Assembly (NCBI GenBank): GCA_009784345.1
Contig: WRBW01000006.1
Location: forward strand, 1-43,946
Reading direction: 5' to 3'
Length of the DNA stretch: 43,946 nucleotides
DNA from: Coriobacteriia bacterium
Lineage (GTDB): Bacteria > Actinomycetota > Coriobacteriia > WRKU01 > WQUG01
The position numbers and the translations under genes are program-made. Below are positions 1 through 43,946 of this stretch, one piece after another (the stretch's first letter is position 1; every line of letters begins with the position of its first letter). The notes below the pieces were generated by a model. It saw only the letters and a list, made by a program, of their open reading frames with translations, did not search any database and was not told where the DNA came from.

Positions 1-1
1 T

Positions 2-412
2 CGCGATAAGCAAGGTCCTACCGATGTACTATCCTTTCCCTGTGATGCAGAAGCTCTTGCTGCTGCGCGGGGTGCCACCGAAGAGCTCATCGGTGACGAT
101 GATCCCAATGCGGTCTTTTGGGCAGACTTCGATACTGACCCAGATGGCGAGCCTTTGCTACTGGGTGACATCGTTATTGCACCCAGCGTGGCACAGACCC
201 AGGCTCTTGACTATGGCAAGACGCTCGACGATGAGCTGCGCCTCTTGTTGGTGCATGGCATGTTACACCTCATGGGCTATGACCATGTCAACAATGATGA
301 AGAGGCAGAAGCTATGGAGGCGCGCGAGCGTGAAATCCTCGCCGACTGGGCTGAACTCAGTGTAGGAGAACCTCATGGTGGGTCGAAATGTGGGGGAGGC
401 TGCTGTGGCTGA
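2..412 (+). CDS. ybeY: Endoribonuclease YbeY (5' end outside window)
   Basis: YbeY is a metal-dependent RNase acting in 16S rRNA maturation and ribosome quality control. The frame is open from base 2 and begins inside the conserved DKQGPTDVLSFP segment, so the N-terminus lies upstream of the window. The zinc-binding signature HGMLHLMGYDH, with three histidines, is at about 263-297. The protein ends in an unusual Gly/Cys tail (KCGGGCCG) that is read from the same DNA as the dgkA ribosome-binding sites and start. It is the first gene of the common ybeY-dgkA-era-recO order and overlaps dgkA. The family call is secure; the function of the tail is unknown. Confidence 0.95.
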   Translation, partial: RDKQGPTDVLSFPCDAEALAAARGATEELIGDDDPNAVFWADFDTDPDGEPLLLGDIVIAPSVAQTQALDYGKTLDDELRLLLVHGMLHLMGYDHVNNDEEAEAMEAREREILADWAELSVGEPHGGSKCGGGCCG

Positions 413-785
413 ACACGAAAAGTATAAGTCTCGACATTCCATCCTGCAGAGCTGGCTTGTTGCCACCAAAGGGCTTATCTATACTATTCGCCATGAACGT
501 AATGTCGGACTGGTCTGCTTTTTTATCGTGCTTGCCGTATTCATATCAGCGTTCCTGCGGATTTCTGCCATCGAGTGGGTCATCGTCGTCCTGTGCTGCG
601 GCATCGTCTTGACCTGTGAGCTGCTAAATACGGCCATCGAAGCAGTCACTGACCTTGCCTGTAATCAAGAGATTCACCCGCTGGCAAAGATTGCCAAAGA
701 CACCGGTTCTGCTGCAACCCTGGCAGCTTCTGTCACCAGCCTCATCGTCGCCGCCATCATATTCCTCCCTAAACTATTTCACTAA
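375..785 (+). CDS. dgkA: Diacylglycerol kinase family protein (probable undecaprenol kinase), DgkA
   Basis: This small integral-membrane lipid kinase phosphorylates diacylglycerol or, in Gram-positive-type relatives, undecaprenol. The family signature ELLNTAIEAVTDL is followed by HPLAKIAKDTGSAA, the catalytic and nucleotide-binding part, and about three hydrophobic segments (roughly residues 45-65, 70-90 and 110-130). Two starts are plausible. ATG at 375 has AGGAGA at 364-369, and GTG at 405 has GGGGGAGG at 392-399; both have good spacing and both overlap ybeY. I kept the ATG. The context is ybeY upstream and era 65 bp downstream. Confidence 0.9.
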   Translation: MVGRNVGEAAVAEHEKYKSRHSILQSWLVATKGLIYTIRHERNVGLVCFFIVLAVFISAFLRISAIEWVIVVLCCGIVLTCELLNTAIEAVTDLACNQEIHPLAKIAKDTGSAATLAASVTSLIVAAIIFLPKLFH

Positions 786-836
786 TGTCATGCCGCACTC
801 CGATGCGGCATCTCGCCCTTGACCTTGACCTCACCC
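786..836 (+). repeat. Palindromic intergenic repeat, copy 1
   Basis: An 8-bp perfect inverted repeat (ATGCCGCA 790-797, TGCGGCAT 804-811; 6-nt loop) is followed by ATCTCG and then a duplicated TTGACC motif (TTGACCTTGACCT). A related unit lies at 34021-34064, with the stem ATCCCGCA/TGCGGGAT and the same TTGACCTTGACCT tail. There is no T-run, so it is not a typical terminator. I infer a REP-like dispersed element. Confidence 0.65.
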
Positions 837-849
837 TGAAAGGCACTCC

Positions 850-1767
850 ATGACCAGCAACACACCCCCAAACTTCCGCTCCGGCTTCGTCACCCTAGCG
901 GGTAGGCCAAACGCCGGCAAGTCAACGCTTGCTAACGCTCTGGTTGGCACAAAGGTCGCCATCACATCGTCTGCACCACAGACTACGCGCCACCGTTTGC
1001 GCGCCATCTTAACAACAGACCAGGCTCAAATCATCTTTGTCGACACCCCAGGGCTGCACCGCCCCAAGGACGCACTGGGCGAAGAGGTTAATAAATCAAC
1101 CTATAAGGCTCTAGAGGATACCGACCTTTCAGTCCTGCTGATAGACAGCACGCGCCCCCTGGGCAAGGGTGACATCTGGGTCTTTGAACTTCTCAAAACG
1201 GCAGCTAAAGGCGCAGACCCCTTGGTGCTGCTGACTAAAACAGACATTGCAACAGCAGAACAAATTGAAGCCCAGCGCTCAGCCCTCGCCGCATTTACCG
1301 ATGTCGAACCACTGCTCATTTCAGCAACCGAAGGAACCGGAACCGACCAGTTTGTAGAAGCGGTCACCGCCCTTTTGCCCACAGGCCCCCTGTGGTTTCC
1401 GCCAGATGTCGAAACTGACCAACCCTTCGAGACCCTCATCGCAGAATTCATCCGAGAAAAAATACTGCGCACAACCTTTGACGAGGTCCCGCATGCCATC
1501 GGCATCCGCATCGATGAGCTCGACCAGGACCTGAAGCGCGACTTGACCAAAATCGAAGCCACCATCTTTGTCGAACGCGATTCTCAAAAGGGCATCATCA
1601 TCGGCAAGAAAGGTGCTGGCATCAAAGCCATCGGCATTGACGCGCGTCATGACCTTGAGACACTGCTCGGCACCCGCGTCTTTCTTGACCTGCGGGTAAA
1701 GGTCAAGAAAAACTGGCGCAAGGACGCAGCTCAGATTCGCCGCTTCGGTTATGGCGAAGGCGTCTAG
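850..1767 (+). CDS. era: GTPase Era
   Basis: Era is an essential GTPase that binds 16S rRNA and assists 30S assembly. The G1 P-loop GRPNAGKS is at residues 18-25, DTPG (G3) at 65-68 and TKTD (G4) near 128. A C-terminal KH domain carries GIIIGKKGAGIKAIG (about 250-264). The length of 305 aa is normal for the family. The start ATG has an AAAGG-like site 6-10 nt upstream. recO follows after 9 bp, the usual era-recO pairing. Confidence 0.97.
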   Translation: MTSNTPPNFRSGFVTLAGRPNAGKSTLANALVGTKVAITSSAPQTTRHRLRAILTTDQAQIIFVDTPGLHRPKDALGEEVNKSTYKALEDTDLSVLLIDSTRPLGKGDIWVFELLKTAAKGADPLVLLTKTDIATAEQIEAQRSALAAFTDVEPLLISATEGTGTDQFVEAVTALLPTGPLWFPPDVETDQPFETLIAEFIREKILRTTFDEVPHAIGIRIDELDQDLKRDLTKIEATIFVERDSQKGIIIGKKGAGIKAIGIDARHDLETLLGTRVFLDLRVKVKKNWRKDAAQIRRFGYGEGV

Positions 1768-1776
1768 ACGCATCGC

Positions 1777-2421
1777 ATGGCACAGCGCAGCTACACCACA
1801 GAGGCCCTCGTTTTGTCAAAAACAAAACTGGCAGAAACGGACCTCATCCTGACCCTGCTGTCCTCTGATGACACACAGATTCGCGCCGTGGCAAAAGGCG
1901 CACGCAAGCCAGGCTCAAAACTCTGCGGCATCTCTGAGCCCTTCACGGCCCTCAAGGGTAAGTTCAGCGTGGGTAAAAACCTCGACATCCTAACCGAAGC
2001 CAGCTGCCTCGATAGCTACGCCGCCATTCGTGCAAGCTATGAGCACACCATGGCGGGAAGCATAGCACTCGAGCTCGCCGCCCAAGTCACTAACGACGGC
2101 GACGACATTGCGCGTCTCTATGCGATGACCCGCACCTACCTTGACGTGCTTTCAAAAGCAGCGGAGGAGGAACTGCCCATTCTGGTCACCGCCTACTTGC
2201 TCAAAATTCTTGCCATGATAGGCTATTCCCCCGAGTATGAGCTGTGCTCGCGCAACCCGCGACTCGCACAGCTCTTCCGCTCCACCTTCGCAAGCCTTGG
2301 GGAAGCAGAACCGACTCCTCCCAAGCAGGCGCTATCGGATCTGCGTACCGTCATGAACTACACAGAAAAGCACGTTCCGGCAAAACTCAAGACGCTCAGC
2401 TACTACCGCAAATCCCTCTAA
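1777..2421 (+). CDS. recO: DNA repair protein RecO (short form)
   Basis: RecO loads RecA at single-stranded gaps with RecR. The N-terminal OB-fold is recognisable (TTEALVLSKTKLAETDLILTL, then AVAKGARKPGSKL), followed by the helical region. At 214 aa it is shorter than the usual 240-260. The C-terminal segment where many RecO proteins carry a four-cysteine zinc site has only one Cys (ELCSRNPRL), so the zinc finger appears lost. The ribosome-binding site is weak, and translation may be coupled to era, which ends 9 bp upstream. Confidence 0.88.
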   Translation: MAQRSYTTEALVLSKTKLAETDLILTLLSSDDTQIRAVAKGARKPGSKLCGISEPFTALKGKFSVGKNLDILTEASCLDSYAAIRASYEHTMAGSIALELAAQVTNDGDDIARLYAMTRTYLDVLSKAAEEELPILVTAYLLKILAMIGYSPEYELCSRNPRLAQLFRSTFASLGEAEPTPPKQALSDLRTVMNYTEKHVPAKLKTLSYYRKSL

Positions 2422-2507
2422 TTCCTCTTTTCATATGTACTTTTGTGGGATTGCCTGCAAATGTGTTTAGATGATTAGAACGATTCAAAACGAGAGGGGA
2501 GTCATCA

Positions 2508-3800
2508 ATGTCCACGGTATTTGTTAACAAGTTCACGAATGGAATCCTTGATCCAAAGGCTGAAATGCTCGGTCCGGTAAAGTCTGGTGGTCGCATTGTC
2601 GCGCACACTGCTCCAGGTTGTTGGGGTCCCATGCTGACACCAGAGCTCAAGGGTGGTCATGAGGTCACCGTACCCGTCTATGTCGAAGGGGCTCAGCCAG
2701 GGGACGCAGTAGCGCTGACTATTGAATCCATCGTCGTGACTTCTGCCAGCAGCACCTCTGGAACTGATACTGCTGTCGAAGGCCGCTTTAATGCTGACCC
2801 CTACGTAGCGCGCGTCTGTCCTTCGTGCGAGACTCAGTCGCCATCAACAAAGGTCGACGGCATTGGCGTTGATGCCATTGTATGCGCTGATTGTAATGCG
2901 CCCATTGCTCCTTTTGAGGTGGCTCATGGCTATACGATGGTCTTCGATAACGAACGCACTATGGGTTTGACGGTCGGACCAACGGTTACGGCTGCCCTTG
3001 CAGCTAGCGCCCATGAAGTCATGGATATACCTGCGGAAAGCATTCAAAACCCGTCAGTGTTGCTAAACACCAGTGACTTGCAGGGTGTCGTGACACGCAT
3101 GCGCCCCTTCTTGGGTCAACTGGGCACAACTCCTTCGATTCCCTTCCCCGATTCACATAATGCGGGCGATTTCGGTACCTTCCTCGTAGGTGCGCCCCAT
3201 GAATATGCCATCTCGCAGGAAGACCTCGAGCACCGCACCGACGGACACATGGACATAAACAAAGTGCGTGCAGGCGCAACCCTGGTGTGCCCGGTTAAGG
3301 TCGAGGGTGCAGGCGTCTATTTGGGAGATGCCCATGCCATGCAGTCTGACGGTGAAATTGCTGGTCACACTACTGATGTGGCGGCCATTACGGTCCTGCG
3401 TGTAGACCTAATCAAGGACCTTGAAATCGATGGTCCAGTCCTCTTGCAGACGGCAGAAGACTTGCCCTATCTGGCAAAGCCGCTTTCGATGGACGAACTC
3501 GACAAAGCGGTAGCGATGCTTCAGGCAACGGGTGTCACCGACGAGGCTATGCTTGAAGACAGCATGCCCATTGCTTTTGTCGGCACGGGTGCCAACCTGA
3601 ATTGTGCCATTGATAATGCGATGGAGCGTGCAAGCAAGCTGCTTAACATCAGCTTTGATGAGGTGCGTAATCGCGTGACCATTAGTGGCGGCATCGATAT
3701 TGGGCGTGCCCCAGGTACGGTTACCGTTACCTTGCGTGTGCCACTTGAAAAGGTCACTAATGATGAGCTTGCCGACATGATTATGGCGAAGTACAGCTAG
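2508..3800 (+). CDS. Acetamidase/formamidase family protein
   Basis: The 430-aa protein matches the FmdA/AmdA amidohydrolase family, which releases ammonia from short amides. The family core GVYLGDAHAMQSDGEIAG is present in the middle of the protein, together with the N-terminal HTAPGCWGPML region. A pair of CxxC motifs (Cys104/107 and Cys126/129) forms a probable zinc-ribbon insertion that simple family members lack. The start has the strong site GAGGGGAG upstream. It appears to be a single-gene unit, closed by the hairpin at 3854-3905. The actual substrate cannot be read from sequence. Confidence 0.85.
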   Translation: MSTVFVNKFTNGILDPKAEMLGPVKSGGRIVAHTAPGCWGPMLTPELKGGHEVTVPVYVEGAQPGDAVALTIESIVVTSASSTSGTDTAVEGRFNADPYVARVCPSCETQSPSTKVDGIGVDAIVCADCNAPIAPFEVAHGYTMVFDNERTMGLTVGPTVTAALAASAHEVMDIPAESIQNPSVLLNTSDLQGVVTRMRPFLGQLGTTPSIPFPDSHNAGDFGTFLVGAPHEYAISQEDLEHRTDGHMDINKVRAGATLVCPVKVEGAGVYLGDAHAMQSDGEIAGHTTDVAAITVLRVDLIKDLEIDGPVLLQTAEDLPYLAKPLSMDELDKAVAMLQATGVTDEAMLEDSMPIAFVGTGANLNCAIDNAMERASKLLNISFDEVRNRVTISGGIDIGRAPGTVTVTLRVPLEKVTNDELADMIMAKYS

Positions 3801-3853
3801 GCTGCTTTCAGTCTTGCACTGAGGCAATCTTTCGGCGCACTAAGGCACAAGTC

Positions 3854-3905
3854 GTACAGACACCTCCGACGGGTAGTTTAGGCCATACAGCGGGGGTGTC
3901 TGTAC
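3854..3905 (+). terminator. Large inverted repeat between acetamidase gene and hom
   Basis: The arms are GTACAGACACCTCC (3854-3867) and GGGGGTGTCTGTAC (3892-3905), paired over 13 of 14 positions around a 24-nt loop, followed by a short TACTTTT. It could terminate the upstream gene or act as a leader/attenuator hairpin for hom-thrB. The weak U-tract leaves this open. Confidence 0.55.
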
Positions 3906-4024
3906 TACTTTTCAGCTGTCGTTTTTGCTACACTAAAGTTTCTGAGTTTTGCCACCATCTGCGCATGCTCATTCATACAAGGACATACTCTAAGAAATCA
4001 GCTAGAGATAATGAGAGGCTTAAA

Positions 4025-5314
4025 GTGAAAACTATTAGAATTGGCATTTTGGGATTGGGCGTTGTTGGTGGTGGCGTGATTGAAATCATCAATCGTCACC
4101 GTGAAAAAATGAAGTCGCATGCTGGCGTTGACCTCGAGGTCGTACGTGCAGCTGATCTCACGACCGAACGCTTTGCCCAGTTGGGTCTGAGCCCCCAGCA
4201 GTGCACCACCGATGCCTTCGAGGTCGTTAATGACCCCAATGTCGATATTGTTGTCGAGCTTATTGGTGGCGTGGGGGTTGCGCGCGATTTGGTGCTTGCT
4301 GCCATTAATGCGGGCAAACCGGTCGTAACCGCCAACAAGGCACTGCTTGCAACCTATGGCGAGGAAATCTTTAACGCCGCAGATGCCAAAGGCGTCGATA
4401 TTCGCTTTGAAGCCTCAGTAGGTGGTGGCATCCCCGTGCTGGAGCCCCTGACCCATGCCCTTACCGGAAACGAAATCACCCGCGTCATGGGCATTGTGAA
4501 CGGTACCACCAACTACATGCTGACCCGCATGACTGATGATGGTCTGAGTTTTGATGAAGTGCTCAAAGAAGCTCAAGACTTGGGCTATGCAGAAGCTGAC
4601 CCAACAGCAGATGTTGACGGGCTTGATGCCGCAGCGAAAATCGCAATTCTAGCTTCGCTTGCCTTTAATTCTCGCGTTACCTTAGATGACGTTTACGCAG
4701 AAGGTATTCGCAAGCTGTCTGCTACGGATATCGAGTATGCCGAAGAAATTGGCTATACCGTCAAGTTGCTGGGCATTGCCAATAAGCTTGCTGACGGCAT
4801 TGATGTACGTGTGCACCCCACCATGATTCCCTGCAATCACCAGTTGGCTAGCGTCAACGGCGTCTACAACGCTGTCTACTTGACAGGCGATTTTGTCGGT
4901 GACGTCATGTTCTTTGGTGAGGGTGCTGGTGCTGGTGCTGCTGCAAGTGCCGTCGTGGGCGATCTGGTAGAAGCTGCACGCGCTTATCAGTCGGGCAATA
5001 AGGTCATTGGTTGTACCTGTACCGACAACTTGCCTATTAGGCCGCTGGACACGCTCCGCACCCGTTACTGCGTGCGCTTGATTATCGAGGATAAATCGGG
5101 CGTTATCGCACAGCTGGGTGCCGTCTTTGCAAACTACGGCGTGTCGCTTAAATCGCTAAAGCAGCGCGGTGCTGCCGGTGCCGGACAGGTCGAGTTCATC
5201 TTCATGACACACGAAACTCTTGAGGCTGACATGCAAAAGGTGCTGGCTGACATTGCACAAATCGATGCGGTTCATGAAGTCGCATCAGTACTGCGCGTCG
5301 AGAATCTGGACTAA
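4025..5314 (+). CDS. hom: Homoserine dehydrogenase with C-terminal ACT domain
   Basis: The enzyme reduces aspartate-semialdehyde to homoserine with NAD(P)H, the branch to threonine and methionine. The nucleotide-binding GLGVVGGG is at residues 10-17, TANKALLATYG near 105, and the substrate region GGGIPVLEPL follows. An ACT domain (RLIIEDKSGVIAQLGAVFANYGVS) fills the last ~80 residues and suggests feedback control by threonine. I chose GTG 4025, which is preceded by GAGAGG (4013-4018). The frame is open to ATG 3896, but that extension runs through the hairpin and does not look like enzyme sequence. thrB follows after 35 bp. Confidence 0.94.
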   Translation: MKTIRIGILGLGVVGGGVIEIINRHREKMKSHAGVDLEVVRAADLTTERFAQLGLSPQQCTTDAFEVVNDPNVDIVVELIGGVGVARDLVLAAINAGKPVVTANKALLATYGEEIFNAADAKGVDIRFEASVGGGIPVLEPLTHALTGNEITRVMGIVNGTTNYMLTRMTDDGLSFDEVLKEAQDLGYAEADPTADVDGLDAAAKIAILASLAFNSRVTLDDVYAEGIRKLSATDIEYAEEIGYTVKLLGIANKLADGIDVRVHPTMIPCNHQLASVNGVYNAVYLTGDFVGDVMFFGEGAGAGAAASAVVGDLVEAARAYQSGNKVIGCTCTDNLPIRPLDTLRTRYCVRLIIEDKSGVIAQLGAVFANYGVSLKSLKQRGAAGAGQVEFIFMTHETLEADMQKVLADIAQIDAVHEVASVLRVENLD

Positions 5315-5349
5315 AACTCTGCTCAACAACCGCCAGAAGAGAGGCTCTT

Positions 5350-6405
5350 ATGTATAAGTTTTCTGCAAGCGTTCCTGCAACGACTGCTAACCTTGGACCT
5401 GGCTATGATAGCTTTGGGCTTGCGCTAGAGCTTCGTAACGATTTTCATGCCAGCTTTGCCGATGACTGGTCACTGCAGATTGTCGGTGAAGGCAGGGGAA
5501 CGCTGACCGAAGGCATGGACAACCTCGTGGTTGTTGCTATGAAGGCCGTTTTTGCCCATGCGGGCAGACCCGATCTGAGGGCTGAAATCCTCTGTGAAAA
5601 CAAGGTGCCGCTGGGTAGCGGCCTCGGGTCTTCGTCTTCAGCACTGGTCGGTGGGGGAGTCCTCGCCCGTCGCCTGATTGAAGAGCTCGATCCGCTCTAT
5701 GTCTTGCCTGACAGCGAGCTTTTGCACATTTTGGCAAATATCGAAGGTCACCCAGACAACATCGCCCCTGCGCTGATGGGCGGCTTTACCATCTGCTGGA
5801 AGGATTCTGGCTGGAAAGATACCAGCCTGAAGGCGCTGGGCTTGCAGGAATCGCCCAAATTTGAATCAGATGGCACTGAAACCATTCATAGCGAACGCTT
5901 TGACCTGGTCTGTCCCATGGCTGCCATCATTGTTCCTTCGACGACATCGCTCGCCACAGCCTATTCACGCGGACTGCTGCCCGAAATGGTCAGTCATGAC
6001 GTAGCGGCTTTCAACCTGTCACATGCAGGCCTTTTGGCAGCGGCACTGGTTGCGGGTCGAGCCGACCTGCTGCAGCTGGCGATGAAGGATCGAATGCACC
6101 ACCCTTACCGTCTACCCGTGGTCGAAGACTATTACCCAACAAAGAAAATCATGATGGATCACGGTGTCGATGCCGTCGTTTTATCAGGTGCAGGCCCCAC
6201 CATCATTGGTTTTGTCAGCGGGCTCGACGCCGAAGATGCGCTCATCAAGGCAAAGGCGATAGTCTATGACCTGACGAGCGAAATCCTCGAACTGGGAACG
6301 CGCACAGCGCCGGTGCCTCTGCCTTTTGCCCGCTCTGGTGCGATTCTAACCGACAACTTCATTTTCGAAGAGTTCAAAGAGCCTACCCTCGTCACCCCAA
6401 GCTAG
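5350..6405 (+). CDS. thrB: Homoserine kinase
   Basis: This GHMP-family kinase phosphorylates homoserine on the way to threonine. The N-terminal SVPATTANLGPGYDSFGLAL and the ATP-binding glycine/serine loop PLGSGLGSSSSALVGG are clear, as is the C-terminal VVLSGAGPTIIGF. At 351 aa it is longer than the ~300 aa norm, with an insertion around residues 155-180 and a tail. A GAGAGG site precedes ATG. It probably forms an operon with hom. Its stop codon overlaps that of the convergent selB inside the palindrome GCTAGC. Confidence 0.93.
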   Translation: MYKFSASVPATTANLGPGYDSFGLALELRNDFHASFADDWSLQIVGEGRGTLTEGMDNLVVVAMKAVFAHAGRPDLRAEILCENKVPLGSGLGSSSSALVGGGVLARRLIEELDPLYVLPDSELLHILANIEGHPDNIAPALMGGFTICWKDSGWKDTSLKALGLQESPKFESDGTETIHSERFDLVCPMAAIIVPSTTSLATAYSRGLLPEMVSHDVAAFNLSHAGLLAAALVAGRADLLQLAMKDRMHHPYRLPVVEDYYPTKKIMMDHGVDAVVLSGAGPTIIGFVSGLDAEDALIKAKAIVYDLTSEILELGTRTAPVPLPFARSGAILTDNFIFEEFKEPTLVTPS

Positions 6406-8423
6406 CTCTTCAGGTAGCGGAGGTCGCCGTCGCGTCTGGTCAGGCCTCGTGCGTCGAAATATTCAAGAAGCGGAATCGCGTACTTTCTGCTAATCGCCCA
6501 CAGATCGCGGATTTCTGCTGCCGTCATACCGGGTTCATCATCATCAGCACGTGCCTGCAACTCTGCTTCAAGTGCGGCAGCCGCAGCAGCAATGTGTTCG
6601 GGTGCGAAATAGTATTCACTGGCAATGCGAATGAGCTTCTCGTCGCGCAGCAGCTGCCCCAGCACCTGTGACACTAAATCGCGCGAGTGGCCAGTGCGCT
6701 GGACGTGCTCCGCCACGGTGCTAACGGCAAGACCTTGTGAAGTAATGTCAGCAAGCAGCTGCGTCGATACCTCATCGTGCAGTGCCTGCACGCTCGATGC
6801 CGCTTCAGGGTGGCTGACCTTGCCACCGTCAAGCTTGATTTGTCCGTCATGAGCAAGCTCAGTTAGCAGTACTTCAAAGCGTGAAGCGGACCAGGCTCGT
6901 GCTTGCGTGCTTGCAATGCGGGGAAAGGTCAGTCCGTGCAAGGCGCCGATACTGATGCTCAGAGCCTGGGGATGTTCACCGTGATAGGCAACCAGCTGTT
7001 CGCACACGCGGCGAAAGACCGCATCTAATGCCGCGGCAGACAGATAGAAGGTCTCCTTGTCAGTCTTGAGTCGTGCCAGTTCAGATTGGTTCAAAATACG
7101 TGCCGCGATGGCTGTTTGAAGCCCCAGCACGCCCGCAAGTTCTGCTGCACTGGCGGGAAGTCCCGTCAGCTCGAGGTAATTTAAGACCGACTTATCGGTG
7201 TCTCCCTGCGCCAGCTGATCAAAGAGCTCAAACCAGGCAGGCGACAGCTTCGTGCGCTGCCCCACGTCAGTCAGCAACACCGTTCCGCCCCCAACGGTAT
7301 AGGCAGGCGACAGGCTGCGCACAATGAAACGGTCTGCGTAGCGCAGCGGCAAAGCCTTATCGAGTCGCAGCTGAACGTAGGCCGTCTGCCCGCTTGCAAG
7401 CTCATTTACGCGCTCGTCATGAAAGAGAAATTTCACCCGCGCTGCTGTTTCATTCGTGCCGTGATGCAAGATAAGACTGCTGCCGTCTTTCAGTGGCGGA
7501 GTCTGTCCATTTCCTCCCGCCAGACCGTCATAGTGCAGCTGCGAGATGAAGCGTGAAGTGGTGCTCAGGATGCCAGGGCTTGTCAGCATTTCGCCACGCT
7601 TGATGTCTTCGCGCTTGATGCCCCCTAAGTTAAGGGCAACGCGCTGTCCGCGAACCGCTTTTGCGACCTGCTGTCCGTGCACCTGAACAGAGCGCACCCG
7701 CACCTGCCGCGTGCTGGCTTTATCGTCGCTGCCTTGCAAAAGTTCCAGCTGATCTTCTGGCTTGATACTGCCATCCCAAAGGGTGCCAGTGACAACCGTG
7801 CCTGCGCCTTCTATCGAAAAGACACGGTCGATGGGTAGGCGTACAAAGTCGCGGCCCTTGTCGCGCTTGATAGTGCTGGCGCAGGCCTCGATGGCGACCA
7901 GAAGTGCATCTAAGCCCTCGCCACTGTGCGCAGAGACGGGCACGATTTCTGTATCGGGAAAGCGGCTCGCCGCGAGCATTTCGCCCACGTCAAGTTGTGC
8001 CAGTTCGACGAGGTCTGGATCAACAAGGTCGGTCTTTGTGACCGTTACCACCAGTTGCTGCACACCGAGGAGCTCGAGGATGGCAAGATGCTCACGGGTT
8101 TGGACCATTACTCCGTCATCTGCGGCAACCACCAGCAAGGCGACATCAACTCCGGTAGCACCTTCCACCATATGTCGGACAAAGCGCTCATGGCCCGGAA
8201 CGTCAACGACACCCGCAACGGCTCCGCTGGGAAGGTCAAGGCGCGCAAAGCCCAGCTCGATGGTGATGCCACGTCTTTTTTCTTCTGCCAAACGGTCGGT
8301 ATCGGTGCCCGTCAAGGTCTGGACGAGCGTTGATTTTCCGTGGTCAATGTGGCCCGCCGTGCCCAAAATGAAGCTGGGCAGGGGAGCTGTTTGCGGGGCT
8401 TGATTATTGCTTTCTGTAGTCAT
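6402..8423 (-). CDS. selB: Selenocysteine-specific elongation factor SelB
   Basis: SelB is a GTPase that delivers Sec-tRNA(Sec) to UGA codons by binding SECIS hairpins. G1 AGHIDHGKST is at residues 23-32, then RGITIELGFA (switch 1), DVPGHERF (G3) and TKTD (G4). EF-Tu-like beta domains follow, and a C-terminal winged-helix tandem occupies about residues 430-673. The length of 673 aa is in the family range. It implies that the organism makes selenoproteins, but no selA, selD, tRNA-Sec or selenoprotein is visible here. It is convergent with thrB, with a 4-nt overlap. Confidence 0.95.
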   Translation of the reverse strand: MTTESNNQAPQTAPLPSFILGTAGHIDHGKSTLVQTLTGTDTDRLAEEKRRGITIELGFARLDLPSGAVAGVVDVPGHERFVRHMVEGATGVDVALLVVAADDGVMVQTREHLAILELLGVQQLVVTVTKTDLVDPDLVELAQLDVGEMLAASRFPDTEIVPVSAHSGEGLDALLVAIEACASTIKRDKGRDFVRLPIDRVFSIEGAGTVVTGTLWDGSIKPEDQLELLQGSDDKASTRQVRVRSVQVHGQQVAKAVRGQRVALNLGGIKREDIKRGEMLTSPGILSTTSRFISQLHYDGLAGGNGQTPPLKDGSSLILHHGTNETAARVKFLFHDERVNELASGQTAYVQLRLDKALPLRYADRFIVRSLSPAYTVGGGTVLLTDVGQRTKLSPAWFELFDQLAQGDTDKSVLNYLELTGLPASAAELAGVLGLQTAIAARILNQSELARLKTDKETFYLSAAALDAVFRRVCEQLVAYHGEHPQALSISIGALHGLTFPRIASTQARAWSASRFEVLLTELAHDGQIKLDGGKVSHPEAASSVQALHDEVSTQLLADITSQGLAVSTVAEHVQRTGHSRDLVSQVLGQLLRDEKLIRIASEYYFAPEHIAAAAAALEAELQARADDDEPGMTAAEIRDLWAISRKYAIPLLEYFDARGLTRRDGDLRYLKS

Positions 8424-8608
8424 GTCAACATTTTAGCGCATGAGGTATCTAAGCTGGGAATATGTTAGTATGGATTAAGTAAATCAAAGGGCAAAATGCC
8501 GTACAAAGTGAGCTCAAAGAGAGTTTGCGCCCGATAGCTGGCATTTCGCGCTTACAAAGACAAAACTAATCGCCCATTACCGGGGCAAGAAATGTAAAGG
8601 AAAATACT

Positions 8609-10141
8609 ATGGACGGTGTATTTATACCCGTTATCTGCATAATCGTAGGTTTTGCAGCGGGATTTTTAATTAATCGCTTTCTCATCAACGCACGTACATC
8701 AAGGGCTGCTGCTGATGCAGATATGATGATCAAAAATGCAAAGTCAGAGGCTGAAACGGTCAAACGTGAAGCTCTGCTCGAAGCAAAAGACAATATTTTT
8801 AAGATGAAGCAAGAAGAAGCTGCCGAAGCAAAGCAGCGTCGTAAGGAAATTTCTGCCCTCGAAAACCGTTTAGCAGCACGTGAGGAAACGGTCGACCGAC
8901 GTGCAGAAACTCTTGATAAGCGCGAACATCAGATTTCAAGTGCCCAAGGACAGATCAAAGCGCGTGAGGTAGAGCTCAATGAATCGCTTGACGAAGTCCT
9001 GACACGCCTCGAGCGTATTGCTAATATGACCACTGATGAGGCAAAAGCTGAACTGCTGGCAAGCATCGCAGAAGACGTCAAGCGCGAAGCTGCCGCGGTC
9101 ATTCGTGATGCAGAAACCTATGCCAAAGAAGAGGCTGACAAGCGTGCACGCAACATTGTGAGCCTGGCAATCCAGCGCATTGCCGCAGACCACACCAGTG
9201 AAAACACAGTATCAGTGGTGCAGATTCCTTCTGACGACATGAAGGGTCGCCTGATTGGTCGCGAGGGTCGCAACATTCGCGCCTTCGAGCAAATCACGGG
9301 CATCAATCTGATTATCGATGACACACCAGAAACCGTGGTGCTGTCAGGCTTTGACCCCGTGCGCCGTGAGATTGGTCGTATCACCCTCGACACGCTCATT
9401 ACTGATGGTCGTATTCATCCTGCGCGCATCGAAGAAATGTTTAAAAAGGCGACAAAGCTCGTTAACGAGGAAATCCAGCGTGCTGGCGAGCAAGCCTCCT
9501 TTGATGCCGGCGTTCACAACCTGCATCCAGAAATCATTCGCACCCTCGGTCGCCTGCGCTACCGTACGAGCTACGGGCAAAACGTCTTGCGTCACTCGCT
9601 TGAGGTCAGCTGGCTTGCTGGTCTTATGGCTGAAGAGCTGGGTGCCGATGTGGCACTGGCAAAGCGCGCAGGTCTCCTGCATGATCTGGGCAAGGCCATC
9701 GATCATGAAATTGAAGGCCCTCACGCAAGCATCGGTGCAGACCTGGCACGTCGCTTTGGCGAGCCTCAAGCCGTGCTGCATGCCATCGAAGCCCACCACG
9801 GTGAAGTCGAACCCAGCAGTGTTGAGGCAGTTCTGGTCATGGCAGCAGACGCTATTTCTGCAGCCCGTCCTGGCGCCCGTCGTGAAACGCTGGAAACCTA
9901 CATCAAGCGTCTTGAAAAACTCGAGGCTGTCGCAAACGCCCACAAGGGTGTCGAGAAGACCTTTGCCATGCAGGCAGGTCGCGAAATCCGCGTCATGGTA
10001 GAACCAGAAGTGGTCAGCGACGCAGATGCCGTCATCTTGGCACGCGATATCGCCAAAGAAATAGAGGCAGAACTGGAATACCCAGGACAGATTAAGGTTC
10101 TGGTCCTGCGCGAAAGCCGCGCTGTTGACTACGCAAAATAA
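8609..10141 (+). CDS. rny: Ribonuclease Y
   Basis: RNase Y is a membrane-anchored endoribonuclease that starts mRNA decay. An N-terminal transmembrane helix (about residues 4-26) is followed by a long charged coiled coil (about 30-190), the KH motif [19 protein letters not shown], and an HD domain with [10 protein letters not shown] and the metal-binding [12 protein letters not shown]. The 510-aa length is typical. The site AAAGGAAAA precedes ATG. The 185-bp gap upstream separates it from the divergent selB and probably holds both promoters. Its 3' end overlaps the next gene by 17 nt. Confidence 0.96.
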
Positions 10142-11213
10142 TAGTGAACGTGATCCCATCCTCGACCTCGTTGCCCGCGTTGCAGGCGACGAGGTTTTGC
10201 AGGTGGAAGAAGACCTGGGCGCTGGCTTTGTCCGCTTAAACACCGCAGAAGCTGAACGCCGTCAAGCAAAGCACGACATCCGCAAAGTCGAGGACATCAT
10301 TATCGAAATGATGCGAAACTCGCGCGATGCGGGCGCGCGACACATTTTTATTGCCTCGACAAAGATCGACAAGCTGCGTTTGCTATCGGTCATTGATGAT
10401 GGGGAGGGCGTGCCAGAGCGTCTGGCTGACCGCATTTTTGAAGCCCGCGTGACCAGTAAACTGACCAGTATCCTTGAGGACGAATGGGGCGTTCACGGAC
10501 GCGGCATGGCTCTGTATTCGATTACCCAAAACACCCAAAAGATGACGCTTGTTGCCAGCGGCACCGGTCTAGGTGCAGCCTTTGCCCTTGAGGTCGATAC
10601 TGATACTTTGGGTGAACGTGCTGATCAGAGCACCTGGCCAAAAGTTGATCGCGATGAAGAGGGGCAGCCGCAGTGCACGACCGGTCCAAAAAATCTGCTG
10701 CGCCATATTGCAGAGTTTGCCCTTGCACACCCTAAGCTCAAAATCTATGTTGGCAGCCCTAATGAAATACTGGCGACCCTTGTCGCGCACGGACAGCAAC
10801 GTCTTGCCGTCCACCAGGACGGCGCAACAGGCGAGCTAGCCGCGCTACCGCACTGCCTGCGACCGGCAGACGCCCATGACCCTGCAAGCCTTGCAGTCTG
10901 TGCACAAAGCCTGGGACTCGATGTCAGTACGCGCAGTGCCTACCGCATCGAAAACGAAGAGATCGCCCCACTCGAGGATGTGTACTCCGCTTTGACAAAG
11001 ACACTGCAACCACAACGCACGAACATAGATCTGGCGCAAGACCAGCGCGGACTCAAGATAGAACAGCAGGACTTAAGCGAGTTTGCCTGCGAGGTCGAAA
11101 AGGCCTTTGATGCTCTGGCAGAAAAGTATTACCTGTCCTGCCACTCAAACCCTAAGGTCAGTGTAAAAAAGAACACGCTGACCATAAGACTGGAATTCGA
11201 AAAGGAATACTAG
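10125..11213 (+). CDS. GHKL-type ATP-binding protein of unknown role
   Basis: This is a Bergerat-fold (HSP90/histidine kinase/MutL-like) ATPase domain. The N-box is [13 protein letters not shown], the G1 box [10 protein letters not shown] and the G2 box [13 protein letters not shown], within residues ~55-135. The remaining ~220 residues match no domain I recognise. There is no dimerisation/phosphoacceptor histidine helix, receiver or transmembrane segment, so it is not an ordinary sensor kinase. The only in-frame start near the rny end is TTG 10125, which overlaps rny by 17 nt and suggests translational coupling. miaB begins 1 bp after its stop. The position between RNA-metabolism genes suggests a link to RNA or tRNA biology, but that is inference. 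Confidence 0.7.
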
Positions 11214-11214
11214 C

Positions 11215-12672
11215 GTGAACACATCGCCTGCTCCCAGCTACTACATCAAGACCTTTGGTTGCCAAATGAACAAGCACGACAGCGAAGTCGCTGCAGGCTT
11301 GCTCGAGGTCGAAGGCCTGCAACCCGCAGAATCAGAGGCAGCAGCTGACCTCATCGTTTTTCTGACCTGCTGCGTGCGCGAAAATGCTGATGAGCGTTTG
11401 CAAGGCCAGGTCGCAAGCCTGAAAGCGCTAAAGACAAATCCGGAAAAATACCGATTGTCTGAAGAAGATGAACCCCGCATCGAGTGCGGAGCAGGCCAAG
11501 CTCCTCCGCTTATTGCGGTGGGGGGCTGTATTGGACAGCGCGACGGAGAAAAACTCCTCGAGTCACTGCCGCATGTCGACATCGTTTTTGGAACGCACAA
11601 TATCGAGCGTTTGCCAGCCCTGTATCAGCAAGCGGTCGCCAAACGCGAGGCTGCAGAGCTTGCCGGCAGCTATGTTGCCTGGCAGCCCGATGCGACGGTC
11701 GAAATCGAAGAAGACAGCGACAGCTTTGCGGCAGACTTGCCTACAGCGCGCGAGCATCCCTGGCACGCTTGGCTGCCTATCACGCAGGGCTGCGACAACT
11801 TTTGCACTTACTGCATCGTGCCCTACGTGCGCGGACGCGAAAAGTCGCGCCCCATGGCAGATGTGGTCGAGCATGCCCGTCAGCTTGTGGCAGACGGCGT
11901 GCTCGAAATAACTCTGCTGGGCCAAAACGTCAATAGCTACGGCCATGACCTGCCCGAAAGCGTAAATGGTGCGCCGCTTTTTGCTGAAATCCTGCGTCGC
12001 GTTGCTGAAACGGGCATCAAACGTCTGGGTTTTGCAACCAGCCATCCTAAAGACTTGCTGCCTGAAACGATTGAAGTCATGGCGACAACACCTGCCGTCA
12101 TGCATCACCTGCACCTGCCCGTACAGTCGGGCAGCAATGCGGTGTTAGACGCCATGGGGCGCAACTACACCCGCGAGCAATACCTCGATCTGGTCGCGCA
12201 GCTGCGTGCGGCGATTCCCGGAATCACGCTGTCAACTGACATGATTGTGGGCTTCCCGGGCGAGACCGACGACGACTTTGAAGACAGCTTGGCGCTTGCT
12301 GAAGAGGTCGTCTATGACCAGATGTTTACCTTCCTCTACTCGAAGCGTGAGGGCACGCCTGCAGCAGCCATGACCCATGAGGTTCCTGCTGATATTGCCC
12401 AGGAACGTTTCAATAGATTGGTGGAGTGCGTCCAATCAAGCGCCCGTATCTGCAACGAGAGGCTCGTCGGTAGCACCCAGGAGGTCTTGATCGAGGGTAG
12501 CTCTAAGCGTGATGCTCACATGCTGACGGGTCGCACCTTTGGTTCGAAGGTTATGCATGTGCCGCTACCTGAAGGGGCCTGCATAGATGATTTTGCTGGG
12601 CGCATCGTGACTGCACACGTTGAAGAGGCCAGCACCTGGTTTTTGCGCGGAAGCTTGCTTGACAGGACCTAA
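11215..12672 (+). CDS. miaB: tRNA-2-methylthio-N6-dimethylallyladenosine synthase MiaB
   Basis: This radical-SAM methylthiotransferase modifies A37 of tRNAs reading UNN codons, after MiaA has added the prenyl group. The N-terminal UPF0004 domain has GCQMNKHDSE, the CC of TCCVREN and GGCIGQ as cluster ligands. The SAM-cluster motif is Cys193/197/200 (CDNFCTYC). A TRAM-like RNA-binding domain is at the C-terminus. About 20-25 extra residues sit between the first two domain halves (NPEKYRLSEEDEPRIEC). GTG start with AAAAGGAA upstream. miaA follows with a 1-bp gap, so the two steps of the pathway are adjacent. Confidence 0.95.
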   Translation: MNTSPAPSYYIKTFGCQMNKHDSEVAAGLLEVEGLQPAESEAAADLIVFLTCCVRENADERLQGQVASLKALKTNPEKYRLSEEDEPRIECGAGQAPPLIAVGGCIGQRDGEKLLESLPHVDIVFGTHNIERLPALYQQAVAKREAAELAGSYVAWQPDATVEIEEDSDSFAADLPTAREHPWHAWLPITQGCDNFCTYCIVPYVRGREKSRPMADVVEHARQLVADGVLEITLLGQNVNSYGHDLPESVNGAPLFAEILRRVAETGIKRLGFATSHPKDLLPETIEVMATTPAVMHHLHLPVQSGSNAVLDAMGRNYTREQYLDLVAQLRAAIPGITLSTDMIVGFPGETDDDFEDSLALAEEVVYDQMFTFLYSKREGTPAAAMTHEVPADIAQERFNRLVECVQSSARICNERLVGSTQEVLIEGSSKRDAHMLTGRTFGSKVMHVPLPEGACIDDFAGRIVTAHVEEASTWFLRGSLLDRT

Positions 12673-12673
12673 G

Positions 12674-13732
12674 GTGCACAAGACCCCCGTTATTGCCATA
12701 GTGGGTCCGACCGGAGTAGGCAAGTCTGAAGTCGCACAACTTCTGGCCAAGTCGATGGGCAGTTCGGTGCTTTCGGCAGATTCAATGCAGGTCTACCGGG
12801 GCATGGACATCGGTACAGCAAAGTTGCTGCCATCGCAGCGCGTCGTGCCTCACTACGGGCTCGACCTGGTTGATCCGTCTGAGGTCTTTACGGCAGCGGC
12901 CTACCAAAGCTATGCGCGCGAGGTCATCGAGCGTCTGGAAGTATCAGCTGAAGGTCTGCCGCCTGTCGTCTGTGGTGGCACGGGTCTCTATCTGCGGGCC
13001 GCTCTTGATGATTTCGATTTCGCAGATGGTTCTGCCACGAGCAGCGACACTACCGCTACCGCAGCCTCTGCACAACTATCACAAGAGCAGCAGGACCTGC
13101 GCGAAAGCTATGAGCGACTGCATGAACAGATAGGCACAGAAAAGCTGCACGACCTGCTGGCAGCGCGTGACGCCCGTTCGGCAGCAGCGATTCATCCCAA
13201 CAATGTGCGTCGCGTCATAAGGGCGCTTGAACTCGCAGAGGCGGGACAGTGCTACGCAGACATCAAGTCCGCCTTCAAGCAGCGCCGCAGTCATTACCCA
13301 ACGCTCTGGGTGGGGCTGACTCGGGACCGTGCAGAACTTTACGATCATATCAACTCCCGGGTCGACCAGATGATGGGTCAAGGTTTACTGCGTGAAGTGG
13401 ACGCACTCCTCCAAAGGGGTTATCGCGATGCTCTCACTGCAGCCGCAGCCATTGGCTATAAGGAGCTGGTTCCCGTCATCGACGCGCACGGAGTTGATGA
13501 AAGCACGTGGACAGATGAGGCTCGCCTTGAGTTCGCCGCAGCGGTTGAAGACATCAAGCAGGCAAGCAGGCGCTATGCCAAAAGGCAGCTGTCCTGGTTT
13601 CGCGCCGATGCGCGGGTGCACTGGATTGACGTCGATAACATGACAGCAGAAGAGGTCGTCGCGCGCGTTTTGAAGCTGCGCGATGCGTATAATAGCAATT
13701 GCCAACTAAAATCTAGCAAGGAGCAAACATGA
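12674..13732 (+). CDS. miaA: tRNA dimethylallyltransferase MiaA
   Basis: MiaA prenylates A37 of tRNA with dimethylallyl diphosphate. The P-loop GPTGVGKSEVA is near residue 10, followed by SADSMQVYRGMDIGTAK and the tRNA-contact motif HPNNVRRVIRALE. I chose GTG 12674 (AGGA upstream); the open frame upstream to 12620 lies within miaB and is not family sequence. A Ser/Thr/Ala-rich insertion sits near residues 115-135 (ATSSDTTATAASAQ). The stop overlaps the dapF start as ATGA. Confidence 0.94.
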   Translation: MHKTPVIAIVGPTGVGKSEVAQLLAKSMGSSVLSADSMQVYRGMDIGTAKLLPSQRVVPHYGLDLVDPSEVFTAAAYQSYAREVIERLEVSAEGLPPVVCGGTGLYLRAALDDFDFADGSATSSDTTATAASAQLSQEQQDLRESYERLHEQIGTEKLHDLLAARDARSAAAIHPNNVRRVIRALELAEAGQCYADIKSAFKQRRSHYPTLWVGLTRDRAELYDHINSRVDQMMGQGLLREVDALLQRGYRDALTAAAAIGYKELVPVIDAHGVDESTWTDEARLEFAAAVEDIKQASRRYAKRQLSWFRADARVHWIDVDNMTAEEVVARVLKLRDAYNSNCQLKSSKEQT

Positions 13733-14652
13733 AGCGTTCATTTACAAAGATGCAGGGCTTGGGCAATGATTTCATCCTCTTTGACGAGCTCGGGGCGGTT
13801 TGTGAGGACAATTCGCTCGAGCTGACACCAGAGCTTGCCCGCTTTTTGTGCGATCGCCGCTTTGGCATTGGCGCCGACGGTGTCTTTGTCCTGCGCAACG
13901 CGGTTGATGCTACTAAAGCTGACATCATGTGGGATTTCTACAACAGCGACGGCAGCGTGGCAGAAATGTGCGGCAACGCGATTCGCTGTGTTGCGCGCTA
14001 TCTTTATGACCGCGAGCTGTGGCCTATGCCCGAACCGCGCCTGAAGCCAGCTGTCGTGATCGGTGAAGATGGCGACCTTGACCTCGACTACGCCGATGCA
14101 GCTGACCAGCAAGTTTGCTGCGGCCAGCTGCGCGTTCAAACCCTGGCAGGCATAAAGACCATTGGTGTCGAGCACGACGAAGATGGCCAGTTTGTGGGTG
14201 CCCGCGTCGACATGGGACTGGCGCAGGTCGAAGCAGACATCACGGTCGAAGGTCGCAGCTGGACCCGCGTCGACATGGGTAACCCCCACGCCGTGACCTT
14301 TGTCGACCAGCTGGATTTCGAAATGGGAACGGCACCTGTCAGTAGTGAAGGTCCGGTGGTTGAAGTAGACCCCGCCTTTCCCCATAAAACGAATGTGGAG
14401 TACGTCCAAACCATCAGCCGTGACAAAGTGCGCATGCGCGTCTGGGAGCGCGGGGCAGGCGAGACGCTTGCCTGTGGCACCGGTGCCTGTGCAACGGCGG
14501 TTGCTGCTCGCTTGAAGGGCCTGGTGGAAGACCGCGTTGTGGTTGAGCTTCTGGGTGGTGAGCTGACCATCGAGGTTGACCCTGTGTCGCTACGTGTCTT
14601 CATGACGGGGCCTGCCACCGAAGTCTACACCGGCACCATTACGTTACAATAA
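13729..14652 (+). CDS. dapF: Diaminopimelate epimerase
   Basis: DapF converts LL- to meso-diaminopimelate for lysine and peptidoglycan. The N-terminal MQGLGNDFILFD and the two catalytic cysteine motifs EMCGNAIRC and ACGTGACA are intact. The protein is 307 aa, slightly longer than the usual ~275. A perfect AAGGAG site ends 6 bp before ATG. It overlaps miaA by 4 nt and lies 58 bp before dapL, the enzyme that makes its substrate. Confidence 0.96.
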   Translation: MKRSFTKMQGLGNDFILFDELGAVCEDNSLELTPELARFLCDRRFGIGADGVFVLRNAVDATKADIMWDFYNSDGSVAEMCGNAIRCVARYLYDRELWPMPEPRLKPAVVIGEDGDLDLDYADAADQQVCCGQLRVQTLAGIKTIGVEHDEDGQFVGARVDMGLAQVEADITVEGRSWTRVDMGNPHAVTFVDQLDFEMGTAPVSSEGPVVEVDPAFPHKTNVEYVQTISRDKVRMRVWERGAGETLACGTGACATAVAARLKGLVEDRVVVELLGGELTIEVDPVSLRVFMTGPATEVYTGTITLQ

Positions 14653-14710
14653 GTAAGCTGAAAATAAGATCTAATCCAGCAATTGGATTGAACGTGAAAG
14701 GGTACTCTTT

Positions 14711-15880
14711 ATGACAAAGTTCGCTGCGAAACGCCTGGACAACCTCCCTCCTTATTTGTTTGCAGAAATCGACCGCAAAAGGGATGCGCTGCTTGCAGAA
14801 GGCAAGGATGTTATCTCGCTGGGTATTGGCGACCCTGACAAGCCTACTTTCAAGCACGTCATCGATGAAATGATCGAGGCCGTCAAGCGTCCTGCCAACC
14901 ACCAGTATCCGTCATATGCGGGCTCGCTGCCTTATCGCAAGGCCTGCGCGCAGTTCATGAAGACGCGCTTTGGTGTTGACGTTGACCCCGTCACTGAAAC
15001 GCTTGCCTTGATAGGTTCAAAAGAGGGTATTGCCAATCTCTTTCCTGCCTTTGTTGACCCGGGTTCCTACACCTTGATTCCAGGCGTCGGCTATCCCGTG
15101 TATTCTGGTGGCGGCATTCTAAATGATTCGCAGTCCTGGTGGATGCCCATGAATGAGGACAACGGCTTTCTGGCAGACTTCGAGTCAACGCCCGTAGAGG
15201 TCCTAGAAAAGGCTCAGATGATGATTTTGAGCTATCCCAATAATCCAACCAGTGCGGTGGCAACACCTGAGTACTTTGACGCAGCCATTGCCTTTGCGAA
15301 AAAGCATGACTTGCTGCTGGTGCATGACAATGCCTACTGTGACATTGCCTTTGACGGCTACGTACCACCCAGCATTCTGGAGCGTCCCGGTGCCATGGAC
15401 TGCTGTATCGAGATCTTGAGCGCATCTAAGTCTTACAACATGACAGGATGGCGCGCCGCCTTTGCTGTCGGTAATGCTGATGCTATTTCTACCCTGGGTG
15501 TTGTAAAGTCTAATGTAGATTCGGGTATTTTCACCGCCGTGCAGGAAGCTGCTGCTAAGGCCTTTACGGGCCCTCAAGATGAGGTCAAGAAGATGAGCGA
15601 CCTCTATGAGCGTCGTCGCAACATTGCCATGAAGGCACTTGATGAAATGGGCATGGAATACTTGCACCCAAAGAGCACCATTTTTATGTGGGTCAAAGTG
15701 CCTGATGGTTATACCTCTGAAGAATATGTGACAAAGATTTTGGAAGAGGCTCACGTTATTGTGGCCCCCGGAAACGCCTACGGTCCTCAAGACGGCGAAG
15801 GATATTTCCGCATCTCGCTTGCCTGCGATGATAAGAGAATCGCCGAAGCTTTTGACAGAATCAAGAATATGAAAGCATAG
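14711..15880 (+). CDS. dapL: LL-diaminopimelate aminotransferase
   Basis: This fold-type I PLP aminotransferase converts tetrahydrodipicolinate directly to LL-DAP, bypassing the acyl-intermediate routes. The N-terminal RLDNLPPYLFAEIDRKR is typical of DapL, as are GIGDPDKPTF, the SYPNNPTSA motif and the PLP-lysine segment SASKSYNMTGWR. The 389-aa length is typical. An AAAGGG site precedes the start. Adjacency to dapF supports DapL over a generic aspartate aminotransferase. Confidence 0.93.
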   Translation: MTKFAAKRLDNLPPYLFAEIDRKRDALLAEGKDVISLGIGDPDKPTFKHVIDEMIEAVKRPANHQYPSYAGSLPYRKACAQFMKTRFGVDVDPVTETLALIGSKEGIANLFPAFVDPGSYTLIPGVGYPVYSGGGILNDSQSWWMPMNEDNGFLADFESTPVEVLEKAQMMILSYPNNPTSAVATPEYFDAAIAFAKKHDLLLVHDNAYCDIAFDGYVPPSILERPGAMDCCIEILSASKSYNMTGWRAAFAVGNADAISTLGVVKSNVDSGIFTAVQEAAAKAFTGPQDEVKKMSDLYERRRNIAMKALDEMGMEYLHPKSTIFMWVKVPDGYTSEEYVTKILEEAHVIVAPGNAYGPQDGEGYFRISLACDDKRIAEAFDRIKNMKA

Positions 15881-15882
15881 TT

Positions 15883-17199
15883 ATGGAAGAAGTGACCAAA
15901 AAGAACGCCCGCGCCATCATGGTGGGCCTCGACATAACCTCAACGAAAAATGCCCTCAGTAGCTGGGATATCGACAGCTCTCTTGAAGAGCTCGAGCGTC
16001 TCGCAGCTACCGCTGACGTTGACATTGTGGCGCGCCTGACCCAGCGCATGCAGACTCCTGACACACGCAGCTTCATCGGTAGCGGCAAAGTCGAGGAGCT
16101 CAAGCGCCTCCTACACGCACATGAGGTTCAATTGGTCATCTTTGACGACGAGCTCTCGCCGCGCCAGCAGGTGAGCTTGCAAAACGACCTGTCTGAAAAA
16201 GACGCACTTGAAGAAGATCGCATCCAGGTCATGGACCGCACCGCTCTAATTTTGGACATTTTTGCTTCACATGCCACAACACGTGAAGGCAAGCTCCAGG
16301 TCGAGCTAGCTACCGTTGAGTACGAAATGCCGCGTCTACGCGGAAAGTGGAGCCACCTCGAAGCAGAAAAGCTGGGTGGTGGCGTGGGTGCCCGCTTTGG
16401 TATGGGTGAGTCTCAAATCGAGGCAGACCGCCGCATGCTGCGCAAGCGCATTAGCGAGCTCAAGCGCGAGCTCAAGCGTGTCGCGACAGAGCGCGAGACC
16501 CAGCGCAGCAAGCGCATGGCTTCAGGGATATTTAAGGTGTCACTGGTGGGCTATACCAATGCCGGTAAATCGACCCTGCTCAATGCCCTCACTGATGCCG
16601 ACGTGCTGGCTTATGACAAGCTCTTTGCAACGCTTGATTCAACAACGCGTAAACTTGCACTCGAAAGTGGTCGCGAGATTACTTTGACCGACACGGTCGG
16701 TTTTATCAACAAGCTGCCTCACGGGCTGGTTGCGGCCTTCAAGTCAACGCTTGAAGAAGTGAATCAGGCCGATATGCTGCTGCATGTTGTTGATGCCTCT
16801 GCAGATAATGCTGAAGGGCAAATCCAGGCAGTCGAAGAGGTGCTTCAAGAAATAGGTGCCCTCGATAAGCCAACGCTTTTGGTCTTCAATAAGACTGACG
16901 CCATGGGACCTGACGGCGATGTCGTGCTGAATCGTTTCAAGGAGCTCCACCCCAGCTGCCAGATGATTTCTGCCTATCAGGGTACGGGACTTGATGACCT
17001 TCTGCTGGCAATTGAGCGCTTTGCCGCCGCTTCGTCACGGCTCATGGACGTACTCATCCCCTTTACAAGGGGAGAACTGGTGCAACTTGCTTACACGCGC
17101 ACCAGCATTGTTGAAGAGTCACACATAGAAGAGGGGACACGCATGAGCTTGCGCGTCCCCAAGGATTTGATTGCTACTTTTGAACCCTTTGTTGTCTAG
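15883..17199 (+). CDS. hflX: GTPase HflX
   Basis: HflX is a ribosome-associated GTPase that splits stalled or stressed 70S ribosomes. The N-terminal HflX domain contains TRSFIGSGKVEEL and DDELSPRQQ. The linker includes LGGGVGARFGMGESQIEADRR, then a coiled helix (about 185-210), G1 GYTNAGKST, G3 DTVGFI and G4 NKTD. The 438-aa length is standard. Its start lies 2 bp after the dapL stop, so the two are probably co-transcribed. It converges on lexA with only 8 bp between the stops and no visible terminator. Confidence 0.95.
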   Translation: MEEVTKKNARAIMVGLDITSTKNALSSWDIDSSLEELERLAATADVDIVARLTQRMQTPDTRSFIGSGKVEELKRLLHAHEVQLVIFDDELSPRQQVSLQNDLSEKDALEEDRIQVMDRTALILDIFASHATTREGKLQVELATVEYEMPRLRGKWSHLEAEKLGGGVGARFGMGESQIEADRRMLRKRISELKRELKRVATERETQRSKRMASGIFKVSLVGYTNAGKSTLLNALTDADVLAYDKLFATLDSTTRKLALESGREITLTDTVGFINKLPHGLVAAFKSTLEEVNQADMLLHVVDASADNAEGQIQAVEEVLQEIGALDKPTLLVFNKTDAMGPDGDVVLNRFKELHPSCQMISAYQGTGLDDLLLAIERFAAASSRLMDVLIPFTRGELVQLAYTRTSIVEESHIEEGTRMSLRVPKDLIATFEPFVV

Positions 17200-17207
17200 C
17201 CTGGCGC

Positions 17208-17846
17208 TTAGCTGATTGAGCGCATCAGTGCGACAACTTTACCTGCAATGCTTGCATCGCGCGTAAAGATGGGTTCGAGGGCATCGTTTTCTGGCTGCAG
17301 GCGGATGCTGTCTCTTTCCCTATAGAAGGTTTTTACGGTCGCTTCTTCATCTAAGATGGCGACGACGATGTCACCGTTTTCTGCCGTGTTCTGAACACGC
17401 ACAACCACAAAGTCCCCGTCGAGGATGCCTGCTTGAATCATCGAGTCACCCTTGACGCGCAGCATGAAGCTTTCGCCTTTAACCATCGATGCCGGCATAG
17501 GTATGGTGTCTTCTCGGTTTTCTTCTGCCAGTATCGGCACGCCTGCGGCAACTGATCCTACCAGGGGGATGGGTATGACTTCACCCATGTCGTATTCTGG
17601 CCCTTGGTGAGGATTGTCTTCCACGTGCAGAATGCGCCAGGTTCGAGACTTCGAGCCGGCACGCGCTAGATAGCCCTTTTCGATGAGTTTGACCAGATGG
17701 GTCTGCACCGTTGCGGTTGAACTTACGCCAACGCCGTCACGGATTTCGCGTACGCTGGGAAAATAACCTTCGTTTTTGTAGGTTTCAAGAATAAAGTCAT
17801 AAACGACCTTTTGTCGCTTAGTGAGTTCAGTACGTTGTGGTGTCAT
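17208..17846 (-). CDS. lexA: SOS-response repressor LexA
   Basis: LexA represses SOS genes and self-cleaves when RecA is activated. The N-terminal winged helix-turn-helix (about residues 1-70) includes SVREIRDGVGVSSTATVQTHL. The cleavage bond is Ala101-Gly102 (VAAGVPI). The catalytic dyad is Ser136 (KGDSMIQAG) and Lys172 (ATVKTFY). I chose ATG 17846 because GGAGGAGGG precedes it; the frame is open to 17942, but that stretch holds the promoter. It is probably autoregulated (see 17884-17922). Confidence 0.96.
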   Translation of the reverse strand: MTPQRTELTKRQKVVYDFILETYKNEGYFPSVREIRDGVGVSSTATVQTHLVKLIEKGYLARAGSKSRTWRILHVEDNPHQGPEYDMGEVIPIPLVGSVAAGVPILAEENREDTIPMPASMVKGESFMLRVKGDSMIQAGILDGDFVVVRVQNTAENGDIVVAILDEEATVKTFYRERDSIRLQPENDALEPIFTRDASIAGKVVALMRSIS

Positions 17847-17883
17847 ATTCCCTCCTCCTGCCTCAATTTCTTCTTCACCAATG

Positions 17884-17922
17884 ATTATAGAACACATTTT
17901 CGATATTTTCAAACAAATGTTT
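17884..17922 (-). promoter_or_regulatory. lexA promoter with LexA-like operators
   Basis: Reading the minus strand, -35 TTGAAA (17907-17912) and a perfect -10 TATAAT (17884-17889) are separated by 17 bp. GAAAATGTGTTC (17890-17901) lies in the spacer and is one base off the actinobacterial/Bacillus-type consensus GAAC-N4-GTTC. A second site, AAACAAATGTTT (17911-17922), overlaps the -35. The arrangement fits autorepression. Confidence 0.75.
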
Positions 17923-17932
17923 AGAATTTGTC

Positions 17933-18008
17933 TTGACAGCACATAATTGTTCGCCTAAGGTAGATAGCAGTAGTTTATGCGAACGCTTGTACTCATGAAC
18001 AAATGTAG
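17933..18008 (+). promoter_or_regulatory. Divergent promoter with LexA-like sites upstream of micropeptide
   Basis: A consensus -35 TTGACA (17933-17938) is followed after 17 bp by a weak -10 TAAGGT (17956-17961). Just downstream are GAACGCTTGTAC (17981-17992) and GAACAAATGTAG (17997-18008), which keep the GAAC half and a degenerate second half of the SOS box. This would put the 38-codon ORF, and possibly ssrA, under damage control; that is inference. Confidence 0.45.
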
Positions 18009-18103
18009 CTGTGTCTGAGGCTTTATCAATAATGTATTTCGCTCACTAAAGAGAGCGTAGTTTTTTAACAAGGATGATAGCTTCTTTTAGAAAGGATGCG
18101 ACG

Positions 18104-18220
18104 ATGAGAACACTTCTTAAGAATTCGGTTAAGGCATTTCATGACACCCCTTCAGTTGGTTTTATTGAAGTTATTTTGCTGATCGTCGCCCTTTCAATTG
18201 TGATTATGCCCTTTGTCTAG
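18104..18220 (+). CDS. 38-aa single-span membrane micropeptide, unannotated type
   Basis: The ORF has an ATG start with AAAGGATG 6-13 nt upstream and ends in TAG. The translated peptide has a short basic N-terminus (MRTLLKNSVKAFH) and then one hydrophobic helix, GFIEVILLIVALSIVIMPFV. The family is not recognised with certainty. The Glu at the start of the helix resembles the E+5 position of Flp/type IVb prepilins, which would make it a very short pilin-like protein. Its place opposite lexA behind SOS-like sites instead suggests a damage-induced membrane peptide (TisB- or YneA-like in logic, not by homology). Confidence 0.5.
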   Translation: MRTLLKNSVKAFHDTPSVGFIEVILLIVALSIVIMPFV

Positions 18221-18274
18221 ATACGTGATACACTTACTATCCGATTTCGCATCTTGAAAAGTCGAAGTACCCTG

Positions 18275-18408
18275 TTCTGCACCTCATGAGAATGCGTCTG
18301 AGCGCTCTAGACGTGCAGAATCAAGGAGGCTTGAAAAATATATTTGCTAAGCGTACTTATAGCTACGTGTGCAAATCTATTTTTCAAACGACGCAGAGTC
18401 TGTGCGTC
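18275..18408 (+). other. Chain of three hairpins between micropeptide and ssrA
   Basis: H1 has arms TTCTGCAC (18275-18282) and GTGCAGAA (18313-18320) with an inner CGTCT/AGACG stem. H2 has 17-nt arms 18331-18347 and 18371-18387 with one mismatch. H3 is GACGCA/TGCGTC (18390-18395, 18403-18408). A perfect AAGGAGG (18323-18329) precedes H2, but no start codon lies at proper spacing. None has a terminator U-tract. It may be a tmRNA leader, processing signals or a separate small RNA. Confidence 0.5.
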
Positions 18409-18421
18409 TAGTGCGTTCAGA

Positions 18422-18775
18422 GGGGGTGACTGGTTTCGACAGGATGACATTATCGCAAGGAAGCAAGCCGAGGTCTCCTCGCCTCGTTAAACAGGGGTAC
18501 AAGCCTTTGTAATTGGCGAAAATAATTACGCACTCGCAGCTTAATAAGCTTGCGACGTCCCTCTAGGATAAGACCCTGGTCTTAGACTGGACGCCATTTA
18601 AGGGTCTGCTGCGTAGGTGTTGGGCTGTATTGCCTGCGCTTAAGCTGAAACAGCCATGAAGTACAGACGCCGGTCGACAGAGCTCTGTGCTTCGAGATTG
18701 ATCTGTAGACTGAGCTTGGAGATGCCTTGCGGGGTGTTATTTTGGACGTGGGTTCGATTCCCACCACCTCCACCA
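18422..18775 (+). ncRNA. ssrA: tmRNA (SsrA)
   Basis: tmRNA rescues stalled ribosomes and tags their products for proteolysis. The 5' end GGGGGTGACTGGTTTCGACA pairs with the 3' acceptor arm CACCTCC, ending in discriminator A and encoded CCA (18773-18775). The T-arm GTGGGTTCGATTCCCAC is intact. The reading frame for the tag is 18515-18544: GENNYALAA, followed by tandem TAA stops. The 354-nt length is typical of one-piece tmRNA. The antisense ORF across it is an artefact. Confidence 0.95.
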
Positions 18776-18865
18776 CTTTTGACGGCACCTAGCTGGCGCG
18801 CTGCAAGTCTCGCGTAACTTAGTACGCGTCGACTTTCACCGCACCACCTATGTACTCGTCAAAAG
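18776..18865 (+). other. Nested inverted repeat directly after tmRNA
   Basis: Perfect 9-bp outer arms CTTTTGACG (18776-18784) and CGTCAAAAG (18857-18865) begin at the base after CCA. Inside is a second hairpin, AAGTC-CGCGTA paired with TACGCG-GACTT (18805-18835), with a small internal bulge. There is no classical T-tract. It could be a processing or termination structure. Confidence 0.5.
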
Positions 18866-18967
18866 AAATCTATGAAAATACTCTTCGTCAGAACTTTCTC
18901 GAATTTCAATTAAATTGCTGTGGTTTAAGGTGAGTTTGTGTAATTATGTGTGCGCTCTATCTCGTAT

Positions 18968-18996
18968 TTGACAGTCTCAATATCCTTGTCTAGCAT
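18968..18996 (+). promoter_or_regulatory. Promoter of HemN-like gene
   Basis: TTGACA (18968-18973), a 17-bp spacer and TAGCAT (18991-18996) lie 37 bp before the ATG. The gene also has a perfect AAGGAG site at 19022-19027. Confidence 0.65.
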
Positions 18997-19032
18997 GGCA
19001 TCTTTGGAATGAATTGATACCAAGGAGTCTCC

Positions 19033-20358
19033 ATGCTTTCTGAACGTCTCATATCTAACGTCGTCAAGGTGCTGTCTAAAGGGCAGATGACCTTAGACCC
19101 AACGACGCGTACCCATTTGCCAGAAGCTGAACCAGGGCGCGACTACATGCTGTACCTGCATGTTCCTTTCTGCGAGCGCCTTTGTCCCTATTGCAGCTAC
19201 AACCGCTATCCCTTTGTAAAAAAAGAGGCAGCTCGCTATTTTGCTAACCTGCGCACAGAGATGCTCATGCTCAAAGACCTCGGCTATGACTTTGGCTCAA
19301 TGACCTTCGGGGGAGGCACGCCGACCGTCTTGATAGATGAGCTGTGCGAGACCATTGATCTTGCCCGTGACACCTATAGCATCAAGGAGGTCTCGACAGA
19401 GACCAACCCCAACCATCTTACGGTCGAGTACCTCGATAAGATGAAGGGTCGCGTAGACCGCCTTTCCGTGGGTGTTCAAAGCTTTGATGATAACTTGCTG
19501 CGCCAAATGGACCGCTACGACCAGTACGGTTCTGGTCAGGAAAATTTCGAGCGCATCGAGCTTGCGAGCAGCTATTATGAGGCCCTCAGTGTTGACATGA
19601 TCTTTAACATGCCCGCACAAACAGAAGCCATTTTGCGACATGACCTTAACCGCCTTATTGAAAGTGGTTGTGGGCAGATTACCTATCACTCGCTCTTTGC
19701 TTCAAAGGCTACTCTGAAGGAAATGCGCTCCACTCTAGGCAATGTAAACTACACAAAAGAGTTTTTCTACTACAAAATCATTGACGACATCTTGTGTGAA
19801 GGCGACAAACCTCCCTTTGAGCGCAGAACCGTCTGGACCTACAACCGCCTGAATCATGATGCAGAGGCAAATCCTAACTGCGAGCTACTTATAGATGATC
19901 CCGGCGTTGCCTACGAGCAATATCCCGGTATCGGCAGCGGTGCTATCTCGAGTCTTCAGGGGAGCCTGTTTGTTAATAACTTTAGCCTGCAGGGTTACAA
20001 CGAAGCCATTGAAAGTGGCAGAATGTCACTAATGGGGGAGACAGAAATCGCTCAGGAAAACCTTGTCCGTGTACGCTTTATGAGACAGCTCTATGACCTG
20101 CGCCTCGACAAGAAAGCTTTTGAAGCTGAGTTTGGCATGAGTGTTGAAAAAGCCTTGCCTGCAGAGATGGCCTTCATGCGCCTGAACAAGGCTTTTGCGA
20201 TTGACAATGACGAGGAGCTTATATTGACGCTGAAAGGTCGCTATCTGGCATCTGTCATTTACCGTCAGTACTGCATTAGCCTGAACTGTCTGCGCGAGAA
20301 GGCTCGTTCAGGACTGCCCGAACACGAGCGAGAGCTGCAGTTTGGCGCAGGTGTGTAG
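19033..20358 (+). CDS. HemN/HemW-like radical SAM protein (coproporphyrinogen III oxidase family)
   Basis: Radical-SAM enzymes of this family act on porphyrinogens or heme. The motif LYLHVPFCERLCPYCSYNR gives the CxxxCxxC cluster ligands with the family's aromatic-X between the last two, followed by FGGGTPT and STETNPNHL. The length is 441 aa, with a HemN-type C-terminal region. True HemN, HemW (a heme chaperone) and HutW/ChuW heme-degrading enzymes share this core, and I cannot separate them. The AhbD-like gene at 23.3 kb suggests that the organism makes heme by the siroheme route, so a HemW- or HutW-like role deserves weight. Confidence 0.8.
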   Translation: MLSERLISNVVKVLSKGQMTLDPTTRTHLPEAEPGRDYMLYLHVPFCERLCPYCSYNRYPFVKKEAARYFANLRTEMLMLKDLGYDFGSMTFGGGTPTVLIDELCETIDLARDTYSIKEVSTETNPNHLTVEYLDKMKGRVDRLSVGVQSFDDNLLRQMDRYDQYGSGQENFERIELASSYYEALSVDMIFNMPAQTEAILRHDLNRLIESGCGQITYHSLFASKATLKEMRSTLGNVNYTKEFFYYKIIDDILCEGDKPPFERRTVWTYNRLNHDAEANPNCELLIDDPGVAYEQYPGIGSGAISSLQGSLFVNNFSLQGYNEAIESGRMSLMGETEIAQENLVRVRFMRQLYDLRLDKKAFEAEFGMSVEKALPAEMAFMRLNKAFAIDNDEELILTLKGRYLASVIYRQYCISLNCLREKARSGLPEHERELQFGAGV

Positions 20359-20372
20359 GCTAGAATAGAGCC

Positions 20373-20732
20373 ATGAGAAAAGTACACATCAAAAGAGAGA
20401 AAAGCTTTCTGGGCAAATGGATGGAATACTACATCATTCTTGATATTGCTCAGGCTGAGCTTGCCGAATACACCGGTGTGAAAAAGCATGCCTTAGGCTT
20501 TCCCGCCGGACTCGTCAAAGGTTCGCATCAGGTCTTTGCCATCGAAAACGATAAAAAGATTCACTTCAAAGCTCCTGAAGAGGCCTTCACTATCTATGCG
20601 GTCTACTTTGACTCGACGGGCATTCGTTTTGGCAAAGAGCTGCACATCGAGGCGGGTCACGATGATCTGAACCTGAAGCTCGAGACCAAGATGGGTCTTT
20701 CTTCTAACATTCTGAAACTATCTGAGGCCTGA
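20373..20732 (+). CDS. Hypothetical protein, 119 aa
   Basis: I do not recognise this family. The protein is small and soluble-looking, with alternating hydrophobic strands (YYIILDIAQAELAEY, FTIYAVYFDSTGIRF, LHIEAGHDDLNLKLETKMG), suggesting an all-beta fold. There is no signal peptide or membrane segment. It starts 14 bp after the radical-SAM gene and its TGA abuts the GTG of the next gene, so the three genes probably form one operon. A strong terminator follows the third gene. Confidence 0.7.
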   Translation: MRKVHIKREKSFLGKWMEYYIILDIAQAELAEYTGVKKHALGFPAGLVKGSHQVFAIENDKKIHFKAPEEAFTIYAVYFDSTGIRFGKELHIEAGHDDLNLKLETKMGLSSNILKLSEA

Positions 20733-21182
20733 GTGACAAAAATCATTGTCAGCTCCTGTCTCCTGGGAAAGTGCTGCCGCTATGATGGACGTGACAGTCT
20801 GAGCCCTTTGCTTGTAGAAGAACTTGATGAAATGTGTGAGCCTTATCTGGATGTCTGTCCTGAAGTTCTGGGAGGACTCTCGACACCGCGCTCGCGTGCA
20901 GAAATAGTCGGTGGCTGTGGCAAAGAGGTGTTGGCAGGCACGGCAAAGGTGCTGACTCAGGATGGGCTCGATGTGACAAACGCCTTTGTTGCGGGGGCTA
21001 TGGACGTACTCCGCCTGTGCAAAAAGCGGGGGGTAAGGACAGCTTTTCTGAAAGCAAAGAGTCCGAGCTGTGGCGCCGGGCAAATCTACGACGGTAGCTT
21101 TACGGGTACCTTGCGTGATGGCAATGGGGTCACCGCAGAACTGCTGATTCAAAACGGCATAAAAGTTATCTCTGTCGAATAA
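20733..21182 (+). CDS. DUF523/TudS-family protein (putative thiouracil desulfurase-like)
   Basis: The family signature is clear: SSCLLGKCCRYDG near the N-terminus, VCPEVLGGLSTPR, and FLKAKSPSCGAGQIYDG. In characterised TudS these cysteines bind a [4Fe-4S] cluster that removes sulfur from thiouracil. The full length of 149 aa is typical. GTG start directly after the TGA of the upstream gene. A role in sulfur salvage or detoxification of thiolated bases is inferred from the family. Confidence 0.85.
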   Translation: MTKIIVSSCLLGKCCRYDGRDSLSPLLVEELDEMCEPYLDVCPEVLGGLSTPRSRAEIVGGCGKEVLAGTAKVLTQDGLDVTNAFVAGAMDVLRLCKKRGVRTAFLKAKSPSCGAGQIYDGSFTGTLRDGNGVTAELLIQNGIKVISVE

Positions 21183-21183
21183 A

Positions 21184-21220
21184 AAAATACCCCGCAGCAG
21201 GTGATGCCACGGGGTATTTT
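21184..21220. terminator. Bidirectional terminator between tudS-like gene and rpmB
   Basis: The stem AAAATACCCCG (21184-21194) / CGGGGTATTTT (21210-21220) is perfect over 11 bp, with an A-run on the left and T-run on the right, so it works in both directions between convergent genes. Confidence 0.92.
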
Positions 21221-21242
21221 TGTTTTTGGATGAAAGCGTTTT

Positions 21243-21434
21243 TTAGTAGACGCGTTCTACTTTGCCAGCCTTCATGCATTTGGTGCAGACCTTAGCCTTT
21301 TTGACCTTGCCGTTGATGCGAGCAGTAACGCTTTGTACGTTAGGATTAAACGTACGGCTGGTCTTGCGGTTTGAGTGGCTGACGTTGCGTCCAAAGCTGG
21401 GCTTCTTGCCACATACGGCGCATACCTTTGACAT
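21243..21434 (-). CDS. rpmB: 50S ribosomal protein L28 (zinc-binding form)
   Basis: At 63 aa, this is an L28 with the conserved [21 protein letters not shown] and PNVQSV segments. The CAVC and CTKC pairs mark the C+ (zinc-ribbon) version. In actinobacteria, C+ and C- L28 paralogues can be swapped under zinc limitation, so a Cys-free copy may exist elsewhere. AAGGAGAG precedes the start. A likely promoter on the minus strand is TTGAAC (21544-21549), 18-bp spacer, TATCAT (21520-21525). Confidence 0.95.
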
Positions 21435-21535
21435 GTTGCTACTCTCCTTGTGTTTCTATTGCTTGCAAGCTAACTGTTTCATAATTAAGAGTCCGACACA
21501 GTGGAATGTCGAACAGAGTATGATAGCACAGAAAA

Positions 21536-21564
21536 ATGACGCAGTTCAAGTAAAAGTCTATAAT
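21536..21564 (+). promoter_or_regulatory. Promoter of gtrA-like gene, probably leaderless transcript
   Basis: A perfect TATAAT (21559-21564) with a -35-like ATGACG (21536-21541) at 17-bp spacing. Normal initiation 7-9 nt downstream falls on or next to ATG 21573, and no Shine-Dalgarno site is present. It interleaves with the divergent rpmB promoter. Confidence 0.6.
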
Positions 21565-21572
21565 AGTGCCTT

Positions 21573-22094
21573 ATGAAATTGCCTGAACCCTTACATAGCC
21601 TGATTGAAGGCAAGTACGGCGAAAAATTTCGTTTTTTGCTGGCTGGAGGCTTCAATACAGCAGCAGGATACAGTCTTTTTGCCCTCGGGCTGTTGGTGCT
21701 GACGCCCGTGCTAACGCCCTTGGCGGCGTTTGCTCCCGCAGGTGGGGGCGCGACTTTTGTCAGTCACCTTGCGACTGTCCTTAACTGGATTGGGGAGCAT
21801 CCCTATCTAGTCATCCAGTGGATCATGTGGGCGCTGTCTGTTCCCATTGGCGCCTTTACTTTGAAGTATTTTGCTTTTCGAGCACAGGGTCCTTTTGTCA
21901 AGCAGGCTTTGCGTTCCTACGTGGTCTACCTGCCAGCGCAGATGGTGGCATCTGCCTGTTTGTTCTTCTTTGCAACGCTCCTAGGATTTCCTGTGCTGGT
22001 CGCCCAGCTCTTTTCAGTTGCCATTGCGACGATTATCTCTTTTCTGGGGCACAAGTACTTCACCTTCAAGCAAAGTCCTGCTGACGGCGCCTAA
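21573..22094 (+). CDS. GtrA-family membrane protein
   Basis: GtrA-like proteins are small four-helix membrane proteins thought to flip or present lipid-linked sugars for surface glycans. Four hydrophobic segments are visible (about residues 18-45, 65-90, 108-128 and 135-160). The opening KFRFLLAGGFNTAAGYSLF and the closing HKYFTFK are family hallmarks. It is 173 aa, a little long. It is a single gene, but polysaccharide genes (manC onward) start about 2.7 kb downstream. Confidence 0.85.
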   Translation: MKLPEPLHSLIEGKYGEKFRFLLAGGFNTAAGYSLFALGLLVLTPVLTPLAAFAPAGGGATFVSHLATVLNWIGEHPYLVIQWIMWALSVPIGAFTLKYFAFRAQGPFVKQALRSYVVYLPAQMVASACLFFFATLLGFPVLVAQLFSVAIATIISFLGHKYFTFKQSPADGA

Positions 22095-22253
22095 GCTCAC
22101 TCACGTTACAAACTGAGGCGCAGGATCGCCTGTGCCACCATACAAAAACAGCGCGCTATCACTTATAATAGAGAGCTGCGTGTTTGTGTGCACGCCCCGC
22201 TATTATTTGCACTTGTTACGAAGCAGCGCGAGACAAAAAGGAGCTCAACTACC

Positions 22254-23234
22254 ATGAACTATCCTGAGTATCGACCTCGTAGAACACGCCTTAACGCATC
22301 GGTGCGCTCGATGGTGCGTGAAAACACCCTCAAGGCAGAAGATCTGGTGTATCCGCTCTTCGTCAAGCCAGGCACCGGCATTCGCGACGAAGTAAGCTCT
22401 ATGCCCGGCGTGTTTCAGCTCTCGCTTGACCAGCTGGACAGCGAGGTCGCACAGCTCAAAAAGCTGGGCATTCCTGCCGTCATCCTTTTTGGACTGCCCG
22501 AAGGCAAGGACCCCATGGGCAGCGAAGGTTACGCTGACACGGGCATCGTGCAGCAGGCTGTTCGCGCCATCAAGGCGGCGCACCCTGATTACTATGTCAT
22601 CACCGACGTCTGTGTCTGCGAATACACTGATCATGGCCACTGTGGCGTCCTTGACCCTGATGGCTACGTCCTGAACGACCCGACTTTAAGCCTGCTTGCC
22701 CAGGTTGCTCTGTCACACGCCCGCGCGGGTGCAGACATGGTCGCACCTTCAGATATGATGGATGGCCGCGTGCAGGCGATCCGCGCAGCACTCGACAGCG
22801 AGGACTTCATTAACGTTCCCATTATGGCCTACAGCGCAAAGTACGCCAGCGGCTATTACGGTCCTTTCCGCGACGCGGCTGACAGCGCTCCCAGCTTTGG
22901 AGACCGCAGCCAGTACCAGATGGATCCTGCTAACAGTGACGAGGCCATCCGCGAAACAGCTCTTGACATCAATGAGGGCGCAGACATTGTCATGGTCAAG
23001 CCGGCGCTTGCGTACATGGACGTGCTCCGCCGTCTGAAAGACGAGTTTGGCTATCCCACGGCTGCCTACAATGTCAGCGGGGAATATGCCATGGTCAAGG
23101 CCGCGGCTCTGAATGGCTGGATTGATGAGCAGCGCGTCGTGATGGAGACCATGATGGGCTTCAAGCGTGCAGGGGCAGATATTATTATCACGTACCACGC
23201 CAAAGATGTTGCAAAATGGCTTCTAGAGAAATAA
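22254..23234 (+). CDS. hemB: Delta-aminolevulinic acid dehydratase (porphobilinogen synthase)
   Basis: HemB condenses two 5-aminolevulinate molecules to porphobilinogen. The zinc-site cysteines DVCVCEYTDHGHCG, the first Schiff-base lysine region YSAKYASGYYGPFRDA and the second, ADIVMVKPALAY, are intact. I chose ATG 22254 (AAGGAG upstream), giving 326 aa; the upstream extension to 22188 is not family sequence. A perfect TATAAT at 22164-22169 may be its -10. It begins a heme block with the AhbD-like gene 39 bp downstream. Confidence 0.96.
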   Translation: MNYPEYRPRRTRLNASVRSMVRENTLKAEDLVYPLFVKPGTGIRDEVSSMPGVFQLSLDQLDSEVAQLKKLGIPAVILFGLPEGKDPMGSEGYADTGIVQQAVRAIKAAHPDYYVITDVCVCEYTDHGHCGVLDPDGYVLNDPTLSLLAQVALSHARAGADMVAPSDMMDGRVQAIRAALDSEDFINVPIMAYSAKYASGYYGPFRDAADSAPSFGDRSQYQMDPANSDEAIRETALDINEGADIVMVKPALAYMDVLRRLKDEFGYPTAAYNVSGEYAMVKAAALNGWIDEQRVVMETMMGFKRAGADIIITYHAKDVAKWLLEK

Positions 23235-23273
23235 AACCATAAATCAAAAGATAAAGTAGAGGAGTTTGTCCAT

Positions 23274-24821
23274 ATGTCTAACGATGACGGTCGTCCCGAT
23301 TTTAGCGATATAGTTGATGAGCAAGCGATGGCAGATGCCATGGCGAACCTACAGGGTTGCGGTGCCGAAGGTGTTGCCATTCCTATGGGACATCCTGGTG
23401 GACATCCCGGAAAGATGCCTGCTGGGCATCCCGCAGTTCCTGCAGGTCATCCGCCTGTTCACATGATTCCTGCAGGCCATCCACCTTTTGTCGGTGAGAA
23501 GCCCGCTGGACATCCCGAAGTGGGGGACATGCCCGAGGGACATCGCCCCGTAACGGGACATCCCGGTGGGCATCCAGCTGGCATCCCCTTGTCAGGCGAT
23601 CGTCAGCGTCACGGTGGTGCACGCAGCGTAGGCTTCCGCCCTGGTGGCGGTCCTCAGGCCGTGGCTTATGAGGAGCGCACAGGCATGAAGGCTCCGCGCA
23701 TCATCGCCTGGGAGATCACCCGTAGCTGTAACCTGAACTGCGTGCACTGCCGCGCAGCCTCGCGCTATGGTACCTACGAAGGCGAGCTGACACTCGAGCA
23801 AATCAAGAGCGTCATCGACAACATTGTTACTATCACTAATCCCATTATCATCCTTACCGGTGGCGAACCGCTGCTGCGCGAAGACATTTGGGATATCGTC
23901 GACTACTGTCACGAAAAAGGCGCCATGCCTGTTATTGGCACCAACGCGACCCTCATCACGCCAGAACTGGCGCAAAAAATGGCGCAACACGGTATTCCCC
24001 GTATTAGTGTATCTATTGATGCGCCCACCGCGCAGGAGCATGATGACTTCCGCGTGATGCCTGGTGCTTTTGATGACTCGATTGAAGGCATCAAGAATGC
24101 AAAGGCAGCGGGCGTCGGTGTGCAAATCAATACGACGGTTACGAAATACAATGCAGACAAGCTTGAAGAAATTCACGCGCTCGCTGACGGCCTGGGCGTT
24201 GACGCCTTCCACATCTTCATGCTGGTACCCACCGGTCGCGCCTCTGACCTTGCAGAACAAGAGCTGAGCCCAGAAAAGTACGAAGAAGTGCTGACCTGGG
24301 CCTACCATCGCCAAAAGACCAGTGACCTGCACTTCAAGCCTACTGACGCGCCTCACTACTATCGCATCATCCGTCAGCTGGCAGCTGCAGAGGGCCGCGA
24401 AGTTACGGTCGAAGAATATGGTCTTGACGCCATGACGCGCGGCTGCCTGGGCGGCATCACCTTCTGCTTTATTTCACACATCGGTGACGTGCAACCCTGC
24501 GGCTATTTTGACCGCCAACTGGGCAACGTCAAAGAACAGGCCTTCAGTGATATCTGGACAGACTCCACCGTGTTTCGTGACTTGCGCGACTACAGCAAGC
24601 TCAAGGGCAAGTGCGGCGTCTGCGAATACAAGGGTGTGTGCGGCGGATGTCGTGCTCGCGCGCTTGAAGCCACTGGTGGCGATTACCTGGCAGCCGAGCC
24701 CTACTGCAGCTACATCCCACCTATGTGGGAAGGCGACCCCTATGACCTGACCCGCGACCTCTTTGGCGAGCTCATGGCGAAAAAGGCCGGCGCGGCAGAC
24801 TCTGATGCAGAAAAGGCCTAG
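23274..24821 (+). CDS. ahbD: AhbD-like radical SAM heme synthase with GHP-repeat N-terminus
   Basis: AhbD oxidatively decarboxylates Fe-coproporphyrin III to heme in the siroheme-dependent pathway. The radical-SAM motif is Cys152/156/159 (SCNLNCVHC), with LTGGEPLLREDIWDI downstream. The C-terminal SPASM-type auxiliary-cluster region CGVCEYKGVCGGCRARALEATG is close to AhbD and heme d1/NirJ relatives. Residues 39-102 are unusual: eight GHP triplets plus one GHR, rich in Pro and His, probably a flexible metal-binding segment. Adjacency to hemB supports a tetrapyrrole role. The exact substrate within the AhbD/NirJ group is inferred. Confidence 0.85.
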   Translation: MSNDDGRPDFSDIVDEQAMADAMANLQGCGAEGVAIPMGHPGGHPGKMPAGHPAVPAGHPPVHMIPAGHPPFVGEKPAGHPEVGDMPEGHRPVTGHPGGHPAGIPLSGDRQRHGGARSVGFRPGGGPQAVAYEERTGMKAPRIIAWEITRSCNLNCVHCRAASRYGTYEGELTLEQIKSVIDNIVTITNPIIILTGGEPLLREDIWDIVDYCHEKGAMPVIGTNATLITPELAQKMAQHGIPRISVSIDAPTAQEHDDFRVMPGAFDDSIEGIKNAKAAGVGVQINTTVTKYNADKLEEIHALADGLGVDAFHIFMLVPTGRASDLAEQELSPEKYEEVLTWAYHRQKTSDLHFKPTDAPHYYRIIRQLAAAEGREVTVEEYGLDAMTRGCLGGITFCFISHIGDVQPCGYFDRQLGNVKEQAFSDIWTDSTVFRDLRDYSKLKGKCGVCEYKGVCGGCRARALEATGGDYLAAEPYCSYIPPMWEGDPYDLTRDLFGELMAKKAGAADSDAEKA

Positions 24822-26348
24822 GTGACAGCAGTAGTGACTCGGGCATTATCACCTGCACCGACATCGATGCATGCCGTCATCCTGGCAGGCGGCAGCGGCA
24901 CGCGCTTTTGGCCGCTGTCACGCGAACAAGCACCAAAGCAGATGCTGAACGTCTTTGGACAAGATTCGCTGCTTATCGGCGCGCTCGACCGTGCCCAGCA
25001 AATGCTGGACGCACAGGCTTGCGAGGGACAGATTCACATCGTCGTGGGGCAGTCGCTGCTTGATGAACTGCGCAATCATGTGCTGGCACACCCAAAATGG
25101 GGGAGTGCGTCCATTAACTACATCGTCGAGCCTGCTGCGCGCAATACGGCACCTGCGCTGGCCTTGGCTGCTGCCCTTGTCGAGCGCTGTGACGAGGATG
25201 GCTGCATTGTCATGTTGCCAGCAGACCATCTGACTGAAGACGGTCCGCGCTGGGTAGAAACCATGGGGGTCGCGATTGATGCGGCAGCTGATGGGAGCCT
25301 CGTGACCATTGGGCTGGTGCCGACGGGGCCTGAGACGGGCTTTGGTTATATTGAGTCAGATTCGGCGCATACCAAACAGACAGACTCTGTGTCGTCAGCC
25401 CTGCCTGTTATTCGTTTTGTTGAAAAGCCGGATCACGATACGGCTGTTGAATACTTGTCGGCTGGCAATTTCTACTGGAACAGCGGTATGTTGGTGGCGC
25501 GCGCAGATGCTATTTTGACGCAACTTGAAGAGGCTCAGATTGCGCATCCAGATGCACCATCTGCAGCAGGAAATAATGATATGGTCAAGGCAGCACGCTT
25601 GCTTGCCGCAGATTCTCGTGACGAGGCTGCGCTAGAGGATTTCAAGCAGCTAGCAAAGGAGCCCTTTGACAAGGCAGCTCTTGAGCTGTCAAGCAAAGTC
25701 AAAGTGGTGCCAACCAGTATTGATTGGTCAGATGTGGGCTCACTTTTAGCGCTAGAGGTTTTGACACAGCCCAATGAGCGGGGGACCCGTGTCATCGGGC
25801 AAGGCGTTGATGTCGATTCAACTAATACCACCAATTACAGCAGTCACCGCATGGTAGCGACCCTCGGTCTGCACGACACCATTGTTGTTGACACAGCAGA
25901 TGCGACTCTTGTTGCCGCAAAGGACCGCGCCCAGGATGTACGCCTGATAGTTGATGAGCTAACGCGTCGCGGTGCACCGGAAACCAAGCAATCGCAAACC
26001 AGTAAGCGTCCTTGGGGCAGCTGGACCATGTTGACGCGGGGCATTGGCTACCAGGTCAAAGAGATTGAAGTCATGCCTGGTCAGTCTCTATCGCTGCAAA
26101 AGCATCAACAACGCAGTGAACACTGGATAGTCATAGAGGGCACAGCGACCGTCGAGATAGACGGACAGGCCAGCCAAATCGGTCCCAGTCAGTCAGTCTT
26201 TATTCCGATGGACGCACTCCACCGCTTGAGCAATAATCACGACAGTATCCTGCGCATCGTTGAGGTTGCCGCAGGTGCTTATTTGGGCGAAGACGACATC
26301 GAGCGTTTTGATGACCAGTATGCGCGCATCACGGGAGTTGAGGCTTAG
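24822..26348 (+). CDS. manC: Mannose-1-phosphate guanylyltransferase / mannose-6-phosphate isomerase
   Basis: A bifunctional-type enzyme making GDP-mannose. The N-terminal nucleotidyltransferase has ILAGGSGTRFWPLSREQAPKQ, NTAPALALAAAL, FVEKPD and FYWNSGM. The C-terminal cupin (about residues 385-500) has SLQKHQQRSEHWIVIEGTA, the isomerase part. The frame starts with GTG 24822 right after the ahbD stop; ATG 24867 (MHAVILAGG) is an alternative closer to the domain start. The gene after it begins at its stop codon, so the two are coupled. It supplies GDP-mannose for the surface glycans encoded downstream. Confidence 0.92.
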   Translation: MTAVVTRALSPAPTSMHAVILAGGSGTRFWPLSREQAPKQMLNVFGQDSLLIGALDRAQQMLDAQACEGQIHIVVGQSLLDELRNHVLAHPKWGSASINYIVEPAARNTAPALALAAALVERCDEDGCIVMLPADHLTEDGPRWVETMGVAIDAAADGSLVTIGLVPTGPETGFGYIESDSAHTKQTDSVSSALPVIRFVEKPDHDTAVEYLSAGNFYWNSGMLVARADAILTQLEEAQIAHPDAPSAAGNNDMVKAARLLAADSRDEAALEDFKQLAKEPFDKAALELSSKVKVVPTSIDWSDVGSLLALEVLTQPNERGTRVIGQGVDVDSTNTTNYSSHRMVATLGLHDTIVVDTADATLVAAKDRAQDVRLIVDELTRRGAPETKQSQTSKRPWGSWTMLTRGIGYQVKEIEVMPGQSLSLQKHQQRSEHWIVIEGTATVEIDGQASQIGPSQSVFIPMDALHRLSNNHDSILRIVEVAAGAYLGEDDIERFDDQYARITGVEA

Positions 26349-27686
26349 ATGAGCCCAGCTGTAAAGACCGTTTTGCGCTGCGTAGTGGCCTTTGTGGCGG
26401 CGGGCCTGCTGTGTGTGGCGGCACTCTTTGTGTCAGGGCTTGCGTCCCCCGAGCGTATCATGAACACCATCCGCAAGGATTATACGGCGATAGAGGCGCG
26501 TGGCGATTACCCAATTATTGTGGGACGGACAGGTACGCCGAAGTATCGCTACGACGGCTTTACTGACGGCATCATGATGCTGCAGTCGATTCCAGATCGT
26601 GAGCGCAGCCTGCTTGATAATGCCGTGCTGGGTCCCTATTATGCCTTTGGTGATGGGACTGGTGGGGATACACCGACAGGAGCCCTGCTGCAAAAGCTTA
26701 ATGACCCCAGTATTGCGCAGGACAGGACCTATGTCCTGTACTGGCATGGCTATGTGGTGCCGCTGCGCGCAGCCTTTTCGCTGGGAATTACGCCCATGAC
26801 TTTGATTGTCATTAATTGCATCGTTTTCGTCCTGTTGATGGCCATGGTGTTTGAAGTCTTTAGACGTACGGGGGGGCTGAGCTATGGCATTTCATTTTTG
26901 CTTGCCCTCGTGGCCACTTTTGCATGGATTACGCCGGCGGGCTTTCAATTCTTTACGTCCTTTTTGCTCGCCTTTTTGGCGACCCTAGTTCTGTACTGGC
27001 TTTTGCAAAAGCCCGCAAGGCGCACTTGGATTGTGCCAAGCTTTCTTATCATGGGATTGCTGACGGCCTTCTTTGACTTTTTAACGACGCCACTTTTGAC
27101 CTTCTTGCTGCCGCTGACACTCCTGATTCTGTGGGCTGCAAAGCGCGGGAAGGCAGTGCCTTTCAAAAGCACGGTTTCAGTAGCGGGGGCTTGGCTAGCG
27201 GGTTATGCTGGCTTTTGGGCCAGTAAATGGCTTCTGACAGCGGCAGTTTACGGTGCTGAGTATGCAAATACCCAATTTGGTCACGCACTCGCCATGCGTA
27301 GTGGCACGGACACAGGCGGCGGGCTAGGCTACCGCTTTAATGCAATTTACAACAACCTGTATCAGCTTTTTGCGCTACACCCTGACGGCAGTATCCACCC
27401 TGGTCCTTTTTTCGCGATTGCCGCGGGTGTCATACTGGTACTTGCTGCTATCTGGTGGGTGCTGGTCAAGAAGACCGCAGCACCACCAGTGCAGATCAAG
27501 GCAGCCCTGCCTCTACTTTTGGTTGTAGCGGGCCCCTATGTCTGGTACTTTGTCATGGCACAGCACTCGACCTTCCATAGCTGGATGACCTGGAGACTGC
27601 AGACAGCATCAATTGTAGGCTTGCTGTTCTTCTTCCTGCTGTCGATTGACTGGTCCGCACTTATCAAGTCGAAGAGGAGGGTATAG
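26349..27686 (+). CDS. Polytopic membrane protein, possibly GT-C-type glycan enzyme
   Basis: The 445-aa protein has about nine to ten hydrophobic segments. The first is at residues 8-30, and a soluble loop of ~110 residues (about 35-145) follows it. I do not recognise the family. The layout, one helix, an extracytoplasmic loop and then a helix bundle, resembles GT-C glycosyltransferases or membrane glycan-modifying proteins. The start abuts the manC stop and the GT2 gene begins 5 bp after its end, placing it in a polysaccharide operon. Confidence 0.65.
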   Translation: MSPAVKTVLRCVVAFVAAGLLCVAALFVSGLASPERIMNTIRKDYTAIEARGDYPIIVGRTGTPKYRYDGFTDGIMMLQSIPDRERSLLDNAVLGPYYAFGDGTGGDTPTGALLQKLNDPSIAQDRTYVLYWHGYVVPLRAAFSLGITPMTLIVINCIVFVLLMAMVFEVFRRTGGLSYGISFLLALVATFAWITPAGFQFFTSFLLAFLATLVLYWLLQKPARRTWIVPSFLIMGLLTAFFDFLTTPLLTFLLPLTLLILWAAKRGKAVPFKSTVSVAGAWLAGYAGFWASKWLLTAAVYGAEYANTQFGHALAMRSGTDTGGGLGYRFNAIYNNLYQLFALHPDGSIHPGPFFAIAAGVILVLAAIWWVLVKKTAAPPVQIKAALPLLLVVAGPYVWYFVMAQHSTFHSWMTWRLQTASIVGLLFFFLLSIDWSALIKSKRRV

Positions 27687-27691
27687 TAAGC

Positions 27692-28768
27692 ATGACAAAA
27701 GAAGTGCAGTCCCTGACTGATCCCGCCATTTTTGCTTCAGTTTTGCGTGATTTGCGTGAACAGGGCTTGAAGATTGCGGTCCTTTTGCCCTGTTATAACG
27801 AAGCTCAAACTATCTCAGATACGGTTAGTGCCTATATCGAAATCCTGAAGGATGTACCTGGTGCTAGGGTCTATGTTTACGATAACAATTCGGCAGACAA
27901 CACAGCGGAGTTGGCGGCACGAGCCGGAGCTGTCGTCTGTCATGAGTACCGCCAGGGAAAAGGTTTTGTCATCCGCAGCATGTTTCGCGACATAGATGCT
28001 GACATATATCTTATGGCTGACGGAGACAACACCTATGATGCTCATGATGTTACAGCACTAGCTCGTGACATTATTGATGGGCGTGCCAACATGGTTGTCG
28101 GCGACCGTCTGTCATCAACTTATTTTCAAGAAAACAAACGCCCTTTGCACGGTCTAGGTAATAGATTGGTGCGCTGGCTCATTAATAGAATCTTCAAAAG
28201 CGACATCCTTGATGTTATGACAGGGGCACGCGCTTTTTCGCGTCAATTTGTTAAGACGTATCCATCCCTTGTGGGCGGTTTCGAAATCGAAACAGAGATG
28301 ACTATTCATGCCTTGGACAAAGATTCTTTGGTTACGCATAAGCCAGTTCTTTATCGTGATCGTCCGCACGGTAGCACTTCGAAACTCAATACCATCCCTG
28401 ACGGACTTCGTGTGCTGAAAACAATCTTTGCTTTATTTAAAGACTTTAGACCACTTCTCTTTTTTGGGTCAATAAGTTTAATTCTGTTCTTGATGGGCGC
28501 AGTCCTCTTCTTGCGTCCGCTGATTGAGTATCTTGAGACTGGCCAAGTCACCTATATGCCAACTCTACTCACTTCAATAACGCTCTTGATTATGTCCCTG
28601 TTATCAGGGGTCTGCGGTGTCGTTGTTGATAGTATTCGCAAGCAGACACGCACTTTTTATGAACTCGAGCTTTATCGCCACCGTAGCATCAATAGTATCT
28701 CCGCCAAAGCTCATCGCTCTCAATCAGCTGATTGTCATGCAAATGGATGTGCACAACGTGAAAAATAG
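27692..28768 (+). CDS. Polyprenyl-phosphate-type glycosyltransferase family 2
   Basis: The GT-A fold starts with VLLPCYNEAQTISDTV, then YDNNSADNT and the metal-binding LMADGDNTYDAHD. The RQGKGFVIRSMFR segment is typical of dolichyl/undecaprenyl-phosphate sugar transferases. Two transmembrane helices near the C-terminus (about residues 255-275 and 290-310) anchor it. It probably loads a sugar on undecaprenyl phosphate for a GT-C enzyme such as one of its neighbours. GGAGGG lies upstream. Its 3' end overlaps the next ORF. Confidence 0.85.
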   Translation: MTKEVQSLTDPAIFASVLRDLREQGLKIAVLLPCYNEAQTISDTVSAYIEILKDVPGARVYVYDNNSADNTAELAARAGAVVCHEYRQGKGFVIRSMFRDIDADIYLMADGDNTYDAHDVTALARDIIDGRANMVVGDRLSSTYFQENKRPLHGLGNRLVRWLINRIFKSDILDVMTGARAFSRQFVKTYPSLVGGFEIETEMTIHALDKDSLVTHKPVLYRDRPHGSTSKLNTIPDGLRVLKTIFALFKDFRPLLFFGSISLILFLMGAVLFLRPLIEYLETGQVTYMPTLLTSITLLIMSLLSGVCGVVVDSIRKQTRTFYELELYRHRSINSISAKAHRSQSADCHANGCAQREK

Positions 28769-30401
28769 AGGCGCTCGGCAAAGCTTGCTTAACCGAATCA
28801 TCTCTCAAAAGTACTTCCCGTATGTGATGCTACTTGTGACTAATCTCTTTTTGGCAGGCCTGCTTTTTTATCACATTGGCACGCAGGTCAACCTTAGAAA
28901 CTTTCTACTGTTCTATAGTGATAACATCACCTTGGCACTTTATTTCAAATCACTTCTTGAGCATGGCTACGCAGCCTCTGGCTTTATGTACGGTACACAA
29001 GGATTCTTCTTCCCCGGCTTTGTGTTGTACCCACTTTCATATGCACTGGGCCTTCTGATACCCGGAGATGTGTATTCAGCGAGCTTAATCATCAAGGCGA
29101 TACTGCAGGTGCTGTTTTTTAACTTTGCGCTCTTCTATTTAGGTCATGCAGTATTTCGTTCATGGCGAAAAGCTGCATACTATGCGAGTTTTTGCACCCT
29201 AGCAGTCGGTGTTATTCTCATAGCGGGTGCACCGCTAGCAGGAGAGGGCTGGTTTCCTAATGTATTTCTGTTGACAAGCACTCACCACATCGGCATTGCA
29301 ATCGGCACCCCTCTTTTCCTTGCCGGTCTCATTAATTATTCCAATACCAAACATTTGGGGAATCTTTTATTGCTCATCGGACTTCCGACCATAATTATGC
29401 CATCGTCTGGAGCTTGGCTTGTATGGTTTGCGATTCCTTTTATTATCGCCCTTGTAATAGTGTTTTTGCTCAATTTAGTATCGAAAAAAGTCTTCATCCT
29501 TGCTTCAGCAGCGACGGTCATAGGACTTGTTGCTGGCAGACTGCTAAACAATTTGGCGCGAAATTATTTTGTAACCATAAGCCCAGATCTTACCGAGATT
29601 TCACGTATACCGGAGGGTCTCAGAGGTATGCGATGGACAATAATAAATGTCTATCTGCAAGAGCCAGCACTCATGATTGCCCTAGCAATCATGACGATAC
29701 TGTGCTGTTATGGACTACTGCATTTATGCGCAATTCTTTATCGCAGCTCACGATTTGAATCGGGCAGTTTGAGCAAAATGCATGAATTTTTTCCTCAGGC
29801 AATCATTTTGTCATATTGTTTTGTAGCCGGAATTGCTCTCACGCTAGCTGCTATTTTTATTGGTCTCGCTGATATTACAAGGTATTACTCGATGTTTGTG
29901 GTCTTTGCCCTTTTGGCAGCGATTCCGCTTTTCTTACTGTCTCAAAAGCTTCGCGTTTTTATTGTCATTGCTTCAATGAGCACACTTACCGCGTTGTTGC
30001 TGGCATCGCTTTTTGCCTTGCCCCATGCGCAGACCTATGCAAACCCAGCGCAATTAACAAACAGTGATTATGTGAGCATAGTTGCCAATAAAGATTTGCC
30101 GGGGGACTTCATTGGAGATTTTTGGACGGTTATGGCAGTTGGTCTTTATGTCGACGTAAAAGTTTCCAATGTCACGACTGACTTGAGGCTCTCTCCCATA
30201 CTGCAAAACACTTATGACCTTGACAATGCACAGTTTCAAAACCTCCTGATTATCGAAGGCTCAGCGCTCGAGTCCGTTTTAGAAGACTTGCCGCCTTACT
30301 CTAGTAAGTATCGCTTTGAAGCACAAACGGCAACTAATCAATTTGTGTCGCTCATAATTTACCATTGGGATGAGCATATTAATGAATACCTCAGAAGATA
30401 G
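28737..30401 (+). CDS. Large polytopic membrane protein, probable GT-C glycosyltransferase
   Basis: A protein of about 553 aa with roughly eleven hydrophobic helices from residue 20 on, then a soluble C-terminal portion (about 440-553). The family is not certain. The loop after the first helix (LLFYSDNITLALYFKSLLEHG) has an Asp in the place of the catalytic Asp of GT-C enzymes. The frame is open to 28617, but that stretch overlaps the GT2 gene; ATG 28737 or 28743, or GTG 28758, are better starts. Its DNA is A+T-richer than that of its neighbours. The upstream GT2 probably supplies its lipid-linked sugar. Confidence 0.65.
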   Translation: MQMDVHNVKNRGARQSLLNRIISQKYFPYVMLLVTNLFLAGLLFYHIGTQVNLRNFLLFYSDNITLALYFKSLLEHGYAASGFMYGTQGFFFPGFVLYPLSYALGLLIPGDVYSASLIIKAILQVLFFNFALFYLGHAVFRSWRKAAYYASFCTLAVGVILIAGAPLAGEGWFPNVFLLTSTHHIGIAIGTPLFLAGLINYSNTKHLGNLLLLIGLPTIIMPSSGAWLVWFAIPFIIALVIVFLLNLVSKKVFILASAATVIGLVAGRLLNNLARNYFVTISPDLTEISRIPEGLRGMRWTIINVYLQEPALMIALAIMTILCCYGLLHLCAILYRSSRFESGSLSKMHEFFPQAIILSYCFVAGIALTLAAIFIGLADITRYYSMFVVFALLAAIPLFLLSQKLRVFIVIASMSTLTALLLASLFALPHAQTYANPAQLTNSDYVSIVANKDLPGDFIGDFWTVMAVGLYVDVKVSNVTTDLRLSPILQNTYDLDNAQFQNLLIIEGSALESVLEDLPPYSSKYRFEAQTATNQFVSLIIYHWDEHINEYLRR

Positions 30402-30436
30402 TAGAATAGTTAACCGACTATAGATTAGGAGAAGAC

Positions 30437-31717
30437 ATGCTCGATTCAGCACAGTTATTTGAACAGGCACAGAAGGTCATTCCTGGCGGAGTAAACTCCC
30501 CAGTCAGGGCATACAAATCCGTGGGCACGACACCGCGTTTTGTCGACAGTGCACGCGGCTCGCTTATCTTTGATGTCGAAGGTCGCGAATATGTCGACTT
30601 TGTACAAAGCTGGGGACCTATGATTCTAGGTCACGGCGATCCAGATGTTATTGAGGCTGTGGAAGATCAGCTGAAGCGCGGAACCAGCTTTGGTGCACCT
30701 ACCTTGCTTGAAACCATGGCAGCAGAGGCAGTCGTCAAGACAGTGCCCTCTATCGACCTGGTACGCTTTGTTTCATCAGGTACCGAGGCTGTTATGAGTG
30801 CCATTCGTCTGGCGCGCGGCTACACTGACCGCGAGAAAATCATCAAGTTTGATGGCAACTACCACGGTCACAGTGATGGGCTGCTGGCATCTGCTGGCTC
30901 TGGTTTAGTCACCCTGGGTATTCCTTCAACACCTGGTGTCACAAAAGGCACCGCTGCAGATACGCTTATTGCGCCTTACAATGACCTCGACGCTGTGCGC
31001 GCTATCTTTGAGGCCAATGCTGACGAGGTCGCCTGTCTCATCCTCGAGCCCGTGGCTGGCAACATGGGTGTTATTCCACCTGCAGATGGCTTCTTGCAGG
31101 GTCTGCGCGAGCTCTGTGACGAGTTTGGTGCACTGCTCATTTTTGATGAGGTCATCACCGGCTTCCGCTTAGCACTGGGTGGGGCACAGGAATACTATGG
31201 CATTACGCCCGACCTCACAACATTGGGCAAAATCATCGGTGGTGGCTTCCCGGTAGGTGCCTTTGGTGGTCGCCGCGAGATTATGGAAAAACTCGCCCCC
31301 TTAGGTCCTGTGTATCAGGCAGGTACGCTTAGTGGTAATCCTATTGCGATGGCAGCAGGTATTGCCGTAATAGAAAAACTCTCACGTCCCGGTACCTATG
31401 AGGAGCTTGCCTTAAAGGGCGAGCGTCTTGCGGCTGGCCTTAAAGGGGCTGCGGACACCGCAGGTGTTCCAGCCTTTGGCACACAAGTAGGATCGATGAC
31501 CTGTCTGTACTTCTGCGAAGGTCCTGTCACAGACTGGGATAGCGCATCAAAGGCTGATACTGAGCTCTATGCTAACTACTTCCGCGCCATGCTGGATCGT
31601 GGCTACTGGTTAGCCCCTAGTCAGTTTGAAGCCTGCTTTGCGTCCCTAGCCATGACAGAGCTTCAGATTGATGAAATGTGTGCCACAGCACGCGAAGTCT
31701 TGAAAACACTGGCTTAA
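30437..31717 (+). CDS. hemL: Glutamate-1-semialdehyde 2,1-aminomutase
   Basis: HemL forms 5-aminolevulinate from glutamate-1-semialdehyde in the C5 pathway. The signature [47 protein letters not shown] and the PLP-lysine segment [17 protein letters not shown] are intact over 426 aa. AGGAGA precedes ATG. It feeds HemB, encoded 7 kb upstream. Its location between polysaccharide genes suggests that these were inserted beside it. Confidence 0.96.
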
Positions 31718-31736
31718 GTTACGGGGCAACACTTAT

Positions 31737-32609
31737 ATGAAGGCAATTATTCCTGTTGCAGGTCTTGGCACGCGCTTCTTGCCAGTTACAAAGGCGCAGC
31801 CCAAAGAGATGCTGCCCGTTGTTGACAAGCCCATCATGCAGTATGTCATCGAAGAGGCAGTAGACGCCGGTGTCGATGCCATCTTGCTGGTCACCGGGCG
31901 CAGCAAAAAAGTCATCGAAGATCACTTTGATCGTTCGGTCGAGCTGGAACAAATCCTTGCCAAAGCGGGCAAGGATGAGCAGCTTTCGATAGTCAAGCAC
32001 ATTACCGACATGGCAGAAATCTTCTATGTGCGTCAAAAATCCCCTCGAGGTCTGGGCCACGCGGTAGGATGTGGAGAGAGCTTTGTTTCAGACCATGAGC
32101 CCTTCTTTGTGCTGCTGGGTGACGTCATTGTCCCAAATATGGACATACTCCCCATCATGCAGCAGACCTATGAACGCTATGGTGCATCGGTTATCGCGGT
32201 AGAAAAGGTGGCGCCCGAGCTGACTCAGCGTTATGGGGTCATTTCGGGGACTGAGATCGAGCCAGGCGTGTACAAGCTCGACGGTCTGGTTGAAAAGCCG
32301 GCTCCCGGGACTGAGCCCAGCAACTTGGCTGTTCTGGGCAGGTATTTGCTGACGCCCCAGATTATGGAGCTTTTGCAGCACACGCAACCGGGTGCTGGGG
32401 GAGAGATTCAGCTGACCGACGCCATGATAAAACTGCTCGAAAGCGAAGACATCTACGCCGTTGAAGTACCCAGTAGCAGCAGCTATGACACGGGTAACGT
32501 CATCAACTGGCTCGAAGCCAATTTAGCCCTCGCCATGCAAAATGATAGCTATGCAGGTGAGCTACGTACTATAATAGCTAGGCAATTAAACGATGGTCAG
32601 GAAGGTTAA
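31737..32609 (+). CDS. galU: UTP-glucose-1-phosphate uridylyltransferase
   Basis: GalU makes UDP-glucose. The N-terminal IPVAGLGTRFLPVTKAQPKEMLPVVDKPIMQYV, DHFDRSVELE, LLGDVIVPN and GLVEKP segments define the family, and the 290 aa are full length. It starts 19 bp after hemL and ends 2 bp before the nucleotide-sugar dehydrogenase, whose substrate pathway may be related. A GGGGC-like ribosome-binding site is the best seen. Confidence 0.94.
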   Translation: MKAIIPVAGLGTRFLPVTKAQPKEMLPVVDKPIMQYVIEEAVDAGVDAILLVTGRSKKVIEDHFDRSVELEQILAKAGKDEQLSIVKHITDMAEIFYVRQKSPRGLGHAVGCGESFVSDHEPFFVLLGDVIVPNMDILPIMQQTYERYGASVIAVEKVAPELTQRYGVISGTEIEPGVYKLDGLVEKPAPGTEPSNLAVLGRYLLTPQIMELLQHTQPGAGGEIQLTDAMIKLLESEDIYAVEVPSSSSYDTGNVINWLEANLALAMQNDSYAGELRTIIARQLNDGQEG

Positions 32610-32611
32610 TT

Positions 32612-33928
32612 ATGAATTCAGTAGTCGCAGGCACTGCCCTCGAGACAAAGCTTAAAGACGGCAGCGCTGTTCTAGGTGTTGTCGGCCTGGGATATGTAGG
32701 TCTACCGCTGATTGTTGCGATGGCAGAAAAAGCCGGCAATAAATGCATCGGCTTTGACATTTCACCAGAGCGTGCGCAGTCAGTCAATGACGGCATCAGC
32801 TACATCGGTGATATCAGCAATGAAGAACTGGCACCTCATGCAGCTTCAGGTCGTATCGAGGCAACCACAGACTTTGCCCGTGCGGCGCAGTGTGATGCCA
32901 TCGCCATCTGCGTGCCAACACCGCTAAACGCACATAACGAACCTGATGTGTCTTACATGGTTTCTGCGGCTCAAGAAATTGCGCCCTATCTGAAACCAGA
33001 TACCCTGGTAACGCTCGAATCAACCACCTACCCAGGCACCACAGAGGAAATTCTGCTGCCACTGCTCGAATCAGACAGCCTAAAGCTGGCAGAAAACCTC
33101 TTTGTGGCCTTTTCGCCCGAACGCGTCGATCCCGGCAACGAGACCTGGAAAATCACCAATACGCCAAAGGTCGTTGGCGGGGTAGAGCCACGCTCAACTG
33201 AGCTAGCTACCTTGTTCTACAGCCAGTTTATCGAGACGGTTGTACCCGTATCGACAGCACGCGCGGCTGAACTGTCGAAACTCTTTGAAAACATCTTTCG
33301 CTGCGTCAACATTGCGCTTGCAAATGAGCTCGCGCAACTGTGCGAGCGCATGGACATTGACATCTGGGAAGTCGTCGACGCTGCGAAAACAAAGCCCTTT
33401 GGTTTCATGCCCTTCTACCCAGGACCCGGTCTGGGCGGTCACTGCATTCCCGTCGACCCCTTTTATCTGACCTGGAAGGCGCGCGAGTTCGACTTCCACA
33501 CCCAGTTTATCGAGTTGGCCGGCCGCATCAATGACGACATGCCCTACTACGTCAGGCGCCGCCTAATGGACGCCCTGAACGACCAGGGCAAACCCCTCAA
33601 CGGCGCACGCATCCTGGTGCTGGGCGTTGCTTACAAGGCTGACATCGACGACATGCGCGAAAGCCCTGCCGTTGACTGCATCACGCTCATCAAGGAAAAG
33701 GGTGGGCAGATTGTCTACCATGACCCCCATGTGGCAGAGTACGTCCAGGACGGTCAGACCGTACAGAGTGTTGACCTCACTGCTGACGAAGTAAGAGCAG
33801 CTGATGCTGTTGTTATCCTGGCAGGACACAGTGCTGTCGACTACGACATGGTCTGCGAAAATGCTTCGCTCGTCTTTGATACCCGCAATGTTTTGACCGC
33901 AGAAGGCGACAATATCGTAGCTCTATAA
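32612..33928 (+). CDS. Nucleotide-sugar dehydrogenase (UDP-HexNAc/UDP-glucose type)
   Basis: This NAD-dependent four-electron oxidation makes a UDP-uronic acid. The Rossmann motif GVVGLGYVGLPL is near residue 28, and ESTTYPGTTEE and SPERVDPGN follow. The catalytic cysteine is in PGPGLGGHCIPVDPFYL, and GVAYKADIDDMRESPA is in the C-terminal NAD domain. The GGHCIPVDP and YL-WKA context resembles WbpA/WecC-type UDP-N-acetylhexosamine 6-dehydrogenases more than plain UDP-glucose dehydrogenase, but the substrate is not certain. AGGAAGG lies upstream and a strong terminator follows. Confidence 0.88.
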   Translation: MNSVVAGTALETKLKDGSAVLGVVGLGYVGLPLIVAMAEKAGNKCIGFDISPERAQSVNDGISYIGDISNEELAPHAASGRIEATTDFARAAQCDAIAICVPTPLNAHNEPDVSYMVSAAQEIAPYLKPDTLVTLESTTYPGTTEEILLPLLESDSLKLAENLFVAFSPERVDPGNETWKITNTPKVVGGVEPRSTELATLFYSQFIETVVPVSTARAAELSKLFENIFRCVNIALANELAQLCERMDIDIWEVVDAAKTKPFGFMPFYPGPGLGGHCIPVDPFYLTWKAREFDFHTQFIELAGRINDDMPYYVRRRLMDALNDQGKPLNGARILVLGVAYKADIDDMRESPAVDCITLIKEKGGQIVYHDPHVAEYVQDGQTVQSVDLTADEVRAADAVVILAGHSAVDYDMVCENASLVFDTRNVLTAEGDNIVAL

Positions 33929-33945
33929 GCATTTAAGTATTGGAC

Positions 33946-33984
33946 AATTAAAAGAGCCGCCCTCGCAGGCGGCTCTTTTAATTT
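33946..33984 (+). terminator. Rho-independent terminator of galU operon
   Basis: A perfect 16-bp stem (33946-33961 with 33968-33983) contains the core GAGCCGCC/GGCGGCTC, a 6-nt loop (CTCGCA) and a T-rich 3' end. Confidence 0.95.
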
Positions 33985-33987
33985 CAC

Positions 33988-34064
33988 CTCACACTTGATG
34001 CGGAATCTCTCACCACCTGTGTCATCCCGCACTTGATGCGGGATCTCGGGTTTGACCTTGACCT
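33988..34064 (+). repeat. Palindromic intergenic repeat, copies 2 and 3
   Basis: Two units share CACTTGATGCGG(A/G)ATCTC: a degenerate one at 33988-34012 and a good one at 34021-34048 with stem ATCCCGCA/TGCGGGAT. The latter is followed by TTGACCTTGACCT exactly as at 786-836. The 3' end reaches the stop codon of the ZIP gene. Confidence 0.65.
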
Positions 34065-34975
34065 TAAATAATCGCAATAAATATAATCGCAACGACAATT
34101 CCTGCCAAGGCTGCCATAGCAGGCATACGGTCCTTGTTGGTCACGATGGTCTGGGGGAAAATCTCACCCAGTACAACATAGAGCATCGCACCACCGGCAA
34201 TGGCCAAAGACAGTGCCAGCGCAAGCGATGATATGCCCCCTATGAGCACACCCAGGACAGCACCAATGACGGTAGTGGCACCTGCGGCCATCGTCAGCAG
34301 TATCGTCTTAATCTTTGATAGTCCGCCCGAAATCAAGGGTGCTGAAATCGCCATACCTTCAGGAATGTTGTGCAGTGCAATCAGCAGGGCAATGGTGATG
34401 CCCAGTGCAATGTCGTATTGTCCTGCAGCACCCATGGCAAGACCTTCGGGGATGTTATGAAGTGCAATAGCAAAGAGGATGACAATACCTGCGCGCATCA
34501 TATTACCCTTGTTAGATAACAGCTCCTCTGCATGGAAATATTCCTCATAATTGTCATGCAAGGTGCTGTCAAGGTCAGTGGCCACTTCACATTCGGGGCA
34601 ATCTGGACCGGCCAAACTGGGGGAGAAAAGCGCACCGGTGTCATCAGGGGCGGTTACGGCAGCAATGTGTTTTTTATGCTCACGAGCCTTGCGTCGCGCC
34701 TCCGTAATGCGATCAACGACTCGGTTTAGGCCCAAGACAACCAGCACACCGATGCCCAGACCCAGGACCGCAACCCAAACACTCGAATAGTCAATGGCCT
34801 CAGGAATCAACTCCAGCAAGACAATGGCCAGCATGACGCCGCCGGCAAATGACAGAAAAACGCTGACGGTGCGTTCGCTGCGAGCACCAAAGAGTGCGGT
34901 AATAACACTCCCTAAGCCCTTTCCAGCAACACCAGCAAGCACACCCATCGTGATAATAAATAAACCCTGATCCAT
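34064..34975 (-). CDS. ZIP-family divalent metal permease
   Basis: ZIP proteins bring Zn, Fe or Mn into the cytoplasm. About eight transmembrane segments are visible, with the metal-path motifs ALHNIPEGLAMG and ALHNIPEGMAIS in adjacent helices. A variable loop of about 75 residues contains His, Asp and Cys residues (SLAGPDCPECEVATD and a DSTLHDNYEEYFHAEE region). I chose ATG 34975 (MDQGLF) because AAAGG precedes it with good spacing; the frame is open to 34999. It is divergent from a DtxR-family gene across a perfect palindrome, so metal-dependent repression is likely. Confidence 0.88.
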   Translation of the reverse strand: MDQGLFIITMGVLAGVAGKGLGSVITALFGARSERTVSVFLSFAGGVMLAIVLLELIPEAIDYSSVWVAVLGLGIGVLVVLGLNRVVDRITEARRKAREHKKHIAAVTAPDDTGALFSPSLAGPDCPECEVATDLDSTLHDNYEEYFHAEELLSNKGNMMRAGIVILFAIALHNIPEGLAMGAAGQYDIALGITIALLIALHNIPEGMAISAPLISGGLSKIKTILLTMAAGATTVIGAVLGVLIGGISSLALALSLAIAGGAMLYVVLGEIFPQTIVTNKDRMPAMAALAGIVVAIIFIAII

Positions 34976-35003
34976 AAAGAAAACCTTTCGACTGAGCATT
35001 TCA

Positions 35004-35021
35004 AGTTAGTCTAGACTAACT
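35004..35021. promoter_or_regulatory. Perfect 18-bp palindrome, probable DtxR-family operator
   Basis: AGTTAGTCTAGACTAACT is fully self-complementary and sits between the divergent ZIP and DtxR-like genes. The TTAGnCTnnACTAA layout is like operators of DtxR/MntR/TroR proteins. It should control both genes. Confidence 0.75.
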
Positions 35022-35058
35022 GACCATGGTAGAGCTGTCAATATGCTAATGTGGACAT

Positions 35059-35436
35059 ATGAAAAAAGTAACTGAATCTGTAGAAGATTACCTTGAAGCC
35101 ATACTCGTCCTCGGCAAGCATGGAGCGGAGGTTCGCTCGATTGATGTGGCACATGCGCTGCAGTATTCGAAGCCCAGTGTCAGCGTGGCGATGAAAAACC
35201 TGCGTGAACTGGGCTATATCGAGGTGGGAGAGGGCGGGGCCATCGTCCTTACACCTGCAGGAGCCGGCATCGCCCAAAGTGTCTATGAGCGGCACAAACT
35301 GATTTCAGATTGGCTCATTTACCTGGGCGTAGACGAACAAACCGCCCTGCGCGACGCCTGCAAAATGGAGCACGGGCTTTCAGACGCCAGCTATCACGCC
35401 CTCAAGGCCCACATCTCCACCTTCATGCAGCCCTAG
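35059..35436 (+). CDS. DtxR/MntR-family metal-dependent regulator
   Basis: The 125-aa protein starts with TESVEDYLEAILVLGKHG and a winged helix-turn-helix (VAHALQYSKPSVSVAMKNLRELGYI). It continues with the metal-binding dimerisation domain (ERHKLISDWLIYLGV, CKMEHGLSDASYHAL), whose Cys, Glu and His positions match MntR-like family members. It lacks the SH3-like third domain of DtxR/IdeR. Its partner is the divergent ZIP permease, and the 18-bp palindrome between them suggests control of both. Confidence 0.88.
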   Translation: MKKVTESVEDYLEAILVLGKHGAEVRSIDVAHALQYSKPSVSVAMKNLRELGYIEVGEGGAIVLTPAGAGIAQSVYERHKLISDWLIYLGVDEQTALRDACKMEHGLSDASYHALKAHISTFMQP

Positions 35437-35445
35437 GTCACGCGC

Positions 35446-35994
35446 TTAATCAAGTGACAGCTCTCCCTGTGCGGCAGATGCCTGCATCATAAGGGATTCA
35501 AAGCGTGCAATAAGACCGCGGAGCGCGTCCATCTTATGCCCATCGCTGCTGTTTGTCATCATCATAAGCTCTATTTCAAATTCAAGCCAGACATGCCTGA
35601 TTTGATCCTCAAAGCGCTGCATGTGCCGGGGACTAGTTCGCGTGTGACGAAACGATGACTTTGTCTTTGGCGCCGCGCCATCGCCGTCGTGCTTCGCCCC
35701 AAAGGCAAGGTCATCTATGGCTTGGGCAACAGCGTGCACATGCTGCATAGGCGTACGTGCAAGCTCTGACAACATTTTTCGATGGCTTTCGAGGTTGTGG
35801 CTACTCTCTTCTTTTTTTGAACCGACAGGCTCATCAAGCTCTGCCATAAGGCTTTCAAGTTGCTCCGCAACGATGCTTGCATCTTGCTTTTCATAAGGGG
35901 AGTCAGCTTCAGCTAAAGCGCTACCGCAATCACCAGAGGTGTCATCTACAGAAGAATTGGTGTGAGAAGAATTGCGACGAGAAAACGCATGCAT
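35446..35994 (-). CDS. Hypothetical protein, 182 aa
   Basis: I do not recognise this family. The first ~75 residues are Ser/Glu/Asp-rich and probably disordered. The rest is helical, with a His/Met-rich stretch (FEDQIRHVWLEFEIELMMMTN) and no membrane segment or signal peptide. AAGGGG precedes the ATG, supporting a real gene. It ends 9 bp from the converging DtxR-family gene and marks the border of the accessory island at its 5' side. Confidence 0.6.
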   Translation of the reverse strand: MHAFSRRNSSHTNSSVDDTSGDCGSALAEADSPYEKQDASIVAEQLESLMAELDEPVGSKKEESSHNLESHRKMLSELARTPMQHVHAVAQAIDDLAFGAKHDGDGAAPKTKSSFRHTRTSPRHMQRFEDQIRHVWLEFEIELMMMTNSSDGHKMDALRGLIARFESLMMQASAAQGELSLD

Positions 35995-36154
35995 GGACAG
36001 CCCCTTTTGATCAGTTGGCGGTCCAATCTAAAATGACAATTTCGATTATAAACCCTTTTGTGTTGAGCCGTCTACGTCCCCTTTTCATCTTTTGGCAAAC
36101 GGCTCTACATCATAATGCTCCACGAAGGTAAATTTCGTGAAGCTCATGTTGCCA

Positions 36155-36199
36155 CCACACCTTCGCAGGCAACCCATAGGCCACAACCCCATCAGGCAA
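36155..36199 (+). repeat. TA-island repeat, copy A
   Basis: The core CCACACCTTCGCAGG (36155-36169) is followed by GCAACCCATAGGCCACAACC and CCATCAGGCA, the same succession as in copy C at 38665-38714. It lies 40-80 bp beyond the 3' end of the TAC operon. Confidence 0.65.
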
Positions 36200-36235
36200 C
36201 GACTTTGTTACCGCAAAGCCGGGCCACACTCCGAC

Positions 36236-36685
36236 TTATTCGGACGACGCTTTTTCTTCGAGAAAAGCATCAGGGATAATCGCCGGCAATCTTATTCCGT
36301 CTTGCGAGGTAAGCTTGCTGAATGCATCTACGTAACTGCGAATTGATGAATACAGCAAAGAGATGGCATTTAAGTGGGCCCACTCTTCCGACTCCTTTTC
36401 CTTGCCCTCTTTAGGCGTGGGAACAGAAAGCTTCCCCCGCATCGATATTCTAATTGCCGCCCTGAAGGAGTGTTCATCTTCATCACCTTCGAAAGTATTT
36501 AGAGCAACATGTAAATGCTGCTGGTAAAGCACTCTATCATCATTAGGCTGTGCAGCCATTTTAGCGAAGCTCTCTCCGAGCGAAAGCCCTGGCTCCACAA
36601 GATCGTCTGGAAGCGATCTCGTTACAAACACAAAATCAGTAATTTCATATTCAATCAGCTGAGCAGGGGATATTAAATTGCTCAT
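36236..36685 (-). CDS. SecB-like chaperone of a TAC module
   Basis: The 149-aa protein has the SecB pattern: beta-strand stretches (YEITDFVFVTR, YQQHLHVALNTFEG, FRAAIRISMRGKL) and then a C-terminal helix region AISLLYSSIRSYVDAFSKLT. A Gly-containing loop and LPAIIPDAFLEE follow, where SecB has its LPPINF-type segment. In toxin-antitoxin-chaperone systems such a SecB homologue protects an aggregation-prone antitoxin. Its ATG overlaps the antitoxin stop as ATGA. The assignment rests on pattern and operon order, not on a search. Confidence 0.6.
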   Translation of the reverse strand: MSNLISPAQLIEYEITDFVFVTRSLPDDLVEPGLSLGESFAKMAAQPNDDRVLYQQHLHVALNTFEGDEDEHSFRAAIRISMRGKLSVPTPKEGKEKESEEWAHLNAISLLYSSIRSYVDAFSKLTSQDGIRLPAIIPDAFLEEKASSE

Positions 36686-37107
36686 GCTGCCACCGGATAA
36701 TCAATCGTGGACTGATAACCTGTGTCACCATCTACAGAAGTCAATCTTGGGTCTGAAGATGCTGGTACCTGGCCTGTAATATATATGGGGTGATTTGAAA
36801 AATCCAACACCTTGACTTCGATGTTCAAATTTATTTCTGAGTCGACCCCAGAAAACAGACTATCAGAGCTTACGTTGAGAGCATCAGCAATTTTCACCAG
36901 TGACTTGACGGTTAAATTTGCCTCTGGACCAATCATCTGTGAAACCGCAGCAGGGGAGACTTTGAGTCTTCTTGAGAGTTCTGCTGAGCTAACACACTCA
37001 TCGCTCATAGCATGTCTGATGCGGGCACTAATGTCTCGTGATTTATGCACATATTTATATACCCATCCACTCTTAACATTGCGCAGTGTATCTCTAAATG
37101 TCTTCAA
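36682..37107 (-). CDS. XRE-family HTH antitoxin (HigA-like) with C-terminal extension
   Basis: A helix-turn-helix occupies roughly residues 38-85 (SSAELSRRLKVSPAAVSQMIG, then LTVKSLVKIADALNVSSD). The last ~55 residues form an extension without HTH similarity, the place of the chaperone-addiction region in TAC antitoxins. I chose TTG 37107: the ideal site GGAGG (37113-37117) lies 5 bp upstream and overlaps the toxin stop region. The frame is open to 37149 with no ribosome-binding site. It should repress the operon at the palindrome 37538-37551. Confidence 0.72.
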   Translation of the reverse strand: MKTFRDTLRNVKSGWVYKYVHKSRDISARIRHAMSDECVSSAELSRRLKVSPAAVSQMIGPEANLTVKSLVKIADALNVSSDSLFSGVDSEINLNIEVKVLDFSNHPIYITGQVPASSDPRLTSVDGDTGYQSTIDYPVAA

Positions 37108-37522
37108 TTGAGCCTCCGTTCTTAATCCATATCTCGATGTCTTGGGCAATGGTCTTTGCAGCCTTCAAGTCTGAAGACTTGAATTTGTCAGTCTTTCCTC
37201 CGTGGGGGTCAACAATCCTCAGCAAAGCAATAATCGCAATAGTCTTTGTGTCAACTTGCATCGCTATGATCCTCAACGGCTTTGGACTATCCTTGTGGAC
37301 ATAGATTTCGACGAGTTTATCACCCAGCGTCCTTGTTCGCACACAATCAAAACCATATTCTTCGAGGTCACTAATAAGGGTTGCCACGTATTCTGCCGTT
37401 ACCCTTGCCTTGCGTGCAAGCTTGTCAAATTCTCTCTCTACGGGAGAGTTTCCTGCACGAGTCAAGCCGTAGTAAACACGCCTGAATCCATCGTCAATCC
37501 TTTTTAGTGGTGTCTCGGACAT
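37094..37522 (-). CDS. RelE/HigB-like toxin of the TAC operon
   Basis: The first gene of a three-gene operon, 142 aa from ATG 37522 (TTG 37534 is a possible earlier start). The second half has the RelE/HigB layout: helix (VATLISDLEEYGFD), strand pair (DKLVEIYVHKDSPKPLRIIAM), strand (IIALLRIVDPHGGKTDKF) and C-terminal helix (DLKAAKTIAQDIEIWI). In place of the HigB KKT motif it reads GGKTDKF. The N-terminal ~40 residues are additional. Toxin-antitoxin-chaperone order is that of the Mycobacterium HigBA-SecB TAC. mRNA interferase activity is inferred. Confidence 0.6.
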   Translation of the reverse strand: MSETPLKRIDDGFRRVYYGLTRAGNSPVEREFDKLARKARVTAEYVATLISDLEEYGFDCVRTRTLGDKLVEIYVHKDSPKPLRIIAMQVDTKTIAIIALLRIVDPHGGKTDKFKSSDLKAAKTIAQDIEIWIKNGGSIEDI

Positions 37523-37537
37523 CAGGGTACTCAATAA

Positions 37538-37551
37538 TAAGTTATAACTTA
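37538..37551 (-). promoter_or_regulatory. Perfect palindrome at the TAC operon promoter
   Basis: TAAGTTATAACTTA is self-complementary and lies 16 bp before ATG 37522. On the minus strand its centre reads as a possible -10 (TATAAC), so a bound antitoxin would block transcription. Confidence 0.55.
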
Positions 37552-37866
37552 ATAGTTGTAAATAGATAGCTTGGACTTAGAGCGTTTTGGTTACTCATCG
37601 CTTCTCCAACCTCACTTCATTGAAATATTACTGATATTGTATCAGAATACATTGAAGCTCACCGAAGAAAAAATTATTTTCTGGCCTATGTGTGTATAAT
37701 CGAGTCAATTTGACATTAGTGGGGGAGTTCGCCCATCGTCCCGCAGCCCTCGCTCCACCCCCACACCTTCGCAGGCTATAGGACAAATACGGATAGGAGG
37801 TCCTTTTTCTGTCAAGTTTTAGCTTTCAGCCTATTTTGCATGGACTTCGGGTCAACGAACGACGAA
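37552..37866. other. Gap between TAC and RelBE modules
   Basis: No gene is seen. It contains a perfect inverted repeat CTGATA-TTG-TATCAG (37631-37645) of unknown role. Repeat copy B is at 37721-37775. A possible extended -10 (TGTGTATAAT) is at 37691-37700. The sequence GATAGGAGGTCCTTTTTCTG near 37793-37812 has a good ribosome-binding site but no start at proper spacing. Confidence 0.5.
37721..37775 (+). repeat. TA-island repeat, copy B
   Basis: GGGGGAGTTCGCCCATCGTCCC is followed by about 17 bp not found in the other copies, then CCCACACCTTCGCAGG. It matches copies C and D except for that insertion, and it lies between the TAC and RelBE modules. Confidence 0.65.
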
Positions 37867-37913
37867 TTGACAGGCGAGGCAGAGAGGGGTTAGAATGTAC
37901 TACGTTGTAGTAC
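37867..37913 (+). promoter_or_regulatory. relBE promoter with operator over the start site
   Basis: TTGACA (37867-37872), an 18-bp spacer and TAGAAT (37891-37896) are followed immediately by the perfect inverted repeat GTACTAC-GTT-GTAGTAC (37897-37913). The position over the transcription start fits autorepression by the antitoxin. Confidence 0.8.
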
Positions 37914-37928
37914 GAAAGGGGTAGACTT

Positions 37929-38153
37929 ATGTCAAAAGTGAGCACTGCAATACGTTTTGCTCCCGAAGAGAAGTCTTGGATTCAAAAGTATGCGGACTTT
38001 CAGGGAAAGTCATTTTCTGACGTTGTTCGTGATGCAGTTTTGGAAAAAATAGAAGACGAGGCTGATCTGCGTGCCTATGATGTGGCTCTTGCCTCAAACG
38101 ACGGCACAAGCTACTCAATGGATGAAATTGACAAGATTTTTGATGGACGTTAG
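37929..38153 (+). CDS. relB: RelB-type ribbon-helix-helix antitoxin
   Basis: The 74-aa protein starts with STAIRFAPEEKSWIQKYADFQGKSFSDVVRDAVLEKI, a ribbon-helix-helix DNA-binding domain. It ends with an acidic tail (YSMDEIDKIFDGR) that would neutralise the toxin. AAAGGGG precedes the start. The toxin gene follows after 2 bp. The operator at 37897-37913 indicates autoregulation. It is close to the DUF6290/RelB-like antitoxins. Confidence 0.82.
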   Translation: MSKVSTAIRFAPEEKSWIQKYADFQGKSFSDVVRDAVLEKIEDEADLRAYDVALASNDGTSYSMDEIDKIFDGR

Positions 38154-38155
38154 GC

Positions 38156-38431
38156 ATGGGCTATCGTGTTCAGTGGTCCAATGCGGCAGTAAAAGATTTA
38201 AGGCGTCTTGATCCGCAGGCAAACCGCTTAATCAGAGCGTGGGTCAGGAAAAACCTCGAGGGCTGTGACAATCCGCGGGCGATAGCTGGCGGTAAGTCAC
38301 TTCAGGGCAGAAAAGGCGGATGGCGCTATCGAGTCGGCTCATATCGCCTTCTTGTTACCATTGTCGATGACGAGCTCCTTGTTCAAGTCGTGAGAGCAGG
38401 ACACCGTCAAGGAGTCTACAGCAAATTGTAG
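38156..38431 (+). CDS. relE: RelE-family toxin
   Basis: The 91-aa protein has the compact RelE fold: VQWSNAAVKDLRRLDPQANRLIRAWVRKNL, then GKSLQGRKGGWRYRVGSYRLLVTIVDDELLVQVVRAGHRQGVY. The basic WRYRVGSYR strand and the terminal RAGHRQGVY are the usual catalytic and rRNA/mRNA-contact positions of this ribosome-dependent mRNA interferase family. It is intact and probably functional. It is followed within 7 bp by remnants of another gene, as if the module had been placed into it. Confidence 0.85.
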   Translation: MGYRVQWSNAAVKDLRRLDPQANRLIRAWVRKNLEGCDNPRAIAGGKSLQGRKGGWRYRVGSYRLLVTIVDDELLVQVVRAGHRQGVYSKL

Positions 38432-38640
38432 GCAGCTGGCTACTATGTGCGACTCTACTATATTGGCCTCGACCGTCTTGACGACCACAATAATCGTATC
38501 AAGAACCGAGTCCAGCGCGGCGGACTAACGGCTTTGTCGAGGTGGCAAGCTACCACAAGGATCACTTCACCTTCAAGAACGGCTACACGCCCCAGTGGCT
38601 CAACGACTTCACGCGCTACCTAGCCACAGCCAAAAGCTAA
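38432..38640 (+). pseudogene. Zeta-toxin-like ATPase gene remnant 1
   Basis: The translated piece GYYVRLYYIGLDRLDDHNNR...RVQRGG (38438-38524) resembles the predicted ATPase/zeta-toxin family segment after the Walker A domain. It is joined, out of frame, to the gene's last ~37 codons (NGFVEVASYHK to LATAKS, TAA 38638-38640). The Walker A part and a central part are missing. The second piece is nearly identical to remnant 2 at 40214-40356. Confidence 0.6.
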
Positions 38641-38689
38641 GACGGGGGAGTGCGCCCATCATCCCCACACCTTCGCAGGTAACCCAAAG
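38526..38689 (+). repeat. 164-bp direct repeat, left copy (copy C)
   Basis: It is the same length as 40242-40405 with about five visible differences. It comprises the last part of the zeta-like gene, its stop, then GGGGGAGTGCGCCCATCATC and CCCACACCTTCGCAGG. Together with the right copy it brackets the abiE module. The A-like continuation CCCCATCAGGCA extends to 38708. Confidence 0.9.
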
Positions 38690-38774
38690 CGCCCAGCCCC
38701 ATCAGGCAGTATTCTGTGATTAGACCTGAAGGCCCACAAGAGGGTTTCCATCTGTTTCAATCTTGTGATTAAGA

Positions 38775-39594
38775 TCAATCTGAATTCTCAATTGTGGCTA
38801 TCAACTCATTCGCCCACGCAACGGCATCACTGAGTGATGCCAGAACCGGAAGACCTCTAGATTGATTAATATAGAGGTCTTCCCACTTTTCATTTTTCAC
38901 AATAGTGGGCGGCCATGATTGAAGGTTTCTGTATTTGAACAGCCTCATGCACGTTATTCTGAGCTCCTGAAAGTCTGAGAATTTTTCTGGAATGATGATT
39001 TGAAGATCAATTAGGTCATGCACCCGCTCGCTATTCGGTTGACTCAAGCCATGGATTTTTTGTGCAATCTGATGGCGGAGCTGCATGAATGGGACAGGCT
39101 TCGGTTCGGGAAATCCTAAGCGTTCAAAGATTGCAATGACATCAGAAGCAATGCCCCATGCGGGTTCGTCGGCATCACCAATCTCATTGTGACCAACCTC
39201 TAGATTCACTGTCAGCCAAGGCCTACTGTTGTAGGATAGTTTCACCTCAAACGGCTGTATTACATACTGGGTAGAATACCTTCAGGCTTCGCTGGCCTCT
39301 TTGTCACAACTCGACCGGTAAAGCCGTTCCATCCCTTGCTTAGCTCAGCACTCAAATCCTCAATGAATTTTTCGAGGTTACGTCCCTGAACAGTGTCCAA
39401 GTCGTTTGTAAATCTAGTTCCAGCGTCTCCGAAGCGAAGCTTGATGGCACTACCACCTTTCACGGCTCCAGAGGGGAGCATTTAGCAACAATAGTGTTGG
39501 CCATCAGGGTGCGGATTTCTAGATAGTTTCCCCCGAACTCTCGCTGAATTGCAATGTCAAGATTACGGCGACTGTTTGGCATCTTCGGTGTCAT
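38775..39594 (-). pseudogene. abiEii: AbiEii-type nucleotidyltransferase toxin gene with two frameshifts
   Basis: ATG 39594 overlaps the abiEi stop as ATGA. The reading proceeds MTPKMPNSRRNLDIAIQREF to IVAK. It then needs a one-base shift near 39481-39484, at an AAA run (one A seems lost), to continue MLPSGAVKGGSAIKLRFG and TRFTNDLD, the nucleotidyltransferase motif. A second shift near 39258-39262 restores PSYVIQPFEVKLSYN. The rest is open to 38775. The summed length of about 273 codons fits AbiEii toxins. Either the toxin is dead or the two shifts are sequence errors. Confidence 0.82.
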
Positions 39595-40121
39595 TCGCTC
39601 AGCTCTCCTAAAAGAATACTTTCTTCAGACTTCGTAATGAGTCCCTCGCGTCTCGCGTTTCGCGTGGCCTCCTCTAGGCGACTAGCCATAATGGTTTGGC
39701 GTGCTGCTCGGATAGCTTCAACAATGCTTTGAGAGGGAATGCCTTCATACTCTGTAGGAGATTCTACGTGTTTGCGCCGAATGATCCTAATAGAAGAGGG
39801 CATTTTTTTTCTGATGCGATGTGGCGTCGCAACAGTAATGTTGGCGGGATTGGTAGGTGCCAAACCATGCATAGAAATCACCGATTCTCCAAACAAGTAC
39901 GCATCGACTCCAGCAAGAGCAACAGCTTCAGCATAGGGGTCATTAGGCGAAGGAGAGTAGTGCTTGATTCGATAGAGACCATGCCCAATGCGAATTAAGC
40001 GTCCATCACGAGCAAGGCGCGATATTTCTTTATCGCTTACGCCGATTAACTTTGCTTCACTCGAGGAAATTAAGCCGTAGTTGTCTGCAGCGATTTCATA
40101 TATATTGTCGTATAGTGCCAT
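39591..40121 (-). CDS. abiEi: AbiEi-type antitoxin / transcriptional regulator (type IV TA)
   Basis: The 176-aa protein has an N-terminal winged helix: YEIAADNYGLISSSEAKLIGVSDKEISRLARDGRLIRIGHGLYRI. The AbiEi C-terminal domain follows (FGESVISMHGLAPTNPANITVATPHRIRKK, SIRIIRRKHV). In Lactococcus/Streptococcus AbiE, AbiEi represses the operon and neutralises the AbiEii nucleotidyltransferase. The gene is intact, unlike its toxin partner. Its start codon sits inside a 40-bp imperfect palindrome, the probable operator. Confidence 0.88.
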   Translation of the reverse strand: MALYDNIYEIAADNYGLISSSEAKLIGVSDKEISRLARDGRLIRIGHGLYRIKHYSPSPNDPYAEAVALAGVDAYLFGESVISMHGLAPTNPANITVATPHRIRKKMPSSIRIIRRKHVESPTEYEGIPSQSIVEAIRAARQTIMASRLEEATRNARREGLITKSEESILLGELSE

Positions 40122-40158
40122 GTCAATACCTTACCATATTGGGTGAGGTTTTGACATG
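40119..40158 (-). promoter_or_regulatory. 40-bp imperfect palindrome over the abiEi start
   Basis: Arms 40119-40135 and 40142-40158 match at 15 of 17 positions around a 6-bp centre. CATGTCAA/TTGACATG and ACCT-ACC/GGT-AGGT are the paired blocks. The left arm contains the abiEi start codon, so binding would also cover the translation start. AbiEi proteins bind inverted repeats in their promoters. Confidence 0.65.
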
Positions 40159-40164
40159 TTTATG

Positions 40165-40213
40165 CTATGATATCCTGTCGGGAGCGCAAAGCGCTCCCGA
40201 CAGGATATCATAG
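40165..40213. repeat. Perfect 23-bp inverted repeat with 3-nt loop
   Basis: Arms 40165-40187 and 40191-40213 are exactly complementary around AAA. There is no T-tract. The right arm joins directly to zeta-like remnant 2. It may be an inversion junction, a strong transcription barrier or a recombination scar. Confidence 0.85.
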
Positions 40214-40356
40214 GCGGAGCTCTGTTCAACTACGACAATGATAACGGCTTTGTCGAGGTGGCGAGCTACCACAAGGGTCACTTCACCTTCAAGAACGGCT
40301 GCACGCCCCAGTGGCTCAACGACTTCACGCGCTACCTAGCCACAGCCAAAAGCTAA
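40214..40356 (+). pseudogene. Zeta-toxin-like ATPase gene remnant 2 (3' end)
   Basis: The frame reads GGALFNYDNDNGFVEVASYH and on to a TAA at 40354-40356. Only the last ~46 codons survive. The YDNDNGF segment resembles the DNS-type motif near the end of zeta-like ATPases. The 5' side ends at the perfect hairpin. It has very high identity to remnant 1. Confidence 0.6.
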
Positions 40357-40405
40357 AACGGGGGAGTGCGCCCATCATCCCCACACCTTCGCAGGCGACC
40401 CAAAG
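40242..40405 (+). repeat. 164-bp direct repeat, right copy (copy D)
   Basis: Nearly identical to 38526-38689, in the same orientation, including the repeat core CACACCTTCGCAGG (40382-40395). The two copies flank about 1.55 kb that contains only abiEi/abiEii. Confidence 0.9.
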
Positions 40406-40456
40406 GCCATATGTCTACAAATATAGGATTTTTGGGAATGGGAATTACCTCGAATC

Positions 40457-41150
40457 AGTTGACACCTCAAACTAGTATGCTTGAATGCGTGCAAAAAGGA
40501 GGTGGGCTATGCCCAGATACGCACAAGAGTTTAAAAATTAGGCAGTGTCGCTTTATCAAAGTGGAGAATTCGGGCTTGTTAATACTGCAACACAAATTGA
40601 TGTTGCTCCAGATATGCTTAGGCGATGGATACGAGATCTCAAAGAATCAGAAACATCTTTAGACATCAACGAAAGAGAGAGGCTTCGAAGCGCTGAAAGA
40701 GAGCTAAGGCTTCTTCGTGAAGAGAACGAAATCTTGAAAAAAGCCGTCTCGTTCTTTGCGGTCGAGACCACCAGAAATAAACTATAGTATTTGCTTTCAT
40801 CGACAAAGAGCGCGGCAACCACCCGGTCTCGGTAATGTGTAAAGTGCTCAAGGTTACCAGAGCTGGCTGCTACGCCTGGAAGAAGCGAGAGCCTTCAGCG
40901 CATGCTATCCATGATAGGTATTTGAAACAAGAAATATCGAGGCTACACAGACTACATAGAGGTATTTATGGCACCCCTAGGATGCAAAAGGCTTTAGAAT
41001 CAGCTGGAGTAAATACCTCCAGGCGACGCGTGGCACACATTGTGAATGAGCTTAACCTAACGGGCAACACTGGAGGCAAGAGGAGTAAAGTCGGGCGAAA
41101 AAGCCTGAGAAAACGAAGAGAGGGCTGTGGCCTAAGACATGGTGTCAACT
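40457..41150 (+). mobile_element. Decayed, internally deleted IS3-family element
   Basis: Perfect 10-bp terminal inverted repeats AGTTGACACC (40457-40466) and GGTGTCAACT (41141-41150) enclose an IS3-type orfA with a nonsense codon and the 5' part of orfB. The DDE integrase domain is missing, so the element is about half the usual length and cannot move by itself. No target duplication is visible. Confidence 0.7.
40509..40787 (+). pseudogene. IS3-family transposase OrfA with in-frame TAG
   Basis: Starts MPRYAQEFKN after the strong site AAAAGGAGG. A TAG (40539-40541) at codon 11 interrupts a frame that otherwise continues AVSLYQSGEFGLVNTATQIDV, an IS3-type HTH. A leucine-zipper-like helix (RSAERELRLLREENEILKKA) follows to 40787. 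The TAG is probably a CAG or AAG mutated to stop. Confidence 0.82.
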
Positions 41151-41152
41151 AA
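40790..41152 (+). pseudogene. IS3-family transposase OrfB fragment
   Basis: The frame reads FAFIDKERGNHPVSVMCKVL, VTRAGCYAWKKRE and ISRLHRLHRGIYGTPRMQKAL, the N-terminal HTH_21-type part of OrfB. It stops at TAA 41150-41152 inside the right terminal repeat. The DDE catalytic domain (about 180 residues) is absent. ATG 40835 is the first in-frame ATG. Confidence 0.8.
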
Positions 41153-41244
41153 AGTGAGGCAATTCCCGTTTGCAAGTGACATTCCTTTCGTGGATAATAG
41201 CAATTTCAACGTTGGTCAACTATTTTAACAAATAGTATTTCTGG

Positions 41245-41272
41245 TTGACTTACGATAACTTAAAGATAAATA
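41245..41272 (+). promoter_or_regulatory. Candidate promoter of glycosyltransferase cluster
   Basis: TTGACT (41245-41250), a 16-bp spacer and TAAATA (41267-41272) lie 77 bp before the first GT start. A perfect inverted repeat ACTATTT/AAATAGT is just upstream at 41219-41236. GAGAGGAA precedes ATG 41349. Confidence 0.5.
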
Positions 41273-41348
41273 TTTGCTGCTTGTTTGTCGAGGTAGAATT
41301 GGACTATTGTTCACCTGGATTGAATAAACATTTGAGAGGAACGGGTTA

Positions 41349-42647
41349 ATGAGCTCATTGGACAGAAGGCGTATCGCACTTATTGACAGTTCGTCACCTT
41401 TTCACAGAACTCAATCCTTTCAATTGGATGAAATAGCTACTCTACAAGATGCTGGTGCTACAGTTATTAGACTCTCTCCACACATGGAGGAATTGGAAAG
41501 AGATATTGGGGCGCCATATGAGAGTCAATTGTTTCACTGGATAGAGCCAGCATCATACTTCAAGCCAAAAGATGATAAAGCGGCAAGTCTGTTAAAAGGA
41601 TTAGTATTTCGAATATGTAGAATAGTATACTTACTTTTCTTTCATGCGTGGAATTCACTAGTTACTGGCTTGGTATTCTTGTTCTATTTTCGAAAGGGAC
41701 TCAGTTTTGAGGACTGTAGAATTGGAAGGTCCCTGGCAAAGTCTTTTAAGACTTATGGAATTGATTTGGTGTGGGCCGTACAATATCCGTGGATTAAGGC
41801 AGGATTGGTGGGTGCAAACCTATCGGGAATTGGCATTGTGGGTGAGGAGCTTAGTTATTATCGCCCAGATAATCGCAAAAAGAGCATCGTGAGAAAAGAG
41901 GCGCGCCTATTCAAGTCTCTAGACTCGTACCTTGTCGCATCAACTTCGTTTTCAAAATATGCAGAAAGCGTATATTCAATTAAGCCCTATGCAATGAGCT
42001 TAGCGTCGCGCTTTGGACATGTTGATTCGATTTCTCCTACCGAAGATGATTTGAGATGCTTGGTATTTGGAACTATTTCTAAGTACCGCTGTTTCGAGCA
42101 AATACTAGATGCTTTAGTGCTCTTTAGAGATGAGGCGGCACCTCGCAAGGTATTTATTGATTTTGTGGGTGAGGCCTGTGATGATGATAATCAGTCTTTT
42201 AATCAGGAGAGATTGAGAGTAGCCTACAAGGAAAAAATTGTCTCCCGAGGACTTGAAGCTTTTGTGCAGATACTGGATCCGGTGCCTTTAGACGATAGAG
42301 TTGGGCTGCCTAAACGCTATGATGTTGGCTTTCTATTTTTTGACGTACCAGGGGGTATCGACTATCTGAATGCTGAACCGACTCGATTGTGGACATATAT
42401 GGGCTCTGGACTTGCGTTGCTTGGCATGAATACCCCTGGTTTAAGGACGTATATAGTTAAAGCGCAGGCGGGCATAGTTGTCGATGGTTTTTCGCCAGAA
42501 TCAATCGCAGATGGATTGAGGAGGTTTGTCGCTCTGACTAATGAAGAGATAGATAAATTTAAGTCCAATTCATTAAGGGTTGCAGTTGAGAGATCTTGGG
42601 AAATGCAAAAACCACATTTTCTGCAGCTCTTCACGAAAGCTCTCTAA
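41349..42647 (+). CDS. Putative family 4 (GT-B) glycosyltransferase
   Basis: The 432-aa protein lacks a signal peptide, and a hydrophobic stretch near residues 87-118 may contact the membrane. The second half has GT-B features: LVFGTISKYRCFEQILDAL, VFIDFVGEA, and an EPTRLWTYMGSGLALLGMNTPGLRTYI segment that corresponds to the donor-binding E-x7-E region of GT4 enzymes. A closing glycan-cluster helix ends it. The codons are A+T-rich (many AGA, ATA, TTT), unlike the core genes, suggesting transfer. Acceptor and donor are unknown. Confidence 0.7.
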   Translation: MSSLDRRRIALIDSSSPFHRTQSFQLDEIATLQDAGATVIRLSPHMEELERDIGAPYESQLFHWIEPASYFKPKDDKAASLLKGLVFRICRIVYLLFFHAWNSLVTGLVFLFYFRKGLSFEDCRIGRSLAKSFKTYGIDLVWAVQYPWIKAGLVGANLSGIGIVGEELSYYRPDNRKKSIVRKEARLFKSLDSYLVASTSFSKYAESVYSIKPYAMSLASRFGHVDSISPTEDDLRCLVFGTISKYRCFEQILDALVLFRDEAAPRKVFIDFVGEACDDDNQSFNQERLRVAYKEKIVSRGLEAFVQILDPVPLDDRVGLPKRYDVGFLFFDVPGGIDYLNAEPTRLWTYMGSGLALLGMNTPGLRTYIVKAQAGIVVDGFSPESIADGLRRFVALTNEEIDKFKSNSLRVAVERSWEMQKPHFLQLFTKAL

Positions 42648-42652
42648 TTAAC

Positions 42653-43537
42653 ATGGTCGGTAAAGTTGAAATTGGCATAGTGATAGCTGCTTATCAGAGC
42701 GCTGACACGATAGATCGAGCAATAAAGTCAGTGATTGGACAAACTGCTCCTTGCTGGCAATTGGTGGTGGTTGACGACGGGTCATCGGATGAAACCTTTG
42801 CAGCAGCGAGTACGTACTCGAGGAGTGATGCTCGAATACAAGTCATCAGACAGAAGAATTCCGGTGCGGCGCTCGCTAGGCACGCAGGAATTCAAAAGTT
42901 AAAAACAGAGTATGTGTGTTACCTCGATGCTGATGATGAGTTGGCGCCAGATTACCTCGAATTCATGCTACGTTTCACGTCTAGCAATCCGGGATACGTT
43001 ATATATGGTGTCAATATCCTTTGCGTAACTGATGATGAGCGGTCTATGCTTTGGTCTAATGAGAGTCAAAGAGTGGTGTCACTAGTGGAGATGGAGCAGG
43101 AATACAGCATGGCACTCAGTGGTGCGTGGGTTGCCAAAGATGAATACGATAATGTCGGAGGTTTTGCTGCATATAATACTTACTGTGAGGATTTTTATCT
43201 TCTGATGAGGTTGCTGATTGTTGGTGAAGCAATTGTTTCTGGTCAGCCCTTGTATTATTACCATATAAATGTGCATGATCAGAAGTCAACTAAGAGACTT
43301 AGGATATTCATAAGCGTTATTCGAACGCTTTATCACCTGAAGTGGCACCATGTATCAAATGAGCGGCAAAAACAGATTTTGGCGAGAATGATTCTGATGA
43401 ATTTCGAGCGCATGTGGGATAGGTACATTAATGAGACGCTCAGGCACCTGCTTCACCGGTTTACTCGCACCGTTACTGGCAATAACCTTTACCAATATGG
43501 ACTACGACAACTTAAGGGTATTATTAAGAGGGGATAA
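42653..43537 (+). CDS. Glycosyltransferase family 2
   Basis: A GT-A enzyme starting MVGKVEIGIVIAAYQSADTIDRAI, then VVVDDGSSDETF, the YLDADDELAPDYLE metal-binding motif, and an acceptor region. It is 294 aa from ATG 42653, which lies 5 bp after the upstream stop. The frame is open to 42596 inside the previous gene without support. It probably adds a sugar to a surface polysaccharide. A+T-rich codon use matches its neighbours. Confidence 0.85.
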   Translation: MVGKVEIGIVIAAYQSADTIDRAIKSVIGQTAPCWQLVVVDDGSSDETFAAASTYSRSDARIQVIRQKNSGAALARHAGIQKLKTEYVCYLDADDELAPDYLEFMLRFTSSNPGYVIYGVNILCVTDDERSMLWSNESQRVVSLVEMEQEYSMALSGAWVAKDEYDNVGGFAAYNTYCEDFYLLMRLLIVGEAIVSGQPLYYYHINVHDQKSTKRLRIFISVIRTLYHLKWHHVSNERQKQILARMILMNFERMWDRYINETLRHLLHRFTRTVTGNNLYQYGLRQLKGIIKRG

Positions 43538-43600
43538 TCAAATCCCAGCATGCTTTTTAGAACAAGAATGTAGAATCTAAGGTGAAATATAAATAGAGTA

Positions 43601-43946
43601 ATGAGGTTAAAGTTGCGCGATAATTATGAGTCCTATAATCCACTTATTTCGATTATTATTCCACTCTATAATCGAAAAGACACTATAGAGCGTGCCATTG
43701 AAAGCTTGGTTTCTCAGTCATATCAAAATTGGGAGCTCATCATTGTTGATGATTGTTCGATAGATGAATCAATCTCAAAAGTTGAAGCATATAGTGATTC
43801 ACGCATTAGGCTACTCAAGCGCTCAAGTAATGCCGGCTACCTGTCTGCGCGCAATGCAGGACTATCGGTTATGCGGGGAGAGTGGTTTGGGTTTCTCGAC
43901 AGTGATGATGCGTTAACAAGTGATGCGCTTGAGCGTGTGGTCCACA
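43601..43946 (+). CDS. Glycosyltransferase family 2 (3' end outside window)
   Basis: The partial frame reads MRLKLRDNYESYNPLISIII, then YNRKDTIERAIESLVSQSYQNW, IVDDCSIDES and FLDSDDALTSDAL, all typical GT2 landmarks. It runs off the window after about 115 codons. ATG 43601 and TTG 43613 are both possible; the latter has GAGG at 43603-43606. The downstream sequence needed to name substrate and length is missing. Confidence 0.85.
   Translation, partial: MRLKLRDNYESYNPLISIIIPLYNRKDTIERAIESLVSQSYQNWELIIVDDCSIDESISKVEAYSDSRIRLLKRSSNAGYLSARNAGLSVMRGEWFGFLDSDDALTSDALERVVH

Follow-up and report, generated by a model that had tools for sequence, protein, structure and literature searches.

Positions 36236–37522 of the window, by which we mean the whole 43,946-nt stretch of DNA from a Coriobacteriia bacterium that was analysed here (contig WRBW01000006.1), very probably form a type II toxin–antitoxin–chaperone (TAC) operon. 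Three overlapping open reading frames (ORFs) on the minus strand encode a toxin, an antitoxin and a SecB-like chaperone (Table 1), and the operon is a new, divergent member of an already known TAC type, found in the tuberculosis bacterium and in anti-phage defence. The original prediction of a TAC operon with a SecB-like protein is supported, in that neither the test of the SecB fold nor that of HigB-likeness contradicted it. The three minus-strand genes that it described do overlap, through TTG 37107 and then through ATGA, and other genomes of the class show the same order, toxin–antitoxin–chaperone. This recurrence, together with the relatives of each protein that can be detected in the class, indicates that the arrangement is more than chance. 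The toxin would be 146 aa long if TTG 37534 were used as the start instead of ATG 37522.

Table 1. Features of the TAC operon and of the neighbouring toxin–antitoxin modules, in window coordinates.
Feature	Position	Strand	Remarks
Toxin, HigB/Gp49-like, 142 aa	37094..37522	(-)	ATG 37522; TAC-toxin family membership, Gp49 (PF05973) by profile comparison
Antitoxin, 141 aa, Cro/C1 HTH domain and C-terminal tail	36682..37107	(-)	TTG 37107; HTH_26, HTH_3; GGAGG 5 nt before the TTG
SecB-like TAC chaperone, 149 aa	36236..36685	(-)	ATG 36685; predicted SecB fold and profile chain to Pfam SecB
Toxin–antitoxin overlap, 14 nt	37094..37107	(-)	
Antitoxin–chaperone stop/start overlap, ATGA	36682..36685	(-)	
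TAC-specific end of the antitoxin, roughly 27 residues, putative chaperone-addiction region	36685..36765	(-)	No counterpart in chaperone-less L074; boundary approximate
C-terminal Ala-Ala, protein end YPVAA, putative ClpX degron	36685..36690	(-)	PMC11618068, PMC8165232
Imperfect inverted repeat upstream of the toxin, core CTGATA-CAA-TATCAG, candidate operator	37626..37651	(-)	Fold z -3.2
182-aa orphan	within 35446-41152		
RelB/ParE-type pair	37929-38431	(+)	
AbiEii, in pieces	38775-39594		
AbiEi	39591-40121		
IS3-like remnant	after AbiEi, within 35446-41152		

Genomic neighbourhood

On one side of the operon lies a conserved chromosomal block that has a ZIP-like transporter and a regulator of the MntR type at its end; on the other side are glycosyltransferase genes. 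G007, a congeneric genome, has an epimerase-like gene (named by eye from its sequence) and glycosyltransferases immediately after the MntR-like gene, and the row of toxin–antitoxin (TA) modules that fills 35446-41152 of the window was not found at this place. The window TAC sits in a strain-specific array of TA modules. The chaperone was not found in G007 or in a second congeneric genome, G008 (75% complete), and the operon is therefore regarded as accessory, as TACs often are (PMC4257090).

Several genes near the operon are broken (AbiEii in pieces, together with IS3 and acetyltransferase-like remnants), a setting in which the TAC might itself have decayed or been silenced and no longer work. 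We consider this unlikely, since the three TAC frames are open, their overlaps are intact and a good ribosome-binding site precedes the antitoxin.

Successive TA modules are separated by copies of a repeat (36155-36198, 37756-37776, 38526-38708 and 40242-40424; core CCCCACACCTTCGCAGGC), two of which agree at 96% over 164 nt. These repeats include the ends of two frames, an acetyltransferase-like one (LPDGVVAYGLPAKVW) and a second one (GFVEVASYHK...YLATAKS). Integron cassettes were set aside as an account of them, given that the modules do not all have one orientation and that no attC-like site was seen by eye. AbiEi is separated from the repeat copy that comes next by a perfect inverted repeat of 23 bp whose loop is 3 nt long (40165-40213; fold z -11.9). 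At 34020-34067 the window holds a dispersed repeat of 40-48 nt (IPHQVRDD in one frame), of which about 35 copies are spread across the contigs of the same genome.

The SecB-like chaperone

Single-sequence searches of Pfam, NCBIfam and the PDB with the chaperone gave no useful match, and it has no direct match to the Pfam SecB model PF02556, which likewise missed a group of TAC chaperones in a published count (PMC4257090). The original prediction that this 149-aa protein folds as SecB was nevertheless upheld by structure prediction, and sequence profiles agree. An AlphaFold2 model, computed from the alignment given by a nine-sequence profile search of the class genomes, has a pLDDT of 77, and its elements follow one another as in SecB, the predicted monomer containing the long antiparallel sheet, long helix and short helix of the SecB fold. 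When this model was compared with the PDB by Foldseek, SecB structures came out on top (E 4e-5 to 7e-4) and after these came M. tuberculosis Rv1957 with its ChAD peptide (5mtw, prob 1.00); the TM-scores of 0.46-0.59 place the match at the level of the fold.

The sequence evidence comes from a profile of 19 other chaperones of the same class, from which the window sequence had been left out. This profile found the window chaperone at E 2e-23 and also recovered two proteins, L057 (4e-15) and L059 (2.5e-8), that lie above the cut-off of the Pfam SecB model in a separate search. Because both proteins are found by the two models, the chain of sequence relationships to SecB is closed; E. coli SecB itself was not reached directly by the profile (E 1.4). 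The chaperone also has a weak PADLOC match to PD-T4-9_C (E 0.05). A scan of genome contigs with the chaperone found no relative.

The chaperone weakly matches phrog_21664 (E 3e-4) and the toxin weakly matches phrog_34233 (E 8.5e-4), both PHROGs of unknown function, hinting at phage-borne relatives of the two proteins. Searches by tblastn, in plasmids with toxin and chaperone and in phages with the chaperone only, gave nothing convincing.

The HigB-like toxin

Direct searches of Pfam, NCBIfam and the PDB with the toxin sequence gave no usable match, and the Gp49 model PF05973 was unmatched. It had been anticipated that simple annotation would overlook both toxin and chaperone, which is true for Pfam and NCBIfam. 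Of all members of its family, the window toxin diverges most from the core profile, and on its own it matches a 12-sequence TAC-toxin profile weakly (E 0.005-0.01). When it was aligned with its closer relatives L074 and L075, the comparison with the 12 TAC-family toxins scored 58.6 (shuffled maximum 15.8), and that with a class-derived Gp49/HigB profile reached 96% probability and a score of 54.8 (shuffled maximum 23.4); the probability against the latter profile is 92% for the window toxin alone. One relative, L004, weakly matches the Gp49 Pfam model (E 4.7e-4), and every sequence in a 15-member alignment of the toxin family has Arg84 and His107. As judged by profile comparison, then, the window toxin belongs to a TAC-toxin family with a match to Gp49/HigB, consistent with the proposed likeness of this 142-aa protein to HigB.

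The AlphaFold2 model of the toxin is too poor to speak to the fold (pLDDT 54), with HigB2 (5ja8) at E 1.0, which is no significant match to RelE/HigB. It was built on an alignment (A2) in which one relative, L003, is misaligned. A match of the same alignment to protein A was rejected as a repeat artefact. By analogy with characterized TAC systems, the toxin is probably a ribosome-dependent mRNA endonuclease.

The antitoxin and its C-terminus

The GGAGG located 5 nt upstream of TTG 37107 (AACGGAGGCTCAATTGAAG) favours this codon over TTG 37149 as the start of the antitoxin. The HTH_26 and HTH_3 matches of the protein are barely above the Pfam cut-off and are accompanied by weak HigA-like matches. 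The C-terminal extension of about 55 residues that had been predicted stands if it is counted from the end of the HTH core. In an alignment with the antitoxin of L074, a locus without a chaperone gene, the first half of the tail appears to be common to both and only about the last 25–30 residues appear to be TAC-specific, a boundary that is approximate at 29% identity. In this single comparison the window antitoxin is 22 residues longer. The antitoxin tails of the related loci are otherwise unalignable.

The window antitoxin ends in PVAA, a feature absent from the original prediction. With one locus taken per distinct system, a terminal Ala-Ala is present in 22 of 32 antitoxins encoded upstream of SecB-like genes and in none of the seven from operons of this toxin family that lack a chaperone gene (Fisher p 0.001, a guide only, as the counts were compiled by hand and related genomes are partly non-independent). 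Among the other long ORFs of the same DNA, about 4 of 207 end in this way. The ATGA overlap was rejected as the cause of this ending, since the antitoxins of L004 and L034 end in Ala-Ala without such an overlap. The -VAA end is a putative example of the kind of C-terminal signal that ClpXP reads in known TACs. Inspection of the tail by eye revealed no Trp/Arg-rich (WxR-type) motif for SecB binding such as M. tuberculosis HigA1 has.

Relatives with and without a chaperone

Relatives of the chaperone were found in 10 of 300 genomes of the class by a single-protein search and in 42 of 400 sampled genomes (about 10%) with the nine-sequence profile, its own genome being counted in both cases. They often occur in TAC-like operons, and in many genomes a SecB-like gene recurs downstream of both HigBA- and MqsRA-type pairs. 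The TAC chaperones and toxins of the class escape plain Pfam and NCBIfam annotation, so that its TAC systems are probably undercounted.

In genome G266 a HigBA-type and an MqsRA-type TAC operon (L002/L014) adjoin each other convergently, and both have a SecB-like gene of their own. No TA partner was seen for the SecB-like ORFs of about 175 aa in L040, L045, L047-L049 and L053, which lie beside a metK-like gene in L047-L049 and may represent a distinct family of solitary SecB-like proteins. In L032, L033, L076 and L077 there are TAC remnants, fused or truncated, with antitoxin and chaperone pieces joined or cut, which are signs of the decay of TAC systems.

Close relatives of the window operon are found in both configurations. 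A genome of the same order carries a TAC (L075) whose antitoxin ends in IIPLAA. A genome of the same taxonomic family carries L074, whose toxin and antitoxin are both homologous to those of the window (29% identity each), whose antitoxin ends in QQWFS and which has no chaperone gene. L074 is one of a group of two-gene HigBA-like operons (with L065 and L068-L072) in which the toxin and HTH antitoxin are homologous to those of the window and which, unlike the window, have no SecB-like gene after them and no antitoxin ending in Ala-Ala. The existence of such operons implies that the toxin–antitoxin pair can presumably work alone, and the window locus might likewise be a two-gene HigBA-type pair with the SecB-like protein as a bystander, the chaperone gene being unrelated or no longer needed. 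This is very unlikely in view of the ATGA overlap between antitoxin and chaperone, the same placement of the chaperone gene in many genomes with partners of both HigBA and MqsRA type, and the longer tail and -AA end of the window antitoxin, which are seen in chaperone loci and not in the chaperone-less ones. That the protein is instead a general secretion (SecA-delivery) chaperone located by chance beside a TA pair, a reading that would suit its SecB fold and the finding of no other SecB in its genome with the Pfam model, is extremely improbable for a gene that was found in neither congeneric genome, and is hence accessory, and that has many related proteins in TA operons of the class.

Within the TAC reading, the comparison of these loci leads to a further proposal, to which we give somewhat less than an even chance. 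In this clade the same HigB-like toxin–antitoxin core may occur with or without a chaperone, the switch being a short exchangeable segment, roughly the last 25–30 antitoxin residues ending in Ala-Ala, together with the downstream gene. If true, the exchangeable-tail family would be a natural record of chaperone addiction gained or lost. The window TAC and its chaperone-less relative L074 form a matched pair bearing on how an antitoxin becomes chaperone-dependent, and the operon is useful mainly for near relatives that have the same toxin and antitoxin without the chaperone.

Proposed mechanism

We infer all the biochemical steps of the window TAC by analogy with the M. tuberculosis system and CmdTAC. 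The HTH antitoxin would bind and neutralise the HigB-like toxin and would repress the operon, for which the inverted repeat upstream of the toxin is a candidate operator. The C-terminal tail would render the antitoxin aggregation-prone, and its last residues (VAA) would make it a substrate of ClpXP. The SecB-like protein, as a tetramer, would hold this tail, so that the antitoxin could fold and survive, shielded from ClpXP. Unfolded or phage proteins would then draw off the chaperone, the antitoxin would be degraded, and the toxin would stop growth.

In the genome that carries the operon (85% complete), ClpX was not found with its zinc-finger model and ClpP was found only as a fragment, at a contig edge; both results weigh against the ClpXP step here. 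The recurring Ala-Ala end, on independent sequences, agrees with the role of trigger protease that published work assigns to ClpXP.

Comparison with known systems

The logic of a chaperone-guarded antitoxin is known from characterized systems (PMC5105189, PMC6377645, PMC11618068, PMC8165232). The anti-phage systems CmdTAC (PD-T4-9) and MqsRAC share with the window operon a SecB-like third gene. The CmdTAC antitoxin, CmdA, ends in LAA and thus, like the window antitoxin, has a C-terminus of the ClpXP type (PMC11618068). The toxins of these systems are unlike the HigB-like toxin of the window, CmdT being an ADP-ribosyltransferase and MqsR a member of a different toxin family.

The TAC of M. tuberculosis, HigB1-HigA1-SecB(TA) (Rv1955-Rv1957), has the same gene order as the window operon, a HigBA-type pair and a SecB fold, and the tails of HigA1 and of the window antitoxin both have hydrophobic residues at the last two positions. 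In contrast to this system, the window antitoxin has no visible Trp/Arg ChAD motif and ends in Ala-Ala rather than the Val-Ala of HigA1 (PMC8165232), and the window toxin and chaperone are too divergent for direct sequence searches.
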